Origin: Pseudomonas sp. BP8 | GTDB taxonomy: Bacteria; Pseudomonadota; Gammaproteobacteria; Pseudomonadales; Pseudomonadaceae | Assembly (NCBI RefSeq): GCF_017875955.1 | Contig: NZ_JAGINK010000001.1 | Location: 1,526,001 to 1,590,000, forward strand | DNA: 64,000 nucleotides | Reading direction: 5' to 3' | Shown: positions 1 through 64,000 of the stretch, in pieces | Layout of the letters: the number at the start of each line of letters is the position of its first letter | How positions within the stretch are numbered: position 1 is the stretch's first letter | Notes under the pieces: model-generated | What the model was told of the DNA's origin: nothing | The model's input: only the letters and a program-made list of their open reading frames with translations | Databases searched by the model: none | Position numbers and translations under genes: made by a program

Positions 1-446
1 CGGTCGATGGCGATCACCGGCAGGCCTTTGTCCTGCAATTGGCGATAGCTGTCGTCTTCCGGCGGCAGGCAACTGGCCACAAACAACGCATCGCAGCGCC
101 GGGCACGGAACAACTGCTGCAACTGCCGCTCGATGTCGGGGCGATCATCGCTGCTGGCGATCAGCAGCTGGTAACCCCGGGCGCGCGCGCCTTGTTCGAG
201 CTGCTTGGCAATGCGCGCATAGCTGGGGTTCTCCAGGTCCGGAAGGATGAAGCCCAGCGTGCGCGTGTGCCGGCTGCGCAGGCCTGCAGCCTGCGGGTTG
301 GGCGTGAAGCCATGGGCTTCGACCACAGCACGCACACGCTCGACTGTGCTGTTGCTGATGCGTTGCTGTTCGGCCTTGCCATTGATGACGTAGCTGGCGG
401 TGGTGACTGACACACCGGCCAGACGGGCAATATCGCTGAGTTTCAC
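1..446 (-). CDS. cra: Fructose repressor Cra/FruR, LacI family (C-terminal part outside the window)
   Basis: This is a transcription factor that, in its family, represses the fructose PTS operon and is released by fructose 1-phosphate. The first 148 codons are present and the rest runs off the left edge. The N-terminus MKLSDIARLAGVSVTTASYV is a classic LacI-type helix-turn-helix, followed by the hinge region around SRHTRTLGFILPDLENP and the start of the periplasmic-binding-like effector domain. I chose the GTG at 446 because an AAGGA sits about seven bases upstream and the HTH begins straight after it. It is divergent from fruB, with about 280 bp between them holding a Cra-like operator. Other LacI regulators share this fold, but the HTH sequence and the fru neighbours make Cra/FruR the natural call. 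Confidence 0.93.
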   Translation of the reverse strand, partial: MKLSDIARLAGVSVTTASYVINGKAEQQRISNSTVERVRAVVEAHGFTPNPQAAGLRSRHTRTLGFILPDLENPSYARIAKQLEQGARARGYQLLIASSDDRPDIERQLQQLFRARRCDALFVASCLPPEDDSYRQLQDKGLPVIAID

Positions 447-728
447 CGAATTTTCCTTGTTATTTCCGGGACTGGCCGCGGGCTTGATCGGTTAGTTTCA
501 CCCATGTTCAAGGCCGCGCGCAGACGACCATTGTCGCAATTGTCCGACAGGATGGGGCTGTTTCGACGGCAGATTATCGAGTAACGTGGCCGCCTGGTCA
601 GATTAATCGTTTCAGCTAGCTAATTTACTGCCGTGTTGCCGCCAGCGTCTGGCCATTGAACTGGTGGTTTCCGTGAATTTCACAACAATACCTCAGTACC
701 TCATCGCGTACTGCAAAAGGAGAAGGTC
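447..728. promoter_or_regulatory. cra-fruB divergent intergenic region with Cra operator-like site
   Basis: This 282-bp region separates the two divergent genes. The 12-mer TTAATCGTTTCA at 603-614 differs at one base from TTAAACGTTTCA, the P. putida Cra operator as I recall it from the literature. It lies 115 bp before the fruB start, where repression of fruBKA would be expected. A second palindrome-like 11-mer, TTGTCCGACAG, lies at 540-550. I could not assign convincing -35/-10 boxes. Confidence 0.6.
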
Positions 729-3581
729 ATGCTAGAGCTCGCCATTGAGCAGATAGCCATGGGCCAGACGGCTGCCGACAAAGGCGAGGCATTGCGCCTG
801 CTGGCGGGCTGTCTGGTAGCCGACGGCCTGGTTGCCGAAGGCTATCTGGAGGGACTGCAAGCCCGCGAGGCGCAAGGATCGACCTTCCTTGGTCAAGGTA
901 TCGCCATCCCCCATGGCACGCCGCAGACCCGCGACCAGGTGTTCGCCACCGGTGTGCGCCTGATGCAGTTTCCCGAGGGGGTCGACTGGGGCGATGGGCA
1001 GATGGTGTACCTGGCCATCGCCATTGCCGCCCGCTCTGATGAACACCTGCGCCTGCTGCAATTGCTGACCCGCGCCCTGGGCGAGACCGACCTTGCCCAG
1101 GCCTTGCGCCGCGCCAGCTCCGCCGAGGCCTTGCTCAAGCTGCTGCAGGGCGCGCCACAGGCGCTGGCGCTGGATGCGCAACTGGTCGGGCTCAACTTGC
1201 CGGCAGAAGACTTTGACGAGTTGGCCTGGCGCGGTGCCCGACTGTTGCAACGTGCCGGTTGCGTCGACAGCGGCTTCGCCGCGGTATTGCAACAGGCCGA
1301 GCCGCTGCCGTTGGGCGAGGGCTTGTGGTGGCTGCACAGCGAGCGCCAGGTGCGCCAACCGGGCTTGGCTTTCATGACGCCACAGCAACCGCTGCGCTAT
1401 CGTGACCAACCGCTCAACGGCCTGTTCTGCCTGGCCAGCTTGGGCGCGGCCCACCAGGTCCTGCTCGAGCGCCTGTGCGAAGTACTGATCGAAGGCCGCG
1501 GGCAGATGCTCTACCAGGCGACCAGCAGCCGCACCGTGCTGGAAGTGCTGGGCGGGGAAGTGCCCGCCGATTGGCCCAGCGCGCGCATCGTGCTGGCCAA
1601 CCCGCATGGTTTGCATGCGCGCCCGGCCAAGGTGCTGGCGCAGTTGGCCAAAGGCTTCGAGGGTGAGATCCGCATTCGCCTGCTCGACAGCGTCCAGCCG
1701 GCGGTGTCGGTCAAAAGCCTGAGCAAGCTGCTCGGCCTCGGCGCGCGGCGTGGGCAGACCCTGGAGCTGATCGCTGAACCGAGCATCGCGGCCGATGCCT
1801 TGCCGGTACTGCTGGCGGCCATCGAGCAAGGCCTGGGCGAAGAGGTCGAGCCGTTGCCGGAAGCTGAGCAGGCTGTCGTCCAGGAGGCCCCGCTGGCAGT
1901 CGTTGCGCCGCTGCCGGGTAGCCTGATTCAGGGCGTTGCGGCGGCGCCGGGGATCGCCAGTGGCCCGGCCCACGTGTGTGTCGAGCGTGAGATCGACTAC
2001 CCCTTGCGCGGTGAGTCGCCGGCCCAGGAGCGGAGCAAGCTGCGGTCCGCGCTGGAGGCGGTCAATAACGAGTTGCACATCTTGGTCCAGCGCAGTGCCA
2101 AGGCCATCGGCGAAATTTTCATCACCCACCAGGAGATGCTCGCTGACCCGGCCCTGACCGATGATGTTGAACAGCGCCTGGCCCAGGGAGAAAGCGCGGC
2201 GGCGGCCTGGATGGCGGTGATCGAGGCCGCCGCGCGTCAGCAGGAGGCCCTGCACGACGCGCTGCTCGCCGAGCGCGCCGCGGACCTGCGCGACATTGGT
2301 CGGCGTGTGCTGGCCCAGCTGTGTGGCGTACAAGACACCCCCGAGCCTGCCGAGCCCTACGTGCTGGTGATGGCCGAAGTCGGCCCCTCCGACGTGGCCC
2401 GGCTGGACCCTGCACGGGTCGCCGGCATCGTTACCGCGCATGGCGGCGCTACTGCCCACAGTGCCATCGTCGCCCGTGCCTTGGGCATCCCGGCGGTGGT
2501 CGGCGCCGGCGCGGCGATCCTCATGCTTGAAGCCGGTACGCCGTTGTTGCTCGATGGCCAGCGCGGTCGTGTCAGCGTTGCACCGCCGGCCGACGAGTTG
2601 CAACGTGCCCTGGCCGAACGCGACGCGCGCGAGCAGCGCCTGCAGGCTGCCTGGGCCCAGCGCCATGAGCCGGCAGTGACCGGCGATGGCCATGCCGTCG
2701 AAGTGTTCGCCAACATCGGCGACAGCAGCGGCATCGACAAGGTGGTCGAGCAGGGCGCCGAAGGCATCGGCCTGCTGCGCACCGAACTGATTTTCATGGG
2801 CCATACGCAAGCGCCCGATGTCGCCACCCAAGAGGCTGAGTACCGCCGTGTGCTCGATGGTCTTGGCGGCCGGCCGTTGGTGGTGCGCACCCTGGACGTC
2901 GGTGGCGACAAACCCTTGCCGTACTGGCCGATCGCCGCCGAAGACAATCCCTTCCTCGGCGTGCGCGGCATTCGCCTGACCCTGCAACGGCCACAGCTCA
3001 TGGAAGACCAGTTGCGTGCGCTGCTGCGCTCGGCCGATGGCCGCCCGCTGCGGATCATGTTCCCCATGGTCGGGCAGGTTCACGAGTGGCGTGAAGCAAA
3101 GGCCATGGTCGAGCGCCTGCGCGCAGAAATCCCCGTTGATGACCTGCAGCTGGGAATCATGGTCGAGGTGCCTTCGGCGGCCTTGCTGGCGCCACAGCTG
3201 GCCCGCGAGGTGGACTTCTTCAGCATCGGCACCAATGACCTGACCCAGTACACCTTGGCGATCGACCGCGGCCACCCGAGCCTCTCGGCCCAGGCCGACG
3301 GCCTCCATCCGGCCGTACTGCGCCTGATCGACATGACCGTGCGCGCCGCCCATGCCGAGGGCAAGTGGGTCGGCGTCTGTGGCGAGTTGGCCGCTGACCC
3401 GCAGGCGGTGGCCGTGCTGCTCGGCCTGGAGGTCGACGAGCTGAGTGTTGCCGCGCGCAGCGTGGCCGAAGTCAAGGCACTGGTTCGCCAGGCCGAATAT
3501 CGTACGGCTCGCGCCCTGGCGTGCGAAGCCCTGCAACAGGACAGCGCCGCCGCAGTGCGGGCGCTGGTGGAGCGTTACTGA
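729..3581 (+). CDS. fruB: Fructose PTS fused EIIA-HPr-EI phosphotransferase (FruB/FPr-type)
   Basis: This 950-residue cytoplasmic protein carries phosphate from PEP to the fructose permease FruA and combines three PTS parts. The EIIA-Fru domain covers about residues 1-145, with phospho-His 62 in GIAIPHGT. The HPr domain covers about 285-370, with His 296 in GLHARP. Enzyme I covers about 395-950, with His 577 in GGATAHSAI and the PEP-binding motif RTLDVGGDKPLPY. All three active histidines are intact and the length is usual for Pseudomonas FruB. The ATG follows a strong AAAAGGAGAAGG ribosome site. The stop overlaps the fruK start by one base (TGATG), so translation is probably coupled. A 934-codon open frame on the opposite strand is a shadow. 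Confidence 0.97.
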   Translation: MLELAIEQIAMGQTAADKGEALRLLAGCLVADGLVAEGYLEGLQAREAQGSTFLGQGIAIPHGTPQTRDQVFATGVRLMQFPEGVDWGDGQMVYLAIAIAARSDEHLRLLQLLTRALGETDLAQALRRASSAEALLKLLQGAPQALALDAQLVGLNLPAEDFDELAWRGARLLQRAGCVDSGFAAVLQQAEPLPLGEGLWWLHSERQVRQPGLAFMTPQQPLRYRDQPLNGLFCLASLGAAHQVLLERLCEVLIEGRGQMLYQATSSRTVLEVLGGEVPADWPSARIVLANPHGLHARPAKVLAQLAKGFEGEIRIRLLDSVQPAVSVKSLSKLLGLGARRGQTLELIAEPSIAADALPVLLAAIEQGLGEEVEPLPEAEQAVVQEAPLAVVAPLPGSLIQGVAAAPGIASGPAHVCVEREIDYPLRGESPAQERSKLRSALEAVNNELHILVQRSAKAIGEIFITHQEMLADPALTDDVEQRLAQGESAAAAWMAVIEAAARQQEALHDALLAERAADLRDIGRRVLAQLCGVQDTPEPAEPYVLVMAEVGPSDVARLDPARVAGIVTAHGGATAHSAIVARALGIPAVVGAGAAILMLEAGTPLLLDGQRGRVSVAPPADELQRALAERDAREQRLQAAWAQRHEPAVTGDGHAVEVFANIGDSSGIDKVVEQGAEGIGLLRTELIFMGHTQAPDVATQEAEYRRVLDGLGGRPLVVRTLDVGGDKPLPYWPIAAEDNPFLGVRGIRLTLQRPQLMEDQLRALLRSADGRPLRIMFPMVGQVHEWREAKAMVERLRAEIPVDDLQLGIMVEVPSAALLAPQLAREVDFFSIGTNDLTQYTLAIDRGHPSLSAQADGLHPAVLRLIDMTVRAAHAEGKWVGVCGELAADPQAVAVLLGLEVDELSVAARSVAEVKALVRQAEYRTARALACEALQQDSAAAVRALVERY

Positions 3582-4525
3582 TGGCCAAGATTCTCACCCT
3601 GACCCTCAACCCGGCGCTGGACATTACCGTCAGCCTCGACAGGCTGCGCCCGGGGCATGTCAACCGCAGTCAGGCCCAGCATAGCCACGCCGCCGGCAAG
3701 GGCCTCAACGTCGCCCAGGTGCTGGCTGACCTTGGCCACAGCGTCACCGTCGCGGGCTTTCTTGGGCGCGACAACCTGCAGCCGTTCGAGGCGCTGATCG
3801 AGTGGCGCGGTTTCACCGACTGCTTTGTGCGGGTGCCGGGCGAAACCCGCAGCAACATCAAGCTGGTCGAGGCCGATGGCCAGGTGACCGATATCAACGG
3901 CAAGGGTCCGCAGGTCGACGAGGCCGCGCGCATCGCCCTGATGCGCGACCTGGAGCAGGTCGCCGCGGGCCATGATGCGGTGGTCGTGGCCGGCAGCCTG
4001 CCGCGCGGGATCGACCCCGAATGGTTCTGCCAGTTGCTCCTGCAACTGAAGGGCCAAGGCTTGAAAGTGGTACTGGACAGCAGTGGTGAAGCACTGCGCG
4101 CCGGTCTGCAAGCAGCGCCCTGGCTGGTCAAGCCGAACACTGAAGAGCTCGGCGAAGCGCTCGGTCTTGCCGTGCACACCGCAGCTGAGCAGCAGGCCGC
4201 CGCCGAGCGCCTGCTGGCCAGCGGTGTCGAGCACGTGGTGGTATCCCAGGGCGAGCAGGGCGTGAGCTGGTTCAGCCCGGGCCGGCGGTTGCACGCGCAG
4301 CCGCCCAAGGTCAGCGTGGCGAGTACTGTCGGCGCTGGCGACTCGCTGGTGGCCGGCATGCTCCACGGCCTGCTGCTGGGCGAAGACGCTGGATTGACCC
4401 TGCGCCGCGCCACGGCTATTGCAGCTCAGGCAGTGACGCAGGTCGGCTTTGGCATTCGCGATCGCGATCATCTGGCGCGCCTTGAGGCCGCCGTGCAGCT
4501 GACAGAACAACAAGAGGGTTGCTGA
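3581..4525 (+). CDS. fruK: 1-phosphofructokinase
   Basis: This is a PfkB-family sugar kinase of 314 residues that phosphorylates the fructose 1-phosphate released by FruA to fructose 1,6-bisphosphate, feeding glycolysis. The N-terminus MAKILTLTLNPALDITVSLD is typical of FruK. The PfkB signature GKGLNVAQVLADLGH is near residue 40, and the C-terminal signature STVGAGDSLVAG places the catalytic base at about Asp 254. The start is the ATG overlapping the fruB stop by one base; an upstream in-frame extension would lie inside fruB and is unlikely. The stop overlaps the fruA start in the same way. Its substrate, fructose 1-phosphate, is also the effector of Cra in this family, so FruK activity would tune operon expression. 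Confidence 0.96.
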   Translation: MAKILTLTLNPALDITVSLDRLRPGHVNRSQAQHSHAAGKGLNVAQVLADLGHSVTVAGFLGRDNLQPFEALIEWRGFTDCFVRVPGETRSNIKLVEADGQVTDINGKGPQVDEAARIALMRDLEQVAAGHDAVVVAGSLPRGIDPEWFCQLLLQLKGQGLKVVLDSSGEALRAGLQAAPWLVKPNTEELGEALGLAVHTAAEQQAAAERLLASGVEHVVVSQGEQGVSWFSPGRRLHAQPPKVSVASTVGAGDSLVAGMLHGLLLGEDAGLTLRRATAIAAQAVTQVGFGIRDRDHLARLEAAVQLTEQQEGC

Positions 4526-6261
4526 TGAACATTGCCATCGTTACTGCCTGCCCGAATGGCCAAGTGTCGAGTGTGCTCAGTGCACGCCTGTTGGCGGCTG
4601 CCGCGCAGCGGCGGGGTTGGAGCACCAGCGTCGAAGTACAGGATGCCGAGCATCCAGAACGACGCCTGAGCGCGGCGCAGATCGCCGAAGCCGACTGGGT
4701 GCTGGTGATCAGCACCGGGCCGGTCGAACTGTCGCGGTTTGTCGGCAAGCGCCTGTTCCAGAGCACACCGGCCCAGGCCCTGGCAGACCGAGAAGGCTTC
4801 CTCGACGAGGCGGCAGCGAATGCCCAGCTGCACGTCGCCAGCACTGCGGCCGAGACCCCGGCTACGCTCGGCGTGCCGCGTTTGGTTGCGGTCACGGCCT
4901 GCCCGACCGGCGTCGCGCACACCTTCATGGCCGCCGAAGCCCTGCAACAGGCTGCGCAGCAGCTGGGCTACGAATTGATCGTGGAAACCCAGGGCTCGGT
5001 CGGCGCGCGCAATCCGTTGTCGGCAGCGGCGATCGCCGAGGCTGACGTGGTGCTGCTGGCGGCCGACATTGAAGTGCCGACCGCGCGCTTCGCCGGCAAG
5101 CGTATCTACCGCTGCGGCACCAGCATCGCCCTCAAGCAGGCCAAGGCCACCCTCGACAAGGCCCTGCTCGAAGGCAAGCTGGAGAGCGCGGCCGAGGCCA
5201 CTGGCGAAGCGTCGAATACAGGCGAGAAGGCCGGCGTCTACAAACACCTGCTGACCGGCGTTTCGTTCATGTTGCCGATGGTGGTGGCGGGCGGCCTGCT
5301 GATCGCGTTGTCCTATGTGTTTGGCATCAATGCCCACGAAGTGCCCGGCACCCTGGCGGCAGCGCTGATGCAGATTGGTGACGGTGCCGCGTTCAAATTG
5401 ATGGTGCCGCTGCTGGCGGGCTATATCGCCTGGTCGATCGCTGATCGTCCCGGGCTGGCCCCGGGCATGATTGGCGGGATGCTCGCGACCACCCTTGGCG
5501 CGGGTTTCATTGGCGGCATCGTCGCAGGCTTTCTCGCCGGCTACAGCGCCAAGGCCATCAGCCGCTGGGTAAATTTGCCGAGCAGCCTCGATGCGCTCAA
5601 GCCGATCCTGATCATTCCGCTGCTGGCCAGCCTGTTTACCGGCCTGGTGATGATCTACGTGGTCGGCCAGCCCGTGGCGGCCATGCTCGCCGGCTTGACC
5701 CAGTTTCTCGACAGCATGGGCACCACCAATGCCATCCTGCTCGGGCTGCTGCTTGGCGGCATGATGTGCGTTGACCTGGGTGGGCCGATCAACAAGGCCG
5801 CCTATGCCTTCTCGGTGGGCCTGCTGTCGACCCACAGTTATGCACCGATGGCGGCGACCATGGCGGCGGGCATGGTGCCGCCGATTGGCCTGGGCATCGC
5901 TACCTTCATTGCCCGCAGCAAGTTCGCTCAGAGTGAGCGCGAGGCTGGCAAGGCGGCGCTGGCGCTGGGCTTGTGCTTCATCTCCGAGGGGGCAATTCCG
6001 TTTGCGGCCAAGGACCCGCTGCGGGTGATTCCGGCGAGTATTGCCGGTGGCGCGCTGACCGGTGCGTTGTCGATGTACTTTGGCTGCAAGCTGATGGCGC
6101 CGCATGGCGGGCTGTTTGTGCTGCTGATCCCGAATGCCATCAACCATGCCTTGCTGTACTTGCTGGCGATTGTTGCCGGGAGCCTGGTGACGGCGCTGGT
6201 GTATGCGCTGATCAAGCGCCCGGAGCAGGTCGAGCTGGCGGTTGCGCCCGCCAAAGCCTGA
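4525..6261 (+). CDS. fruA: PTS fructose-specific EIIBC permease
   Basis: This inner-membrane permease of 578 residues imports fructose and phosphorylates it at C1. Two EIIB-type domains come first. The N-terminal copy (VTACPNG, Cys 9) is the duplicated IIB' domain. The second, around residues 115-215, has the active-site motif AVTACPTGVAHT with Cys 126. A IIC domain of multiple hydrophobic segments fills about 240-560 and includes GGPINKAAYAF, a conserved IIC motif. The ATG at 4525 overlaps the fruK stop and has AAGAGGG six bases upstream; a TTG two codons earlier is an unlikely start. It is the last gene of fruBKA and is followed by a REP pair. Confidence 0.96.
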   Translation: MNIAIVTACPNGQVSSVLSARLLAAAAQRRGWSTSVEVQDAEHPERRLSAAQIAEADWVLVISTGPVELSRFVGKRLFQSTPAQALADREGFLDEAAANAQLHVASTAAETPATLGVPRLVAVTACPTGVAHTFMAAEALQQAAQQLGYELIVETQGSVGARNPLSAAAIAEADVVLLAADIEVPTARFAGKRIYRCGTSIALKQAKATLDKALLEGKLESAAEATGEASNTGEKAGVYKHLLTGVSFMLPMVVAGGLLIALSYVFGINAHEVPGTLAAALMQIGDGAAFKLMVPLLAGYIAWSIADRPGLAPGMIGGMLATTLGAGFIGGIVAGFLAGYSAKAISRWVNLPSSLDALKPILIIPLLASLFTGLVMIYVVGQPVAAMLAGLTQFLDSMGTTNAILLGLLLGGMMCVDLGGPINKAAYAFSVGLLSTHSYAPMAATMAAGMVPPIGLGIATFIARSKFAQSEREAGKAALALGLCFISEGAIPFAAKDPLRVIPASIAGGALTGALSMYFGCKLMAPHGGLFVLLIPNAINHALLYLLAIVAGSLVTALVYALIKRPEQVELAVAPAKA

Positions 6262-6274
6262 GGCAGTTGCTATA

Positions 6275-6360
6275 CCGGCCTCTTCGCGGGGCAAGCCCGC
6301 TCCTACAGGATTGTGGCGTGCTGCAAATCCTGTAGGAGCGGGCTTGCCCCGCGAAACCGG
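6275..6360. repeat. REP palindrome pair (P. putida type), inverted orientation
   Basis: Two copies of the P. putida REP element face each other at 6275-6309 and 6329-6360. Each contains CGCGGGGCAAGCCCGC and TCCTACAGG or the complement. They sit 13 bases after the fruA stop and could fold into a long hairpin that ends or stabilises the fruBKA transcript. Confidence 0.9.
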
Positions 6361-6415
6361 CGAAGCCGGTGCCATACACCACGATAGCCGGCGCAGTCGA
6401 CTGATCTATACGCAT

Positions 6416-6637
6416 CTAGCGCCGCTGCTTGTGCCGCAACGGCACCAGCAACTCCCCCAACCCGTTGTGATCGATCTCGTGCATCAATGCCAGCAACGCC
6501 CCCAGCTCCCCTGGCGGAAAGCCCTTGCGGGCAAACCAGCCCAGGTAGTCGCCGGGCAGGTCGGCGATCAGCCGGCCCTGGTATTTGCCGAAGGGCATGG
6601 TCCGCGTGACCAGCAGTTGCAGCGATTCGGGATTCAT
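6416..6637 (-). CDS. DUF3820 family protein
   Basis: This is a small cytoplasmic protein of about 73 residues. The sequence runs MNPESLQLLVTRTMPFGKYQ and then contains a GDYLGWFARKGFPPGELG segment, which I recognise as the DUF3820 family (compact proteins sometimes annotated as putative quorum-sensing-regulated virulence factor). The biochemical role is unknown. The start could be the ATG at 6637 or the ATG two codons earlier at 6643; neither has a strong ribosome site. It is read toward the REP pair, convergent with fruA, and divergent from the DUF2383 gene. It does not appear to share an operon with anything in the window. Confidence 0.8.
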   Translation of the reverse strand: MNPESLQLLVTRTMPFGKYQGRLIADLPGDYLGWFARKGFPPGELGALLALMHEIDHNGLGELLVPLRHKQRR

Positions 6638-6742
6638 CGTCATGCCCGTCTGAAGGGAAAGCCGCGACCATACTGCAAACTGCACGAGCGCCCAAGCGGC
6701 GATCATGCAGAACGCCGGTTAGGCCTCTGTCTCGCATAAACT

Positions 6743-6755
6743 CAACTCATTGATT
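6743..6755 (-). promoter_or_regulatory. Candidate IHF site
   Basis: Read on the minus strand this is AATCAATGAGTTG, a full match to the IHF consensus WATCAA-N4-TTR. It lies in an AT-rich tract about 35 bp upstream of a sigma-54-like promoter, where IHF bending helps a distant activator reach the polymerase. A short consensus like this also occurs by chance. Confidence 0.4.
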
Positions 6756-6782
6756 TTATTAGTTTTATTTTTTATCGGCGGC

Positions 6783-6799
6783 TTGGCACGAAGGCTGCT
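6783..6799 (+). promoter_or_regulatory. Candidate sigma-54 promoter of the DUF2383 gene
   Basis: TTGGCACGAAGGCTGCT matches the -24/-12 consensus YTGGCACG-N4-TTGCW in all but one position. It has GG and GC exactly ten bases apart. It would start transcription about 28 bases before the ATG at 6839. Confidence 0.6.
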
Positions 6800-6838
6800 C
6801 TATTCATTAGGACTATCATCTGCCAAGGAGTTTGAGCC

Positions 6839-7315
6839 ATGAGTAATCCAAACAAAGACGTGATTGACGTTCTCAACGACCTCATCGAATTCAGCAAGGA
6901 TGGCGAGAAAGGCTTCAAAGAGTCTGCCGGTGATGTGAAAAACCCAGAGCTGAAGGCGTTCTTCGCCCAACGTGGCACTGAGTGCTCCAGCGCCGCCGCC
7001 GAGCTGCAAGGCGAAGTGCGTCGTCTGGGTGGCGATCCAGAAACCTCTACCAGCCTCAGCGGCGACCTGCACCGTGGCTGGGTCAACCTCAAGTCGCTGG
7101 TCACCGGCAAGGACGAGGAGGCGGTGCTCAACGAAGTTGAGCGTGGCGAAGACCATGCCCTCAAAGCCTACAAGGACGCTCGTGAGAAGCTGGTCAAGCT
7201 GGGTCGTAGCGTGAGTGATCCGACCTACACCTTGGTTGAAAAGCAGCTGCAAGGCGTTCAGCGTAATCACGACCAGGTAAAAGCCCTGCGTGACGCCGCA
7301 CGCGCACGCTCTTAA
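6839..7315 (+). CDS. PA2169-type four-helix-bundle protein (DUF2383)
   Basis: This is a 158-residue, highly charged, all-helical cytoplasmic protein. The pattern VIDVLNDLIEFSKDGEKGF followed by FFAQRGTECSSAAAELQGEV resembles the ferritin-like DUF2383/PA2169 family, usually annotated as four-helix-bundle proteins. Its function is not established; a stress or storage role is only a guess from the fold. The ATG has a good AAGGAG site eight bases upstream. Upstream lie a sigma-54-like promoter and an IHF-like site. The 3' end overlaps the convergent diguanylate cyclase gene by four bases. Confidence 0.85.
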   Translation: MSNPNKDVIDVLNDLIEFSKDGEKGFKESAGDVKNPELKAFFAQRGTECSSAAAELQGEVRRLGGDPETSTSLSGDLHRGWVNLKSLVTGKDEEAVLNEVERGEDHALKAYKDAREKLVKLGRSVSDPTYTLVEKQLQGVQRNHDQVKALRDAARARS

Positions 7316-8814
7316 GCGAGCGGCCCCTCTATCCGGTTACGGCCTTCGGCCTTGGCCCGATAGAGGGCTTCATCCGCCTCACCCAGCAGTCCGGTCAGGT
7401 CTTGCTGGGTGCCGGGCATGTACAGGCCGATACCGATACTGACTGTCACCGGTTGCGTATCCGCACCGAATGGCGCCAGCGCCGCCACATCCGCCCTGAT
7501 CCGTTCTGCAAGCATCAAGGCGCCGGGCAATTCTGTCTCCGGCAGCACCACCTGAAATTCCTCTCCCCCGTAGCGCGCTGCCAGGTCCGACGGCCGGCGG
7601 ATACAGCGCTCGATGGTCTTTGCTACTTCGCGCAGGGCATGATCGCCACCGGCATGGCCATGGCGCTGATTGAATGCCTTGAAGTAGTCGACATCCACCA
7701 TGAGCACCGCCAATGGCCTGCGATTGCGCTGGGCGCGTGCCCATTCCTGGCGCAGCACCTGGTCGAGTCGGCGCCGGTTGGCCAGGCCGGTCAGGCTATC
7801 GGTCGCGGCCAGGGTCGCCAAGCCTTGCTCGGCATCGTGCCGACGGCGCAGCTCGCGGCCAAGCAGCAGCGTCAGCCAGAGGATACCGATGCACAGTACG
7901 CCGGTGGCCAAGCTGACCACGATCGCCGTGCGCCGCCACGACTCGAACACCTCATCGCTGCCATGCACGACCAGTACGATCAGCGGCAGGTCGGCAACCC
8001 GCGAGAAGGTGAACATGCGTTGTTCGTCCGAGACGCCTGACTTGGCAGTGAAATTACCGCTGTGCTCGCTGAGGATGCGCTGGAAGTTCACTCGTTTGCT
8101 GTAGTCGGAACCGATCAACGGGTCATCGGCACGCGAGGGCTGGCGGGCCAGCAGTTGCCCTTGGGTATTGAACAGATTGATGCTGCTGTCCTTGCCGATG
8201 TCCAGGCGTTGGAACAGCTCGCTGAAGTAGCTCAGGCGCAACGCCCCGGCAGCCAGGCCGGCAAACGCGCCTTGCGCATCGTTGATCCGCCGGCTGAAGC
8301 TGATCGACCATTCCATGTCACCGAATTGGGCCCTGAACGGCGGACCGATCAGCAGGCCCAGGTCGGGGTTGTGCATGTGCGCCTTGAACACCCCGGTTTC
8401 GCCGAAGTTGGCCTGGCGCGGCACGCTGTTGGCCGAGTCACCGACCACGTTGCCCTGGCGGTCGAGCCAAAGTACATCGCCCTTGCGCCGATCGACGAAG
8501 GCTTCATTGAACAGCAGGCGCTGGCGCAGCTGGCTGGGCACTTCTGGCAGTTCCTTGCGCCCGACCGCCCAGATCAGCCCTTGCAGCGACTGATCGTAGA
8601 GTTCGACGTTGCGCAGGATATCGCTCTCGATCAGCTGGACGATGTTGCTCGACGAGCGAATGGCCGACTGCTCGACGCTGTCACGCTCGCGGGCCAGCAG
8701 GTAGCTGACGATAGCGAGGATGGCGAGCACGGCGAAACAACTGCCCAGGTTGAGGAACAGTTCAGGGTGTGACTTGTACAGGGCGTAACGCGGTGCTCGA
8801 TTGGGTAACGTCAT
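7312..8814 (-). CDS. Membrane-bound diguanylate cyclase with periplasmic sensor domain
   Basis: This 500-residue enzyme is predicted to make cyclic di-GMP from two GTP. A first membrane segment lies at about residues 23-42 (LGSCFAVLAILAIVSYLLA). A periplasmic sensing region, probably of dCache/PAS type, follows at about 45-285. A second membrane segment (IVVSLATGVLCIGILWLTLL) precedes a C-terminal GGDEF domain. The active-site motif is GGEEF at 416-420. An RPSD inhibitory I-site lies at 407-410 with the usual five-residue spacing, so it should be active and feedback-inhibited. There is no EAL domain. In a P. putida-like cell it could feed the adhesin and biofilm programme encoded nearby, but nothing here shows a direct link. 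Confidence 0.93.
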   Translation of the reverse strand: MTLPNRAPRYALYKSHPELFLNLGSCFAVLAILAIVSYLLARERDSVEQSAIRSSSNIVQLIESDILRNVELYDQSLQGLIWAVGRKELPEVPSQLRQRLLFNEAFVDRRKGDVLWLDRQGNVVGDSANSVPRQANFGETGVFKAHMHNPDLGLLIGPPFRAQFGDMEWSISFSRRINDAQGAFAGLAAGALRLSYFSELFQRLDIGKDSSINLFNTQGQLLARQPSRADDPLIGSDYSKRVNFQRILSEHSGNFTAKSGVSDEQRMFTFSRVADLPLIVLVVHGSDEVFESWRRTAIVVSLATGVLCIGILWLTLLLGRELRRRHDAEQGLATLAATDSLTGLANRRRLDQVLRQEWARAQRNRRPLAVLMVDVDYFKAFNQRHGHAGGDHALREVAKTIERCIRRPSDLAARYGGEEFQVVLPETELPGALMLAERIRADVAALAPFGADTQPVTVSIGIGLYMPGTQQDLTGLLGEADEALYRAKAEGRNRIEGPLA

Positions 8815-8874
8815 GCTCGCAACTGCATAAGTCCCTCCATGTCCCTGAGGGTAGGGCGGATTCGCGGCGGCGGT

Positions 8875-8925
8875 AGTGTAGGGAAGCGGGTATTGTCGGA
8901 CAAGATTTAATCAGGTTGTCCGACG
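8875..8925 (-). promoter_or_regulatory. Candidate promoter and palindromic operator of the diguanylate cyclase gene
   Basis: On the minus strand TTGTCC (8903-8898) and TACACT (8880-8875) are separated by 17 bases, a plausible sigma-70 pair about 60 bp before the ATG. The -35 is embedded in the palindrome TTGTC-N-GACAA (8893-8903). A related copy, TTGTCCGACGG, lies at 8916-8926. Together the two form 9-bp inverted arms, as expected for a repressor site. Confidence 0.45.
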
Positions 8926-8969
8926 GAATGAGCTGATGGTGCAGCGCTTGGCGCAGACATTCAAGAATG

Positions 8970-8992
8970 CTGGGGCCGCGCAGCGGCCCCAG
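8970..8992 (-). terminator. Hairpin after the OprD-family porin
   Basis: A perfect 10-bp GC-rich stem (CTGGGGCCGC / GCGGCCCCAG) with a three-base loop lies 19 bp beyond the porin stop. There is no strong U-run after it, so it may act as a weak terminator or a 3'-end stabiliser. Confidence 0.55.
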
Positions 8993-9010
8993 TGGCGCTA
9001 GGGCAATCGG

Positions 9011-10336
9011 TCAGAACACGTTCAGTGGATAATCCACGATCACCCGCAGTTCATCGTTGTCCTGCCCCGAGCCATAGGCCTGGTTGGCGCGGTGGCTGGC
9101 GTAGCGCAGCAGTACCGACAGGTCTTTGAGCTGACCTTGCTGGAACACGTACTTCACATCCAGGTCACGTTCCCAGTGGGTTGCGTGCTTGCCTTGCGGG
9201 TTGTAGTAGTCGTAGTAGGTGGTGTTCTGGTCGGCCTTGGTCAGGTCGGCCTCACCGCGCGAGTACGACAGCGACGAGCTCAGGCCCGGCACACCGACAC
9301 CGGCGAAGTCATAGCCATACTGCAGCTTCCACGACCGCTCGTTGGGGGCGTTGAAGTCCGAGTACATCCGCGAGTTGTCCAGGTAAATGCTGTCACCCAG
9401 GTTGATGTAGTCGAACGGCGTGTCGCCATTCACCCGCTGGTAAGCGGCGGTGATGCTGTGATAACCGGCATTGACCGTGAAGTGCAGGCTGAAGGTGTTG
9501 TTGTCGATGCTGCCGAGCAGCGCCTGGCCGGTGTCCTGAGTGTGGTAGAAGTGCACGCCCGGATTCAGGCTGACCAGGTCGTTGACCACGTAGGTGTAGT
9601 CAAAGTCGGCGTAGTACTGATTCCAGATGTCCTTCAGCTCGGCGGCATACAGGTTGCTGGTGATGTTCTCGCTGCCGCTCCACGACGCGCCCGCCCAGCT
9701 CAGGTGGTCGCTGTCGCGATTGTCTTGCAGCGCGCCATAGTAGGTATCGATGCGCCGATGACCGCTCTGGTTGTACGGCTTGGTGAAGCTCACCTGGCCG
9801 CCCTCGAGCAGCAGGCCGTCCACGCTGGTGTTGGTCAGGCTGACGCCGCGGAAGGTCTGCGGCAACATGCGCGTCTCACCACCGGCGATCACCGGGTTGG
9901 TCAGAAACAGGTCGCCGGCCTTGAGTTCGGTGTCGAACGCCTTGAGCTTGATCGCTGCCCCCGCAGTGGAGAACGAGTGCGGCGCAGCGCCCAGCTCGCC
10001 ATCATCCTTGACGTGTTCAGGCAGGATGCTGGTGCCGGCATAACCGCCACCGCCGTCGAGCTTGAGGCCGAGCATGGCGTGGGCGTCGAGGCCGAAACCT
10101 AGTGTGCCGGGGGTGTAACCGGACTCGAAGCGGGCGAGGAAGCCCTGGCCCCACTCGCGGTTGTCACGTACGCCGGTATTGAGGTTGTTGCGGTTGAAGT
10201 AGGCATTGCGGAAATGCAGGTTCAGCGACGAGCCTTCAACAAAGCCTTCAGCCTTGGCTTCATCGGCGTGTGCGCTGAGTGGCATCGTTGCGGCGAATGC
10301 AATGAAAAGCGGGGAGAAACGAAAAGCGGAAGTCAC
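9011..10336 (-). CDS. OprD-family outer-membrane porin
   Basis: This 441-residue protein has a cleavable signal peptide ([14 protein letters not shown], cleavage near residue 24) followed by the OprD hallmark [17 protein letters not shown]. The remainder is rich in alternating aromatic and polar strands, including [10 protein letters not shown] and [13 protein letters not shown], and it ends in VDYPLNVF, the terminal aromatic expected of a beta-barrel. OprD-family porins take up amino acids, aromatic acids or other small carboxylates; the substrate cannot be read from sequence. Translation begins at a GTG with AAGGAGC nine bases upstream. It stands alone on the minus strand, bounded by hairpins on both sides. 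Confidence 0.92.
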
Positions 10337-10438
10337 CGGTAAGAGCTCCTTTATCTGACGGTGGTGCAGTTTTTATTGTCGGAATTGCAAATCTTTTTAG
10401 AGGGATTCGTAACAGTCAGGCTGAACCTTTCGACACAT

Positions 10439-10470
10439 AAAAAAAAGCCGCTGATCGGCAGCGGCTTTTA
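10439..10470 (-). terminator. Intrinsic terminator of the small exported-protein gene
   Basis: On the minus strand AAAAGCCGCTG and CAGCGGCTTTT pair across a five-base loop, followed by a run of eight T. It lies about 70 bp after the stop at 10543 and upstream of the porin promoter region. The A-run on the other side means it could also work in the opposite direction. Confidence 0.85.
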
Positions 10471-10542
10471 GAGGCTAACATATTGGCAGGGGATGCGCCC
10501 ATGCCATGTCCCAAGGCGAAGTAAACCTCGGGATAACGCCGA

Positions 10543-10767
10543 TCAGCTATCGGCACTGTCGTCTTTGACGACCTTTGCAGCGGTCTGCTGTGCGTCTTTT
10601 GCGGATTCTGCCTGCTGTGCGGCATAGCCTTCACGTGCATCTTGGTGAACAGCGGCAAGTGCTGCGTTTCGAGCGACAAAGGCCGGCGATTCTTCAGCCA
10701 TGGCCAGGGGCGACAACAACAGGGAAGACAGAACGAATACGCTGGCAACACCCATACTGTTGGACAT
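10543..10767 (-). CDS. Small exported protein of unknown function
   Basis: This predicted protein of 74 residues begins with a hydrophobic signal peptide (VASVFVLSSLLLSPLAMA, cleavage near AMA-EES). A short Ala/Gln/Lys-rich helical mature part with AAQQAESAKDAQQTAAKV follows. I do not recognise a named family. I chose the ATG at 10767 because GAAGG lies nine bases upstream; a TTG three codons earlier would sit too close to that site. It is 129 bp downstream of the sensor kinase gene on the same strand and has its own strong terminator, so it may be the last gene of the efflux operon or have its own promoter. Confidence 0.7.
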   Translation of the reverse strand: MSNSMGVASVFVLSSLLLSPLAMAEESPAFVARNAALAAVHQDAREGYAAQQAESAKDAQQTAAKVVKDDSADS

Positions 10768-10896
10768 TTGCAACAACCTTCTTGCGGGGCAAGTGTTAGT
10801 GGAGACAGGGCTAAGTTAGTCCCAATAACATCGCAGAAACAGCGCTTGGCGGGATAAGCACTGTTGCGCAAAAGGTAAGGATACGCGTCGAAAAGT

Positions 10897-12309
10897 TCAG
10901 AGTTTGCCCGCAAACCCGCGTGTTTGAGCGTTTGGCAGGCAAATACCGAACGTGTTGGCGCCACCCGTGCTACGCACGAAGACACTGCCGCCGTGCATCA
11001 GCGCGATGGCTTTGACGATCGCCAGGCCCAGGCCGTGGTTACTGCCGCCGTGGTTGCTGCGCGCAGCGTCGACCCGGTAGAAGCGTTCGAACAGCAGGGC
11101 CAGGTGCTCGTCGGCAATGGTCGGGCCGGGGTTGCTCACGGCGATGCTGACCTGCTCGGGCCCGGCCTCGATGTGCACCGCGATGACCTGGTGGGGCGCG
11201 GTGTGCTGCACGGCGTTGTTCAGCAGGTTGATCAGCGCCCGGCGCAATTGGGCTTTCTCGATCGGTGCCAGGGCATCACCGCAGACCGTGACTTGCACCT
11301 GCGCGTCTTCGAGGATGTAGTCGAGGTAGTCGAGGGTGGTGGCGACTTCTTCGGCCAGCGAAGCCTGGGTCAATGCAGTGGCCTTGCTGCCTTGATCGGC
11401 GCTGGCCAGGAACAGCATGTCGTTGATGATGCTGCGCAGGCGCTCGAGCTCTTCCAGGTTCGATTGCAAGACCTCGAAGTAGTGCTCGGCACTGCGGCCG
11501 CGGGTCAGGGCCACCTGGGTCTGACCAATCAGATTGGTCAGCGGAGAACGCAGCTCGTGGGCGACATCGGCGTTGAACGCCTCGAGCCGCGAATAGGCCA
11601 GGCTGACCCGATCCAGCGCGGCATTGAAGGCGTTGGCAAACTGCGCCAGCTCCGGTGCCAGCGCCTGGGTTTGCAGCCGCCCGTCCAGGCGAGGCGGAGC
11701 CAGGGCCTGGGCTTCGTTGGACAACGCCAGCAACGGTCGCAGGCCGATCCGCGCGACCCAATAACCCAGCACAGCCGCCAGCAGCACGCCGAGCACCGCC
11801 AGGCCGACGATGGCCACCAGCAGGCTGTGCTGGGCCTGCCAGAACGTCTCGGTATCGATGCCGATCATGAAGTGCAGTGCCGGCCGCTCCCCCAGCGCGG
11901 GCAGCTCGCTGACCAGCACTTTGTACGGGTAGGGGCTGTCGGCCAGACGCAGGTCGCGCATGCCCTGTGGGCCTTCGGCGAGCTGACGCAGCTGCTCGGT
12001 GGGCTGGCCGTACTCGAAGGTCGGGTCGCTGCTGACCACCCAGAAGCGGATGCGCCGGTCTTCTTCAGCGAGCAGGTTCAGCTTGTTGTGGATCTTGGCC
12101 CAGTGCTCGGCGTTACCGAAGCGGTTGAGGGTCGACTCGAGCACGCTGTAGCGCGCGTCCAGTTCGGCGGCCGGCAGCAGGTCGAGGCTGCGGTCGACCT
12201 GGCGGTACAGCGCCGCGCCGATCAGCAAAAATACCGCCATCGCCACCAGCATGAACAGCGCCGCCAGGCGCAGCGCGATGGAGTTAGCCGGCACGGTTTT
12301 CCAGAACAT
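10897..12309 (-). CDS. Sensor histidine kinase, heavy-metal-sensor (CusS/CopS-like) family
   Basis: This inner-membrane kinase of about 470 residues has a first membrane helix at the N-terminus (LRLAALFMLVAMAVFLLIGA), a periplasmic domain of about 140 residues, and a second membrane helix (LLVAIVGLAVLGVLLAAVLG). HAMP and dimerisation regions follow, with phospho-His 251 in AHELRSPLTNL. The ATPase domain has N, G1 and G2 boxes (INLLNNAVQHT, SNHGLGLAIVKAI). The architecture matches the CusS/CopS/CzcS group, but the pump it is linked to is drug-type rather than metal-type. The ATG at 12309 lies within the end of the response regulator gene, a 26-base overlap, so translation is coupled. An upstream start at 12348 would overlap much more and is less likely. 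Confidence 0.9.
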   Translation of the reverse strand: MFWKTVPANSIALRLAALFMLVAMAVFLLIGAALYRQVDRSLDLLPAAELDARYSVLESTLNRFGNAEHWAKIHNKLNLLAEEDRRIRFWVVSSDPTFEYGQPTEQLRQLAEGPQGMRDLRLADSPYPYKVLVSELPALGERPALHFMIGIDTETFWQAQHSLLVAIVGLAVLGVLLAAVLGYWVARIGLRPLLALSNEAQALAPPRLDGRLQTQALAPELAQFANAFNAALDRVSLAYSRLEAFNADVAHELRSPLTNLIGQTQVALTRGRSAEHYFEVLQSNLEELERLRSIINDMLFLASADQGSKATALTQASLAEEVATTLDYLDYILEDAQVQVTVCGDALAPIEKAQLRRALINLLNNAVQHTAPHQVIAVHIEAGPEQVSIAVSNPGPTIADEHLALLFERFYRVDAARSNHGGSNHGLGLAIVKAIALMHGGSVFVRSTGGANTFGICLPNAQTRGFAGKL

Positions 12310-12958
12310 AGCCCATGCCTCGAATGGTATGCAGCAGCTTGTTTTCAAACGGCCCGTCGAGCTTGGCGCGCAGGCGTTTTATGGCGACCTCGACGACGTT
12401 CGCGTCGCTGTCGAAATTGATGTCCCAGACCAGCTCGGCGATGGCCGTCTTGGACAGGATCTCGCCTTGGCGCCGCGCCAGCACGCTGAGCAGCGAGAAT
12501 TCCTTGGCGGTCAGCTCCAGGCGCAGGCCGGCGCGGCTGGCCTTGCGGCTGATCAGGTCGATCCACAAATCGCCGACCTGCACCTGCAACGGCTCGTGGC
12601 TGCTGCTGCGGCGGGTCAGGGCCTGCAGGCGGGCGACCAGTTCGAGAAACGAGAACGGCTTGCCGAGGTAGTCGTCGGCGCCTTCGCGCAGGCCGCGGAT
12701 GCGGTCTTCGACCCGCTCACGGGCGGTCAGCATGATCACCGGCGTCTGCTTGCGCGCGCGCAGCGCACGCAGCACGCCATAGCCGTCCAGGCCCGGCAGC
12801 ATGACGTCGAGGACGATCACCGCGTAGTCGCCTTCGAGGGCCATGTGCAGGCCGTCGATACCATCGCGGGCGAGGTCGACGGCAAAGCCTTGTTCACTCA
12901 GGCCACGGTGCAGGTAGTCGGCGGTTTTTTCTTCGTCTTCGATGATCAGTACACGCAT
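12284..12958 (-). CDS. OmpR/PhoB-family response regulator (CusR/CopR-like)
   Basis: This 224-residue DNA-binding regulator has a receiver domain at about 1-115, with acidic pocket residues in IIEDEE, phospho-Asp 51 in VIVLDVMLPG, Thr in MLTARE and Lys in LGKPF. A C-terminal winged helix at about 125-222 ends in LLHTIRGMGYVLE. It is paired with the overlapping sensor kinase downstream and begins only nine bases after the RND permease stop, so it is expressed with the pump. The natural expectation is autoregulation of the whole operon from the promoter upstream of the adaptor gene, where a direct repeat lies at 17301-17316. Confidence 0.93.
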   Translation of the reverse strand: MRVLIIEDEEKTADYLHRGLSEQGFAVDLARDGIDGLHMALEGDYAVIVLDVMLPGLDGYGVLRALRARKQTPVIMLTARERVEDRIRGLREGADDYLGKPFSFLELVARLQALTRRSSSHEPLQVQVGDLWIDLISRKASRAGLRLELTAKEFSLLSVLARRQGEILSKTAIAELVWDINFDSDANVVEVAIKRLRAKLDGPFENKLLHTIRGMGYVLENRAG

Positions 12959-12967
12959 GCTTTTGTC

Positions 12968-15900
12968 TCAACTGGCGTTCGGCGCGGCCGCAACGGCGGG
13001 CTGGCGGCGATGGAACAGACGCTCCAGGGCCAAGTATATGACCGGCGTCGTGAACAGCGTCAGCGCCTGGCTCACCAATAATCCGCCGACCACCGCGATG
13101 CCCAGCGGCTGGCGCAGTTCGGCGCCGGTACCAAAGCCGAACATCAGCGGCACCGCGCCGAGCAGGGCGGCCAGGGTAGTCATGATGATCGGCCTGAAGC
13201 GGGTCAGGCAGGCCTGGTGAATCGCCTGCTCGGGGGTCAAGCCATGCTGGCGCTGGGCGTCCAGGGCAAAGTCGATGAGCAGGATGCCGTTCTTCTTGAC
13301 GATGCCGATCAGCAGCACCACGCCGATCAGGCCCATGATGCTGAAATCCTGGCCCATCGCCCAGAGCAGGATCAGCGCCCCGAGCCCGGCCGAGGGCAGG
13401 GTGGAGATGATCGTCAGGGGGTGGACGAAGCTCTCGTAGAGCACGCCAAGGATGATGTACACCGCTACCAGTGCAGCGAGGATCAGCCACGGCTGGCTCG
13501 ACAGCGAACTCTGGAACGCCTGCGCTGCGCCCTGGAAGTTGCCACTGATCGAGTCGGGCATGCCCAGTTCGCGTTGGGTCTGTTCAAGGATGCGCACGGC
13601 ATCCCCGAGGGCCACGCCTGGGGCCAGGTTGAACGACAGGTTGGCCGCCGGGAACAGCCCGTCATGGGCGATCGACAGCGGCCCGGTACTGGGCGCGGCA
13701 ACGTGGGCCACGGCCGACAGCGGCACCATGTCGTTGCTCAGCGGCGAGCGCAGGTAGAAGTAGTTGAGGCTCTCGGCCTTGCCGCGCTGGCGCGCGTCCA
13801 GTTCGAGAATCACTTTGTACTGGTTGGTCTCGGTCTGGAATTCGCTGATCTGGCGTTGGCCGAAGGCGTCGTACAGCGCTTGGTCGATGTCGTTGGTGGT
13901 CAAGCCGAAACGCGCGGCGGCCTGGCGGTCGATGTCGATCCGGGTGACGCTGGCCCCCAGCTGCAGGTCGTTGGACAGGTCGCGCAGGGCCGGGTTTTCG
14001 CGCAGGCGCTCGGTCAGGCGCTGGGTCCACAGGTTGAGCGCGACACCGTCGTTGCTCTTGAGCACGTACTGGTACTGGGTGCGCGACGGGCCGGAGCTGA
14101 GGTTGATGTCCTGGCCAGCACGCATGTACAGCACCACCCCGGGGATCTGGGCCAGCTTGGGCCGTAGCCGATCGATCAGCTCACTGGCCGAGACGTCGCG
14201 CTCGCCGCGCGGTTTCAGCGCGATCCAGAAGCGGCCGTTGGCGATGGTCTGGTTGTTGCCGGTCACCCCCACGGCATGCGAGAAAGCGCGTACCGCGGGG
14301 TCGGCGCCGATGACCTTGGCCAGTGCCTGGTGTTTGTCGATCATCGCCGGGTACGAGACGTCGGCCGCAGCCTCACTGGTACCAAGGATGAAACCGGTGT
14401 CTTGCAGCGGGAAGAAGCCCTTGGGGATCGCTACGTAACCGACCACGGCCAGCGCCAGGGTCAGGCCGAACACGGTGAGGGTCAGGCGCTGATGGGCGAG
14501 GGCGCGGTTCAGGCCTTTCTCGTACCAGCGCACCAGGCGCTCGCCGAAGCCATCCTGATGCGCCTTGGGCGCCTGGCGCATGAACAGCGCACAGAGTGTC
14601 GGCGCCAGGGTCAGCGACACCACCACCGAAATCAGGATGGTCGAGGTGGCGGTCAGGGCAAACTCCTTGAACAGCCGGCCAACCACCCCGCCCATGAACA
14701 GCAGCGGAATAAAGGCGGCGATCAGCGAGAAACTGATCGAGATTACCGTGAAGCCGATTTCACCCGCGCCCTTGATCGCCGCGGTGCGGCTGTCGTCGCC
14801 GGCCTCCAGGTGACGGTGGATGTTTTCCACCACCACGATGGCGTCATCGACCACGAAGCCCACCGAGATGACGATGGCCACCAGGGTCAGGTTGTTCAGG
14901 CTGAAACCGAAAATGTACATCAGGGCGCAAGTGGCGATCAGCGATACGCCAAGCACGCTCGACACCACCAGGGTCGCCGACCACTGGCGAAGAAACAGTG
15001 CCATCACCCCGATGACCAGGATCACCGCGATCAGCAGGGTCAGCTCGACCTCGTGCAGCGAGGCGCGGATGGTCTGCGTGCGGTCCTGCAGCACCGACAC
15101 CTCGACCGAGGCCGGCAGCATCTCTTGCAGCCGTGGCAACGCTTCGAGCACGCGGTCGACGGTCTCGACGATGTTCGCCCCTGGCTGGCGGAACACCACC
15201 AGGTTGAGCCCTGGCTGATCGCCGGACCATGACTTGACGTAGGCGTTCTCGGCGCCCTGAATCACCTTGGCGACATCCGACAGGTGCACCGGGGCACCGT
15301 CGCGGTAGGAGACAATCAGCCGAGCGTAGTCCTCGGGATGGAACAACTGGTCGTTGGCGGCAATCGTCGACACGCTGTGCTCGCCATACAACGCGCCCTT
15401 GGCCAGGTTGAGGCTGGTCTGCTGAACGGCCAGGCGCAGGTCGGCCAGGGTCAGGCCGATGGCGGCGAGTTTCTCCGGCTGGGCCTGAACGCGGATGGCC
15501 GGGCGCAGTTGCCCGGAGATGTTGATCAGGCCGACCCCGTCGATCTGGCTCAGCTGGCGCGCGAGGAGGGTCTCGGCGTAGTCGCTGAGTTCGTGCCCGG
15601 GCATTTGCGCAGAACTGACGGTAAGCACCAGCACCGGGCTGTCCGCCGGGTTGACCTTGCGCCAGGTCGGTGGGTTGGGCAGGTCCTGCGGCAGGCGCGA
15701 GGTGGCGGTATTGATCGCCGCTTGGACTTCCTGCGCGGCGGTGTCGATATTCTTGTCGAGGCTGAACTGGAGGATCAGGTTGGTCGAACCCAGCGCGCTG
15801 CTGCTGGTCATCTGGGTCATGCCGGGGATGGCGCTGAACTGCACCTCGAGCGGTGTTGCCACCGAGGAGGCCATGGTTTCGGGGCTGGCCCCAGGCAGTT

Positions 15901-16060
15901 GCGCGGTGACCTGGATGGTCGGGAAATCTGCCTCCGGCAACGGCGCCACCGGCAGGCGAGGGAAGGCGATGGCACCCAGCAGGACCAGGGCAAAGGTCAA
16001 TAGCAGGGTGGCCACCGGATGGTCGATGCACCAGGCCGAGAGGCCATTGCGACTGTTCAT
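12968..16060 (-). CDS. RND efflux permease, HAE-1 (MdtB/MdtC-like) type
   Basis: This 1030-residue inner-membrane proton-driven exporter has the usual RND layout: one N-terminal helix, a large periplasmic loop, a helix bundle, a second loop and a second bundle. The segment FVVDDAIVVVENIHRHLE contains the paired aspartates of the drug-type (HAE-1) proton relay and is unlike metal-type CusA. The N-terminus with FPRLPVAPLPEADFPTIQV resembles MdtB/MdtC/MuxB/MuxC. Those systems normally have two different permeases; here there is only one. The start overlaps the adaptor stop by four bases (ATGA). No outer-membrane channel gene is present nearby, so it probably borrows a TolC/OpmB-like protein from elsewhere. 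Confidence 0.93.
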   Translation of the reverse strand: MNSRNGLSAWCIDHPVATLLLTFALVLLGAIAFPRLPVAPLPEADFPTIQVTAQLPGASPETMASSVATPLEVQFSAIPGMTQMTSSSALGSTNLILQFSLDKNIDTAAQEVQAAINTATSRLPQDLPNPPTWRKVNPADSPVLVLTVSSAQMPGHELSDYAETLLARQLSQIDGVGLINISGQLRPAIRVQAQPEKLAAIGLTLADLRLAVQQTSLNLAKGALYGEHSVSTIAANDQLFHPEDYARLIVSYRDGAPVHLSDVAKVIQGAENAYVKSWSGDQPGLNLVVFRQPGANIVETVDRVLEALPRLQEMLPASVEVSVLQDRTQTIRASLHEVELTLLIAVILVIGVMALFLRQWSATLVVSSVLGVSLIATCALMYIFGFSLNNLTLVAIVISVGFVVDDAIVVVENIHRHLEAGDDSRTAAIKGAGEIGFTVISISFSLIAAFIPLLFMGGVVGRLFKEFALTATSTILISVVVSLTLAPTLCALFMRQAPKAHQDGFGERLVRWYEKGLNRALAHQRLTLTVFGLTLALAVVGYVAIPKGFFPLQDTGFILGTSEAAADVSYPAMIDKHQALAKVIGADPAVRAFSHAVGVTGNNQTIANGRFWIALKPRGERDVSASELIDRLRPKLAQIPGVVLYMRAGQDINLSSGPSRTQYQYVLKSNDGVALNLWTQRLTERLRENPALRDLSNDLQLGASVTRIDIDRQAAARFGLTTNDIDQALYDAFGQRQISEFQTETNQYKVILELDARQRGKAESLNYFYLRSPLSNDMVPLSAVAHVAAPSTGPLSIAHDGLFPAANLSFNLAPGVALGDAVRILEQTQRELGMPDSISGNFQGAAQAFQSSLSSQPWLILAALVAVYIILGVLYESFVHPLTIISTLPSAGLGALILLWAMGQDFSIMGLIGVVLLIGIVKKNGILLIDFALDAQRQHGLTPEQAIHQACLTRFRPIIMTTLAALLGAVPLMFGFGTGAELRQPLGIAVVGGLLVSQALTLFTTPVIYLALERLFHRRQPAVAAAPNAS

Positions 16061-17220
16061 GGCTGCGCCTTGTGGTCGGCCATCTCGGCGCTGCCGGGGG
16101 CATCGCCGAGCACTTCGACCCTGGCCCCGGGCTTTAGCCGCGACTGGCCGTCGAGCACCAGCGTGTCACCGGCCTTGACCCCGGCAATGATGTTCAGGGT
16201 GCTGTCCTGGAACAGAACCTTGACCGGCACACTGGTAACCTTGTCGCCGTCCAGGCGGTAGACGAAGTGGCCGTCGACACCGCGCTGGACCACCGGTGGC
16301 GGAACCACCAATGCGCGCTGGTCGAGCGCCGTCTGCAGCTTGATGGTCACCAGTTGGCCAGGCCAGAGCAGGCCGTCCTTGTTGTCGAACTCGGCCTTGA
16401 CCCGCAGGGTGCCGGTGGTGGCTGAGATCTGGTTGTCGATCAACGCCAGGTAGCCTTCGCCGAGCAGGCGGCTTTCGCCTTCGGCATCGAGGTAGGCCTG
16501 GACGACGGCCGGGGTGGCAGCCGTGAGCAGTTTTTGCAGGGTGGGCAGCATCTGTTGCGGCAGGGCGAACTCGATGCCGATCGGGTCGATCTGAGTCACG
16601 CTGAACAGGCCCTGGGTATCGCTGGCACGCACCAGATTACCGGGGTCTACATTGCGAATGCCGACCCGGCCGGTTACCGGTGAGCGAATCTGCGTGTATG
16701 ACAGTTGCACCTGGGCATTGGCGATGGCCGCCTGGTTACCCTTGCCGGTGGCCTGCAATTGCTTGACCAGCGCCTGCTGCTGGTCGAGGGTCTGCTTGGA
16801 GACGCCGTCGTCGCTGCTGAGCAGGCGATAGCGCTTGAGGTCGACCGCGGCGACTTGCAACTGCGCCTGGCTCTGGCCGAGCAGGGCGCGGGCCTGGTCG
16901 AGGCTGGCGCGGATCGAGCGGTCATCGAGGGTGGCGAGCAGGTCGCCCTGTTTGACCCATTGGCCTTCCTTGACCAGCACCTGGGTCAGCACCCCTTCGA
17001 CCTGCGGGCGGATCTCGACGCTGTGCAGCGACAGCACCGAGCCGATGGCGCTGGCGTAGCGCGGCACGTCTTGCTCGGTGACGCTGATCACCCGTACCGG
17101 CACTGCGTTCTGGCTGCGGGCCACGGGTGCGGCCTGGCGCTGAGTCAGCCACCAGCCCAAGGCCACCAGCAGAATAATCGCCAGGGCGGCAAACACTACA
17201 GAGCGGGAGGAGCGTCGCAT
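16057..17220 (-). CDS. RND periplasmic adaptor (membrane fusion protein, MdtA-like)
   Basis: This 387-residue adaptor links the inner-membrane permease to an outer-membrane channel. An N-terminal membrane anchor (FAALAIILLVALGWWL) has no lipobox cysteine. A biotinyl-lipoyl half-domain follows (VEIRPQVEGVLTQVLVKEGQ), then a helical hairpin at about 100-170 rich in Gln, Ala and Leu, a barrel domain, and a C-terminal membrane-proximal region with PGARVEVLG. I chose the ATG at 17220; a GTG four codons earlier (17232) is possible, and neither has a clear ribosome site. It is the first gene of the adaptor-permease-regulator-kinase operon. Confidence 0.9.
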   Translation of the reverse strand: MRRSSRSVVFAALAIILLVALGWWLTQRQAAPVARSQNAVPVRVISVTEQDVPRYASAIGSVLSLHSVEIRPQVEGVLTQVLVKEGQWVKQGDLLATLDDRSIRASLDQARALLGQSQAQLQVAAVDLKRYRLLSSDDGVSKQTLDQQQALVKQLQATGKGNQAAIANAQVQLSYTQIRSPVTGRVGIRNVDPGNLVRASDTQGLFSVTQIDPIGIEFALPQQMLPTLQKLLTAATPAVVQAYLDAEGESRLLGEGYLALIDNQISATTGTLRVKAEFDNKDGLLWPGQLVTIKLQTALDQRALVVPPPVVQRGVDGHFVYRLDGDKVTSVPVKVLFQDSTLNIIAGVKAGDTLVLDGQSRLKPGARVEVLGDAPGSAEMADHKAQP

Positions 17221-17300
17221 CAGGTCGGGCACCGGTGGGAAAACAGTGGGGTCTATGCAAGCTTATAGCGCTTTGATCGGGTCGGGAGGGTGACGCCTGG

Positions 17301-17316
17301 CTGACAGCGCTGACAG
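17301..17316 (-). promoter_or_regulatory. Direct repeat upstream of the efflux operon (candidate response-regulator site)
   Basis: CTGTCAG occurs twice with a nine-base period on the minus strand, about 85 bp before the adaptor start. OmpR-family regulators bind direct repeats of this general kind. There is a TATAAG about 40 bp closer to the gene that could be a -10, but no good -35. Confidence 0.3.
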
Positions 17317-17352
17317 TTTCGGCAATTTAGCCGATCCCATACACCACTGTGA

Positions 17353-17392
17353 CCGGGCTGGCCTCTTCGCGGGACAAGCCCGCTCCTACAGG
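17353..17392 (+). repeat. Single REP element
   Basis: One copy of the P. putida REP palindrome (core CGCGGGACAAGCCCGC, then TCCTACAGG) lies between the efflux operon and the YkgJ-type gene. It is the same family as the pair after fruA and differs by one base in the core. Confidence 0.85.
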
Positions 17393-17406
17393 ATTGTGAT
17401 GCCGCC

Positions 17407-18141
17407 CTAGAAGCCGATGTAGGCGTAATACACCGGCGTCTCGGTGGTCGTGTCAAGGCCATGCGCTGCAAGGCTTTCGGCCAGGTCAGGAGTCGCCACA
17501 TGCAGGCTCCAGGCACTGCCCTGCTCAGCCAGCGTCTGCGCCAGTGCGCTGGCAAAAGCACCCATGTCGGGCAGATACGCGGTAAAGCCCTTGCCCTTGA
17601 GCGCACTGGTGGTCATGCCCAGCGCCTGGCAGATCGCAACCTTGGCCGCAATGTCGTCGCGGTCTGCCTGACGCGAGGCAGCGATCAGCGCGACCAGCTG
17701 CGGATCGGCCAGTACCTGGCCATGGATCAGCTCCGGACCCTGGCCCCAGGCTTCTGCCGGGCAATCCTTGTTTTCCGGGCGTAACGGCAGGTGCGGGTTG
17801 ATCTCTGCCGGATAGATACGACAGACCAGCGGCCGCGTGTCGTAGATCGTGCACAGGTCGTGTTCGTCGAGGTTGCGACAGCGCCCCGGGTTGAACGCCG
17901 CAAACGTCACCGACACGCGCAGTTCGGCGGCGCCGCAACTGACCGGGTGCGAGCGGCCGTGAACATGCTCGCGTTGCTCGGGCGGCATGCCCGGGCCATC
18001 GGCGAGGAACCCTTCGATCAACACCACCACCTGGCCGCCCGCAGCGGCCCACTGGCGCGACTCAGCCAAGGTCAGCGGGACATGATGGCCGGTGCAGCAT
18101 TTGCCACAGCCGGTGCAGGCAAAACGGATCGACTCGTTCAC
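17407..18141 (-). CDS. YkgJ-family cysteine cluster protein (larger paralogue)
   Basis: This 244-residue cytoplasmic protein is predicted to bind a metal ion or Fe-S cluster through clustered cysteines. The N-terminus has CTGCGKCC (Cys 9, 12, 15, 16), and later segments DEHDLCTIYDTRPLVCRIYP and NKDCPAEAWG supply more, as is usual for the YkgJ/UPF0153 family. The biochemical role of the family is not settled. The start is a GTG directly after the TGA of the preceding small gene with no spacer, which suggests translational coupling. A second, shorter family member is at 57471-57845. Confidence 0.88.
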   Translation of the reverse strand: MNESIRFACTGCGKCCTGHHVPLTLAESRQWAAAGGQVVVLIEGFLADGPGMPPEQREHVHGRSHPVSCGAAELRVSVTFAAFNPGRCRNLDEHDLCTIYDTRPLVCRIYPAEINPHLPLRPENKDCPAEAWGQGPELIHGQVLADPQLVALIAASRQADRDDIAAKVAICQALGMTTSALKGKGFTAYLPDMGAFASALAQTLAEQGSAWSLHVATPDLAESLAAHGLDTTTETPVYYAYIGF

Positions 18142-18450
18142 TCAGGCGCCCGGTTTCCACTCGCTGACGAAGGCCTGCTTGTGCTGGCGATCGTAAAGGC
18201 ACAGCTCGGTGCCGGTGGCTCGCTTCATGTGCTTCTGCGGATAGACGCCTTCGATCAGCAAGACGCTGAAACCGACCCGGTCATCGAACTCGGCCGGCTT
18301 GCCACGGGCGTGGGCGTCCTTGAGCTGGCTGGCGGCCAGGCAGTCCTTGAGCATCTGTTGGCGATACTCGTTCCAGGCCTGACTGCTGGAGGCTTGCGCG
18401 ACCCCGCTGAACAGGGCGCAGGCGATCAGGAGGTAGCGGGAAAACTTCAT
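18142..18450 (-). CDS. Small secreted protein of unknown function
   Basis: This 102-residue protein has a signal peptide (MKFSRYLLIACALFSGVAQA, cleavage after AQA). The mature part has two cysteines (KDCLAA and TELCLYDR) that could form a disulfide. No family is recognised. The ATG at 18450 is preferred because it starts the signal peptide; an upstream start would add an odd hydrophilic lead. It shares a transcript with the YkgJ-type gene, whose GTG follows its stop immediately. Confidence 0.72.
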   Translation of the reverse strand: MKFSRYLLIACALFSGVAQASSSQAWNEYRQQMLKDCLAASQLKDAHARGKPAEFDDRVGFSVLLIEGVYPQKHMKRATGTELCLYDRQHKQAFVSEWKPGA

Positions 18451-18593
18451 ACACGGTACCGACAAAAGACAGCTGAAGGACATGAATTATGCCCCAGACA
18501 TCCCAGGCATCAAGTCTGGGAGTTTGTCGCTGAATATATCAGCGTCGTCAGATTGTCCCTACTGACAAAAGCCATCGGGCCCCATAGCCAGCA

Positions 18594-19493
18594 TCAGTGC
18601 TCGGCGAATACCACGCTGCGCGCTGCCGTCACCAGGCAATCGGTCAGGTCTGGCGAAGAGAACTTGGTCAGGATCGCATTGGCCCCTGCAGTCTTGGCTT
18701 TCTCGCTGCTCATGGCGCTGTCCAGCGAGGTGTGCAGCAACACATACAGGTGCTGGAAGTCCGGCGTTTCGCGCAGGGTGCGGGTAAACGCGTAGCCGTC
18801 CATTTCCGACATCTCGATGTCGGAAACGATGATGTTGATCTCCTTGTCGGTCCCTTGCAGTTCCAGCAGGACGTTGATCGCGTCTTTGGCACTGCGTGCG
18901 GTGTGGCAGTCGATGCCCAGGCCGCGCAGGGTATGCACGGACTGTTGCAGGGCCACGTGGCTGTCATCGACCACGAGAATATTGGCGGCGGCGAGCAAGC
19001 TGGCGTCTTCCTCGCTGAGAGCGCCGGGCTGCGCCTCGTGCGGCGGTGGTGCAATGGCGTGGATGACCTTTTCGATATCCAGCACCTGCACCAGGGCGTT
19101 GTCGACCCGGGTCACGCCGGTGATGAACGAGCGGTTGCCCGAGCCGAACGGTGGCGGCTTGATGTCGGTGCTCAGGCAATGGACGATACGGCTCACCGCC
19201 TGCACGTGCAGGCCTTGGCGCGAGCGGCTGATCTCGGTGACGATCAGGCAGCCGCCGTCGGGGTCGGCCAGTGGCCGCTCGCCGATGGCACGCGACAGGT
19301 CGATGACTGACAGCGAGTTGCCACGCAGGGTTGCCACGCCTTTGACGTGGGGGTGCGACTCGGGCAGCTTGGTCAGCGCCGGGCAGGTGATAATCTCGCT
19401 GACCTTGAGCAGGTTGATAGCCATCAGCTTGCCGCTACGCAAGGTGAAGAGCAGCAGGGACAACGAGTCCGCGCGGGCATTTTGCGTGGCCAT
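18594..19493 (-). CDS. cheV: Chemotaxis coupling protein CheV
   Basis: This 299-residue scaffold joins chemoreceptors to the kinase CheA. An N-terminal CheW-like domain covers about 10-155, with HVKGVATLRGNSLSVIDLSR typical of CheW folds. A receiver domain covers about 170-295, with the acidic pocket and phospho-Asp in NIIVSDIEMSEMDGYAFTR and Lys in ILTKFSSPD. The order CheW then REC defines CheV. The ATG at 19493 has AAAGG just upstream; a TTG two codons earlier is weaker. It is a single gene with no chemoreceptor beside it. Pseudomonads carry several CheV/CheW paralogues, and which receptors this one serves cannot be read here. Confidence 0.94.
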   Translation of the reverse strand: MATQNARADSLSLLLFTLRSGKLMAINLLKVSEIITCPALTKLPESHPHVKGVATLRGNSLSVIDLSRAIGERPLADPDGGCLIVTEISRSRQGLHVQAVSRIVHCLSTDIKPPPFGSGNRSFITGVTRVDNALVQVLDIEKVIHAIAPPPHEAQPGALSEEDASLLAAANILVVDDSHVALQQSVHTLRGLGIDCHTARSAKDAINVLLELQGTDKEINIIVSDIEMSEMDGYAFTRTLRETPDFQHLYVLLHTSLDSAMSSEKAKTAGANAILTKFSSPDLTDCLVTAARSVVFAEH

Positions 19494-19586
19494 GGGCAAC
19501 CTTTGGGTCTGTTTGAAAAAGAGAGGATGCCAGGGTTATCGGCCTGCTGGAGCGAGGCTTTAGGCGGATTGTCGGGTGGATCTACC

Positions 19587-19623
19587 GGCCTCTTCGCGGG
19601 GCACGTCGGATCGCGAAGAGGCC
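19587..19623. repeat. Degenerate REP-derived inverted repeat
   Basis: Arms GGCCTCTTCGCG and CGCGAAGAGGCC (12 bp, perfect) face each other across 13 bases between the HlyD-like gene and cheV. The outer part matches the REP family while the core is missing, so this looks like a shortened REP that still makes a hairpin. It may mark the end of the adhesin-export transcript. Confidence 0.75.
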
Positions 19624-19655
19624 AGTACTGGCAGGACAAAACCCAGCCCCGGCGA

Positions 19656-20840
19656 TCACCGCTCGCGCAGCGCCTCCTTGGCCCGATTCAGCGGCTTGAT
19701 CAGGTAATCGAGAATGGTCTTCTGCCCCGTGCGAATATCCACCGTGGCAATCATCCCAGGGACAATCGCAAAGCGTTTGCCGGCCTTGTTCTGCAGGCTG
19801 TCCTGTTCGGTGCGGATAAACACCCGGTAGTAGTAGATCTCCGGCTTGACCTCATCCTGCAAGGTATCCGGCGAGATCCCGACCACCTTGCCCTCCAGCC
19901 CGCCATACACCGAGTAGTCATAGGCACTGATCTTGACCTTGGCTGCCTGGTCAGGATGGATAAAGGCAATGTCCCGTGGCGCGATGCGGGTCTCGATCAC
20001 CAGGCGCTCGTCCATCGGTACGATCTTCATCACCTGTCCGCCAGGTTGGACGACACCGCCCAGGGTATTGACCTCGATGTCCTTGACGATACCGCGCACC
20101 GGCGAACGCAGGGTCAGCCGGGTCAGTGAATCGTTGCGGCCACGGATCACCTGCGACAGGCTGTCGGCCTCGGCGCTGGCCTTGGCCAGGTCTTCGCGGG
20201 CGCGCACCAGATAATCCGAGCGTGCCTCGTTGGCCTTGAGCTCGAGCTCCGATCGCTGGCGGTTGAGGCGAATCACCTCGACCCTGCTCGATGCGCCCAT
20301 CTTGGCCAGGTTCTCGGTGATCTTCAGCTCGCTGCGGACCAACCGCAGCGAGTCCTCGATCCCGGCCAGGGTCTGCTCCAAGCCTCGCCGCCGGGTCTGA
20401 TAGAGCGCCTGCTCGGCCTCGATCAGGTCAGGCGAATCGTTCAGGCTGGCGGGGAAGGTCAGGGGCTTGCCGGTGACCTCCGCGCGCAACCGGCTGACAC
20501 TGGCCAGCGCCGCGCGGTACTTGGCCTCGCTTTCGCCAACGCTGGAGGAGGTCTTGGTCGGGTCGAGCTGGGCGAGGATCTGCCCGCGCTCGACCAGATC
20601 GCCTTCGGCAACGTTCATGGCGGCGACGATGCCGCCTTCGAACGACTGGATCACCTGCTCACGCGAGCTGGGGATTACCTTGCCGGTGCCGGTCGACACT
20701 TCGACCACCTCGAACCACGCAGCCCAGGCCAGAAACAGCGCCAGCATGATTGCGCACACGCTGATCAGGCGACCGGCGCGCAACACCGCGTGGTCATCCT
20801 GGCCATCCAGATAAGAAGCCGGAAGTTGATCGGCACTCAT
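19656..20840 (-). CDS. lapJ: Type I secretion HlyD-like adaptor
   Basis: This 394-residue periplasmic adaptor connects the ABC exporter to the outer-membrane channel. A single membrane helix lies at about residues 26-46 (LISVCAIMLALFLAWAAWF). It is followed by the HlyD lipoyl half-motif (QSFEGGIVAAMNVAEGDLVE), a long coiled-coil region at about 105-240 rich in Arg, Glu and Leu, and a C-terminal barrel with the signature PGMIATVDIRTGQKTILDYL. The start overlaps the ABC gene stop by four bases. The symbol follows the P. putida lapF cluster as I recall it; the match rests on gene order and family, not a search. It is the last gene before the degenerate REP at 19587. Confidence 0.9.
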   Translation of the reverse strand: MSADQLPASYLDGQDDHAVLRAGRLISVCAIMLALFLAWAAWFEVVEVSTGTGKVIPSSREQVIQSFEGGIVAAMNVAEGDLVERGQILAQLDPTKTSSSVGESEAKYRAALASVSRLRAEVTGKPLTFPASLNDSPDLIEAEQALYQTRRRGLEQTLAGIEDSLRLVRSELKITENLAKMGASSRVEVIRLNRQRSELELKANEARSDYLVRAREDLAKASAEADSLSQVIRGRNDSLTRLTLRSPVRGIVKDIEVNTLGGVVQPGGQVMKIVPMDERLVIETRIAPRDIAFIHPDQAAKVKISAYDYSVYGGLEGKVVGISPDTLQDEVKPEIYYYRVFIRTEQDSLQNKAGKRFAIVPGMIATVDIRTGQKTILDYLIKPLNRAKEALRER

Positions 20841-23005
20841 GCTTTGGCTCCTTGACTCAAGCGCGCCAGAGCGGCGTCGCGGCTGTCGTCGATGATGATC
20901 CGCCCGCCATCGAGCACAATGATCCGGTCGACCCGCTGCAGCACACTCATGCGGTGGGTGGCGATCACCAGGGTGCGGCCCTGGCTGAAGCGCTCGAGGT
21001 TGTCGAGCAACCTGCGCTCGGTGACGTCATCCAGCGAGGCCGTTGGTTCATCGAGCAGTAGCACTTGCGGCTGGCGCACCAGCAGGCGGGTCAGCACCAA
21101 CGCCTGGCGTTGGCCACCGGATAGCCCGGTGCCGCCCTCAAGCACCAGATGGTCCATGCCCTTGGGCAGTTGCCGGACGAACTCCAGCGCGCCGGTCGCG
21201 GCCAGCGCGGCCACCAGCTCCTGGTCGCTGGCCTGCCCCGCGCCAAGGGTGAGGTTCTCGCGCAGGGTGCCGTGGAACAGCCGGGCGTATTGCGGCAGCA
21301 GGCCGACGTCGCGGCGCAGATCGGCCGGGTCGAGGTGGGCGAGGGCGATACCGTCCAGGGTGATCTCGCCCTGGACCAGGTCCATCGCCCCGCCAAGGGC
21401 CTGCAGCAGGGTGGATTTCCCGGCGCCGTTGCGCCCCAGCACGGCGATGCGTTCACCCGGCTGGATGTTCAACTGGTTGATGCTCAAGGACGGCGGCGCC
21501 TCCGCGCTGTAGCGGAAGTTGGCCTGGCGCAACTGGTACTCGCCGCGGATGGCCGGCAGGTGCACGCGGGCTTCGCCTTCAGGGTGGTCCACCGGCGACT
21601 GCATGAGCTTGTCCAGCCCTTCGAGGGCGACCTTGGCTTGTTGCCAGCGGGTCAGCACGTGGGTCAGCTGGGCCATCGGCGCCATCATCCGCGAAGCCAG
21701 CATCGAGGCGGCTACCAGGCTACCGGTGGTCAGGTCGCCGGCGATGACCATCGGCGCACCGACCACGATCACCACGGCGAACACCGCGCCCTGGACGTTC
21801 TGGGTCCAGGTCACCAGGCCGTTGGTGAGGGTGCGCAGGCGCAGGTTGCTATGGGCGCAGGCGGCGTTGTACTGGTTCCACTGACGCTCGAAGCGCGCTT
21901 CGGCCTGCAGTGCCTTGATTTCATCCAGGCCCTGGATGCTCTCCACCAGCATGGCGTTGCGCAGCGCCGACTCACGCATCGAGGCGTTGGCCAGCCGCGC
22001 CAGCCGTCGCTGGGCGAGCAGGCCGGGCAGAATCATGGCGATCAGGGCCACCAGCGGAATGACCACCAGCACCCCGCCGATCAGCCAGAACACCAGCAGG
22101 AACAGCAGGAAGAACGGCAGGTCGGCCAGGGCGGTGGCGGTGCTTGAGGTGATCAGGTCGCGAATCTGTTCCAGCTCGCGCAACTGCGAGATGAACGAGC
22201 CGGTGGATTTCGGCCGCACCGAGTTGCGCAGGCGCAGCGCGTGGCCGAAGACCAGGTCCGAGATGCGCAGGTCGGCCCGCTTGCCGAGCAGGTCGGTGAC
22301 CTTCAGGCGCAACAGGCGCATGCTGAAATCGAATATCAGGGCCAGTACCACACCGCCGAACAGCACATACAGCGTAGGCATCGATTCGGCGGGGATCACC
22401 CGGTCATACACCTGCATGGAGAACAGCACGCCGGCCAAGGCCAGCACGTTGGCCACCATCGAAGCGACCATCACCTGCCCGTAGGGGCGCAGGTCGCGCA
22501 GGACGATGCGGGCAAACCAGTGGCGGTCATAAGGCGCGGTGTAATCGTCGGTGCGCACATCGCGCAGTGGTCGTGCCGGGCGCAGCAGGGCAACCCGCAC
22601 GATGCGCCCGGTGAGGGCCTCGCGCTCAATGCGTGAGGTCAGCCCTTGGTCGCCAGCGAACACCACCGCCAGGTCGTTTTGCTCGGTGACCGCTTCGACC
22701 ACGGCCAGTTGCCCATCGTCGAGTTCGAGCACCATCGGTGTGCGCCATTGGCGCAGGCCCTTGGCATCGAAACGCACGAAACGCAGGGTCAGGCCGGCTT
22801 GGCGTGCCATGTGCCGGAGGATCTCATCCAGCGGCCGGGCGTCCTCGACCGCCGCCAGGCGAATGCGCTGCGGCGAGACGTCCAGGCGGTAGTGGTGGGC
22901 GACTTGCAGCATTACCTCCAGCCACGGCCCGAGATCGGCGCGCGGCGGCGGTGGTGCGGCTGCGGCCTGTTGCGGTTGCTGGGTCAGGTTGACGGCATCA
23001 GTCAT
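20837..23005 (-). CDS. lapI: Type I secretion ABC transporter with C39-like domain (no catalytic Cys)
   Basis: This 722-residue inner-membrane ATPase drives export of the giant adhesin. The first 150 residues resemble a C39 peptidase fold, but no cysteine lies where the catalytic one would be, so it is a docking (CLD) type. This fits a substrate with no leader to remove. The membrane domain spans about 165-450. The ATPase has Walker A GRNGAGKST (near 523), signature LSGGQRQ and Walker B VLLLDEP. Both ends overlap neighbours by four bases, typical of a tightly coupled operon. RaxB/LapB-type exporters share this layout. The nearest substrate is the 7270-residue adhesin immediately upstream. Confidence 0.92.
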   Translation of the reverse strand: MTDAVNLTQQPQQAAAAPPPPRADLGPWLEVMLQVAHHYRLDVSPQRIRLAAVEDARPLDEILRHMARQAGLTLRFVRFDAKGLRQWRTPMVLELDDGQLAVVEAVTEQNDLAVVFAGDQGLTSRIEREALTGRIVRVALLRPARPLRDVRTDDYTAPYDRHWFARIVLRDLRPYGQVMVASMVANVLALAGVLFSMQVYDRVIPAESMPTLYVLFGGVVLALIFDFSMRLLRLKVTDLLGKRADLRISDLVFGHALRLRNSVRPKSTGSFISQLRELEQIRDLITSSTATALADLPFFLLFLLVFWLIGGVLVVIPLVALIAMILPGLLAQRRLARLANASMRESALRNAMLVESIQGLDEIKALQAEARFERQWNQYNAACAHSNLRLRTLTNGLVTWTQNVQGAVFAVVIVVGAPMVIAGDLTTGSLVAASMLASRMMAPMAQLTHVLTRWQQAKVALEGLDKLMQSPVDHPEGEARVHLPAIRGEYQLRQANFRYSAEAPPSLSINQLNIQPGERIAVLGRNGAGKSTLLQALGGAMDLVQGEITLDGIALAHLDPADLRRDVGLLPQYARLFHGTLRENLTLGAGQASDQELVAALAATGALEFVRQLPKGMDHLVLEGGTGLSGGQRQALVLTRLLVRQPQVLLLDEPTASLDDVTERRLLDNLERFSQGRTLVIATHRMSVLQRVDRIIVLDGGRIIIDDSRDAALARLSQGAKA

Positions 23006-24435
23006 GGTTGAATCTCCACGCCTTGCAGGCTGCGACCCTCAAGGCCAAAGGCCGAGCGCAGCGCACTGCTGTTGTACAGGCAATCGATGTCGAGTCGCAG
23101 CAGGTCGGAGCGGGTGCCAGCGAGCTCGAAGCGCGACTGGTAGATCTCCTGTTCGGCATTGAGCAGGTCGAGCAGGGGCCGGGTACCCAAGTCCAGGTAT
23201 TGCCGGCCATAGAGCATGCGCGCTTCCTGGATGCTGACCTGGCGTGCCTCGAGCGAGCGCAGGCGTCGGCCGAGGCCCGCGGTCTGCGCCTTGGCTTCGG
23301 CCAGGCCGCGGCGTGCCTGCAGGCGCGCGGCGTCTTCGGCGGCATCGGCGGAGGTCAGTGCATGGCCGGCGGCGCGCGTGCGTGCGCTGATCGCCCCGCC
23401 TTGATAGATCGGTACTTCAAGGTTCAGGTAAATGCCGGCCTGGGTGCGGTCGAGCCGCGAGTTGTCGCGGTCGTACTCGTTGTCCAGGTAGTGGGTGAGT
23501 TGTGGCTGCAACGACAGGGTCGGGTAGGCTTCGGCCTTGGCCTGAGCCAGTTCGGCCTGGGACTGCGCACGCTGGGCCAGGGCCATCAATACCGCGGGCA
23601 AGCGATCATCGCCTTCCATCGAGCGCGTGCAGGCGCCTGATAGCTGCGCCGGTGGTTCCTCGGCCAAGGCCGGCGGCGAGATGCGCCCGAGCAACGCTGC
23701 GAGTGTCGAACGCCAGCGCTGATACTGCGCCTGGTATTCCTCGAAGGTCGCCCTGGCGCCTTCTACCCGCGACTCGGCCTGGACCGTGTCGGAGCGGGCA
23801 CTGGCGCCCATGTCGCTGCGCTGGCGGGCCAGCCCGACGATGTCGCCGACGCCGCGGATCTGATCGCGGGCGATGACCATCAGCTGTTCGTAGCGGCGTG
23901 TCTCGATCCAGGCGTAGGCCGTGTCGCGGGCCAGTTCGTCGAGTACCAGCAAAATGTTGGCCTGGGCGCGTGCGGCGGCGGCGCGCGCAGCATTGACGGC
24001 GTAGTCGACTTTGCCAAAGTCGTACAGCATCTGTTTGAGCGACAGGTTGAAGGCCTGGCTGCCACGGTCGGCACCGTTGCCGGTGTCGTAGCCGGCGCGC
24101 ACGCCGCCTGAAATCTGAGGGTAATAACCGGCACGGGCGACATTGATTCCTTCGCCCTGCTTGTAGAGGTTGCCGACTGCTTCGGCAAGGCTTGGGTGCC
24201 ACTGCGCCGCGACCAGTACTGCCTCGTCGAGGCCGAGCCGGTCGCCAACCTCGGCGGACTGCCCGAGCGGCGCCCGCGCAGGCACGGCGTCGGGCGCATC
24301 GCGTAACAGCGATGGCCCGATTGTGCGCAGTTGGGGTTCGATGTCATCGGCCGCGAGGGCGGCCGGGTGAAGTTGGAAGGCCAGGAGCCCGAGGGCTCCA
24401 AGCAACAGCGGTGACAGCGGACAGCATCGCTTCAC
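23002..24435 (-). CDS. lapH: TolC-family outer-membrane channel of type I secretion
   Basis: This 477-residue outer-membrane efflux protein has a signal peptide (LLGALGLLAFQLHPAALA). Two outer-membrane-efflux-protein halves follow, containing long amphipathic helices (ARAAAARAQANILLVLDELA and later GLAEAKAQTAGLGRRLRSLE) and the strand segments that build the channel barrel. The stop overlaps the ABC gene start. It begins 63 bases after the adhesin stop, across a 9-bp GC-rich hairpin, and is probably cotranscribed with it at a lower level. Generic TolC or an efflux channel is possible from sequence alone; the gene order makes a dedicated adhesin exporter far more likely. Confidence 0.9.
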   Translation of the reverse strand: MKRCCPLSPLLLGALGLLAFQLHPAALAADDIEPQLRTIGPSLLRDAPDAVPARAPLGQSAEVGDRLGLDEAVLVAAQWHPSLAEAVGNLYKQGEGINVARAGYYPQISGGVRAGYDTGNGADRGSQAFNLSLKQMLYDFGKVDYAVNAARAAAARAQANILLVLDELARDTAYAWIETRRYEQLMVIARDQIRGVGDIVGLARQRSDMGASARSDTVQAESRVEGARATFEEYQAQYQRWRSTLAALLGRISPPALAEEPPAQLSGACTRSMEGDDRLPAVLMALAQRAQSQAELAQAKAEAYPTLSLQPQLTHYLDNEYDRDNSRLDRTQAGIYLNLEVPIYQGGAISARTRAAGHALTSADAAEDAARLQARRGLAEAKAQTAGLGRRLRSLEARQVSIQEARMLYGRQYLDLGTRPLLDLLNAEQEIYQSRFELAGTRSDLLRLDIDCLYNSSALRSAFGLEGRSLQGVEIQP

Positions 24436-24464
24436 ATCATTCCCTTACTGCTTGTTCGTCCTTG

Positions 24465-24486
24465 CCGCCGGGACGAATCCCGGCGG
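24465..24486 (-). promoter_or_regulatory. Intercistronic hairpin between the adhesin and its exporter genes
   Basis: A perfect nine-bp stem (CCGCCGGGA / TCCCGGCGG) with a TTCG loop on the coding strand lies 12 bp after the adhesin stop and 30 bp before the channel gene. There is no T-run after it. It could slow the polymerase or stabilise the 3' end of the 21.8-kb message. Confidence 0.6.
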
Positions 24487-24498
24487 TGTGCATCAGCC

Positions 24499-27400
24499 TC
24501 AGACGACATGGATGCCGTTCTGCACCCACAAGTGGTGGCTCGGATCCTCCTGGGCTGTGTATTGGGTATAGTCGATTCCGTCGGCAGTCTGGTTACCATT
24601 TACGGTCCAGTTATCCGTCAACTGCACCGAATCCTCGCTGCCACCCTTGATCAACAGGGTGTCATTGCCGGTTTCTGTGACCGCGATCACATCCGCCAGG
24701 TTGAGGCTCAGGGTGACCGCACTGGTGTCGTTGAGGTCGATGATCTCGATGTCGTGTACACGGCCGACCAGGTTGCCCAGGTCGATGCTGGCATCGCCAC
24801 CGGCCCACAGCAGTGTGTCGGTACCGCTGCCGCCGTCGACGTTGGTGAACTGCTGGTCGACGATCACCAGGGTGTCGTCACCGGCACCGCCCTGCAGGCT
24901 GATCGCCCCACCTTGACTGCCGTCCAGATGGTCATTGCCCTCGCTGCCCTGGATCAGGTCGCTGGACGATACTGCGGCGAGGCTGGCCATCTGCGCTGCG
25001 CCATCGTCGCCGCTGGTATCGGCGAGCAACGAGGAGAACGCCGTCACCGTTCCGGCTTCCGTCAGGTTGACGGTCAACTGCGCGGTGTCGCTGGTGCCGT
25101 TGGGGTGGGTCAGCTGGTAGGTGAAGGTGTCGTGCTGGCCAATCACTGCCGAGGTCAGGCCCGACTTCAAGGTGTAGGTGTAGCTGCCGTCCTCATGCAC
25201 CAGCAGCGTGCCGTAGGTACCGGTCACGCTGACCCCGTTGTAACCCGGGATCGAGTAGGTGTTGGCTGCAACCAGCACGCTGAGCACGGTCAGGGTCGAA
25301 CCGAGGGTGTCGCTGCCGGTGCCGCTGGTGTCGTTGATCAGGTTGCCGCTCACTGGGGTGTAGCCGCTTACCATGAACTCCTTGTTGTAGGTGGTGGTGG
25401 TGTTGATGGTGGTGTTGATCGAGCTAAGCAGGCCGATGCCCCCCGCCGTAACCTTGATCTGGTAGCTACCCGGTCCTTGATCCTGGAAGGTATGCGCTGC
25501 ACCACCGCCGAGCAGGCTGATCAGTGACCCGCCATTGACGGTGTCGACCACCACGAAGGTGCCGGAAGCGTTGGCCTTGAGCAGTTCGATCTTGGTCCCG
25601 TTGAGCAGGCCGAGCAGGTTGTTCGAGTTGAGCACTACTTGCAGGTCCGCCGTGGTGTCGAGCGCGACCATATTGGCCGCCGACGTGATCGAGCGGCTAC
25701 CGAGCACCGGCAAGTTCAGCGTCGCCAGGTTGGCAGTGCTGGTGGTTTCGCGGTTGATCAGGCTGATGCCGGTGTTGTCGACATCGTTGACAGCGTCGAC
25801 CACGGTTGCCGGTGCGCTGTAGTTGGTGTCGCTCCAGATTTCAGTAGCTTGTGGGCTATCGATCCGCACATACAGGTTGGCGGTGTCCTTCAGGCCGCCG
25901 TCAGTGGCCAGTTGGTAGCTGAACACGTCGACTTTACCGACACTCGACGGGCTGCCGCTCGGGGTGTAGGTGTAGCTGCCATCTGCGCGGATCACCAGCG
26001 TGCCGTACAGGCCTTGCACGGTGGTGCCGGCACCGGCGTCGACATACACGCCGTTTTTCAGCACCTGGAGCACGGCCGCGCTGTCTGGCCCGCGCACGTC
26101 GGTGGTGCCGTCGATGCCTGGGTCGGTGATCACGTTGCCGGTGGCCGCTGTGCCGGTGCCGGTGAACTCGGTCAGCGAAGTGCTGGTGATGTCCAGGGTG
26201 GTGGTGACCGTCGTCAGCACGCCGATGCCGCCGCTGCCCACGGTCAGGCGGTAGTCACCCGCCTGCAGTGTGCCGATGTCGACCTGGAGACCCTGGCCCA
26301 GTGGCAGCAGGATCAGGTCGAGCAAGCCTTGGCTGGTACCGCTGGCCAAAGTCACCCAGGCGCCGCTGGCGTCTTTCACTTGCAATGTGAAGGTGGTGTT
26401 ATCCAGCAGCGCCACCACGCTGTCGGTGTTGAGGGTCAACGTCGGATCGGCTGTGGTCCCGGCAGCGACGGTCCAGGTGTAGGTTTTCTGGAAGCCGGCA
26501 AGTACGGTGGTGAAACTGTCGGCGTAGGTTTTGCTGCTGCTCACCGCGGCGAGTTCGACCGTGGCGGTTGCCAGGTTGTCGCTGGCCACCACGGGGGTGT
26601 TGGCGTCCACGTCCGGCGCGGTGATGCTGGCGCTGGCCGAGGTGTTGTTGCGCGGATCGGTAACGGTGACCGACAGCGACTGGCCGTTGTCCTGGGCAGG
26701 GTTCAGGACCACCCGGAAGGTGCCGTCGGCTTCAACCGGCGCCGTTGTCAGCACGGTGCCGGTCGGTCCACGTACGGTAACCGTCGCCCCCGGTTCACCG
26801 CGGCCAGTGAGCACGCTGCCGTCGGCATTGATCACCAGAGCAGTGGCTGCCGCCGGTGGAGTGAAGTCCGGTGCGGTCAGCGCGGTACCGGCGGAGGTGT
26901 TGCCGGTCGGGTCGCTCTGGGTGACGCTGAGTGCCTGGAAGTCGGTCTGCGGTGGGTTGAGGGTGATGGCGTAGGCGCCGGTGGCGGCGACCACCGCGCT
27001 GCCCAGCACGGTACCGCTGCTGTTGCGCACGGTGATGGTGTTGCCGGCTACCCCCGAACCTGAAACCACTGCACCGGTTGTGTTGATGGTAGCGATCGGT
27101 GCTGCTGGCGCCGTGCTGTCGGGCGCGGTGACGCTGCCGGCACCCGAGAGGTTGCCGGCGGCATCCGCCTGACGCACGGTGAGCGACTGACCGTCGAGCT
27201 GGGCCGGGCTGAGCGTGAAGGTGAAGTTGCCATCGCTGCCGACAATGGCCGTGCCTGCCTGGCCGACGATGCTGATGGTCGCGCCCGGTTCACCCTTGCC
27301 GGTCAGTACGGTGCCGGTGCCATCGACGGCCAGCTCGGTCGGCGCGCCGGGGGCCTGTACGTCCCGTGCGGTGTAGCTGGTGTCGTCAGAGACGTTGCCG

Positions 27401-30400
27401 GCCGCGTCAGCCTGAGTGACCGCCAGGACCTGGCCATTCAATTGCGGCGTATTGAGGTTGACGCTGAATGCACCGCCGGCGTTGACCGTACCCGTGCCGA
27501 GCACGTCGCCGTTGGCATCACGTACCGTCACGCTGGCACCCGGCTCCCCGGTACCGGTCAGCACCAGGCCGTTGGTCGACAGGTTGGCGACCAGCGGTGC
27601 CGCCGGAGGGGTGATGTCGGCGGCGTCGATGATGACCGGTGGCGATTCATTGCCCAAGGCGATGAAGACCACCACCGAGATTGTTTCACCGTTGAGTTGT
27701 GGCGTATCCAGTTGGAAATTGAAGCCGCCGTTGATGGAAGTGACGCCGCTACCGATAAGCTGGTTGGCGGAGTCGTAGACCCTTATTTGCGAGCCGGCCG
27801 CTGCCGAACCCGTCACGGTCAGGCCATCGCCCGCCAATTCGACATTGGTCGGCGCTGCGGGGGCCGCAATCAGCGGAACGGTATAGCCGGTGTCCGACGA
27901 GTTGCCTGCTTCGTCGGTCTGTTTAATGGTGAGTACCGGAAGCAGACCGGTAGCGGGTGGGTCGAGCGTGATCTCGAAGGTGCCGTTGGCAGCGACGCGG
28001 CCAGTGCCCAGAACATTCCCGCCACGGCTGACCGAAACCTCGGCCCCCGGCTCGCCACGGCCGCTCAGCACGCTGCGATCGGTGTTGATCGTGATGTTGG
28101 TCGCCTGGTCAGGTGCGGTGGTGTCCAGCGCCGTCACCGAACCCGGCACCGAGGCATTGCCGGCCTCATCGGTGGCAATTACGGTCAGCGTCTGGCCGTT
28201 GCTCTGCGCAGGGTTCAGGGTAACGCTGAAGCTGCCGTTATCCGGTACCAGGATAACGCCGATCTGCGTGTTGTCGGGGCTGAGCACGGTGATCGTGCTA
28301 CCCGCTTCGGCGGTGCCGCTCAGCGTGGCACCCGCGTTACTCAGAATCAGGTCGATGGGCTGTTCGGGCGGGGTCAGATCGCTTGCATCGACAAAGGTGG
28401 GCGCGGACGGATTGCCCGTAGCGTCCTGGGCAATGATGCTCAGCACCTCACCATTGACCTGCGAGGGCGACAGGTTGACCACGAAGGTGCCGTCGGCATC
28501 GATCGAACCCGTGCCGACCTGTTCGCCTTTGTCGTTGATGACTGTTAGCTTCGCGCCCGCTTCACCGGTGCCTCTGAGCTGGGTGCCGCTGTCATTGATC
28601 GCCGCTACGACGGCTTGCGGCGGGGTGATATCGGGAGCGGTGTAGGTACCGAACGGCGAAACGTTGCCGGCGATATCGGTGAGGGTTACCAGCAACTGCT
28701 GGCCGTTGAGTTGAGGGGCGTCCAGAGCAACCTGGAAGGTGCCGTCGTCGCCGACCACGGTGGTCTTGGTCTGGCCGAGGCCCAGGTAGACCGTTACGGT
28801 CGTGCCGGGCTCGCCGACGCCGGACAGCTGGTCACCCGCTGCATTGAGGCGCAGCTCCGTCGGTGCCTCCGGCGGGGTCAGGTCTGGCGCATTGATCACC
28901 ACCGGCAGGCTGATGTTGCCGGGTGGGTCGGCCTGTTGCACCGACAGGGCTTCACCGTTGATCTGGGCCGGAGTCAGTTCTACCCGGAAGCTGCCGTCGG
29001 CGAGCACTGTGGTTTTGCCCAGCTCGGTGCCTGCGGCATTGGTCACGGTGACCGTGGCCCCTACCTCGCCGCGCCCGGTGACCACGCTGCCGTCGTCATT
29101 GCGCGCGACTTCAGTGAGCAGGGCCGGCGGGGTGAAGTCCGGCGAGAGCACGGTGGCTGGCGCCGATACGTTGCCAGCGGCATCCGCCTGGGTGAGGCTC
29201 AGCAGCTGTGCGTTGCCCAGCGGCGGATCAAGGGTGATGGCGAAGTAGCCATTAGGGTCGACCTGTATCGACTCGCTCAGCCCGTTCGGGCCGGTCACCG
29301 TTACAGTTGCACCCGCTTCGCCACGACCGGTCAACAGCGCACCATCGCTGCTGACTGCCAGCGTCGTGACCGGGTCAGGCGCGGTGGTATCCGCCGCGCC
29401 GAGGCTGCTGGCCGCTGACTGGTTGCCAGCGGCGTCGGTCAGCACCACATTGACGGTCTGGCCATTGGTTTGTGGCGGCGTCAAGGTGACCTGGAAGCTG
29501 CCGTCGGCGCGCACCGTGCCATTGCCCAGTGAAGTGCCATCGGCGGCCAGTACATTGACCTTGGCGCCGGCCTCGCCGGTACCGTTGAGCAGCGTCCCGC
29601 TGCCGGCAAAGGCCAGGTTCTCCGGCGCATCAGGGGCAACCCGGTCAGGCGCGGTCAGGTTGATGCTGTTGGACTCGTTACCGGCCGCGTCGAACTGGCT
29701 GCCGGTGATCGTCTCGCCGTTTATCTGCGCGACAGCCAGGTCAATGCTGAAGGTGCCATCGGCAGCCACGATCCCTTCGCCCAGGTCGACACCGCCCTGG
29801 CCGATGATGGTCACGCGGGCGCCCACTTCGCCACGACCGGTGAGGGTCAGGCCATCAGTGGACAACTGCAGGTCGCTGAGCGGTTGCGGGGCGGTGGTAT
29901 CCGGCGCCTGCAGGGTGGCTGGCAGGGAGGCGCTGTTGTCGGTGCCGACTGCACTGACCTGCAACACTTCGCCATTGGCCTGGACGCTGCCCAGGGCGAT
30001 GTTGAAGGTACCGTCGTTGCCGACCACGCCACTGCCGAGCAGGACGCCGCCCGGGCCGTAGACGCTGACAGTACTGCCAATGGTGCCCGAGCCGGTGACG
30101 CTGAGCCCGTCGTCGGCCAGCTCCAGGTTGCTTGGCACATCAGGCGCGAGGTTGCCCGGCGCGGTGATGGTCTGTGCCGGCGATGGGTTGTCGCTGGTGT
30201 CGGTCTGCACCACGCTGAGGCTTTCGCCAGGGGTGGCGGCGGGGTTCAACGGTACTGTGAAGCTGCCATCGGCGGCCACGGTGGTGGTGCCCAGCGGAGT
30301 GCCATCGGCAGCGCTGACGGTTACCGTGGCGCCGGCTTCGCCGACACCTGCCAGGCTGTTGCCGTCGGCGGACACCGCCAGGTTGCCGACGGCTGCCGGC

Positions 30401-33400
30401 GGCGTGGTGTCCGGTGCGGTGAACGAGCCGGCTGGGGAGACGTTGCCGGCGGCATCGGTGGCAGTGACGCGCAGGGTCTCACCGTTGGCCTGAACGCTGC
30501 TCAGGTCGACCTGGAAGGTGCCATTGCTGGCGGCCACGGTGGTGCCTATGACGTTGCCAAGGCTGTCACGAACTAACACCGTGCTGCCCGCTTCGGCGCT
30601 GCCGGTCAGTTGCACGCCACTAGGGGCCAGGGCCAGGTTGCTTGGCGCGGCGGGTGGGGTCAGGTCTGGCGCGGTGACGTTCACCGCGGTCGAGGTATTG
30701 TTGCCCGCGTCGGCCTGGGTCACGCTCAGGCGCTGTGCATTGAGCTGCGCAGTGTCGAGAGTCAAGCTGAAGCTGCCGTTGGCGGCGACTTGGCCGGTAC
30801 CGATGATGGTGCCGTCTGGCCCGCGGACGGTAACGCTGGCGCCGGCTTCACCGAGGCCGGTGAGGGTCAGGCCGTTGTTGTTGAGCACCAGGTTGGTCAG
30901 CGGCGCTGGCGGGGTCAGGTCGCTGGTGGTGACCGAGATGGCTGGCGAGGTATTGCCGGCCGCATCCACCTGGGTCACGCCAATCGGCTGGCCGCTGGCT
31001 TGCGGCGTGTCGAAGACCACCGTGAAGCGGCCGTCGGCGCCGACCGTGGCCGAGCCCAGCAGGGTCCCGGCGGCGTTGCGCACCTGTACCGTGGCGCCGA
31101 CTTCACCGCTACCGGCGAGTTGCCGGCCATCGGCGCTGAGCAGCGTGTCGCTGACCGCTGCCGGAGGCGTGCGGTCTGGCGTGGCGACACTGGTTGGCGG
31201 CGAACTATTGCCTGCGCTATCACTGAGGGTGACCTGCAGCGGTGCGCCGGTGGTCTGTGCGCTAGGCAGGGTGATCTGGAACTGACCGCTGGCATTGACG
31301 TTGCCGGTGGCCAGCACGTTACCGTTGGCATCACGCACAGTGACCTGCGCGCCGGCCTCACCGCTGCCACTTACTACTGTGGCAGCGGTGTTGAGGGTGA
31401 CCTCTGTGGCGGCAATTGGCGCCTGCAGATCAACCGTCGGCACGGTGTTGGCCAGCGAGACATTGCCCGCGGCATCGGCCTGGGTCACGGTCAAGGTCTG
31501 ACCGTTGGCCTGCGGCGTGTCGAAGGTGATGCTGAACAGGCCATTGCTGCCGACCGTGCCGGTGCCTACTTGCGTTCCGGCGGCGTTGACCACCGTCACG
31601 GTGGCGCCGACTTCGCCTCGACCGGTCAGGGTGCTGCCACTGCGGTCGACCTGCAGTTGGGTTGGTGCATCCGGCGCGGTGCTGTCGTCGGCCACGATAG
31701 TGACCGGTATCGAAGGTTTGCCACCAGCACCCAGGCGCGCATTGACTTGCAAGGTCTGCGCGTCAAGTTGGGCATTGGTGAAGAACACCCGGAACACGCC
31801 ATCGGTGCCTACGATCGCGGTGCCCAGCGTGGTGCCGCCCGAGGTAACGGTGATCAGTGCACCGACGGTGCCTTGGCCGGTGAGAAGGAAGCCGTCGGCG
31901 CTGATTGCAAGGTCCGACGGTGCCGCCACTTCGGTGCCGTCCGGGCCACTGATGTCGACTGACGTTTCATTGCCGGCAGGGTCACGAACCACTACCTGGA
32001 CGGTGTCGCCGTTGCTCAAGGGTGGGTCGAGCGGTATCACGAAGGTACCGTCCGGGCCTGCTACCACGCTGCCCAGCTCGTCGTTGCCATCGCGCACGAT
32101 CACCGTGCTGCCAGGTTCGGCAGTACCGCCAACGGTGTCACCGCCAGGGCTGACAGTGATGTCGGTGGCTGCTGCGGGTGGGGTGGTATCGGGTGCAGTG
32201 ATCGGCACCAGCGGGCTGCTATTGGTCGCGGCGTCGATGGCTTCCAGGGTCAGCGACTGGCCGTTGTCCTGGTCGGTTGGCAGGGTAACGGTGAAGCTGC
32301 CGTCAGGGCTTACAGGTGCGCTGACCAGCACATCTCCGTTGCCATCGCGAATGATCACTTCAGTGGCACCCGGCGCATTGCCGGTAACGGTGCCATCAAC
32401 CCTAACGGTCACATCGGTAGGCTGCGCCGGTGCGGTGAGATCAGGTGCGGTGGTGGCGACAGGCACAGTCTCATTGCCAGAGGCATCGATCAGCACCACG
32501 TCGAGCGTCTCGCCGTCGCGCTGGGCTGGGTCCAGCGGCACGGCGAAGGTGCCGCCTGCCGGTACGGTGACCGTACCCAGTACATCGCCATCGGCGTTGC
32601 GTACCTCTACGGTAGTCCCCACCTCGCCGGTACCCCAGACCAGGGTGCCGTCGTTGTTCACCTGCAGGCCGGTGGGCAAGGCAGGTGGCGTGGTGTCGAT
32701 AGCGGTCACGGGAACGCTGCCGGAAATCAGGCCTGCGTCATCGACGAGCACCACCGACAAGGTTTCGCCATTGTTCGGCACAGGGTTGAGGGTGACGCTG
32801 AAGGTGCCGTCGGGGCCGACCACGTCGCTACCAATCAGTCCACCATTGGGGTCGCGGACTTCAACAGTAGTGCCCGGCTCGCCCTGGCCGCTGATCACAC
32901 TGCCGCTGTCGTCCCGTACCACGCCCTGTGCAGGCGCTGGGGCTTGCAGGTCGGGCGCATTGAGCGGGTCAGAGGCTTCAGAGACATTGCCTGCGGCATC
33001 AGCCTGCGTGGCGGACAAGGTCTGGCCGTTGAGTTGTGGCGGATCCAGGGTGACCTGGAAGCTGCCATCGCTTTGCACCACGGCACTACCCAGCTCGACG
33101 CCATTGGTGCCGGTCACGGTAACGGTGGCGCCCGGTTCGCCGGAGCCGCTGAGCACGCTGCCGTCGGCAGACAGGCCCAGGCCGGTCGGCGCGTCTGGCG
33201 TTTCAGTGTCGGGGGCGGTGACGGCCACGGCGGTGGACAGGTTGCCGGCCAGGTCGCGTTGGTCGATGGTCAGTGCCTGACCATTGGTTTGCGCCGGGAT
33301 CAGGGTGACTTCGAAATCACCCAGCGGGCCGACCACGCCGCTGCCGAGGAACTCGCCCGCAGGACCGCGCACGGTGATCGTCGCGCCCGGCTCGCCCTGG

Positions 33401-36400
33401 CCGCTGACCAGGCTACCGTCAGGGCTGATCGCCTCATCGGTGACCGGCAGCGCCAGCGTGTCCGGTACGTTGAAGTTGACCGGCCCGGCGGTGTTGCCAC
33501 GCGGGTCGTCGGCGCTGATCGCCAGGCTCTCGCCGTCACGTTGCGGCTGGCCGAGGGTCACGCTGAAACGGCCGTCGGCAGCCACGATGGCGGTACCGAG
33601 CAGGTCACCGGCCGCGCTGCGCACGGTAACGGTAGAACCCGCCTGGCCGACGCCGGTAAGCAGGGTGCCGCTGGCGTCGATGGCAAACCCGGACGGCAGC
33701 AGTGGCCCATCCAGATCAGGCGCGGTGATGGCGGTGGCGGCCGAGGTGTTGCCCTCGGCATCGCTGAGGCGCACTTCCAGCGCCTGGCCATCGTCCTGGG
33801 CAGGCGACAGGGTCAGGGTGAACACCCCGTTCGGGCCGACCACCCCGCTGGCGATCACCGTGCCGTCGGCATCGGTGACCTCGACGTTGGCACCGGGCTC
33901 GCCGTTGCCGACCAGGGTCACGCCGTCGGCGCTCAGTTGCAGGTTGGTTGCAGGGTCTGGCGCAGTGATGTCGGGCGCAGTGACCTGGGTTGGCAACGAG
34001 CTGTTGCCGTCCGGGTCGATGGCCACCACATCCAGCACTTCACCATTGGCCTGCGCAGGGGTGAGGGGCACCACGAAGGTGCCGTCGTCACCGACCACTA
34101 CAGAGCCGATCACATTGCCGTCGGCATCGCGTACCTGCACCTCGGTTCCGGCGGGCGCCGTACCGCCGATCGACGAGCCGTCAGCGGCAGGGACCAGCTC
34201 GCTCGGGCTGTCCGGGACCGGCGTGTTTGGCACGTTGAACGACTGCCCAACGGAGAGGTTGCCAGCGGCATCGCTCTGGAACACGACGATCGTATCACCC
34301 GGGGCAACGGCAGGGTCGAGGTCAACCAGGAAGGTGCCATTGGGGCCTACCACGCCGTTGCCGATCACATCGCCGTCAACGTTGCGCACTTGCACGCTGG
34401 CGCCGGCTTCCCCGCGCCCGGACACGGCCAGGCCACCGCTGCCGACGGTGATGTCGGTAGCGGGAGCGGGTGGGGTGATATCCGGGGCGTCGTACGCCAG
34501 CGGAATGGAAGTATTGCCATCGGCATCGATGACGCGGATGTCCAGCACTTCGCCATTGGCCTGGGCGGGCTCGAGGATCAGGCTGAAGGTGCCGTCAGGC
34601 GCCACCTCAGCCGAGCCGATCAGATCACCCGAGGCGTCGCGAACTTCTACCCTGGCAGCGGGCTCTGCGCTGCCGCTCAGGCTGTTGCCGTCGATCAGGG
34701 TCAGCCCGGTCGGCTGTTCGGGTGCGGTCAGGTCAGGTGAGGTAACCGTAGCGGGAGGCGACACGTTGCCAGCGGCATCGGTCAGGGTGATTTGCAGGTC
34801 CGAGCCATCGGTTACCGCAGTTGGCAGCTGCACGCTGAAGCTGCCATCGGGCTGTACCGTGCCGCTGACCAGCTCCTGGCCTTGATCATCGACAACCTTG
34901 ACGATGGCGCCGACTTCACCGCGGCCACTGATGGTGCGCCCGTCTGGGCTGATCAGCACATTGCTGGCCTGCTCGGGTGGCGTGTTGTCGATCGGCGTGT
35001 CGATGAAGGGTGCAGTGACGGTGGCGGTGTCAGACTCATTGCCCTGAGCGTCGCTGGCCGTGACCAGGAGTGTTTCGCCGTCTACCTGAGGCGGATCGAG
35101 GGTGAGGGTGAACACGCCATTGGTGCCGGCCTCGGCGCTGCCCAGATCGGTGCCGTCAGCATCCACCACCCGCACGGTGCTGCCGGGCTCGGCGCGACCC
35201 GTCAGTTGCGTGCCGTCAGCGCTGACCGCCAGTTCGGTCGGGATCGCTGGCGCGGTGATGTCCGGCGCCGTCACTTGCGCAGGCAGCGAGCTGTTGCCGT
35301 CGCCATCGATGGCGACCACGTCCAGCTGTTCGCCGTTGGCCTGTGGCGGGGTGAGGACAACGACGAAGGTGCCTTCGGCGCCGACCACCACGGTGCCGAC
35401 CACGTTGTCGTCGACGTCGCGCACTTCCACGCGGGTGCCGGCCGGCGCGGTGCCGCTGATCGACGTGCCGTCGGCAGCGGGGACCAGCTCGCTGGGCGTG
35501 GCCGGTACTGGCGTGTTCGGCACGTCGAACGACAGTTCAGGAGAGATATTGCCAGCGGCATCGGTCTGTACCAGCACGATGGCATCGCCTGGGGCGACGG
35601 CGGCTTCCAGGTCGATCAGGAAGGTGCCGTTGTCGGCCACCGTGCCTTCGCCGATGAGATTGCCGTCGGCGTCGCGCACTTGTACCTGGGCGCCCGCTTC
35701 GCCGCGCCCGGCCAAGGTGAGGCCACCGGCGCCAACGGTGACGTCGCTGATGACGGTCGGCGGGGTGATGTCCGGTGCGTCGAAGGCCAGTGGTACCGAG
35801 GTGTTGCCTTTGGCATCAATCACGCGAATGTCCAGCACTTCGCCATTGGCCTGCGGTGGGTCGAGGGTCAGGGTGAAGGTGCCGTCAGGGCCGACGGTAC
35901 CGCTGCCGATCACGGTGCCAGCGGCATCGCGCACTTCTACCTGGGCGTTGGCCTCTGCGGAACCGCTCAGGCTGTCGCCATCGGTCAGGCTCAGCCCGGT
36001 CGGCTGCGCAGGCGCCTCCAGGTCAGGGGAGGTGGCGGTGGCAGGCTGCGACACATTGCCGGCGGCATCGGTGAGGGTGACTTGCCGTGTCGAACCATCG
36101 GTTACCGACGCGGGCAACTGCACGCTGAAGCTGCCGTCAGCCAGCACCACGCTGCTCGCCAGGACCGTGCCATCGGCATTCAGCACCTTGACGGTAGCGC
36201 CCGCTTCACCGCGACCGGTAATGGTCCGGCCGTCACCGCTGAACAGCAGGTTGCTGGCCGGTTGCGGTGCAGTGGTGTCGATCGGGTTGTCGATGTCGGG
36301 TGCGTTGACGCTGGCGAAGCCAGAGGTGTTGCCCTTGGCATCGCTGGCCGAGACCTGCAGTGCCTCGCCGCCGACCTGCGCGGGGTCAAGCGTGATGGTG

Positions 36401-39400
36401 AATACGCCATTGGCGCCGGCCTGGGCGCTGCCCAGTTCGCTGCCGTTGGCGCCGACGACGCGCACGGTACTGCCGGGTTCGGCGCGACCGGTGACTTGCG
36501 TGCCGTCGGCGCTGACCGCCAGGGCGGTCGGGATGTCCGGGGCGGTGATATCTGGCGCGGTGATGGCAGTCGGCAGTGAGCTGTTGCCGTCAGCGTCGAC
36601 GGTAACGACGTCGAGCAGCTCGCCGTTGGCCTGTGCCGGGCTGAGCGGCAGTACGAAGGTGCCATCGTCACCGACCGCTACGGAGCCGATCACGTTGCCG
36701 TCGGCGTCACGTACCTGTACCTCGCTGCCAGCAGGCGCTGTGCCACTGATCGAGGAGCCGTCCGGCGCCACGCTGAGGTCGCTCGGGCTAGCCGGAACCG
36801 GGGTGTTCGGCACGTTGTACGACAGTTCAGGCGAGGCGTTGCCAGCGGCATCGGTTTGCACCAGAACGATCGGTTCACCCGGCGCTACCGCGGCGTCCAG
36901 GTTGATCAGGAAGGAGCCGTTGGCGCCTACCGTGCCTTCGCCGATCAGATTGCCGTCGGCGTCGCGTATCTGTACCTGGGCGCCGGCTTCACCGCGCCCG
37001 GCAATCGCCAGGCCACCGGTGCCGACAGTGACGTTGCTGATGATGCCCGGCGGGGTAATGTCCGGTGCGTCGAAGGCGAGCGGGGCCGAGGCATTGCCGG
37101 TCGCGTCGATCACGCTGACGGCCAGCGCTTCGCCGTTGGCCTGAGGTGGGTCGAGGATCAGGGTAAAGGTCCCGTCTTCGCCGACGGTACCGCTGCCGAT
37201 CAGCTCACCGGCGGCATCGCGTACTTCCACTCGGGCACCGACCTCGGCGCTACCGGTGAGGCTGTTGCCATCGGTCAGGGTCAGGTCGCTAGGTTGCTCA
37301 GGTGCTTGCAAGTCAGGGCTGGTGACCGAGGCCGACGGCGACACATTGCCTGCCGCATCGGTGAGGGTAACTTGCCGTGCCGAGCCATCGGTGATGGCTG
37401 TAGGCAGTTGCAGGCTGAAGCTGCCATCGGCCAGTACTGTGGCACTGACCAGGACCGTGCCGTCGGCATTCAGCACTTTCACCGTGGTGCCGGCTTCACC
37501 GCGACCGCTGAGGGTGCGGCCGTCACTGCTGATCAGCAGGTTGCTCGGCGCCAGCGGCGCGGTGGTGTCGATCGGGCTGTCGATATCCGGTGCATTGACC
37601 GTACCGAAGCCGGAGATGTTGCCTTGAACATCAGTGGCCGAGACCTGCAGCGCCTCGCCGTTGACCAGCGGCGGCGCGAAGGCGACGCTGAAGGCGCCAG
37701 TCGGGCCGACCAGTACGCTACCCAGCTCAGTTCCGCCGACGCCGATTACGCGTACGGTGCTGCCGGGCTCAGCACGGCCGCTCAGAGTGCTGCCATCGGC
37801 GCTGACCACTAAGTCGGTCGGGACTTCTGGTGCGGTGAAATCGGGGGCGGTGATCAGGGTTGGCAACGAGCTGTTGCCGTCGGCATCGATGGCGACCACG
37901 TCCAGTTGCTCGCCGTTCGCCTGTGGCGGGGTGAGTGCGACGACGAAGGTGCCATCGGCGCCGACCACGACAGAGCCGATCACGTTGCCGTCGGCGTCGC
38001 GAACTTCAACCTCGCTGCCAATTGGCGCCGTGCCGCTGATCGAGGCGCCGTTAGGCGCCACCACCAGGTCGCTTGGGCTTTCCGGTACCGGGGTGTTGGG
38101 TACGTCGAAGGACAGTTCTGGGGAAGCATTGCCGGCGGCATCGGTCTGCACCAGCACGATGGCGTCGCCTGGGGCAACGGCAGCATCGAGGTCGATCAGG
38201 AAGGTACCGTTGGCACCGACAGTGCCGCTACCAATCACATTGCCATCGGCGTCGCGCACTTCCACACTGGCACCGGCTTCACCACGCCCGGCGAGAACCA
38301 GGCCGCCAGCACCGACGGTGACATCGGTAATAACGGTCGGTGGGGTGATATCCGGTGCGGTGTAGGCCAGCGGCACGGAGACATTGCCGGCCGCATCAAT
38401 GACGCGAATGTCCAGCGCTTCGCCGTTGGCTTGAGCAGGGTCGAGGGAGAGGGTGAAGCTGCCGTCAGGACCAACGGTGCCGCTGCCGATCACATTGCCG
38501 GCGGCATCGCGTACTTCCACACGGGCGTTGGCCTCTGCGCTACCGGTGAGGCTGGTGCCATCGGTCAAGGTCAGGTCGGCAGGCTGGGCAGGCGCTTGCA
38601 AGTCAGGGGAGGTGACAGAGCCAGGCTGCGAGACATTGCCTGCGGCATCGGTGAGGATGACTTGCAGGGCCGAGCCATCGGTTACCCCGCTTGGCAGTTG
38701 TACGCTGAAGGTGCCGTCAGGAAGCACTGTGCCTTCAGCCAAGACGTTGCCATCGGCGTCCAGCACTTTTACGGTGGTGCCGGCTTCACCGCGGCCACTG
38801 ACCGTGCGGCCATCACTGGTGATCAGCAGATTGGTTGGTGCCACGGGGGCAGTGGTGTCGATCGGGTTGTCGATGTCCGGAGCATTGACGGTACCCACGC
38901 CAGAGGTGTTGCCCTGAGCATCAGTGGCTGAAACTTGCAGAGCCTCGCCGTCGATCAGTGGCGGGTCGAGTGCGATGCTGAAGATGCCAGTCGGCCCGAC
39001 CAATACGTTGCCGAGTTCGGCGCCATCGGCACCGACCACACGTACGGTGCTACCAGGTTCGGCGCGGCCGGTGAGGACGCTGCCGTCGGCGCTGACGGCC
39101 AGTTCGGTAGGGATCGCCGGAGCGGTGATGTCAGGTGCAGTCAGTTGTACTGGCAGCGAGCTGTTGCCGTCCGCATCGATGGCTACTACGTCCAGTTGCT
39201 CGCCGTTCGCCTGCGGCGGGGTGAGTGCGACGACGAAGGTGCCATCGGCGCCGACTACGACAGAGCCGATCACGTTGCCGTTGGCGTCGCGAACTTCAAC
39301 CTCGCTGCCAATTGGCGCCGTGCCGCTGATCGAGGCGCCGTTAGGCGCCACCACCAGGTCGCTTGGGCTTTCCGGTACCGGGGTGTTGGGTACGTCGAAG

Positions 39401-42400
39401 GACAGTTCAGGGGAAGCATTGCCGGCGGCATCGGTCTGCACCAGCACGATGGCGTCGCCTGGGGCAACGGCAGCATCGAGGTCGATCAGGAAGGTACCGT
39501 TGGCACCGACAGTGCCGCTACCAATCACATTGCCATCGGCGTCGCGCACTTCCACACTGGCACCGGCTTCACCACGCCCGGCGAGAACCAGGCCGCCAGC
39601 ACCGACGGTGACATCGGTAATAACGGTCGGTGGGGTGATATCCGGTGCGGTGTAGGCCAGCGGCACGGAGACATTGCCGGCCGCATCAATGACGCGGATG
39701 TCCAGCGCTTCGCCGTTGGCTTGAGCAGGGTCGAGGGTGAGGGTGAAGCTGCCGTCAGGACCAACGGTGCCGCTGCCGATCACATTGCCGGCGGCATCGC
39801 GTACTTCAATCTGGGCGTTGGCTTCTGCGCTACCGGTGAGGCTGGTCCCATCGGTCAAGGTCAGGTCGGCAGGCTGGCCAGGCGCTTGCAGGTCAGGGGA
39901 GGTGACAGAGCCAGGCTGCGAGACATTGCCTGCGGCATCGGTGAGGGTGACTTGCAGGGCCGAGCCATCGGTCACCCCGCTTGGCAGTTGCACGCTGAAG
40001 GTGCCGTCAGGAAGCACTGTGCCTTCAGCCAAGACGTTGCCATCGGCGTCCAGCACTTTCACGCTGGTGCCGGCTTCACCGCGACCACTGACCGTGCGGC
40101 CGTCACTGCTAAAGAGCAGATCGGTCGGCGCCAGCGGCGCGGTGGTGTCGATCGGGTTGTCGATATCGGGTGCGTTGACCGTCCCTGCGCCAGAGGTATT
40201 GCCCTGGGCATCAGTGGCCGAAACTTGCAGTGCCTCGCCGTCGATCAATGGCGGGTCGAGTGCGATGCTGAAGATGCCGGTCGGGCCGACCAGCACGCTG
40301 CCGAGTTCGGCGCCATCGGCACCGACTACGCGTACGGTGCTGCCAGGTTCGGCGCGGCCAGTCAGCACGCTGCCGTCGGCGCTGACGGCCAGTTCAGTCG
40401 GGATCGCTGGAGCGGTGATGTCAGGCGCAGTCAGTTGCACAGGCAGCGAGCTGTTGCCGTCGGCATCAATAGCGACGACGTCGAGCAGCTCACCGTTGGC
40501 CTGTGGCGGATTGAGCGCGACGACGAAGGTGCCGTCGTCGCCGACCACCACGGAGCCGATCACGTTGCCGTTGGCATCGCGAACTTCCACTTCGCTGCCG
40601 GCGGGTGCTGTGCCGCTGATAGAGGAACCGTCAGCGGCCACCACCAGATCACTTGGGCTTGCTGGGACAGGGGTATTCGGCACGTCGAACGAGAGTTCAG
40701 GCGAGACGTTGCCAGCGGCATCGGTTTGCACCAGCACGATGGCGTCGCCTGGGGCAACGGCAGCATCGAGGTCAATCAGGAAGGTGCCGTTGGCACCGAC
40801 AGTACCGCTACCGATCACATTGCCATCGGCGTCGCGCACTTCCACGGTCGCGCCTGCTTCACCGCGCCCGGCGATGACCAGGCCGCCAGCACCGACGGTG
40901 ACATTGGTAATAACGGTCGGTGGGGTGATATCCGGCGCGGTGTAGGCCAGCGGCACGGAAACGTTGCCGGCTGCATCGATGACGCGGATGTCCAAGGCTT
41001 CGCCGTTGGCTTGAGCGGGGTCGAGGGTGAGCGTGAAGCTGCCGTCAGCACCAACGGTGCCGCTGCCGATCACATTGCCGGCGGCATCGCGTACTTCCAC
41101 ACGGGCGTTGGCCTCTGCGCTACCGGTGAGGCTGGTGCCATCGGTCAAGGTCAGGTCGGCAGGCTGGGCAGGCGCTTGCAAGTCAGGGGAGGTGACAGAG
41201 CCAGGCTGCGAGACATTGCCCGCGGCATCGGTGAGGGTGACTTGCAGTGCCGAGCCATCGGTCACCCCGCTTGGCAGTTGCACGCTGAAGGTGCCGTCAG
41301 GAAGCACTGTGCCTTCAGCCAAGACGTTGCCATCGGCGTCCAGCACTTTCACGCTGGTGCCGGCTTCACCGCGACCACTGACCGTGCGACCGTCACTGCT
41401 AAAGAGCAGATCGGTCGGCGCCAGCGGCGCGGTGGTGTCGATCGGGTTGTCGATATCGGGTGCGTTGACCGTCCCTGCGCCAGAGGTATTGCCCTGGGCA
41501 TCAGTGGCCGAAACTTGCAGTGCCTCGCCGTCGATCAGTGGCGGGTCGAGTGCAATGCTGAATATGCCGGTCGGGCCGACCAGCACGCTGCCGAGCTCGG
41601 CGCCATCTGCACCGACCACACGTACGGTGCTGCCAGGTTCGGCGCGGCCGGTGAGGACGCTGCCGTCGGCGGTAACGGCCAGTTCGGTAGGGATCGCAGG
41701 AGCGGTGATGTCTGGTGCAGTCAGTTGCACAGGCAGCGAGCTGTTGCCGTCGGCATCAATAGCGACGACGTCGAGCAATTCACCGTTGGCCTGTGGCGGG
41801 TTGAGCGCGACGACGAAGGTGCCGTCGTCGCCGACCACTACGGAGCCGATCACGTTGCCGTTGGCGTCGCGAACTTCCACTTCGCTGCCGGCGGGCGCGG
41901 TACCGCTGACCGAGGAACCGTCAGCGGCCACCACCAGATCGCTTGGGCTTGCTGGGACAGGGGTATTCGGCACGTCGAACGAGAGTTCAGGCGAGACGTT
42001 GCCGGCGGCATCGGTTTGCACCAGCACGATGGAGTCGCCTGGGGCAACGGCAGCATCCAGGTCAATCAGGAAGGTGCCGTTGGCACCGACAGTACCGCTA
42101 CCGATCACATTGCCATCGGCGTCGCGCACTTCCACGCTGGCACCGGCTTCACCGCGCCCGGCGATAACCAGGCCGCCAGCACCTACGGTGACATTGCTGA
42201 TGATGGTGGGCGGAGTGATATCCGGCGCGGTGTAGGCCAGCGGCACGGAGACGTTGCCGGCTGCATCGATGACGCGGATGTCCAAGGCTTCGCCATTGGC
42301 TTGAGCAGGGTCGAGGGTGAGGGTGAAGCTGCCGTCAGCACCAACGGTGCCGCTGCCGATCACATTGCCGGCGGCATCGCGTACTTCAACCCGGGCGTTG

Positions 42401-45400
42401 GCTTCTGCGCTACCGGTGAGGCTGGTGCCATCAGTCAGGGTCAAGTCGGCAGGCTGGCCAGGCGCTTGCAAGTCAGGGGAGGTGACAGAGCCAGGCTGCG
42501 AGACATTGCCTGCGGCATCGGTGAGGGTGACTTGCAGGGCCGAGCCATCGGTCACCCCGCTTGGCAGTTGCACGCTGAAAGTGCCGTCAGGTAGCACTGT
42601 GCCTTCAGCCAAGAGGTTGCCATCGGCGTCCAGCAGTTTCACGCTGGTGCCGGCTTCACCGCGACCACTGACCGTGCGACCGTCACTGCTAAAGAGCAGA
42701 TCGGTCGGCGCCAGCGGCGCGGTGGTGTCGATCGGGTTGTCGATATCGGGTGCGTTGACTGTGCCGACGCCAGAGGTATTGCCCTGGGCATCAGTGGCCG
42801 AAACTTGCAGTGCTTCGCCGTCGATCAGTGGCGGGTCGAGTGCGATGCTGAAGATGCCGGTCGGCCCGACCAGCACGTTGCCGAGTTCGGCGCCATCGGC
42901 ACCGACCACACGTACGGTGCTGCCAGGCTCGGCGCGGCCAGTCAGCACGCTGCCGTCAGCGTTGACCGCCAGTTCAGTCGGGATCGCCGGGGCGGTAATG
43001 TCAGGCGCAGTCAGTTGCACAGGCAGCGAGCTATTGCCGTCGGCATCGATAGCGACGACGTCGAGCAGTTCACCGTTGGCCTGTGGCGGATTGAGCGCGA
43101 CGACGAAGGTGCCGTCGTCGCCGACTACCACCGAGCCGATCACGTTACCGTTGGCGTCGCGAACTTCCACTTCGCTGCCGGCGGGTGCTGTGCCGCTGAT
43201 AGAGGAACCGTCAGCAGAAATCAGCAGGTCGCTTGGGCTTGCCGGCACGGGGGTATTCGGCACGTCGAATGACAGTTCAGGGGAAACGTTGCCGGCGGCA
43301 TCAGTCTGCACCAGTGCGATCGTTTCACCCGGGGTTACGGCGCTATCCAGGTCGATCAGGAAGGTGCCGTTGGCACCCACGGTACCGCTACCGATCACAT
43401 TGCCATCGGCATCGCGCACTTCCACGGTGGCACCCGCTTCACCACGCCCGGCGATCGTCAGGCCGCCGGCACCGACGGTAACGTCGGTAATAGCGGTCGG
43501 CGCAGTGATATCCGGCGCAGTGTAGGCCAGCGGCACGGAGACATTGCCGGCCGCATCAATGACGCGAATGTCCAGCGCTTCGCCATTGGCTTGAGCAGGG
43601 TCGAGGGTGAGGGTGAAGCTGCCGTCAGCACCAACGGTGCCGCTGCCGATTACATTGCCGGCGGCATCACGGACTTCAACCCGGGCGTTGGCTTCTGCGC
43701 TACCGGTAAGGCTGGTGCCATCGGTCAGGACCAGCTCGGTAGGCTGCTCAGGCGCCAGCAGGTCTGGGCTAGCGACCGTCGCCGGCGTCGATACGTTGCC
43801 CGCGGCATCGGTAAGGGTGACTTGCAGTGCCGAGCCATCGATTACCTCGTTCGGTAGTTGCACGCTGAAGGTGCCATCGGGCAGGACCGTGGCGCTGGCC
43901 AGGACGTTGCCGTCGGCGTCCAGGACTTTCACGGTGGTGCCGGCTTCACCTCGGCCACTGACGGTGCGGCCGTCACCGCTGACCAGCACGTCGGTGGGTT
44001 GCAGCGGCGCCGTGGTGTCGACGGGGTTATCGATGTCCGGCGCATTGACCGCAGCGAAGCCAGAAGTATTGCCTTGGGCGTCCGTGGCTGACACTTGCAG
44101 TGCCTCGCCGTCGATCAGCGGCGGCGCGAAGGCAATGCTGAAGATGCCGGTCGGGCCGACCAGCACGCTGCCCAGTTCGGCGCCATCTGCACCGACCACA
44201 CGTACGGTGCTACCAGGTTCGGCGCGGCCAGTCAGGACGCTGCCGTCGGCGCTGACGGCCAATTCGGTAGGGATCGCCGGGGCGGTGATGTCAGGTGCAG
44301 TCAGCTGCACAGGCAGCGAGCTGTTGCCGTCGGCATCGACAGCGACGACGTCGAGTAGCTCACCGTTGGCCTGTGGCGGGTTGAGCGCGACGACGAAGGT
44401 GCCGTCGTCGCCGACCACCACGGAGCCGATCACGTTGCCGTTGGCGTCGCGAATTTCCACTTCGCTGCCGGCGGGTGCTGTGCCGCTGATAGAGGAACCG
44501 TCAGCAGAAATCAGCAGGTCGCTTGGGCTTGCTGGCGCGGTAGTCAGCGGGACTTCGTACTCCAGCACGGGTGAGACGTTGCCGCTTGGGTCGGTCTGGG
44601 TCAGGCTGAGGTTCTCGCCGGGCAACACTGGGTTATCCAGCTCGATGACGAAGGTGCCGTTGGCGCCCACCGTAGCGGTGCCGATCAGGTTGCCGTCGGC
44701 ATCACGTACTTCAACGGTTGCACCCGCTTCGCCACGACCCGCCAGGACCTGACGGCCCGCACCGATCACGATGTCGCTGAGTGCTGCAGGTGGGGTGATG
44801 TCAGGGGCATCGAACTGCAACGGTGTCGAGCTGTTCTGTGCGCCGTCGACCAGGCGAATGTCCAACGCCTCGCCATTGGCTTGGGCTGGCGACAGGGTCA
44901 GGCTGAAGCTGCCATCATCGGCGACCACGCCGCTGCCGATCAGCGTGCCGGCGGCGTTACGTACTTGCACGGTGGTGCCGGGCTCGCCACGGCCGGTCAG
45001 GGTCACGCCGTCGGCCAGTTGCAAATCAGTAGGTTGCGCCGGCGCAGTCAGGTCGCGCGAGGCGACGCTGGTGGCTTGGGAGACATTGCCCGCAGCGTCG
45101 GTGAGTGTCACCTGGAGCGCGCTGCCGTCGATCACGGCGGGCGCCAGGGTTACCTGGAAGCTGCCATCGGCGCCTACCGTGGCGGTGGCCAGCAGGTTGC
45201 CGTCGGCATCACGTACCTGCACGGTGGTGCCGGGCTCGCCGCGCCCAGACAGTTGATTGCCAGCCGCGCCGATGACCAGGTTGGTTGGCGCATCGGGGGC
45301 AGTGGTATCCACCGGTGGGGTTTCGACATCGGGGGCGCTGATGTTTGCCGCAGGCGAGGTATTGCCCGCCGCGTCGGTAGCGCTGACTTGCAGCGGCTGG

Positions 45401-46311
45401 CCGTCGGTCTGGGCGGGCTGCAGGTCGATGCTGAACGAGCCGTCGGCGGCGGCGATGGCGCTGCCCAGCACGCTGCCGTCGGCGGCGCGTACCTGAACGG
45501 TCGAACCGGGTTCGGCACGACCCGTCAGCACGCTGCCTTGTTCATTGATGGCCAGTTCGCTCGGGGCTACCGGCGCGGTGGCATCTGGCGCGGTCACGGT
45601 ACCGGGCGCCGAGGTGTTGCCGGCGCCATCGGTCAGGGTGACCTCGAGGTTCTCGCTATTGATCTGCGGGGTCGACAGCTGAACATCGAAGCGCCCATCG
45701 GCACCCACGGTGCCGGTGCCGATCAGGTTACCTGCGGCATCGCGGATGTTGACGGTACTGCCGGCTTCGCCCGAGCCCGTCAGGCGCAGGCCGTTGGGCG
45801 AGACCAGCAGGTCGATGGGGGAGGCCGGGGCGGTGGTATCGCCAGGCACGGGGTCACTGTCACCGCCGCTGCTGCCGCCGCCACCGTTGTTTGAGGCTGC
45901 GGCTGCACCGCCGACGCCGAGCAGGCTCAGGCCAGCGATTGCCCAGGTTGGCGTGCCGCTGCCGGCAACACCAATGCCAGCCATCAACTCATCAAGCGAA
46001 GCCACTTCTTCGAAGGTGAAGCCAGCGAAGGCATCGGCGTTGTAGTTGGCATGCCAGAGCGTGCCATCCTCGCCTACAAACACAATGTCGCTCTGAAGGC
46101 CGTCCTGATCGACCGCAAAGAAATTGCCGACGGTAATCTTCTCGCCCGATTTTAGATTGACTACCAGGTCCTGCCCTTGGCGGCTGACCGTGGCGACTTT
46201 GTCGGGTGCCACTGGCATCTGCACCAGGCTCGGATCTTTGAGGCTGAGGTTGCCCCAGGCGTTCTGAGTGACGGAGGAAGTGTGTTTGTCAGCGACGACG
46301 ATGTTGTCCAT
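24499..46311 (-). CDS. lapF: Giant LapF/BapA-type repetitive cell-surface adhesin, 7270 residues
   Basis: This is a type I-secreted biofilm adhesin. Residues 1-120 resemble the BapA N-terminal prefix (starts MDNIVVADKHTSSVTQNAWG), then a Gly/Ala/Ser linker to about 157. About 158-6570 is an uninterrupted series of roughly 75 Ig-like (Big_6-type) domains of about 86 residues, each with GRGEAGATVEVRDADGNVIG-like and AAGNVS-like motifs. Two related modules of about 240 residues follow (6575-6815 and 6825-7090). The tail carries RTX-like repeats (GSEGNDHLDG, LQGGAGDDTLVI) and ends WVQNGIHVV, the expected secretion signal. I saw no cysteine on reading. AGGGAG precedes the ATG. P. putida KT2440 LapF is, as I recall, near 6310 residues, so this one is longer. 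Long open frames on the opposite strand are shadows. Confidence 0.94.
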   Translation of the reverse strand: MDNIVVADKHTSSVTQNAWGNLSLKDPSLVQMPVAPDKVATVSRQGQDLVVNLKSGEKITVGNFFAVDQDGLQSDIVFVGEDGTLWHANYNADAFAGFTFEEVASLDELMAGIGVAGSGTPTWAIAGLSLLGVGGAAAASNNGGGGSSGGDSDPVPGDTTAPASPIDLLVSPNGLRLTGSGEAGSTVNIRDAAGNLIGTGTVGADGRFDVQLSTPQINSENLEVTLTDGAGNTSAPGTVTAPDATAPVAPSELAINEQGSVLTGRAEPGSTVQVRAADGSVLGSAIAAADGSFSIDLQPAQTDGQPLQVSATDAAGNTSPAANISAPDVETPPVDTTAPDAPTNLVIGAAGNQLSGRGEPGTTVQVRDADGNLLATATVGADGSFQVTLAPAVIDGSALQVTLTDAAGNVSQATSVASRDLTAPAQPTDLQLADGVTLTGRGEPGTTVQVRNAAGTLIGSGVVADDGSFSLTLSPAQANGEALDIRLVDGAQNSSTPLQFDAPDITPPAALSDIVIGAGRQVLAGRGEAGATVEVRDADGNLIGTATVGANGTFVIELDNPVLPGENLSLTQTDPSGNVSPVLEYEVPLTTAPASPSDLLISADGSSISGTAPAGSEVEIRDANGNVIGSVVVGDDGTFVVALNPPQANGELLDVVAVDADGNSSLPVQLTAPDITAPAIPTELAVSADGSVLTGRAEPGSTVRVVGADGAELGSVLVGPTGIFSIAFAPPLIDGEALQVSATDAQGNTSGFAAVNAPDIDNPVDTTAPLQPTDVLVSGDGRTVSGRGEAGTTVKVLDADGNVLASATVLPDGTFSVQLPNEVIDGSALQVTLTDAAGNVSTPATVASPDLLAPEQPTELVLTDGTSLTGSAEANARVEVRDAAGNVIGSGTVGADGSFTLTLDPAQANGEALDIRVIDAAGNVSVPLAYTAPDITAPTAITDVTVGAGGLTIAGRGEAGATVEVRDADGNVIGSGTVGANGTFLIDLDSAVTPGETIALVQTDAAGNVSPELSFDVPNTPVPASPSDLLISADGSSISGTAPAGSEVEVRDANGNVIGSVVVGDDGTFVVALNPPQANGELLDVVAIDADGNSSLPVQLTAPDITAPAIPTELAVNADGSVLTGRAEPGSTVRVVGADGAELGNVLVGPTGIFSIALDPPLIDGEALQVSATDAQGNTSGVGTVNAPDIDNPIDTTAPLAPTDLLFSSDGRTVSGRGEAGTSVKLLDADGNLLAEGTVLPDGTFSVQLPSGVTDGSALQVTLTDAAGNVSQPGSVTSPDLQAPGQPADLTLTDGTSLTGSAEANARVEVRDAAGNVIGSGTVGADGSFTLTLDPAQANGEALDIRVIDAAGNVSVPLAYTAPDITPPTIISNVTVGAGGLVIAGRGEAGASVEVRDADGNVIGSGTVGANGTFLIDLDAAVAPGDSIVLVQTDAAGNVSPELSFDVPNTPVPASPSDLVVAADGSSVSGTAPAGSEVEVRDANGNVIGSVVVGDDGTFVVALNPPQANGELLDVVAIDADGNSSLPVQLTAPDITAPAIPTELAVTADGSVLTGRAEPGSTVRVVGADGAELGSVLVGPTGIFSIALDPPLIDGEALQVSATDAQGNTSGAGTVNAPDIDNPIDTTAPLAPTDLLFSSDGRTVSGRGEAGTSVKVLDADGNVLAEGTVLPDGTFSVQLPSGVTDGSALQVTLTDAAGNVSQPGSVTSPDLQAPAQPADLTLTDGTSLTGSAEANARVEVRDAAGNVIGSGTVGADGSFTLTLDPAQANGEALDIRVIDAAGNVSVPLAYTAPDITPPTVITNVTVGAGGLVIAGRGEAGATVEVRDADGNVIGSGTVGANGTFLIDLDAAVAPGDAIVLVQTDAAGNVSPELSFDVPNTPVPASPSDLVVAADGSSISGTAPAGSEVEVRDANGNVIGSVVVGDDGTFVVALNPPQANGELLDVVAIDADGNSSLPVQLTAPDITAPAIPTELAVSADGSVLTGRAEPGSTVRVVGADGAELGSVLVGPTGIFSIALDPPLIDGEALQVSATDAQGNTSGAGTVNAPDIDNPIDTTAPLAPTDLLFSSDGRTVSGRGEAGTSVKVLDADGNVLAEGTVLPDGTFSVQLPSGVTDGSALQVTLTDAAGNVSQPGSVTSPDLQAPGQPADLTLTDGTSLTGSAEANAQIEVRDAAGNVIGSGTVGPDGSFTLTLDPAQANGEALDIRVIDAAGNVSVPLAYTAPDITPPTVITDVTVGAGGLVLAGRGEAGASVEVRDADGNVIGSGTVGANGTFLIDLDAAVAPGDAIVLVQTDAAGNASPELSFDVPNTPVPESPSDLVVAPNGASISGTAPIGSEVEVRDANGNVIGSVVVGADGTFVVALTPPQANGEQLDVVAIDADGNSSLPVQLTAPDITAPAIPTELAVSADGSVLTGRAEPGSTVRVVGADGAELGNVLVGPTGIFSIALDPPLIDGEALQVSATDAQGNTSGVGTVNAPDIDNPIDTTAPVAPTNLLITSDGRTVSGRGEAGTTVKVLDADGNVLAEGTVLPDGTFSVQLPSGVTDGSALQVILTDAAGNVSQPGSVTSPDLQAPAQPADLTLTDGTSLTGSAEANARVEVRDAAGNVIGSGTVGPDGSFTLSLDPAQANGEALDIRVIDAAGNVSVPLAYTAPDITPPTVITDVTVGAGGLVLAGRGEAGASVEVRDADGNVIGSGTVGANGTFLIDLDAAVAPGDAIVLVQTDAAGNASPELSFDVPNTPVPESPSDLVVAPNGASISGTAPIGSEVEVRDADGNVIGSVVVGADGTFVVALTPPQANGEQLDVVAIDADGNSSLPTLITAPDFTAPEVPTDLVVSADGSTLSGRAEPGSTVRVIGVGGTELGSVLVGPTGAFSVAFAPPLVNGEALQVSATDVQGNISGFGTVNAPDIDSPIDTTAPLAPSNLLISSDGRTLSGRGEAGTTVKVLNADGTVLVSATVLADGSFSLQLPTAITDGSARQVTLTDAAGNVSPSASVTSPDLQAPEQPSDLTLTDGNSLTGSAEVGARVEVRDAAGELIGSGTVGEDGTFTLILDPPQANGEALAVSVIDATGNASAPLAFDAPDITPPGIISNVTVGTGGLAIAGRGEAGAQVQIRDADGNLIGEGTVGANGSFLINLDAAVAPGEPIVLVQTDAAGNASPELSYNVPNTPVPASPSDLSVAPDGSSISGTAPAGSEVQVRDADGNVIGSVAVGDDGTFVLPLSPAQANGELLDVVTVDADGNSSLPTAITAPDITAPDIPTALAVSADGTQVTGRAEPGSTVRVVGANGSELGSAQAGANGVFTITLDPAQVGGEALQVSASDAKGNTSGFASVNAPDIDNPIDTTAPQPASNLLFSGDGRTITGRGEAGATVKVLNADGTVLASSVVLADGSFSVQLPASVTDGSTRQVTLTDAAGNVSQPATATSPDLEAPAQPTGLSLTDGDSLSGSAEANAQVEVRDAAGTVIGSGTVGPDGTFTLTLDPPQANGEVLDIRVIDAKGNTSVPLAFDAPDITPPTVISDVTVGAGGLTLAGRGEAGAQVQVRDADGNLIGEGTVADNGTFLIDLEAAVAPGDAIVLVQTDAAGNISPELSFDVPNTPVPATPSELVPAADGTSISGTAPAGTRVEVRDVDDNVVGTVVVGAEGTFVVVLTPPQANGEQLDVVAIDGDGNSSLPAQVTAPDITAPAIPTELAVSADGTQLTGRAEPGSTVRVVDADGTDLGSAEAGTNGVFTLTLDPPQVDGETLLVTASDAQGNESDTATVTAPFIDTPIDNTPPEQASNVLISPDGRTISGRGEVGAIVKVVDDQGQELVSGTVQPDGSFSVQLPTAVTDGSDLQITLTDAAGNVSPPATVTSPDLTAPEQPTGLTLIDGNSLSGSAEPAARVEVRDASGDLIGSAEVAPDGTFSLILEPAQANGEVLDIRVIDADGNTSIPLAYDAPDITPPAPATDITVGSGGLAVSGRGEAGASVQVRNVDGDVIGNGVVGPNGTFLVDLDPAVAPGDTIVVFQSDAAGNLSVGQSFNVPNTPVPDSPSELVPAADGSSIGGTAPAGTEVQVRDADGNVIGSVVVGDDGTFVVPLTPAQANGEVLDVVAIDPDGNSSLPTQVTAPDITAPDPATNLQLSADGVTLVGNGEPGANVEVTDADGTVIASGVVGPNGVFTLTLSPAQDDGQALEVRLSDAEGNTSAATAITAPDLDGPLLPSGFAIDASGTLLTGVGQAGSTVTVRSAAGDLLGTAIVAADGRFSVTLGQPQRDGESLAISADDPRGNTAGPVNFNVPDTLALPVTDEAISPDGSLVSGQGEPGATITVRGPAGEFLGSGVVGPLGDFEVTLIPAQTNGQALTIDQRDLAGNLSTAVAVTAPDTETPDAPTGLGLSADGSVLSGSGEPGATVTVTGTNGVELGSAVVQSDGSFQVTLDPPQLNGQTLSATQADAAGNVSEASDPLNAPDLQAPAPAQGVVRDDSGSVISGQGEPGTTVEVRDPNGGLIGSDVVGPDGTFSVTLNPVPNNGETLSVVLVDDAGLISGSVPVTAIDTTPPALPTGLQVNNDGTLVWGTGEVGTTVEVRNADGDVLGTVTVPAGGTFAVPLDPAQRDGETLDVVLIDASGNETVPVATTAPDLTAPAQPTDVTVRVDGTVTGNAPGATEVIIRDGNGDVLVSAPVSPDGSFTVTLPTDQDNGQSLTLEAIDAATNSSPLVPITAPDTTPPAAATDITVSPGGDTVGGTAEPGSTVIVRDGNDELGSVVAGPDGTFVIPLDPPLSNGDTVQVVVRDPAGNETSVDISGPDGTEVAAPSDLAISADGFLLTGQGTVGALITVTSGGTTLGTAIVGTDGVFRVFFTNAQLDAQTLQVNARLGAGGKPSIPVTIVADDSTAPDAPTQLQVDRSGSTLTGRGEVGATVTVVNAAGTQVGTGTVGSNGLFSITFDTPQANGQTLTVTQADAAGNVSLANTVPTVDLQAPIAATEVTLNTAATVVSGSGEAGAQVTVRDANGNVLATGNVNASGQFQITLPSAQTTGAPLQVTLSDSAGNSSPPTSVATPDRTPPAAVSDTLLSADGRQLAGSGEVGATVQVRNAAGTLLGSATVGADGRFTVVFDTPQASGQPIGVTQVDAAGNTSPAISVTTSDLTPPAPLTNLVLNNNGLTLTGLGEAGASVTVRGPDGTIIGTGQVAANGSFSLTLDTAQLNAQRLSVTQADAGNNTSTAVNVTAPDLTPPAAPSNLALAPSGVQLTGSAEAGSTVLVRDSLGNVIGTTVAASNGTFQVDLSSVQANGETLRVTATDAAGNVSPAGSFTAPDTTPPAAVGNLAVSADGNSLAGVGEAGATVTVSAADGTPLGTTTVAADGSFTVPLNPAATPGESLSVVQTDTSDNPSPAQTITAPGNLAPDVPSNLELADDGLSVTGSGTIGSTVSVYGPGGVLLGSGVVGNDGTFNIALGSVQANGEVLQVSAVGTDNSASLPATLQAPDTTAPQPLSDLQLSTDGLTLTGRGEVGARVTIIGQGGVDLGEGIVAADGTFSIDLAVAQINGETITGSQFDAAGNESNSINLTAPDRVAPDAPENLAFAGSGTLLNGTGEAGAKVNVLAADGTSLGNGTVRADGSFQVTLTPPQTNGQTVNVVLTDAAGNQSAASSLGAADTTAPDPVTTLAVSSDGALLTGRGEAGATVTVTGPNGLSESIQVDPNGYFAITLDPPLGNAQLLSLTQADAAGNVSAPATVLSPDFTPPALLTEVARNDDGSVVTGRGEVGATVTVTNAAGTELGKTTVLADGSFRVELTPAQINGEALSVQQADPPGNISLPVVINAPDLTPPEAPTELRLNAAGDQLSGVGEPGTTVTVYLGLGQTKTTVVGDDGTFQVALDAPQLNGQQLLVTLTDIAGNVSPFGTYTAPDITPPQAVVAAINDSGTQLRGTGEAGAKLTVINDKGEQVGTGSIDADGTFVVNLSPSQVNGEVLSIIAQDATGNPSAPTFVDASDLTPPEQPIDLILSNAGATLSGTAEAGSTITVLSPDNTQIGVILVPDNGSFSVTLNPAQSNGQTLTVIATDEAGNASVPGSVTALDTTAPDQATNITINTDRSVLSGRGEPGAEVSVSRGGNVLGTGRVAANGTFEITLDPPATGLLPVLTIKQTDEAGNSSDTGYTVPLIAAPAAPTNVELAGDGLTVTGSAAAGSQIRVYDSANQLIGSGVTSINGGFNFQLDTPQLNGETISVVVFIALGNESPPVIIDAADITPPAAPLVANLSTNGLVLTGTGEPGASVTVRDANGDVLGTGTVNAGGAFSVNLNTPQLNGQVLAVTQADAAGNVSDDTSYTARDVQAPGAPTELAVDGTGTVLTGKGEPGATISIVGQAGTAIVGSDGNFTFTLSPAQLDGQSLTVRQADAAGNLSGAGSVTAPDSTAPAAPIATINTTGAVVSGSGVAGNTITVRNSSGTVLGSAVVAATGAYAITLNPPQTDFQALSVTQSDPTGNTSAGTALTAPDFTPPAAATALVINADGSVLTGRGEPGATVTVRGPTGTVLTTAPVEADGTFRVVLNPAQDNGQSLSVTVTDPRNNTSASASITAPDVDANTPVVASDNLATATVELAAVSSSKTYADSFTTVLAGFQKTYTWTVAAGTTADPTLTLNTDSVVALLDNTTFTLQVKDASGAWVTLASGTSQGLLDLILLPLGQGLQVDIGTLQAGDYRLTVGSGGIGVLTTVTTTLDITSTSLTEFTGTGTAATGNVITDPGIDGTTDVRGPDSAAVLQVLKNGVYVDAGAGTTVQGLYGTLVIRADGSYTYTPSGSPSSVGKVDVFSYQLATDGGLKDTANLYVRIDSPQATEIWSDTNYSAPATVVDAVNDVDNTGISLINRETTSTANLATLNLPVLGSRSITSAANMVALDTTADLQVVLNSNNLLGLLNGTKIELLKANASGTFVVVDTVNGGSLISLLGGGAAHTFQDQGPGSYQIKVTAGGIGLLSSINTTINTTTTYNKEFMVSGYTPVSGNLINDTSGTGSDTLGSTLTVLSVLVAANTYSIPGYNGVSVTGTYGTLLVHEDGSYTYTLKSGLTSAVIGQHDTFTYQLTHPNGTSDTAQLTVNLTEAGTVTAFSSLLADTSGDDGAAQMASLAAVSSSDLIQGSEGNDHLDGSQGGAISLQGGAGDDTLVIVDQQFTNVDGGSGTDTLLWAGGDASIDLGNLVGRVHDIEIIDLNDTSAVTLSLNLADVIAVTETGNDTLLIKGGSEDSVQLTDNWTVNGNQTADGIDYTQYTAQEDPSHHLWVQNGIHVV
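33900..45840 (-). repeat. Nine-copy five-domain tandem block inside the adhesin, period 1290 bp
   Basis: The equivalent boundary (encoding the segment like NTPVPASPSDL) recurs at 34201, 35491, 36781, 38071, 39361, 40651, 41941, 43231 and 44521, every time exactly 1290 bp apart. Each block holds five Ig-like domains of distinct type in the same order (430 residues). The central copies, about 38000-43600, are the most alike, and the flanking ones diverge. No frameshift or indel disturbs the spacing in the copies I compared. Confidence 0.93.
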
Positions 46312-46684
46312 GGATGCTCCCTGCTGGCGGACTGTTCATGCGGATCAACTCGATTGGATCCTTGCCGGTGCGTCTGACTGCCGAATGGAGTGAGCGCGCA
46401 CCGAGCCAGCTGAACAGGCCTATTTCCGGTGGTATGGGAGATATAGCAGCCCGCAAAAAAGCGACCAGAGGCTTTCCTTACTAATGCTTTTGTAAGGAGG
46501 GCAGTGTTTACAGGGGATTGGCGGGGGGGATAAGGCAAATGTTTTTCAGCGGGTGACAAAATGTTCTAAGAAATAGCCCTTTAATGACTACGCCATATAC
46601 CTCTATAGGAGCGGGCTCGACCCGCGAACCCGGCACAGCTGGTGCCATCCACCACAGCCCCGGAAGCGGCCTGTTCCTGTCATG
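46312..46684. promoter_or_regulatory. Intergenic region between adhesin start and norR end (373 bp)
   Basis: No gene was seen in this stretch. It holds the adhesin's ribosome site, a candidate -10 (CTATAT at 46446-46441 on the minus strand, preceded by TG, resembling stationary-phase promoters), and a dyad TCCTTAC/GTAAGGA at 46475-46498 with a ten-base spacer just upstream of that -10. A degenerate REP copy lies at 46604-46633. LapF in P. putida is reported to be RpoS-dependent; the -10 assignment here is inference. Confidence 0.4.
46604..46633 (-). repeat. Degenerate REP element
   Basis: This copy, TATAGGAGCGGGCTCGACCC followed by GCGAACCCGG, is a diverged member of the same REP family, in inverse orientation, with the core altered at a few bases. 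It lies 50 bp beyond the norR stop and may serve as its 3' hairpin. Confidence 0.75.
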
Positions 46685-48238
46685 TCATTTAATCCCCAAC
46701 CGCCGCGCCAGGCGCCCAAGGTTGGCGCGATCAAGGCCCAACTCGCGCGCTGCAGCGGCCCAGTTGTTCTGGTGTCGGTGCAGACAGGCCTCAATGACCT
46801 TTTGCTGATACGCATCGACCGCCTCGCGCAGGTCGCCCGTCACCGGCGCGAGGCCTGCGGCCAACGCAGGCAAGGGCGCAGCAGTGTTCAGCTCAGCCAT
46901 GGCACGCAGGTCGAGATCATCTGCCTCCAGGGTAAGAATCCGCGGCCGCTGCCGATGCTGGCCAAGGGCCTTGAGGGCCGAGCGGCCAATCAGGTGCTCC
47001 AGCTCGCGCACATTTCCCGGCCAATCGTAGGCAAGCAATGCCGCCTGGGCTGCGTTGCTCAGGCGCAGGCTGTTAAGGCCCAGGCGCGAACGGTTCTGCT
47101 CGAGGAAGTAGCCTGCCAGTAGCAGCACATCACGACCTCGTTCGCGCAACGGCGGGACGTGCAGCGGATAGACGCTGAGCCGGTGGTAGAAGTCGGCGCG
47201 GTAACGGCCGTTGCGCACTTCGTCGGCCAGGTCACGGTTGGTTGCGGCGATCAGGCGCACATCGACCCGGTGTTCGCGGTCCGAACCCAGCCGTTGCAAT
47301 TGGCCGCTCTGCAATACGCGCAGCAGCTTGGCCTGCACGGTCAGCGACAGTTCACCAACCTCGTCAAGAAACAGCGTGCCGCCATTGGCCAACTCAAACT
47401 TGCCGCGGCGCTCGCCATGGGCGCCGGTAAAGGCGCCACGGACATGGCCGAACAACTCGCTCTCGACCAACGTTTCGGGCAAGGCCGCACAGTTCAGGCT
47501 GATCAATGGCTGCTTGGCGCGGCTGCTGGCTTGATGCAAGGCCAAGGCCACCAGCTCTTTGCCGACACCGGTCTCGCCGGTGATCAGCACGGTCAGGTCG
47601 CTGCCGCCGACCAGGCGAATTTCCTCGACCAGGCGCTTGTGCGCGGTGCTCTGGCCAATCAGTTCCTTGTCCTGGCCGCTGGCCTGGCGATAGACCTCGG
47701 CGCGCTGATGTTCATCCTCGGCGCGCAGGGCCAGGTGCTCGATGCGTTCAGCCACGGTAACGGTGGCCGCCGCCAGGCTGGCGAAAGCTTGCAGGGCATC
47801 CAGCTCAAGGCTCTGGAATTGCCCCGGGGTCAACGCATCGAGGGTCAGCAGGCCCCAGGGTTGCTCGTCGACCATCAACGGGCAGCCCATGCAGTCGTGC
47901 ACTTCGAGGTCGGCGTGCGGCGCATTGACCAGGCCGTCGTAGGGGTCGGGCAACTCGCTGTCGCTGGCGAAGCGCGTTGGCTCATGGCTACTGAGCAGGA
48001 TTTGAAAGCGTGGATGCTCGCTGACTTTGAAGCGCCGTCCGAGGGTGTCTGGCGCCAGACCGTCGACCGCCAGCGGCACCAGCCACTCGCCATCCAGCCG
48101 CAGCAGGGCAGCGGCGTCGCACGGCAGCAGGCTGCGCATGGCCTCCAGCAGACGGCGGTAACGCTCCTTGTCGGGCAGGTCGCGGGAGAGATCGCTGACC
48201 AGAGGGAGGAGGGCGGTGAGCAGTGGCTTTGCGGTCAT
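46685..48238 (-). CDS. norR: Nitric oxide-responsive sigma-54 activator NorR
   Basis: This 517-residue enhancer-binding protein activates NO detoxification genes. A GAF domain occupies about residues 20-170 and in this family holds a mononuclear iron that binds NO; HDCMGCPLMV carries the cysteine expected there. The AAA+ domain (about 190-430) has Walker A GETGVGKE, the sigma-54 contact loop GAFTGA and Walker B-type LFLDEVGE. A Fis-type helix-turn-helix ends the protein (NNWAAAARELGLDRANLGRL). GGAG lies just before the ATG. It is divergent from hmp, with two NorR-type sites between them, so it most likely regulates hmp and possibly itself. Confidence 0.95.
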   Translation of the reverse strand: MTAKPLLTALLPLVSDLSRDLPDKERYRRLLEAMRSLLPCDAAALLRLDGEWLVPLAVDGLAPDTLGRRFKVSEHPRFQILLSSHEPTRFASDSELPDPYDGLVNAPHADLEVHDCMGCPLMVDEQPWGLLTLDALTPGQFQSLELDALQAFASLAAATVTVAERIEHLALRAEDEHQRAEVYRQASGQDKELIGQSTAHKRLVEEIRLVGGSDLTVLITGETGVGKELVALALHQASSRAKQPLISLNCAALPETLVESELFGHVRGAFTGAHGERRGKFELANGGTLFLDEVGELSLTVQAKLLRVLQSGQLQRLGSDREHRVDVRLIAATNRDLADEVRNGRYRADFYHRLSVYPLHVPPLRERGRDVLLLAGYFLEQNRSRLGLNSLRLSNAAQAALLAYDWPGNVRELEHLIGRSALKALGQHRQRPRILTLEADDLDLRAMAELNTAAPLPALAAGLAPVTGDLREAVDAYQQKVIEACLHRHQNNWAAAARELGLDRANLGRLARRLGIK

Positions 48239-48252
48239 AAAGACTCCAATTG

Positions 48253-48289
48253 GTCGTTATGACTATACGCCTGCCGTAGTCGTTTTGAC
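48253..48289. promoter_or_regulatory. Two NorR-type binding sites (GT-N7-AC)
   Basis: GTCGTTATGAC (48253-48263) and GTCGTTTTGAC (48279-48289) both fit the NorR core GT-N7-AC and differ at one base from each other; their starts are 26 bp apart. They lie about 70-100 bp upstream of the expected hmp transcription start. E. coli norVW has three such sites; I found only two here. Confidence 0.65.
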
Positions 48290-48329
48290 ACGGTAGCTTT
48301 CGAAGGCCCGGTTTTGCTGGCCTTGAGAG

Positions 48330-48346
48330 TTGGCACGATTGGTGAA
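48330..48346 (+). promoter_or_regulatory. Candidate sigma-54 promoter of hmp (imperfect -12)
   Basis: TTGGCACGATTGGTGAA has a perfect -24 half (TTGGCACG), but the -12 half reads GTGAA where TTGCW is expected. The start would lie about 36 bp before the hmp ATG. The location next to NorR sites supports function despite the weak -12. Confidence 0.5.
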
Positions 48347-48392
48347 ATAGCCAGTGCATCCATTCGCAGCCACAGGCTCAGGAGTTACTGCC

Positions 48393-49565
48393 ATGCTCAA
48401 TGCCGAACAACGCGCCATTATCAAAGCCACCGTTCCTCTGCTCGAAAGCGGCGGTGAGGCACTGACTACGCACTTCTACAAGATGATGCTCAGCGAATAC
48501 CCCGAGGTACGTCCGCTGTTCAATCAGACTCACCAGGCCAGCGGCGACCAGCCCAGAGCGCTGGCCAACGGCGTGTTGATGTATGCCCGCCACATCGATC
48601 AGCTCGAGCAGCTCGGCGGCCTGGTTGGGCAGATCATCAACAAGCATGTTGCGTTGCAGATCCTGCCTGAGCACTACCCGATCGTCGGCAGTTGCCTGCT
48701 GCGTGCCATCGAGGAGGTGTTGGGCAAGGAGATCGCCACCGCTGCAGTCATCGATGCCTGGGCCGCAGCGTACGGGCAGTTGGCTGACATCCTGATAGGT
48801 GCCGAAGAGGGCCTCTACAAGCAGAAAGAAGAGGCTGCGGGCGGCTGGCGCGGGGCACGCGAGTTCAAGCTGGTGCGCCGGGAGCGCGAGAGCAGCGAGA
48901 TCGTCTCGTTCTATTTCGCACCGGTCGACGGCAAGCCGGTACTCAAGGCAGCACCTGGCCAATATATCGGCTTGCAGTTGTTCATCGAGGGCGCCGAGCA
49001 GCGCCGTAACTATTCCCTGTCGGCCTTGTGCGATGGCCAGCAGTACCGGATCAGCGTCAAGCGCGAAGCGGGCGGCAAGGTTTCCAGCTATCTGCATGAT
49101 GAGTTGATGGTCGGCGACAGCCTGGCGCTGTTCCCACCTGCCGGTGACTTCACCTTGGCGGCCAGCGACAAGCCACTGGTGTTGATCAGCGGTGGCGTCG
49201 GTATCACGCCGACGCTGGCGATGCTGCAGGCGGCGCTGCAAACCCAGCGGCCGGTGCATTTCATTCACTGTGCCCGTAACGGTGCGGTGCATGCGTTCCG
49301 CGACTGGGTCGATGGCCTGGCTGCGCAGCATCCGCAGCTCAAGCGCTTCTATTGCCATGCCGAAGCGGGTGGCGAGGCCGATGCGGTTGGCCTGTTGAGC
49401 GCGGAGCTGCTGGCTGAGTGGCTGCCGCGTGAGCGTGATGTGGATGCCTACTTCCTTGGGCCCAAGGGCTTCATGGCGGCGATCAAGCGCCAGTTGAAGG
49501 GCTTGGGGGTGCCGGAAGGGCAGAGCCGGTATGAGTTCTTCGGGCCGGCTGCGGCGTTGGAGTGA
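48393..49565 (+). CDS. hmp: Flavohemoprotein nitric oxide dioxygenase
   Basis: This cytoplasmic enzyme of 390 residues oxidises NO with O2 and NAD(P)H to nitrate. The globin domain covers about 1-138 (MLNAEQRAIIKATVPLLESG; proximal heme His in NKHVALQI). The FAD domain (about 150-255) has RNYSLS, and the NAD domain (about 260-390) has GGVGITPTL and the terminal YEFFGP of the family. The length is normal for Hmp. The ATG at 48393 follows AGGAG by eight bases. The neighbouring NorR and upstream sites point to induction by NO. Confidence 0.96.
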   Translation: MLNAEQRAIIKATVPLLESGGEALTTHFYKMMLSEYPEVRPLFNQTHQASGDQPRALANGVLMYARHIDQLEQLGGLVGQIINKHVALQILPEHYPIVGSCLLRAIEEVLGKEIATAAVIDAWAAAYGQLADILIGAEEGLYKQKEEAAGGWRGAREFKLVRRERESSEIVSFYFAPVDGKPVLKAAPGQYIGLQLFIEGAEQRRNYSLSALCDGQQYRISVKREAGGKVSSYLHDELMVGDSLALFPPAGDFTLAASDKPLVLISGGVGITPTLAMLQAALQTQRPVHFIHCARNGAVHAFRDWVDGLAAQHPQLKRFYCHAEAGGEADAVGLLSAELLAEWLPRERDVDAYFLGPKGFMAAIKRQLKGLGVPEGQSRYEFFGPAAALE

Positions 49566-49835
49566 TCCGTTAGGACGACGCCGATGTTTCATCCTTAATC
49601 GCGCTTTAATCACTGTATCCTTCACTCGCGGGTGTCGAGGGGCTTGCGCCTGTCCGGCATCCGCGCCGTCATTAATGCAGGGCCGCCGTTGAACCGATGG
49701 CGTTCCTGCAGGTCCTAGACGTCTGCGAATCCTGCCGTCTCGCCGCTTCCTCGACGCAATACAGGTCATGCTCAGCGTGTAGACTGGCCCTCGGGCAGGC
49801 CTGCGTGCTGCCACTCTCCATCGAAGGAATCGGCA

Positions 49836-50342
49836 ATGAACGAACAAACATCGCGCCTGAACCGTGAGCGGCGCTTCCTGGTGCTGCTGGGGCTGATCTG
49901 CCTTGCCCTGATCGGCGGCGCTCTCTATATGCAGATCGTGCTCGGCGAAGCGCCTTGCCCGCTGTGCATCCTGCAACGTTATGCCCTGCTATTGATTGCC
50001 GTGTTTGCTTTCGTCGCTGCGGCAATGCCCGGACGCCGCGGGCTGAACCTGTTCGAAGGGCTGGTGGTACTCAGCGCGATTGGCGGAATCGTTGCGGCGG
50101 GCCGCCATGTGTATATACTCGCCAACCCCGCGGTCAGTTGCGGTATCGATACCCTGCAGCCGATCGTCGACGACCTGCCACTGGCCAAGGTCTGGCCACT
50201 GGCGTTCCAGGTCGAGGGGTTCTGCAGCACCCCCTATCCGCCGATCCTGGGGTTGTCCCTGGCGCAGTGGGCGCTCGTGGCGTTCATCCTGACCGCCATC
50301 CTGGTGCCGTTTGGCATCTATCGCAACCGTCAGCGGGCTTAG
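49836..50342 (+). CDS. dsbB: Disulfide bond formation protein DsbB
   Basis: This 168-residue inner-membrane oxidoreductase reoxidises DsbA and passes electrons to quinone. Four membrane segments are visible. The first periplasmic loop has the redox pair Cys 41 and Cys 44 (PCPLC), and the second loop has Cys 102 (SCGIDTLQP) and Cys 130 (GFCST), the complete set for activity. GAAGGA precedes the ATG by seven bases. It stands alone between hmp and the cyo operon. I see no gene or clear signal in the 270 bp before it. Confidence 0.95.
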   Translation: MNEQTSRLNRERRFLVLLGLICLALIGGALYMQIVLGEAPCPLCILQRYALLLIAVFAFVAAAMPGRRGLNLFEGLVVLSAIGGIVAAGRHVYILANPAVSCGIDTLQPIVDDLPLAKVWPLAFQVEGFCSTPYPPILGLSLAQWALVAFILTAILVPFGIYRNRQRA

Positions 50343-50904
50343 ACCAAAGTCCCGAGTTGATGCAAGTCTGTTGCACGGCGAGATAACCACCTTATCCGCC
50401 TTCCCGGTTGATTCAGATCAAACACAAAGCCTTGCAGAGCAAGGGTTTGAGGCCTGCCGCACGGGGTGCGACAAACTGTCGCGAAGTTGAATTTTGCTGG
50501 CGGATTGTTACATATCCTGTAAAAGACTGTTGCTCAATAAGTCATAGTAAAGGGGGGGCGACCTATCTACAATCGCCCCCAATTTCCGTTCGGCACTGCT
50601 TGCGAGTCGCAGGATTTGAAGGAAGCCACGGCTCCTTTTTGCTGACTTCGTCAAGTTTCGCCCAACGGCGATACCGGGCGGATACCCCTCCGCGTTTTCC
50701 CGCACCAAATGGACTTGGTCTGCAGTAACAGGCCGTTTGCCTACGAAACCATAAGCACCGTAAAGCCCGCTAACCGCCCAAGTCCAGCAGTCGGACCCCA
50801 GGCAGGAGCGAATTCGAGCCGAAAAATGCTAACGCTTGGCAGGACGAAGTGTTGGCTACCAAAACACAAATTGCATTGAAGCAAGCTGATCTAGAGGTCG
50901 TGAG
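50343..50904 (+). promoter_or_regulatory. Long leader/regulatory region of cyoABCDE
   Basis: These 562 bp hold no credible gene. A perfect ANR/FNR box TTGATTCAGATCAA lies at 50408-50421. A possible promoter has TTGAAT at 50487-50492 and an AT-rich -10 near 50509-50515. Downstream is a hairpin with arms GGGGGCGA/TCGCCCCC (50554-50561 and 50573-50580). A second hairpin at 50619-50637 is followed by TTTTT and resembles an attenuator. The A-rich stretch ACCAAAACACAAATTG before the gene might interest Hfq/Crc, which is known to repress cyo in P. putida. None of these roles is shown by the sequence alone. Confidence 0.55.
50408..50421. promoter_or_regulatory. ANR/FNR box
   Basis: TTGATTCAGATCAA is a perfect match to TTGAT-N4-ATCAA, the site for the oxygen-sensing regulator ANR. 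Its centre is about 490 bp upstream of cyoA and 66 bp beyond the dsbB stop. Confidence 0.75.
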
Positions 50905-51849
50905 ATGAGTAAAAAGCGTTACCCCAGACTGTTTGGCATATTGCCCTTTTTAGGCATGCTTTTACTCAGTGGGTGCAACTGGACCCTGCTCGACCCGAAG
51001 GGTCAGGTCGGCATTGAGCAAAAGAACCTTATCCTGATTGCTACCGGCCTGATGCTGCTGGTGGTCGTGCCGGTCATCATCATGACCCTGGCATTCGCCT
51101 GGAAGTATCGTGCTTCCAACAAGGCAGCCACCTACACTCCGGACTGGTCGCACTCGACCAAGATCGAGCTGGCCATCTGGATCATCCCGATCATCATCAT
51201 CGTCGCCCTGGGCTACGTCACCTACCTGTCCACCCACAAGCTGGACCCGTACCGTCCACTGGATTCCGATGTGAAGCCGGTGCAGATCGACGTGGTCGCG
51301 CTGGACTGGAAGTGGCTGTTCATCTACCCGGAGCAGGGCATTGCCACGGTCAACAAGATCGTCTTCCCGGCTAATACCCCGGTTAACTTCCGCGTGACCT
51401 CCGACGCCGTGATGAACTCGTTCTTCATCCCGGGCCTGGGCGGCCAGATCTACGCGATGGCCGGCATGACCACCAAACTGCACCTGATCGCCAACGAGAA
51501 CGGTGAGTTTGACGGTATCAGCGCCAACTACAGCGGCGCCGGTTTCACCGGTATGAAATTCAAGGCCACTGCCACTTCCCAAGCCGATTTCGAGAAATGG
51601 GTTGCAGAAGTCAAGCAGTCGCCGAAGAAGCTGGACAAGGCCGAATACGAAGCCTTGGCCAAACCAAGCGAGTACAACCCAGTCGCGCTGTACAGCGAGG
51701 CTTCGGCTGACCAGTTCCAGATCATCGTCGACAAGTACGAAGGTATGAACCGCGGTCGTCCGAGCCACGAAGAAGAAGGCAGCAAGGATCTGGCCACAAC
51801 CCAGGGTGTGGACTCGAGTAAGCAACCAGCTGCCGGGGCAGAGGAGTAA
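50905..51849 (+). CDS. cyoA: Cytochrome bo3 ubiquinol oxidase subunit II
   Basis: This 314-residue lipoprotein subunit of the terminal oxidase has the lipobox LLSGC (Cys 24), two membrane helices (LILIATGLMLLVVVPVIIMT and IELAIWIIPIIIIVALGYV), and a cupredoxin-like periplasmic domain with DWKWLFIYPEQGIATVNKI. The copper-A ligands of cytochrome c oxidases are absent, as expected for a quinol oxidase. The ATG at 50905 follows GAGGTCGTGAG. First gene of cyoABCDE. Confidence 0.97.
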   Translation: MSKKRYPRLFGILPFLGMLLLSGCNWTLLDPKGQVGIEQKNLILIATGLMLLVVVPVIIMTLAFAWKYRASNKAATYTPDWSHSTKIELAIWIIPIIIIVALGYVTYLSTHKLDPYRPLDSDVKPVQIDVVALDWKWLFIYPEQGIATVNKIVFPANTPVNFRVTSDAVMNSFFIPGLGGQIYAMAGMTTKLHLIANENGEFDGISANYSGAGFTGMKFKATATSQADFEKWVAEVKQSPKKLDKAEYEALAKPSEYNPVALYSEASADQFQIIVDKYEGMNRGRPSHEEEGSKDLATTQGVDSSKQPAAGAEE

Positions 51850-51852
51850 GAG

Positions 51853-53871
51853 ATGTTCGGTAAATTAAGTCTGGAGGCGATCCCGTATCACGAGCCGATA
51901 GTCATGGTGACGCTTGCCATGATCGCGCTCGGTGGTATCGCCGTGGTAGGTCTGATCACCTACTTCCGCAAGTGGACCTACCTGTGGTCCGAGTGGCTGA
52001 CGACTGTCGACCACAAGAAAATCGGCGTGATGTACATCATCGTCGCGATGATCATGCTGCTGCGTGGTTTTGCCGACGCCATCATGATGCGGACCCAGCT
52101 GGCTGCTGCCACCGGTGGTTCCGAAGGCTATCTGCCGCCTGAACACTATGACCAGATCTTCACCGCTCACGGTGTGATCATGATCATCTTCATGGCGATG
52201 CCGTTCTTCACCGGCCTGATGAACCTTGCTGTTCCTCTGCAGATCGGTGCACGTGACGTTGCCTTCCCGTTCCTGAACTCCCTGAGCTTCTACCTGCTGC
52301 TGGCAGGCGTGCTGCTGGTCAACATCTCCCTGGGTGTTGGTGAGTTCGCCAAGACCGGCTGGGTTGCCTATCCGCCGCTTGCGGGTATTCAGTACAGTCC
52401 TGGCGTAGGTGTCGACTACTACATCTGGGCGCTACAGCTATCGGGTCTGGGGACAACGCTGACCGGCGTTAACTTCCTGGTCACCGTGATGAAAATGCGT
52501 GCTCCTGGCATGAAGCTGATGGACATGCCGATCTTCACCTGGACCTGCACCTGGGCCAACGTGCTGATCGTTGCTTCGTTCCCGATTCTGACTGCTGCAC
52601 TCGCTCTGCTGACTGTTGACCGTTATCTGGACTTCCACATTTTCACCAACGAGCTTGGTGGGAACCCGATGATGTACGTCAACCTGTTCTGGGCGTGGGG
52701 TCACCCTGAGGTCTACATTCTGATTCTGCCGGCGTTCGGCGTGTTCTCGGAAGTGACTTCGACGTTCTCTGGCAAGCGTCTGTTTGGCCACCACTCGATG
52801 ATCTATGCATCGGGCGCGATCGCCATCCTCGGCTTTGCGGTCTGGTTGCACCACTTCTTCACAATGGGTGCCGGCGCCAGCGTCAACACCTTCTTCGGCC
52901 TGGCGACGATGCTGATCTCCATTCCGACCGGTGTGAAGCTGTTCAACTGGCTGTTCACCATGTACCAGGGCCGTGTGCGTTTCACCGCACCGATGCTGTG
53001 GACCCTGGGCTTCATGGTCACCTTCTCCATTGGTGGCATGACCGGCGTTCTGCTGGCTGTTCCAGGTGCTGACTTCGTGCTGCACAACAGCCTGTTCGTT
53101 ATCGCCCACTTCCACAACGTGATCATCGGTGGTGCGGTATTCGGCTACATTGCCGGCTTCGCCTTCTGGTTCCCGAAAGCGTTCGGCTTCACCCTGAACG
53201 AGAAGTGGGGCAAGGCTGCCTTCTGGTTCTGGATCTCCGGCTTCTACGTTGCGTTCATGCCGCTGTACGCCCTGGGCTTCATGGGCATGACCCGTCGTCT
53301 GAACCACTCCGACAACCCACTGTGGGAACCCTACCTGTGGGTAGCGGTAGTCGGCGCCGTGCTGATCCTGTTCGGTATCGCATGCCAGCTGATCCAGATC
53401 GTCGTTTCGATCCGCGATCGCAAGCAGAACCTGGACGTGACCGGCGACCCATGGGGCGGCCGTACTCTGGAATGGTCGACCTCGTCGCCACCTCCGTTCT
53501 ACAACTTCGCTCACATGCCTGAGAAGGTTGGCCTGGATTGCTGGCACGAAGCCAAGGAAGCCGGTGTTGCCTACAAGGTTCCGGGCAAGTACGAAGCGAT
53601 CCACATGCCGAACAACACCGCTACCGGTCTGTTCATGGGCATGCTGCTGACCGTCTTCGGCTTCGCCTTCATCTGGCACATCTGGTGGCTGGTAGGCGCA
53701 AGCCTGGTTGCAACCATCGCTGTCTTCGTTCGCCACGCTGCGCGTGACGACCAGGGCTACATGGTTCCGGCTGAAGAAGTGGCGCGCATCGAAGGCGAGC
53801 GCATGAAAGCGCTGGCCCAAGCAGGTGCTCTGCCTGCCGGCGCACGTGTCGAATCGTTTGAACGGGTGTAA
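51853..53871 (+). CDS. cyoB: Cytochrome bo3 ubiquinol oxidase subunit I
   Basis: This 672-residue catalytic subunit of the proton-pumping heme-copper oxidase reduces O2 to water. About 15 membrane segments are present. The binuclear-centre ligands are seen in [12 protein letters not shown] (copper-B His and cross-linked Tyr), [10 protein letters not shown] (two copper-B His) and VIAHFHNVI (heme ligands), all intact. It starts three bases after the cyoA stop with GAGGAG just before it. In P. putida its message is a reported target of Crc/Hfq catabolite control; I did not verify that site here. Confidence 0.97.
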
Positions 53872-53874
53872 TCA

Positions 53875-54498
53875 ATGTCCAGTCAAGTAATCCACGGTGA
53901 CGCTCATGGTCATGACCATGGGCACGACGATCACCACCACGACTCGGGCCAGATGACCGTACTCGGTTTCTGGCTGTACCTGATGACCGACTGCATCCTG
54001 TTTGCGTCGCTCTTCGCCACCTACGCGGTGCTGTCCGGCGGTTTCGCCGGCGGCCCGTCGGGTCATGACATCTTCCAGCTCGACTTCGTGCTGGTTGAAA
54101 CCGCGTTCCTGCTGCTGTCCTCGATCACCTTCGGCTTCGCCATGCTGAAGATGTTCGACGGCAATAAAGCAGGTGTACTGGGCTGGTTGGCTGTTACCTT
54201 CCTGTTCGGTGCTGGCTTCATCGCGATGGAAATCTACGAGTTCCATCACCTGATCGCCGAGGGCTACGGTCCGCAGCGCAGTGGCTTCCTGTCGGCGTTC
54301 TTCGCGCTGGTCGGTACCCACGGTCTGCACGTGACTGCTGGTCTGATCTGGATGGCGATCATGATGTATCAGATCAACAAGCACGGCATCACGCCGACCG
54401 CCAAGACCCGCATGAGCTGCCTGAGCCTGTTCTGGCACTTCCTGGACGTGGTCTGGATCTGCGTGTTCACCGTTGTCTACCTGCTGGGGGTTCTGTAA
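53875..54498 (+). CDS. cyoC: Cytochrome bo3 ubiquinol oxidase subunit III
   Basis: This 207-residue membrane subunit has five helices and a His-rich N-terminus ([20 protein letters not shown]), followed by the family motif [20 protein letters not shown]. It stabilises the oxidase core and has no redox centre. It starts three bases after the cyoB stop and its own stop overlaps the cyoD start by one base (TAATG). Confidence 0.96.
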
Positions 54499-54830
54499 TG
54501 GCTAATGCACATCCCACTCATCATGAAGGCAGCCACGGCAGCGTGAAGTCGTACATGATCGGCTTTGTCCTGTCGATCATCCTGACTGCGATCCCGTTCG
54601 GCCTGGTGATGTTCCCGACCTTTCCGAAGAACCTGACCGTCCTGATCGTGGTGGCCATGGCCGTCATTCAGGTCGTGGTGCACCTGGTGTACTTCCTGCA
54701 CATGGACCGCTCGAAAGAGCAGCGTTCCAATGTCTCGACGTTCCTGTTCACCATTCTGGTAATCGCGCTGCTGGTCGGCCTGTCGCTGTGGATCATGTTC
54801 AGCATCCACTTCGAAATGATGGCCAAGTGA
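54498..54830 (+). CDS. cyoD: Cytochrome bo3 ubiquinol oxidase subunit IV
   Basis: This 110-residue subunit with three membrane helices (YMIGFVLSIILTAIPFGLVM, LIVVAMAVIQVVVHLVYFLH, FTILVIALLVGLSLWIMF) is involved in oxidase assembly. The length and helix pattern are standard for CyoD. It starts within the cyoC stop codon. Confidence 0.95.
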   Translation: MANAHPTHHEGSHGSVKSYMIGFVLSIILTAIPFGLVMFPTFPKNLTVLIVVAMAVIQVVVHLVYFLHMDRSKEQRSNVSTFLFTILVIALLVGLSLWIMFSIHFEMMAK

Positions 54831-54841
54831 GGTAAGACTGC

Positions 54842-55729
54842 ATGTCACTGAAGCACTTTATCCAAATCACCAAACCGGGGATCATTTTCGGTAACGTGCT
54901 TTCCGTGGCAGGCGGTTTCTTCCTTGCCGCTAAGGGGCATGTGGACTTCGCCCTGTTCCTGGCGGTGGTTGTTGGTACTTCGATGGTGGTTGCGTCCGGT
55001 TGCGTGTTCAACAACTGCATCGACCGTGACATCGACCTGAAGATGGAACGTACCAAGAACCGCGTCATGGTTCAGGGCGGCATGTCGCTGCCCCTCGCGC
55101 TGATCTACGCCACCCTGCTCGGGCTGGGTGGCTTCAGCTTGCTGTATGTCCAGGCCAACCCGCTGGCGGCGTTCTGCGCGCTGATCGGCTTCGTCATCTA
55201 CGTCGGTTTCTACAGCCTCTGGCTGAAGCGCAAATCGGTGCACGGTACCTTGGTTGGCAGCTTGTCTGGTGCCATGCCTCCGGTGATCGGCTACTGCGCC
55301 GTGAGCAACAGCTTCGACCTGGCTGCGGTGACCCTGCTGGTGATGTTCAGCTTGTGGCAGATGCCGCACAGCTTTGCGATCGCGATCTTCCGCTTCAACG
55401 ATTACAGCGCTGCCAAGATCCCGGTCCTGCCGGTGGCGCGCGGTATTCTGGCGGCTAAGAAGCAGATCGTGCTGTACGTGTTGGCGTTTGTGCTGGCTAC
55501 CTTGATGCTGACGCTTGGCGGTTATGCCGGGCTTGGTTACCTGGCTGTAGCGGCCGGTATGGGTCTGTACTGGTTGTACATGGCTTGGGGTGGCTACAAG
55601 GCTGAAGACGACAGCAAGTGGGCGCGCAAGGTGTTTGGTTTCTCTATCCTCACTGTTACCGCGCTGAGCGTGATGATGTCGGTGGATAGCCAGACTGCAG
55701 CGGATGTACTGATGACGTACGCTCGCTGA
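54842..55729 (+). CDS. cyoE: Protoheme IX farnesyltransferase (heme O synthase)
   Basis: This 295-residue membrane enzyme converts heme B to heme O for the bo3 oxidase. It belongs to the UbiA-type prenyltransferases. The first aspartate-rich motif is [12 protein letters not shown] near residue 58 and the second conserved loop is [13 protein letters not shown]. About nine helices are present. GAGGTAAGAC lies before the ATG. It is the last gene of cyoABCDE and is followed at once by a strong terminator. Confidence 0.96.
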
Positions 55730-55744
55730 TAGTCGCCTGTTGCG

Positions 55745-55778
55745 AAAAAAGCCCCGGCCTTGTGCTGGGGTTTTTTTT
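55745..55778 (+). terminator. Intrinsic terminator of cyoABCDE
   Basis: AAAAAAGCCCCGGC and GCTGGGGTTTTTTTT pair across CTTGT, with one G-T pair and eight T at the end. It starts 16 bp after the cyoE stop. Confidence 0.9.
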
Positions 55779-55809
55779 GGGTTCGGATTGGGTGGGACTT
55801 GCAGGTTGG

Positions 55810-55866
55810 GGGCTTATCCATTTGATGGGGTGGCGCTTCTGGCCACCCCATCAAATGGATAAGCCC
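55810..55866. repeat. Perfect 25-bp inverted repeat with 7-base loop
   Basis: The arms 55810-55834 and 55842-55866 are exact reverse complements; the inner part reads TTTGATGGGGTGGC and GCCACCCCATCAAA around loop GCTTCTG. It lies after the cyo terminator and has no T-run, so it is not an ordinary terminator. It does not match the REP family found elsewhere in the window. It may be an unrelated palindromic element. Confidence 0.9.
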
Positions 55867-56045
55867 ACAATTCCAACGCCAAACCAAGCCCACACCACTG
55901 ATCTGCTGATCGCCCTAAAAATCAACAATAAAACGGGAAATTAACCTTTACACATACACCTTTTCAGCATTATCTTCTGATTCGGCCGCCACAGCGGCCA
56001 GCGTCGCTCGGACGGTTCCGGGCGCTTACGTCCTCAGAGGTTCAC
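55867..56045 (+). promoter_or_regulatory. Promoter region of the aminotransferase gene
   Basis: TTTACA (55947-55952) and TATCTT (55971-55976), 18 bases apart, form a plausible sigma-70 promoter about 70 bp before the ATG at 56046. No other gene is visible in the stretch from 55730 apart from the terminator and inverted repeat described separately. Confidence 0.4.
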
Positions 56046-57254
56046 ATGGCCGACCAAGGTTCGCCGCGCCGCTTTGCGCGCATTGATCGTCTCCCCCCAT
56101 ACGTCTTCAACATCACCGCCGAGCTGAAGATGGCCGCTCGCCGCCGTGGCGAGGACATCATCGACCTGAGCATGGGCAACCCCGACGGCGCCACGCCGCC
56201 GCACATCGTCGAGAAGCTGGTACAAGTCGCCCAGCGTGACGACACCCATGGCTACTCCACCTCGCGCGGTATCCCGCGCCTGCGTCGGGCCATTTCGCGC
56301 TGGTACCAGGACCGCTACCAAGTCGACATCGACCCGGAAAGCGAAGCCATCGTCACCATTGGCTCGAAAGAGGGCCTGGCGCACCTGATGCTTGCCACCC
56401 TCGATCATGGCGACACGGTGCTGGTGCCCAACCCCAGTTACCCAATCCACATCTACGGCGCCGTTATCGCCGGTGCACAAGTGCGTTCAGTACCGCTGGT
56501 GCCGGGCGTCGACTTCTTCAATGAGCTCGAGCGGGCGATCCGCGAATCGATCCCCAAGCCGAAGATGATGATCCTCGGCTTCCCGTCCAACCCGACCGCA
56601 CAGTGCGTCGAGCTGGACTTCTTCGAGCGCGTGGTGGCCCTGGCCAAACAGTACGATGTCCTGGTGATCCACGACCTGGCCTATGCCGACATCGTCTACG
56701 ACGGCTGGAAGGCCCCGTCGATCATGCAGGTACCGGGCGCCAAGGATATCGCGGTGGAATTTTTCACCCTGTCCAAGAGCTACAACATGGCTGGCTGGCG
56801 TATCGGCTTCATGGTCGGCAACCCGGAGCTGGTAAGTGCCTTGGGGCGGATCAAGAGCTACCACGACTACGGCACCTTCACCCCGCTGCAGGTGGCGGCG
56901 ATCGCTGCGCTTGAAGGCGACCAGCAATGTGTACGCGACATTGCCGAGCAGTACCGCCAGCGGCGCAACCTGTTGGTCAAGGGCTTGCACGAGCTGGGCT
57001 GGATGGTCGAGAACCCCAAGGCCTCGATGTACATCTGGGCGAAGATTCCTGAAGCCTACGCGCACCTGGGGTCGCTGGAGTTCGCCAAGAAGCTGCTGGC
57101 CGAAGCCAAGGTCTGCGTGTCGCCGGGAATCGGCTTTGGTGATTACGGCGACGACCATGTGCGCTTCGCCCTGATCGAAAACCAGGACCGCATCCGCCAG
57201 GCGATACGTGGCATCCGCCAGATGTTCCGGGCGGACGGTCTGACCAGCAAGTAA
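56046..57254 (+). CDS. alaC: Pyridoxal-phosphate aminotransferase, AlaC (glutamate-pyruvate) type
   Basis: This 402-residue class I/II aminotransferase probably makes alanine from pyruvate and glutamate, as E. coli AlaC does. The PLP lysine is Lys 244 in LSKSYNMAGWRIGF. Other PLP-contact segments are YSTSRGIPRLRRAISRWY, FPSNPTAQ and VIHDLAYADI. The sequence resembles the AlaC/YfdZ subgroup rather than aspartate aminotransferase. CAGAGG lies before the ATG. It appears to be a single gene with its own terminator. Confidence 0.88.
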   Translation: MADQGSPRRFARIDRLPPYVFNITAELKMAARRRGEDIIDLSMGNPDGATPPHIVEKLVQVAQRDDTHGYSTSRGIPRLRRAISRWYQDRYQVDIDPESEAIVTIGSKEGLAHLMLATLDHGDTVLVPNPSYPIHIYGAVIAGAQVRSVPLVPGVDFFNELERAIRESIPKPKMMILGFPSNPTAQCVELDFFERVVALAKQYDVLVIHDLAYADIVYDGWKAPSIMQVPGAKDIAVEFFTLSKSYNMAGWRIGFMVGNPELVSALGRIKSYHDYGTFTPLQVAAIAALEGDQQCVRDIAEQYRQRRNLLVKGLHELGWMVENPKASMYIWAKIPEAYAHLGSLEFAKKLLAEAKVCVSPGIGFGDYGDDHVRFALIENQDRIRQAIRGIRQMFRADGLTSK

Positions 57255-57269
57255 GCTTCAAGCTTCAAG

Positions 57270-57312
57270 CCGCAAGCAGGGCTGTCTAGAGCAGCCTCTT
57301 GCGGTTTTTCTT
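57270..57312 (+). terminator. Intrinsic terminator of the aminotransferase gene
   Basis: CCGCAAG (57270) pairs with CTTGCGG (57298), with an inner GGCTG/CAGCC stem, and a TTTTTCTTT tail. A tandem AGCTTCA repeat lies just before it. Confidence 0.85.
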
Positions 57313-57470
57313 TATGCGCTCACGTGCTGCCACCGCGCTGTTTCTTGCAGCTTGCCGCTTACCGCTGGTAGCTTTTTTTCATTCCCCTCTTCTCAGCCGC
57401 CCTTGCTTGGATTACAAATGGCGCCGCGGGCTTTCGCCCCGATAACAACAATCCTTCCCTCCTGGCCATC

Positions 57471-57845
57471 ATGTCCGAATATAACCCTTGCCTTGACTGC
57501 GGCGCCTGCTGCGGGTACTTCCGTGTGTCCTTCTTCTGGGGCGAATGCCAGTCATCCGGCGGCCTGGTGCCCGACGATCTGGTGGTGCAGATCAACCCGA
57601 CCCGGGTTGCCATGATCGGCACCGACGCCAAACCCTGCCGCTGCATCAGCCTGGATGGCGAGATCGGCAAGCAGGTCGGCTGTACCATCTACGCCAACCG
57701 CTCGACGCCGTGCCGCGAGTTTGATGCGTCGTGGGTCAACGGGGTGCACAACCCCAGCTGTGATGCTGCCCGGGCTGCCTACGGCCTGCCACCGCTGGAG
57801 GCCAACGAGCCGCACTGGCCGGATGAGGGGGCAGAGGTCGCCTGA
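57471..57845 (+). CDS. YkgJ-family cysteine cluster protein (short)
   Basis: This 124-residue protein has CLDCGACC at the N-terminus (Cys 7, 10, 13, 14) and further cysteines in PCRCISLD, VGCTIYANRSTPCREFD and NPSCDAAR, nine or more in all. The pattern fits the YkgJ/UPF0153 group of putative metal-binding proteins; the function is not known. The ATG at 57471 has no strong ribosome site but starts the conserved part. A longer relative is at 17407-18141. Confidence 0.88.
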   Translation: MSEYNPCLDCGACCGYFRVSFFWGECQSSGGLVPDDLVVQINPTRVAMIGTDAKPCRCISLDGEIGKQVGCTIYANRSTPCREFDASWVNGVHNPSCDAARAAYGLPPLEANEPHWPDEGAEVA

Positions 57846-57976
57846 CGGCTGTCGGGTGTAAGGCATGTCTGCTTTGATCTCCGGGGGCCGCTACACGGCC
57901 CCAAAATCCCTGATTCCCCAGCAGACTCGACTGACGCTAGACTGTCATCTTTCCAGCAATGGACAGGAGGTCCGGC

Positions 57977-58540
57977 GTGACCCAACCCCGCAGTTTCCCC
58001 ACTGACCTGTGCCTCGAAAGCCCCCGCCTGCTGCTACGCCCCATGCGCCATGCCGACGCCGCGCGCTGGTTGGCGATCATGGCCGACCCGCAAGTCATGC
58101 GTTACTGGCACCACGCCCCTTGGCAGCAGCTCGCCGAAGCCGAAAGCGCCCTGGCCGCCGACCGCCAGGCCTACGCCAACGGTGAGCAGCTCAAGCTCGG
58201 CATGTATCGGCGCGACAACGCCGAGCTGATCGGTATGGTCCAGTTGTTCAACATCGACGACATCTCACGCCGTGGCGAGATCGGCTATTGCCTGGCCAGC
58301 AGCGTGCAGGGTCGCGGCTACATGGACGAAGCCCTGACCTGCTTTATCGATTACCTCGCACACACCCTGCACATGCGTCGCCTGGAAGCCGAGATCGACC
58401 CACGTAACCAGGGCTCGGCGCGCACTCTCGAGCGCCAGGGCTTCGTTCTCGAAGGCACCTTGCGCGCCCGCTGGTGCGTGGCTGGCGAGCTGTCTGACTC
58501 GGGGATCTACGGCTTGTTGCTGGAGCCGCCTGTCGTCTGA
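57977..58540 (+). CDS. GNAT-family N-acetyltransferase (RimJ/RimL-like)
   Basis: This 187-residue cytoplasmic acetyltransferase should use acetyl-CoA; the acceptor is unknown. The start of the fold (LESPRLLLRPMRHADAARW), the acetyl-CoA-binding turn (SSVQGRGYMDEAL) and the later motif NQGSARTLERQGFVLEGTLR are typical of the RimJ/RimL group. I chose the GTG at 57977 because AGGAGG lies seven bases before it; an ATG at 57959 is in frame but has no such site. It is not clearly linked to its neighbours. Confidence 0.88.
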   Translation: MTQPRSFPTDLCLESPRLLLRPMRHADAARWLAIMADPQVMRYWHHAPWQQLAEAESALAADRQAYANGEQLKLGMYRRDNAELIGMVQLFNIDDISRRGEIGYCLASSVQGRGYMDEALTCFIDYLAHTLHMRRLEAEIDPRNQGSARTLERQGFVLEGTLRARWCVAGELSDSGIYGLLLEPPVV

Positions 58541-58591
58541 GGCGAGGGTGCGCTATGGTCGGCGTTTCGCCGACCCTGATGGAGCCAACGG

Positions 58592-59131
58592 TTGCCAGCT
58601 TTCTACCTTTCTCTCAGCCTGCTGATCTTTCTCTTGAGCCTGGCCTTCGATGGCGCGCAGATGAGCGCCGGGCGGCATATGCCGGCGTTGCAGATGCTGA
58701 TCTACGGGCCATGGGGCGTGCCGTTCGGGCTGTATCAGTGGTTTGCCAACCCGCTGTTGGCAGTGGCCGTGCTGGCCCATCGGCGCTTTCGCCGGTTGGC
58801 GCTGGTGCTTGGGCTTGCGGCCTTGTATCTGGCCGCCAGCAGCTTTGCTATTGATCGTCTGCCGGATAACCGCAGCTATGCCTTCCAGGACCTGATCGGG
58901 TTTGGCGCAGGGTTCTACTTGTGGCTGGCGGCGATCGGCGTGTTCTGTGTGGGGCAGGGCTGGTGGTGCTGGAAGGCGCGCAGCGCCAGTGACATGCCGG
59001 GGTGGCGCTGGCTGGATGTGGCATTGATCGCGGCGCTGGGGGTGGCGGTATATGCAGCGACGCAGATGCCTTCGTTGCGCTTTCAGGTGGACAAGGTGCT
59101 GATGCCGCCGGAGCAGCCGCAGGCATTTTGA
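58592..59131 (+). CDS. Integral membrane protein of unknown function
   Basis: This 179-residue protein has about four hydrophobic helices (FYLSLSLLIFLLSLAF, WGVPFGLYQWFANPLLAVAV, LALVLGLAALYLAAS and LWLAAIGVFCVGQGWWCW). I do not recognise a family. The likely start is the TTG at 58592 with GGAG seven bases before it; an ATG at 58579 is in another frame. It follows the GNAT gene by 51 bp on the same strand and could share its transcript. Confidence 0.65.
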   Translation: MPAFYLSLSLLIFLLSLAFDGAQMSAGRHMPALQMLIYGPWGVPFGLYQWFANPLLAVAVLAHRRFRRLALVLGLAALYLAASSFAIDRLPDNRSYAFQDLIGFGAGFYLWLAAIGVFCVGQGWWCWKARSASDMPGWRWLDVALIAALGVAVYAATQMPSLRFQVDKVLMPPEQPQAF

Positions 59132-59160
59132 TCAACCAGGACGCCACAAAATCCAGCTCC

Positions 59161-59634
59161 CTAGCGCGCCGTGCCCCACTGCACCACCAGCATCCCTGCG
59201 ATGATCATCCCCACCCCGGCCAAGCGCAGCCCATTCACCGGTTGCTTGGCCAATCCCATCAGCCCCCACTGGTCGATCAGCAGTGAGGACAGCACCTGCC
59301 CGGCAATCACGCAGACGATAAACCCGGCAGCCCCCAAACGTGGCGTCAGTACCAGTGCTGCCGTGATGTAAAGCACCCCGGCGACCCCGCCAAGCCACGC
59401 CCACCAAGGCGCCTGGGCGAGGTTGTGCAGCTGCGGCAGTGGCGCGCGCATCACCAGTAACGCCGGGATCAGCAGCATCAGGCTGATCAGCAACGATACC
59501 CCCGCTGCCCATAGCGGATGGCCCAGCAAGCGCCCCAGGGCGGCATTGCTCCCCGCCTGGAAGGGCACGGCGGCACCTGCCAGGAGGGCGATGATCAACG
59601 GGATGATGGCGGACAGGGCGAGCGCATTCGGCAT
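59161..59634 (-). CDS. DMT-family small transporter (DUF606/YdcZ-like)
   Basis: This protein of 157 residues has five membrane helices and belongs to the DMT superfamily, short type (LALSAIIPLIIALLAGAAVP, GRLLGHPLWAAGVSLLISLM, GFIVCVIAGQVLSSLLIDQW). Short members of this type often act as exporters; the substrate is unknown. The ATG at 59634 follows GGAGCAGAACC. It is divergent from the LysR gene at 59724 with 89 bp between them, the classic arrangement of a LysR regulator and its target. Confidence 0.85.
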   Translation of the reverse strand: MPNALALSAIIPLIIALLAGAAVPFQAGSNAALGRLLGHPLWAAGVSLLISLMLLIPALLVMRAPLPQLHNLAQAPWWAWLGGVAGVLYITAALVLTPRLGAAGFIVCVIAGQVLSSLLIDQWGLMGLAKQPVNGLRLAGVGMIIAGMLVVQWGTAR

Positions 59635-59677
59635 GGTTCTGCTCCAGAAAAAAGACTGGCTCCAGTCTCGGTTATCC

Positions 59678-59694
59678 ATTTCAATGATGGAAAT
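59678..59694. promoter_or_regulatory. Candidate LysR operator between the transporter and its regulator
   Basis: ATTTCAATGATGGAAAT is an interrupted palindrome with arms ATTTC/GAAAT and contains the T-N11-A spacing used by LysR proteins. It lies in the 89-bp divergent intergenic space. Confidence 0.45.
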
Positions 59695-59723
59695 TCGAAG
59701 TCTGCACAGGCTGTATTCGCCCG

Positions 59724-60629
59724 ATGGATGATTTGCGCCGCATCGACCTCAACCTGCTGTTGACCCTCAACGCCCTGCTCAGCGAACAGCATGTCTCGCG
59801 CGCGGCGGTACGCCTGCACCGCAGCCAGCCGGCGGTAAGCCATGCGCTGGCTCAGTTGCGCGAAATCTTCGCCGACCCGCTGTTGGTCCGCCGCGCCGGT
59901 CGGCTGCATTTGAGCGCCCGCGCCCAGGCCTTGCGCGAGCCACTGCAGCAGGCCCTGCAGCAACTCGATGGCCTGCTCGGTAGCCCTGGCTTCGAGCCGG
60001 GCAGGGCGCGGCGCACGTTTCGCCTGGCCATGTCGGACTACGGCGCGCGGGTGGTCCTGCCAGCGCTGATGCGTCACTTGCGCGAAGAGGCGCCAGGTGT
60101 CGATCTGGTGGTGTCGCAAGGCAGCCGCGAAGCGATGCAAGGGCAGTTGATTGATGGCGAAGTGGACCTCGCCCTTGGAGTCTTTCCCGAATTGCCCGCG
60201 GAGGTGCAGCATCAGGTGCTGTTCGAGGAGTCGTTCATCTGCCTGGCCGATCGGCGCAGCCTGCCTGCACGTGGCGGTTTGGCGTTGGCGCAGTGGTTGG
60301 CGCGGGCGCATGTGCTGGTGGCGGTGCGGCCAGGGATCGACAATGAAATCGACCTCGCCCTCGAGGCGCTTGGCGAGCACCGGCGCATCGCCTTGACGCT
60401 GCCGCACTGGGGCGTGGCGCAGACGCTGATCGCCGGCACCGACCTGATCCTCACGGTGGCCCGCCGCAGCCTTGTCGGTGCGCGCCTGGACCCTGCCTTG
60501 CGCAGCTTCGCCCCGCCATTGCCGATTGCCCCCTTCGCCTTCGCCCAAGCCTGGCATTCGCGCCGTGAAGGCGACGCCGGGCATGCCTGGTTGCGGGAGC
60601 GGCTGCGGATTATTTGCCAGGCGGGTTGA
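59724..60629 (+). CDS. LysR-family transcriptional regulator
   Basis: This regulator of 301 residues has an N-terminal winged helix-turn-helix at about 5-65 (IDLNLLLTLNALLSEQHVSR then AAVRLHRSQPAVSHALAQLR) and a type-2 periplasmic-binding-like effector domain at about 93-295. The layout is close to the NodD/LinR-like branch of LysR proteins. The effector is unknown. It is divergent from the DMT transporter gene, which is its most likely target. Confidence 0.9.
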   Translation: MDDLRRIDLNLLLTLNALLSEQHVSRAAVRLHRSQPAVSHALAQLREIFADPLLVRRAGRLHLSARAQALREPLQQALQQLDGLLGSPGFEPGRARRTFRLAMSDYGARVVLPALMRHLREEAPGVDLVVSQGSREAMQGQLIDGEVDLALGVFPELPAEVQHQVLFEESFICLADRRSLPARGGLALAQWLARAHVLVAVRPGIDNEIDLALEALGEHRRIALTLPHWGVAQTLIAGTDLILTVARRSLVGARLDPALRSFAPPLPIAPFAFAQAWHSRREGDAGHAWLRERLRIICQAG

Positions 60630-60675
60630 GCGACGGTGCTAGGCTGGGCAACTGATACTTACGCAAGGAGTCGTC

Positions 60676-61068
60676 ATGTTTCGCTGCCACATGATTGCCA
60701 GTGCCGCCGCGCTGGCCTGCTTCGCCGGCTTGGCCCAGGCCGAGGACTATTCATCGCGCTACAGCCAGTGCATGGACACCGCCGCCAGTACCGCGGCGAT
60801 GACTGGCTGCATCCAGGCGGAGACTGCCTTGCAGGACCAGCGCTTGAACCGCGTGTACAAGCAACTGATGGCCAAGCTCGATGCCGAGCCGAAGAAAAGC
60901 CTGCGTGATGTGCAGCGCAAGTGGATCGCCTACCGTGATGGCAACGGTGCGTTTCAGGCGCAGGCCAGCGGCGGCACCCTGCGTCAGATCGAAGGCGGCA
61001 TGTGCGTGATGGGCATGACCCGCGACCGCGCGGCGGAGTTGGAGCGGGTGCTCAGTCCGGGGCAGTGA
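60676..61068 (+). CDS. Secreted LprI-like protein (DUF1311)
   Basis: This 130-residue protein has a signal peptide (MIASAAALACFAGLAQA) and a DUF1311/LprI-type mature domain (CMDTAASTAAMTGCIQAETA, then QRKWIAYRDGNGAF). The family includes LprI, a lysozyme inhibitor of Mycobacterium, so a protective periplasmic role is possible but unproven. Three cysteines remain in the mature part. AAGGAG lies eight bases before the ATG. It is convergent with selU. Confidence 0.85.
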   Translation: MFRCHMIASAAALACFAGLAQAEDYSSRYSQCMDTAASTAAMTGCIQAETALQDQRLNRVYKQLMAKLDAEPKKSLRDVQRKWIAYRDGNGAFQAQASGGTLRQIEGGMCVMGMTRDRAAELERVLSPGQ

Positions 61069-61070
61069 GG

Positions 61071-62192
61071 TCACCGGGCCTGTTTCGATCGACCGTGCAG
61101 GCTCCGCGCCTTGAGGTACTCGCGCACCTCCCGCGCATCTCCGGCAAACTCGATGCGCTCGGCCTTGGCGTCGCGCTGATAGGCATACATCGGGTCGTAG
61201 TACTCCTTGAGCAAACCTTCGATCCAGCCCCGGTGCAGGTCCACCGCACCACTGCGCAGTTGCTCCTGCAGTGCCTGCTGCAACAACTCGGACAAGCGCT
61301 GGAAACGTTCCCCACCCAGGCGCTTGCGGATATTGGCCAGGCTCGTACGCATGCGCTCTGCATACAACACGCGCCCCTGTTCCTCGCCATGCAGATCGAC
61401 GAACTCGGCACACAGGTTGACCACGTAGTCGCGCAGGATGCGCTCGACGCGGTTGGCACAACTGTCTTCCAGCCACACCATCGGATACTGCTGCATGCCC
61501 TGGTACAGCTCCAGCGGCAGGGTGCAGCTGCCGACGATCCGACCTTCATCTTCGAGCACGAACTGCTCGATACCGCGATCACGCTTTTTCAGGACATCAA
61601 TGGCCAAGCGGTTCTCGAAGTCGATCTGCGCCGGCTGGCCACTCGCGCGTTTGCCGAAGCTCGAGCCGCGATGATTGGCGTGCCCTTCGAGGTCCAGCAC
61701 GTTGCTCAGTTGATGCAGCACATCGGTCTTGCCGGTGCCGGTCAGGCCGCCCAGCAGGACGAAGTCGCACTCGGCCACGGCGTGCTGGGTCGTCTCGAGC
61801 AAAAAGGTGCGCATGGCCTTGTAGCCACCCTTGATCCGCGGGTAGGCAATGCCGGCTTCATCGCGCAGCCACTGCTGGACGATCAGCGAGCGCAAGCCGC
61901 CCCTGAAGCAATACAGATAACCGTCGGGGTGGGTCTTGGCGAAGGTTGCCCAGGCATGCAGGCGCTCACGTTTCACGGCGCCGCTGACCAACTGATGGCC
62001 GAGGGTGATCGCTGCGGCCTGGCCGTGCTGCTTGTAGCAAGTACCGACCTTCTGCCGCTCCTGGTCAGTCATCAGCGGCAGGTTGACCGTATGCGGGAAC
62101 GCGCCCTTGGCGAATTCGACCGGCGCGCGCATGTCCATCAGCGGCGTGTCGCTGAGAAACAACTGATGAAAATCGGTGCAGTCGTGGCGCAT
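61071..62192 (-). CDS. selU: tRNA 2-selenouridine synthase
   Basis: This enzyme of 373 residues replaces the sulfur of 2-thiouridine at tRNA position 34 with selenium, using selenophosphate from SelD. The rhodanese domain is at the N-terminus with catalytic Cys 95 ([11 protein letters not shown]). A P-loop GGLTGTGKT lies at 148-156. The start is the ATG overlapping the selD stop by one base; longer in-frame extensions would lie inside selD. selD and selU form one transcript, so selenophosphate is made and used by one unit. Confidence 0.95.
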
Positions 62193-63226
62193 CAGTGCAC
62201 CTCGACCGCGTAGCCCTGTCGTTCGACCAGCACACCGATGGGCGCCAGATTCAGGCCAAGCTCGGCGGCAACCGCGAGAAACTCGCCTTCGCCCTCCGGT
62301 GCGACCGCCACCAGCAGGCCGCCACTGGTCTGCGGGTCGCACAGCAGGTGCTTCTGTTCGTCGTTGAGCGCGCCGATCTTGTGCCCGTAGCTGTCGTAAT
62401 TGCGCAAGGTGCCGCCTGGCACGCAGCCTTCAGCCAGATAGTAGTCAACGCCTGGCAGGCGCGGCACGGCGGCGTAGTCCAATTGCGCAGTCAGGCCGCT
62501 GCCCTCGGCCAGCTCCACCAGATGGCCGAGCAGGCCAAAGCCGGTGACGTCGGTCATGGCCATTACCCCAGCAAGCTTGCCGAAGCGGCTGCCGGGGGTA
62601 TTGAGGGTGCACATCCAGTCGCGGGCGAGGCCCTTGTCCTGCTCGCGCAGCTTGGCTTTTTTCTCGGCCGTGGTGAGGATGCCGATGCCCAGCGGTTTGC
62701 TCAGGTACAGGCGGCAGCCGACGGTGGCGGTGTCGTTGCGCTTGAGGTGACGCTTGTTGACCACGCCGGTAACGGCCAGGCCGAAGATTGGCTCGGGGGC
62801 GTCGATGGAATGCCCGCCTGCCAACGGAATACCGGCCTCGGCGCACACCGCGCGACCGCCGCGGATCACTTCACGGGCAACCTCGGGAGGCAGCACGTTG
62901 ACTGGCCAGCCGAGAATGGCGATGGCCATCAATGGGTCGCCGCCCATGGCGTAGATGTCGCTGATGGCATTGGTGGCGGCGATGCGGCCGAAATCGTAGG
63001 GGTCGTCGACGATGGGCATGAAGAAGTCGGTGGTCGACACTACCCCGCGTTCGTCATCCAGGGCATACACGGCGGCGTCGTCGCGCGAGGCGTTGCCGAC
63101 CCACAGCTTGGGGTCGAGGACCTGCGTGCCGCTCTCGGCGAGGATCACGTCCAGCACCTTCGGCGAGATCTTGCAGCCACAGCCGGCGCCGTGGCTGTAT
63201 TGGGTCAGACGGATCGGTTCGCTCAT
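62192..63226 (-). CDS. selD: Selenophosphate synthetase (Cys form)
   Basis: This enzyme of 344 residues makes selenophosphate from selenide and ATP. The N-terminal active-site loop is [12 protein letters not shown], with Cys 16 and Lys 19 corresponding to Cys 17 and Lys 20 of E. coli SelD, so this is the cysteine rather than the selenocysteine form. The remainder has DDAAVYALD and [10 protein letters not shown] typical of the AIR-synthase-like fold. The ATG at 63226 has GAGG six bases upstream; an in-frame extension to 63628 would run under the next gene and is rejected. It overlaps selU by one base. Confidence 0.96.
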
Positions 63227-63288
63227 ACGTACCTCAGATATTCGTGATGGGCGATTGTAGCAAAGCTGGCCTTTGCGCTCGGTGCTCT

Positions 63289-63294
63289 TATAAT
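63289..63294 (+). promoter_or_regulatory. Consensus -10 before the selenate-type binding protein gene
   Basis: A perfect TATAAT lies 56 bp before the ATG at 63350. No good -35 is visible at the usual distance, so the promoter may need an activator. Confidence 0.4.
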
Positions 63295-63349
63295 TCCCAC
63301 GGTCGGCGCATTCGCCGGCAATTTCCCCGCTATTGAACCGGAGAATCCC

Positions 63350-64000
63350 ATGCTCAAACGTCCTCTGGCGCTCGCTGCCGGACTGGTACTTTCCTGCTCC
63401 GCGGTCATCGCTCAGGCTGCTGAAATCCTGCGTGTCAGCGCCATTCCCGATGAAGCGCCCACTGAACTGCTGCGCAAGTTCAAGCCGCTGGGTGAATACC
63501 TGGAAGGCAAGCTGGGCATGAAGGTGCAGTTCGTGCCAGTGGCGGATTATCCGGCCGTGGTCGAGGCGCTGGCGAGCGATCGCCTGGACATGGCCTGGCT
63601 GGGCGGCTTCACGTTCGTTCAGGTGCACCTCAAGGACCCAACCGCCACGCCGTTGGTACAGCGCGAGCAGGATGCCCAGTTCACCAGTACGTTCATCACT
63701 GCCGACCCGGCGGTAAAGAGCCTCTCTGACCTCAAGGGCAAGACCTTTGCCTTCGGTTCGATCTCATCCACTTCCGGCAGCCTGATGCCGCGTTACTTCA
63801 TGCTCAAGAATGACCAGATCAAGCCTGAGGCGTACTTCAGCCGGGTGGCCTACTCCGGAGCCCATGATGCCACCGCAGCGTGGGTCCAGGCCGGCAAGGC
63901 AGATGCCGGGGTGCTCAACAGCAGCGTCTGGGACAAACTGGTCAAGGCCGGCAAGGTCGACACCCGCAAGGTCCGGGTGTTCGCCACCACGCCAACCTAC
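63350..64000 (+). CDS. Putative selenate/phosphonate-type ABC transporter substrate-binding protein (3' end outside the window)
   Basis: The first 217 codons of a periplasmic binding protein are present and the rest is cut by the right edge. It has a signal peptide ([18 protein letters not shown]) and a PhnD-like fold ([20 protein letters not shown], then [18 protein letters not shown] and [20 protein letters not shown]). A PhnD-like subgroup is annotated as putative selenate transporters because of its position beside selD; the location here, divergent from selD, fits it. True phosphonate or other oxyanion binding cannot be excluded. GGAGA precedes the ATG by about seven bases. Permease and ATPase genes probably follow outside the window. 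Confidence 0.85.

Follow-up and report, generated by a model that had tools for sequence, protein, structure and literature searches.

A conserved sigma-54 promoter with an IHF site and a paired enhancer, probably read by AlgB, upstream of a DUF2383 gene in Pseudomonas

Introduction

IHF-assisted sigma-54 promoters of the kind served by NtrC-family activators have a -24/-12 element with an IHF site between the enhancer and the promoter, and the locus described here is arranged in the same way, including a pair of enhancer sites some 70-113 bp before the -24 box. One such activator is AlgB, the NtrC-family response regulator of the KinB-AlgB pair. AlgB ChIP-seq in the P. syringae group is said to have been described by Xie in 2022, and a KinB/RpoN regulon reportedly by Damron in 2012. 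Excerpts of the published accounts state that AlgB contains GAFTGA and is phosphorylated by BphP and dephosphorylated by KinB (PMC6932827), that there are 3 AlgB-bound sites at algD (PMC10418997), and that alginate is still normal after an algB insertion in Azotobacter (PMC6979010). The literature at hand, seen in excerpt, approaches AlgB by way of algD, biofilm, and virulence, whereas here we are led to a genus-wide sigma-54 regulon of small proteins. Neither a DNA consensus for AlgB nor a list of its direct sigma-54 targets was found in the available portions of the AlgB literature, and the AlgB passages available from the eLife SELEX atlas hold no motif text.

In P. aeruginosa, algB is presumably PA5483, and we take the adjoining PA5482 to encode a DUF1328 protein. 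PA5482-PA5481 form an operon in which PA5481 is an Ivy-type lysozyme inhibitor, according to an excerpt of its description (PMC4981712), and the available text on that operon has no mention of control by AlgB. In our host genome, the pair of genes for DUF1328 and Ivy that adjoins algB looks like its counterpart. The other relevant P. aeruginosa protein is PA2169, which in the excerpts available has an E-D-H triad for which metal binding was not shown (PMC3539698) and which, together with algB, is raised by inhibition of Lol (PMC7685553).

The DUF2383 gene and its sigma-54 promoter

The window, meaning the whole stretch of 64,000 nucleotides that was analyzed, encodes on its plus strand at 6839-7315 a four-helix-bundle protein of 158 aa belonging to the PA2169 family, DUF2383/TIGR02284, scoring 142.7 and 146.1 bits against profile cut-offs of 30.8 and 44.8. 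PA2169 (PDB 4etr) has this family in common with it and is the sole solved structure related by sequence that was found. The gene has a ribosome-binding site AAGGAG at 6825-6830 (plus strand), of which AAGGA is kept across the orthologue alignment. On the other side is a divergent gene of the QSregVF_b family (PF12843, by profile match), at 6416-6637 on the minus strand if its start codon is as we read it. DUF2383 proteins are matched in 187 of 199 sampled Pseudomonas genomes, some of the matches being weak (about 1e-8), and the best named loci are from the P. putida group, for example P. entomophila with 91% protein identity, so that the window is assigned to a Pseudomonas of this group. PP_0795-0797 do not occur in the main text of the CbrB and FleQ target papers.

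The initial annotation had pointed out a near-consensus -24/-12 element, TTGGCACGAAGGCTGCT, at 6783-6799, and it is present: TGGCACG-N5-TGCW is matched exactly at 6784-6799 on the plus strand (TGGCACG-AAGGC-TGC, with GG at 6785-6786 and GC at 6797-6798), and nowhere else in the window. When up to one mismatch is allowed, there are 7 window matches for 6.5 expected, and the exact pattern has 14 matches in the single-contig 6.0-Mb genome versus 11 for a reversed control, so the -24/-12 match by itself proves little. Compared with TGGCACG-N4-TTGCW, the element fits except at the first position of the -12 box, where it has C in place of T. The promoter geometry predicts a plus-strand transcription start at 6810, 12 nt after the -12 C, in agreement with the start near 6810 that the initial annotation predicted.

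The IHF site, at 6743-6755 on the minus strand, matches WATCAR-N4-TTR exactly (YAAN4TTGATW on the window strand), the only exact match in the window, where 0.22 were expected. The earlier description of a full IHF consensus in an AT-rich tract holds, with its spacing of about 35 bp corrected to 28 bp, counted to the -24 T.

Conservation is what gives these matches weight. The sample was 70 DUF2383 upstream regions, 30 given by homology search and 40 picked as a spread from its list. Five of them (L041, L048, L054, L058, and L066) lack both the usual neighbors and any site comparable to this one and were left out of the counts, so that the remaining 65 are partly selected for having a sigma-54 site. 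In these 65 of 70, the -24/-12 element is 51 to 81 nt 5' of the ATG, and the QSregVF_b neighbor is present at 62 of the 65. When conservation is read by column in a MAFFT alignment of the 65 regions, with no motif required, the T, G, G, and C of the -24 box and the G and C of the -12 box are each found in 65/65; the boxes also show A in 64, the next G in 62, and the T of -12 in 64, and unlike TGGC and GC, the spacer and flanks vary. The full IHF consensus is found in 35 of the 65 tracts, compared with 0.8 expected when the same AT-rich tracts are shuffled, and its offset from the -24 T is fixed, 31 being at -41 and 4 at -40. The initial annotation had suggested looking for conservation of both sites before orthologues, and since both are conserved there, both are judged to be real. 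A second set, 80 loci from named genomes (19 of which have upstream DNA in common with the first 70), has the sigma-54 box at 80/80 and the enhancer discussed below above threshold at 76/80, with the 4 misses scoring at or just under threshold. Among 800 shuffled 120-bp tracts, 3 reached the sigma-54 score. By comparison of sequences, then, we regard it as close to certain that a sigma-54 promoter with an IHF site precedes the DUF2383 gene.

A paired enhancer

Further upstream there is an enhancer that the initial annotation missed. It appears in the orthologue alignment as an extra conserved block at 6671-6715, consisting of TACTGCAAACTGCACGA, 15 bp, and TCATGCAGAACGC; from this enhancer to the ATG, what is conserved in blocks corresponds to the IHF site, the -24/-12 element, and the ribosome-binding site. 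Site A, at 6671-6687 (plus strand), is conserved, has the consensus TCRTGCA-N3-YGCACGA and the top score with the matrix described below, and is a putative AlgB site. Site B, at 6703-6715 (plus strand), lies 32 bp past site A, is also recognized by the matrix, and has conserved spacing: its TGCA is 78 bp 5' of the -24 T in this window, and the TGCA-to-TGG distance is 76-78 bp in 62 of the 65 orthologues. The enhancer consensus is the palindrome TCRTGCA-N3-YGCAYGA, of which no mention was found in the available portions of the literature on IHF-assisted sigma-54 promoters.

Genome searches with the half-sites alone, at fixed or variable spacing, gave mostly scattered matches; the enhancer arrangement emerged when a half-site was coupled to a downstream sigma-54 box, as CATGCA-N56..86-TGGCAYR-N5-TGC. 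This joint pattern is matched in 187 of 199 genomes of the genus, mostly one to four times each, compared with 28 of 199 for the reversed pattern. In 6 genomes, 5 of which were picked after the genus-wide pattern listing was known, 19 of 22 matches are 93-95 bp long where 77-107 was permitted. Some matches, L161 and L163 among them, look fortuitous.

The algB neighborhood

The host genome (G000) has 19 full and 3 weak matches to sigma-54 activators. In 15 neighborhoods of about 19.5 kb around pattern matches, algB is found in 4 (L194, L204, L210, and L211), and at the cut-off used there is no other activator in any of the 15. The G000 activator beside the candidate targets is one that we take to be AlgB. 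The gene after it encodes a kinase with the KinB sensor domain (PF16767, 124 bits), which supports this identity, and the protein has GAFTGA, the sigma-54 contact; hence G000 has the same order of an NtrC-type AlgB and a KinB-domain kinase as the described system. No NCBIfam model at cut-off for AlgB was among the matches listed. The window has another sigma-54 activator at about 47162-47662 on the minus strand, presumably NorR-like; at this locus (L181) the enhancer arrangement was not found.

The algB-kinB cluster of G000 (L205, G000:414500-434000) contains a three-BON-domain gene, followed by genes for a 96-aa protein with no Pfam match, a DUF1328 protein, and an Ivy lysozyme inhibitor, and it has 2 sigma-54 promoters. 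The promoter of the 96-aa/DUF1328/Ivy operon consists of TCGTGCAAATCGCACGA...TCGTGCAGGATACG, an IHF-like tract, and TGGCATGCAGGCTGC.

The enhancer with its sigma-54 box is found at 48 of 52 algB regions, which share ancestry by inherited synteny and hence are not independent events. The 52 are made up of 31/32 algB loci, the 31 being 30 of the genus and 1 (L244) from another genus of the family, and 17/20 further algB upstream regions that were hand-picked from the match list. The regions lacking the paired pattern are L245, L267, L276, and L284, of which L245, the miss among the 32, has a 57%-identical AlgB from another family. Around position 1491 of L245, there is an apparent TTGCACTCTGCACG within about 40 bp of the start of the algB-like gene, possibly for autoregulation. 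Many genomes of the P. putida group differ in that the enhancer at the sigma-54 box closest to algB has diverged, the canonical one being found before the next operon. The arrangement is found at 0/21 other activator-type loci of G000, 0/25 AlgD-type loci, and 0/310 shuffled algB loci. At L187, there is a GCAACTT...CTAA sequence 5' of algB, similar to what we take to be the AlgU promoter consensus.

DUF2383 genes also occur at algB itself. In 6 genomes (L257-L262), a divergent DUF2383 protein of 23-28% identity (the one scanned matches PF09537 at 9e-26) is encoded directly behind a BON gene adjoining algB, with the BON genes 41-48% identical to that of G000, and in a seventh (L263), a divergent DUF2383 gene adjoins algB with no BON gene. 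The DUF2383 family thus appears, in these sequences, to be tied to AlgB in 2 ways. In L263, the DUF2383-like gene is itself preceded by half-sites, an IHF-like tract, and a degenerate -12 box.

Tests of the AlgB assignment

A two-site matrix was trained on 48 enhancers from the algB side, to the exclusion of all DUF2383 sequences. Over 127,968 window positions on both strands, it ranks 6671 first (2.96); the next score, -4.4, belongs to this site in the reverse reading, and no unrelated place exceeds -9.0. A 1-in-10,000 threshold is exceeded by 64 of the 70 DUF2383 upstream regions, those below being L038 and the 5 siteless loci L041, L048, L054, L058, and L066; this is a strong test, not a fully independent one, as the training sites were gathered by a pattern first noticed at DUF2383. 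A count of 7-letter words in the sequence upstream of sigma-54 boxes pointing away from algB (L245 not included) was given no enhancer pattern, used none from DUF2383, and is therefore free of that fault; it ranks TCGTGCA first, in 51/51 algB regions.

A second comparison is of distribution. AlgB is found in 191 of the 199 genomes of the genus; elsewhere in the class, 368 genomes were sampled, and 2 have one at the cut-off. The joint pattern is present in 185/191 genomes with algB versus 2/8 without (p = 3e-7, ancestry uncorrected), leaving 6 algB-containing genomes with no match. The 2 exceptions are G138, whose match is GC-rich and lacks an IHF-like tract, and G093. DUF2383 matches follow the same division, 186/191 versus 1/8 (p = 3e-9, ancestry uncorrected), where the first count takes in the divergent genes beside algB and the 8 genomes could be a few clades. 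G118 (L254), the one genome that has a DUF2383 gene and no algB, shows neither box nor enhancer at that gene. Both are also absent at DUF2383 homologues in another gene context in algB-containing genomes (L249-L251, L253, and L256), a difference within the PA2169 family, and both are present at the re-examined loci L246-L248, L252, and L255.

From these comparisons, we consider AlgB the highly probable activator of the DUF2383 promoter. The initial annotation had proposed RpoN acting with an unknown enhancer-binding protein; RpoN, along with IHF, is upheld by comparison, and for the activator a name, AlgB, can now be put forward on good, though indirect, support.

Alternative readings

The alternative that survives best, though we think it unlikely, keeps the sigma-54/IHF promoter and has TCRTGCA-N3-YGCAYGA read by another enhancer-binding protein, with some targets merely adjoining algB. 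G000 has 18 further full sigma-54 activators, several with no motif known to us, the synteny with algB could be one old event, and the motif is rare in AlgD-type regions: with up to 2 mismatches, it is in 3 of 23 readable upstream regions of this type, algD being a reported AlgB target. One of the AlgD-type loci (L298, G036) has a perfect and a partial enhancer copy, at -774 and -807, 33 bp apart. Against another activator, none but algB turned up in any of the 15 target neighborhoods, the other activator-type loci of G000 lack the arrangement, its presence largely tracks algB across genomes, and L244, from a different genus of the family, shows it beside algB as well.

It is very improbable that the sigma-54 element is secondary and that the gene is driven by a factor of the sigma-70 type, either RpoS or, as is possible for PA2169 in P. 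aeruginosa, AlgU. There is a weak CTATCAT -10-like box at 6813-6819, and in the excerpts available, Lol inhibition in P. aeruginosa raises PA2169 14- to 24-fold in a response whose alginate part is AlgU dependent (PMC7685553). However, no sigma-70 consensus pair was found within 6200-7400, and what is conserved between enhancer and ATG is the set of sigma-54, IHF, and ribosome elements already described.

A shade less probable still is that the conserved block serves the QSregVF_b gene as a sigma-70 promoter and that the DUF2383 enhancer is elsewhere. A TTGG(G/C)C...TAT pair with a 17-bp spacer does read toward QSregVF_b through the block, and the possible boxes on the minus strand, as we read them (-35 at 6690-6695, -10 at 6667-6672), overlap it. 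Yet 3 loci that lack this neighbor (L047, L049, and L050) keep the TGCA half-sites with the box positions altered, an argument limited by L053 and L064, where the boxes differ too and the neighbor is present, and sigma-54 genes with other neighbors have the same sites at a similar distance. As the 3 loci retain the block without QSregVF_b, that promoter is disfavored and the enhancer is most likely that of the DUF2383 gene. Because the enhancer overlaps a plausible sigma-70 promoter, AlgB binding there may also repress QSregVF_b. Finally, chance matching of short consensuses, for which one could cite the genome-wide exact -24/-12 matches being about as frequent as the reversed control, is ruled out by conservation at fixed spacing across the 65 orthologous regions and the 80 named-genome loci.

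Proposed mechanism and candidate regulon

The reading as a whole, an AlgB-activated, IHF-assisted sigma-54 promoter before the DUF2383 gene, we hold to be probable, its promoter, IHF site, fixed-spacing enhancer, and repetition of the arrangement next to algB being shown by comparison. RpoN holoenzyme would wait at 6784-6798 as a closed complex, and AlgB would bind 6671-6687 and 6703-6715, with phosphorylation presumably mattering. Bending of the tract 6743-6755 by IHF would let AlgB touch RNA polymerase, ATP hydrolysis by AlgB would open the promoter, and transcription from near 6810 would yield the DUF2383 four-helix protein. With a few other genes under AlgB/RpoN control, it would form a small regulon whose role is probably in envelope stress.

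The candidate members come from the first long frame 3' of the pattern matches, which besides DUF2383 encodes DUF3509, BON-domain, and hemerythrin proteins; another match precedes a membrane-type protein with no Pfam match. The best reading of these sequences is a small regulon in which DUF2383 is joined by DUF3509, BON, DUF1328/Ivy, and hemerythrin genes. The initial annotation had guessed at a nitrogen, motility, or stress regulon. Stress fits the BON, Ivy, DUF1328, and hemerythrin companions, from which an envelope-stress role is our best guess for the DUF2383 protein; among the companion genes and conserved sites that were compared, nothing was found pointing to nitrogen or motility.

If the AlgB assignment is true, it gives AlgB a binding motif that can be tested, along with a few candidate direct targets that most of the sampled pseudomonads possess. 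The DUF2383, DUF3509, and DUF1328 proteins would gain their first physiological context, in KinB-AlgB signaling, and a clean reporter would be available for finding the KinB signal. The DUF2383 four-helix protein would thereby be linked to a little-explored AlgB gene set. We lean slightly toward a broader view in which the paired TCRTGCA-N3-YGCAYGA marks an envelope-stress regulon found throughout the genus, with AlgB as its dedicated sigma-54 activator, DUF2383 proteins as core effectors, and alginate control as a side branch.

Close to this locus, between fruA and the QSregVF_b gene at window 6270-6370, there is a long inverted repeat, CGCGGGGCAAGCCCGCTCCTACAGGAT ... ATCCTGTAGGAGCGGGCTTGCCCCGCG, which in our estimation resembles Pseudomonas REP elements.
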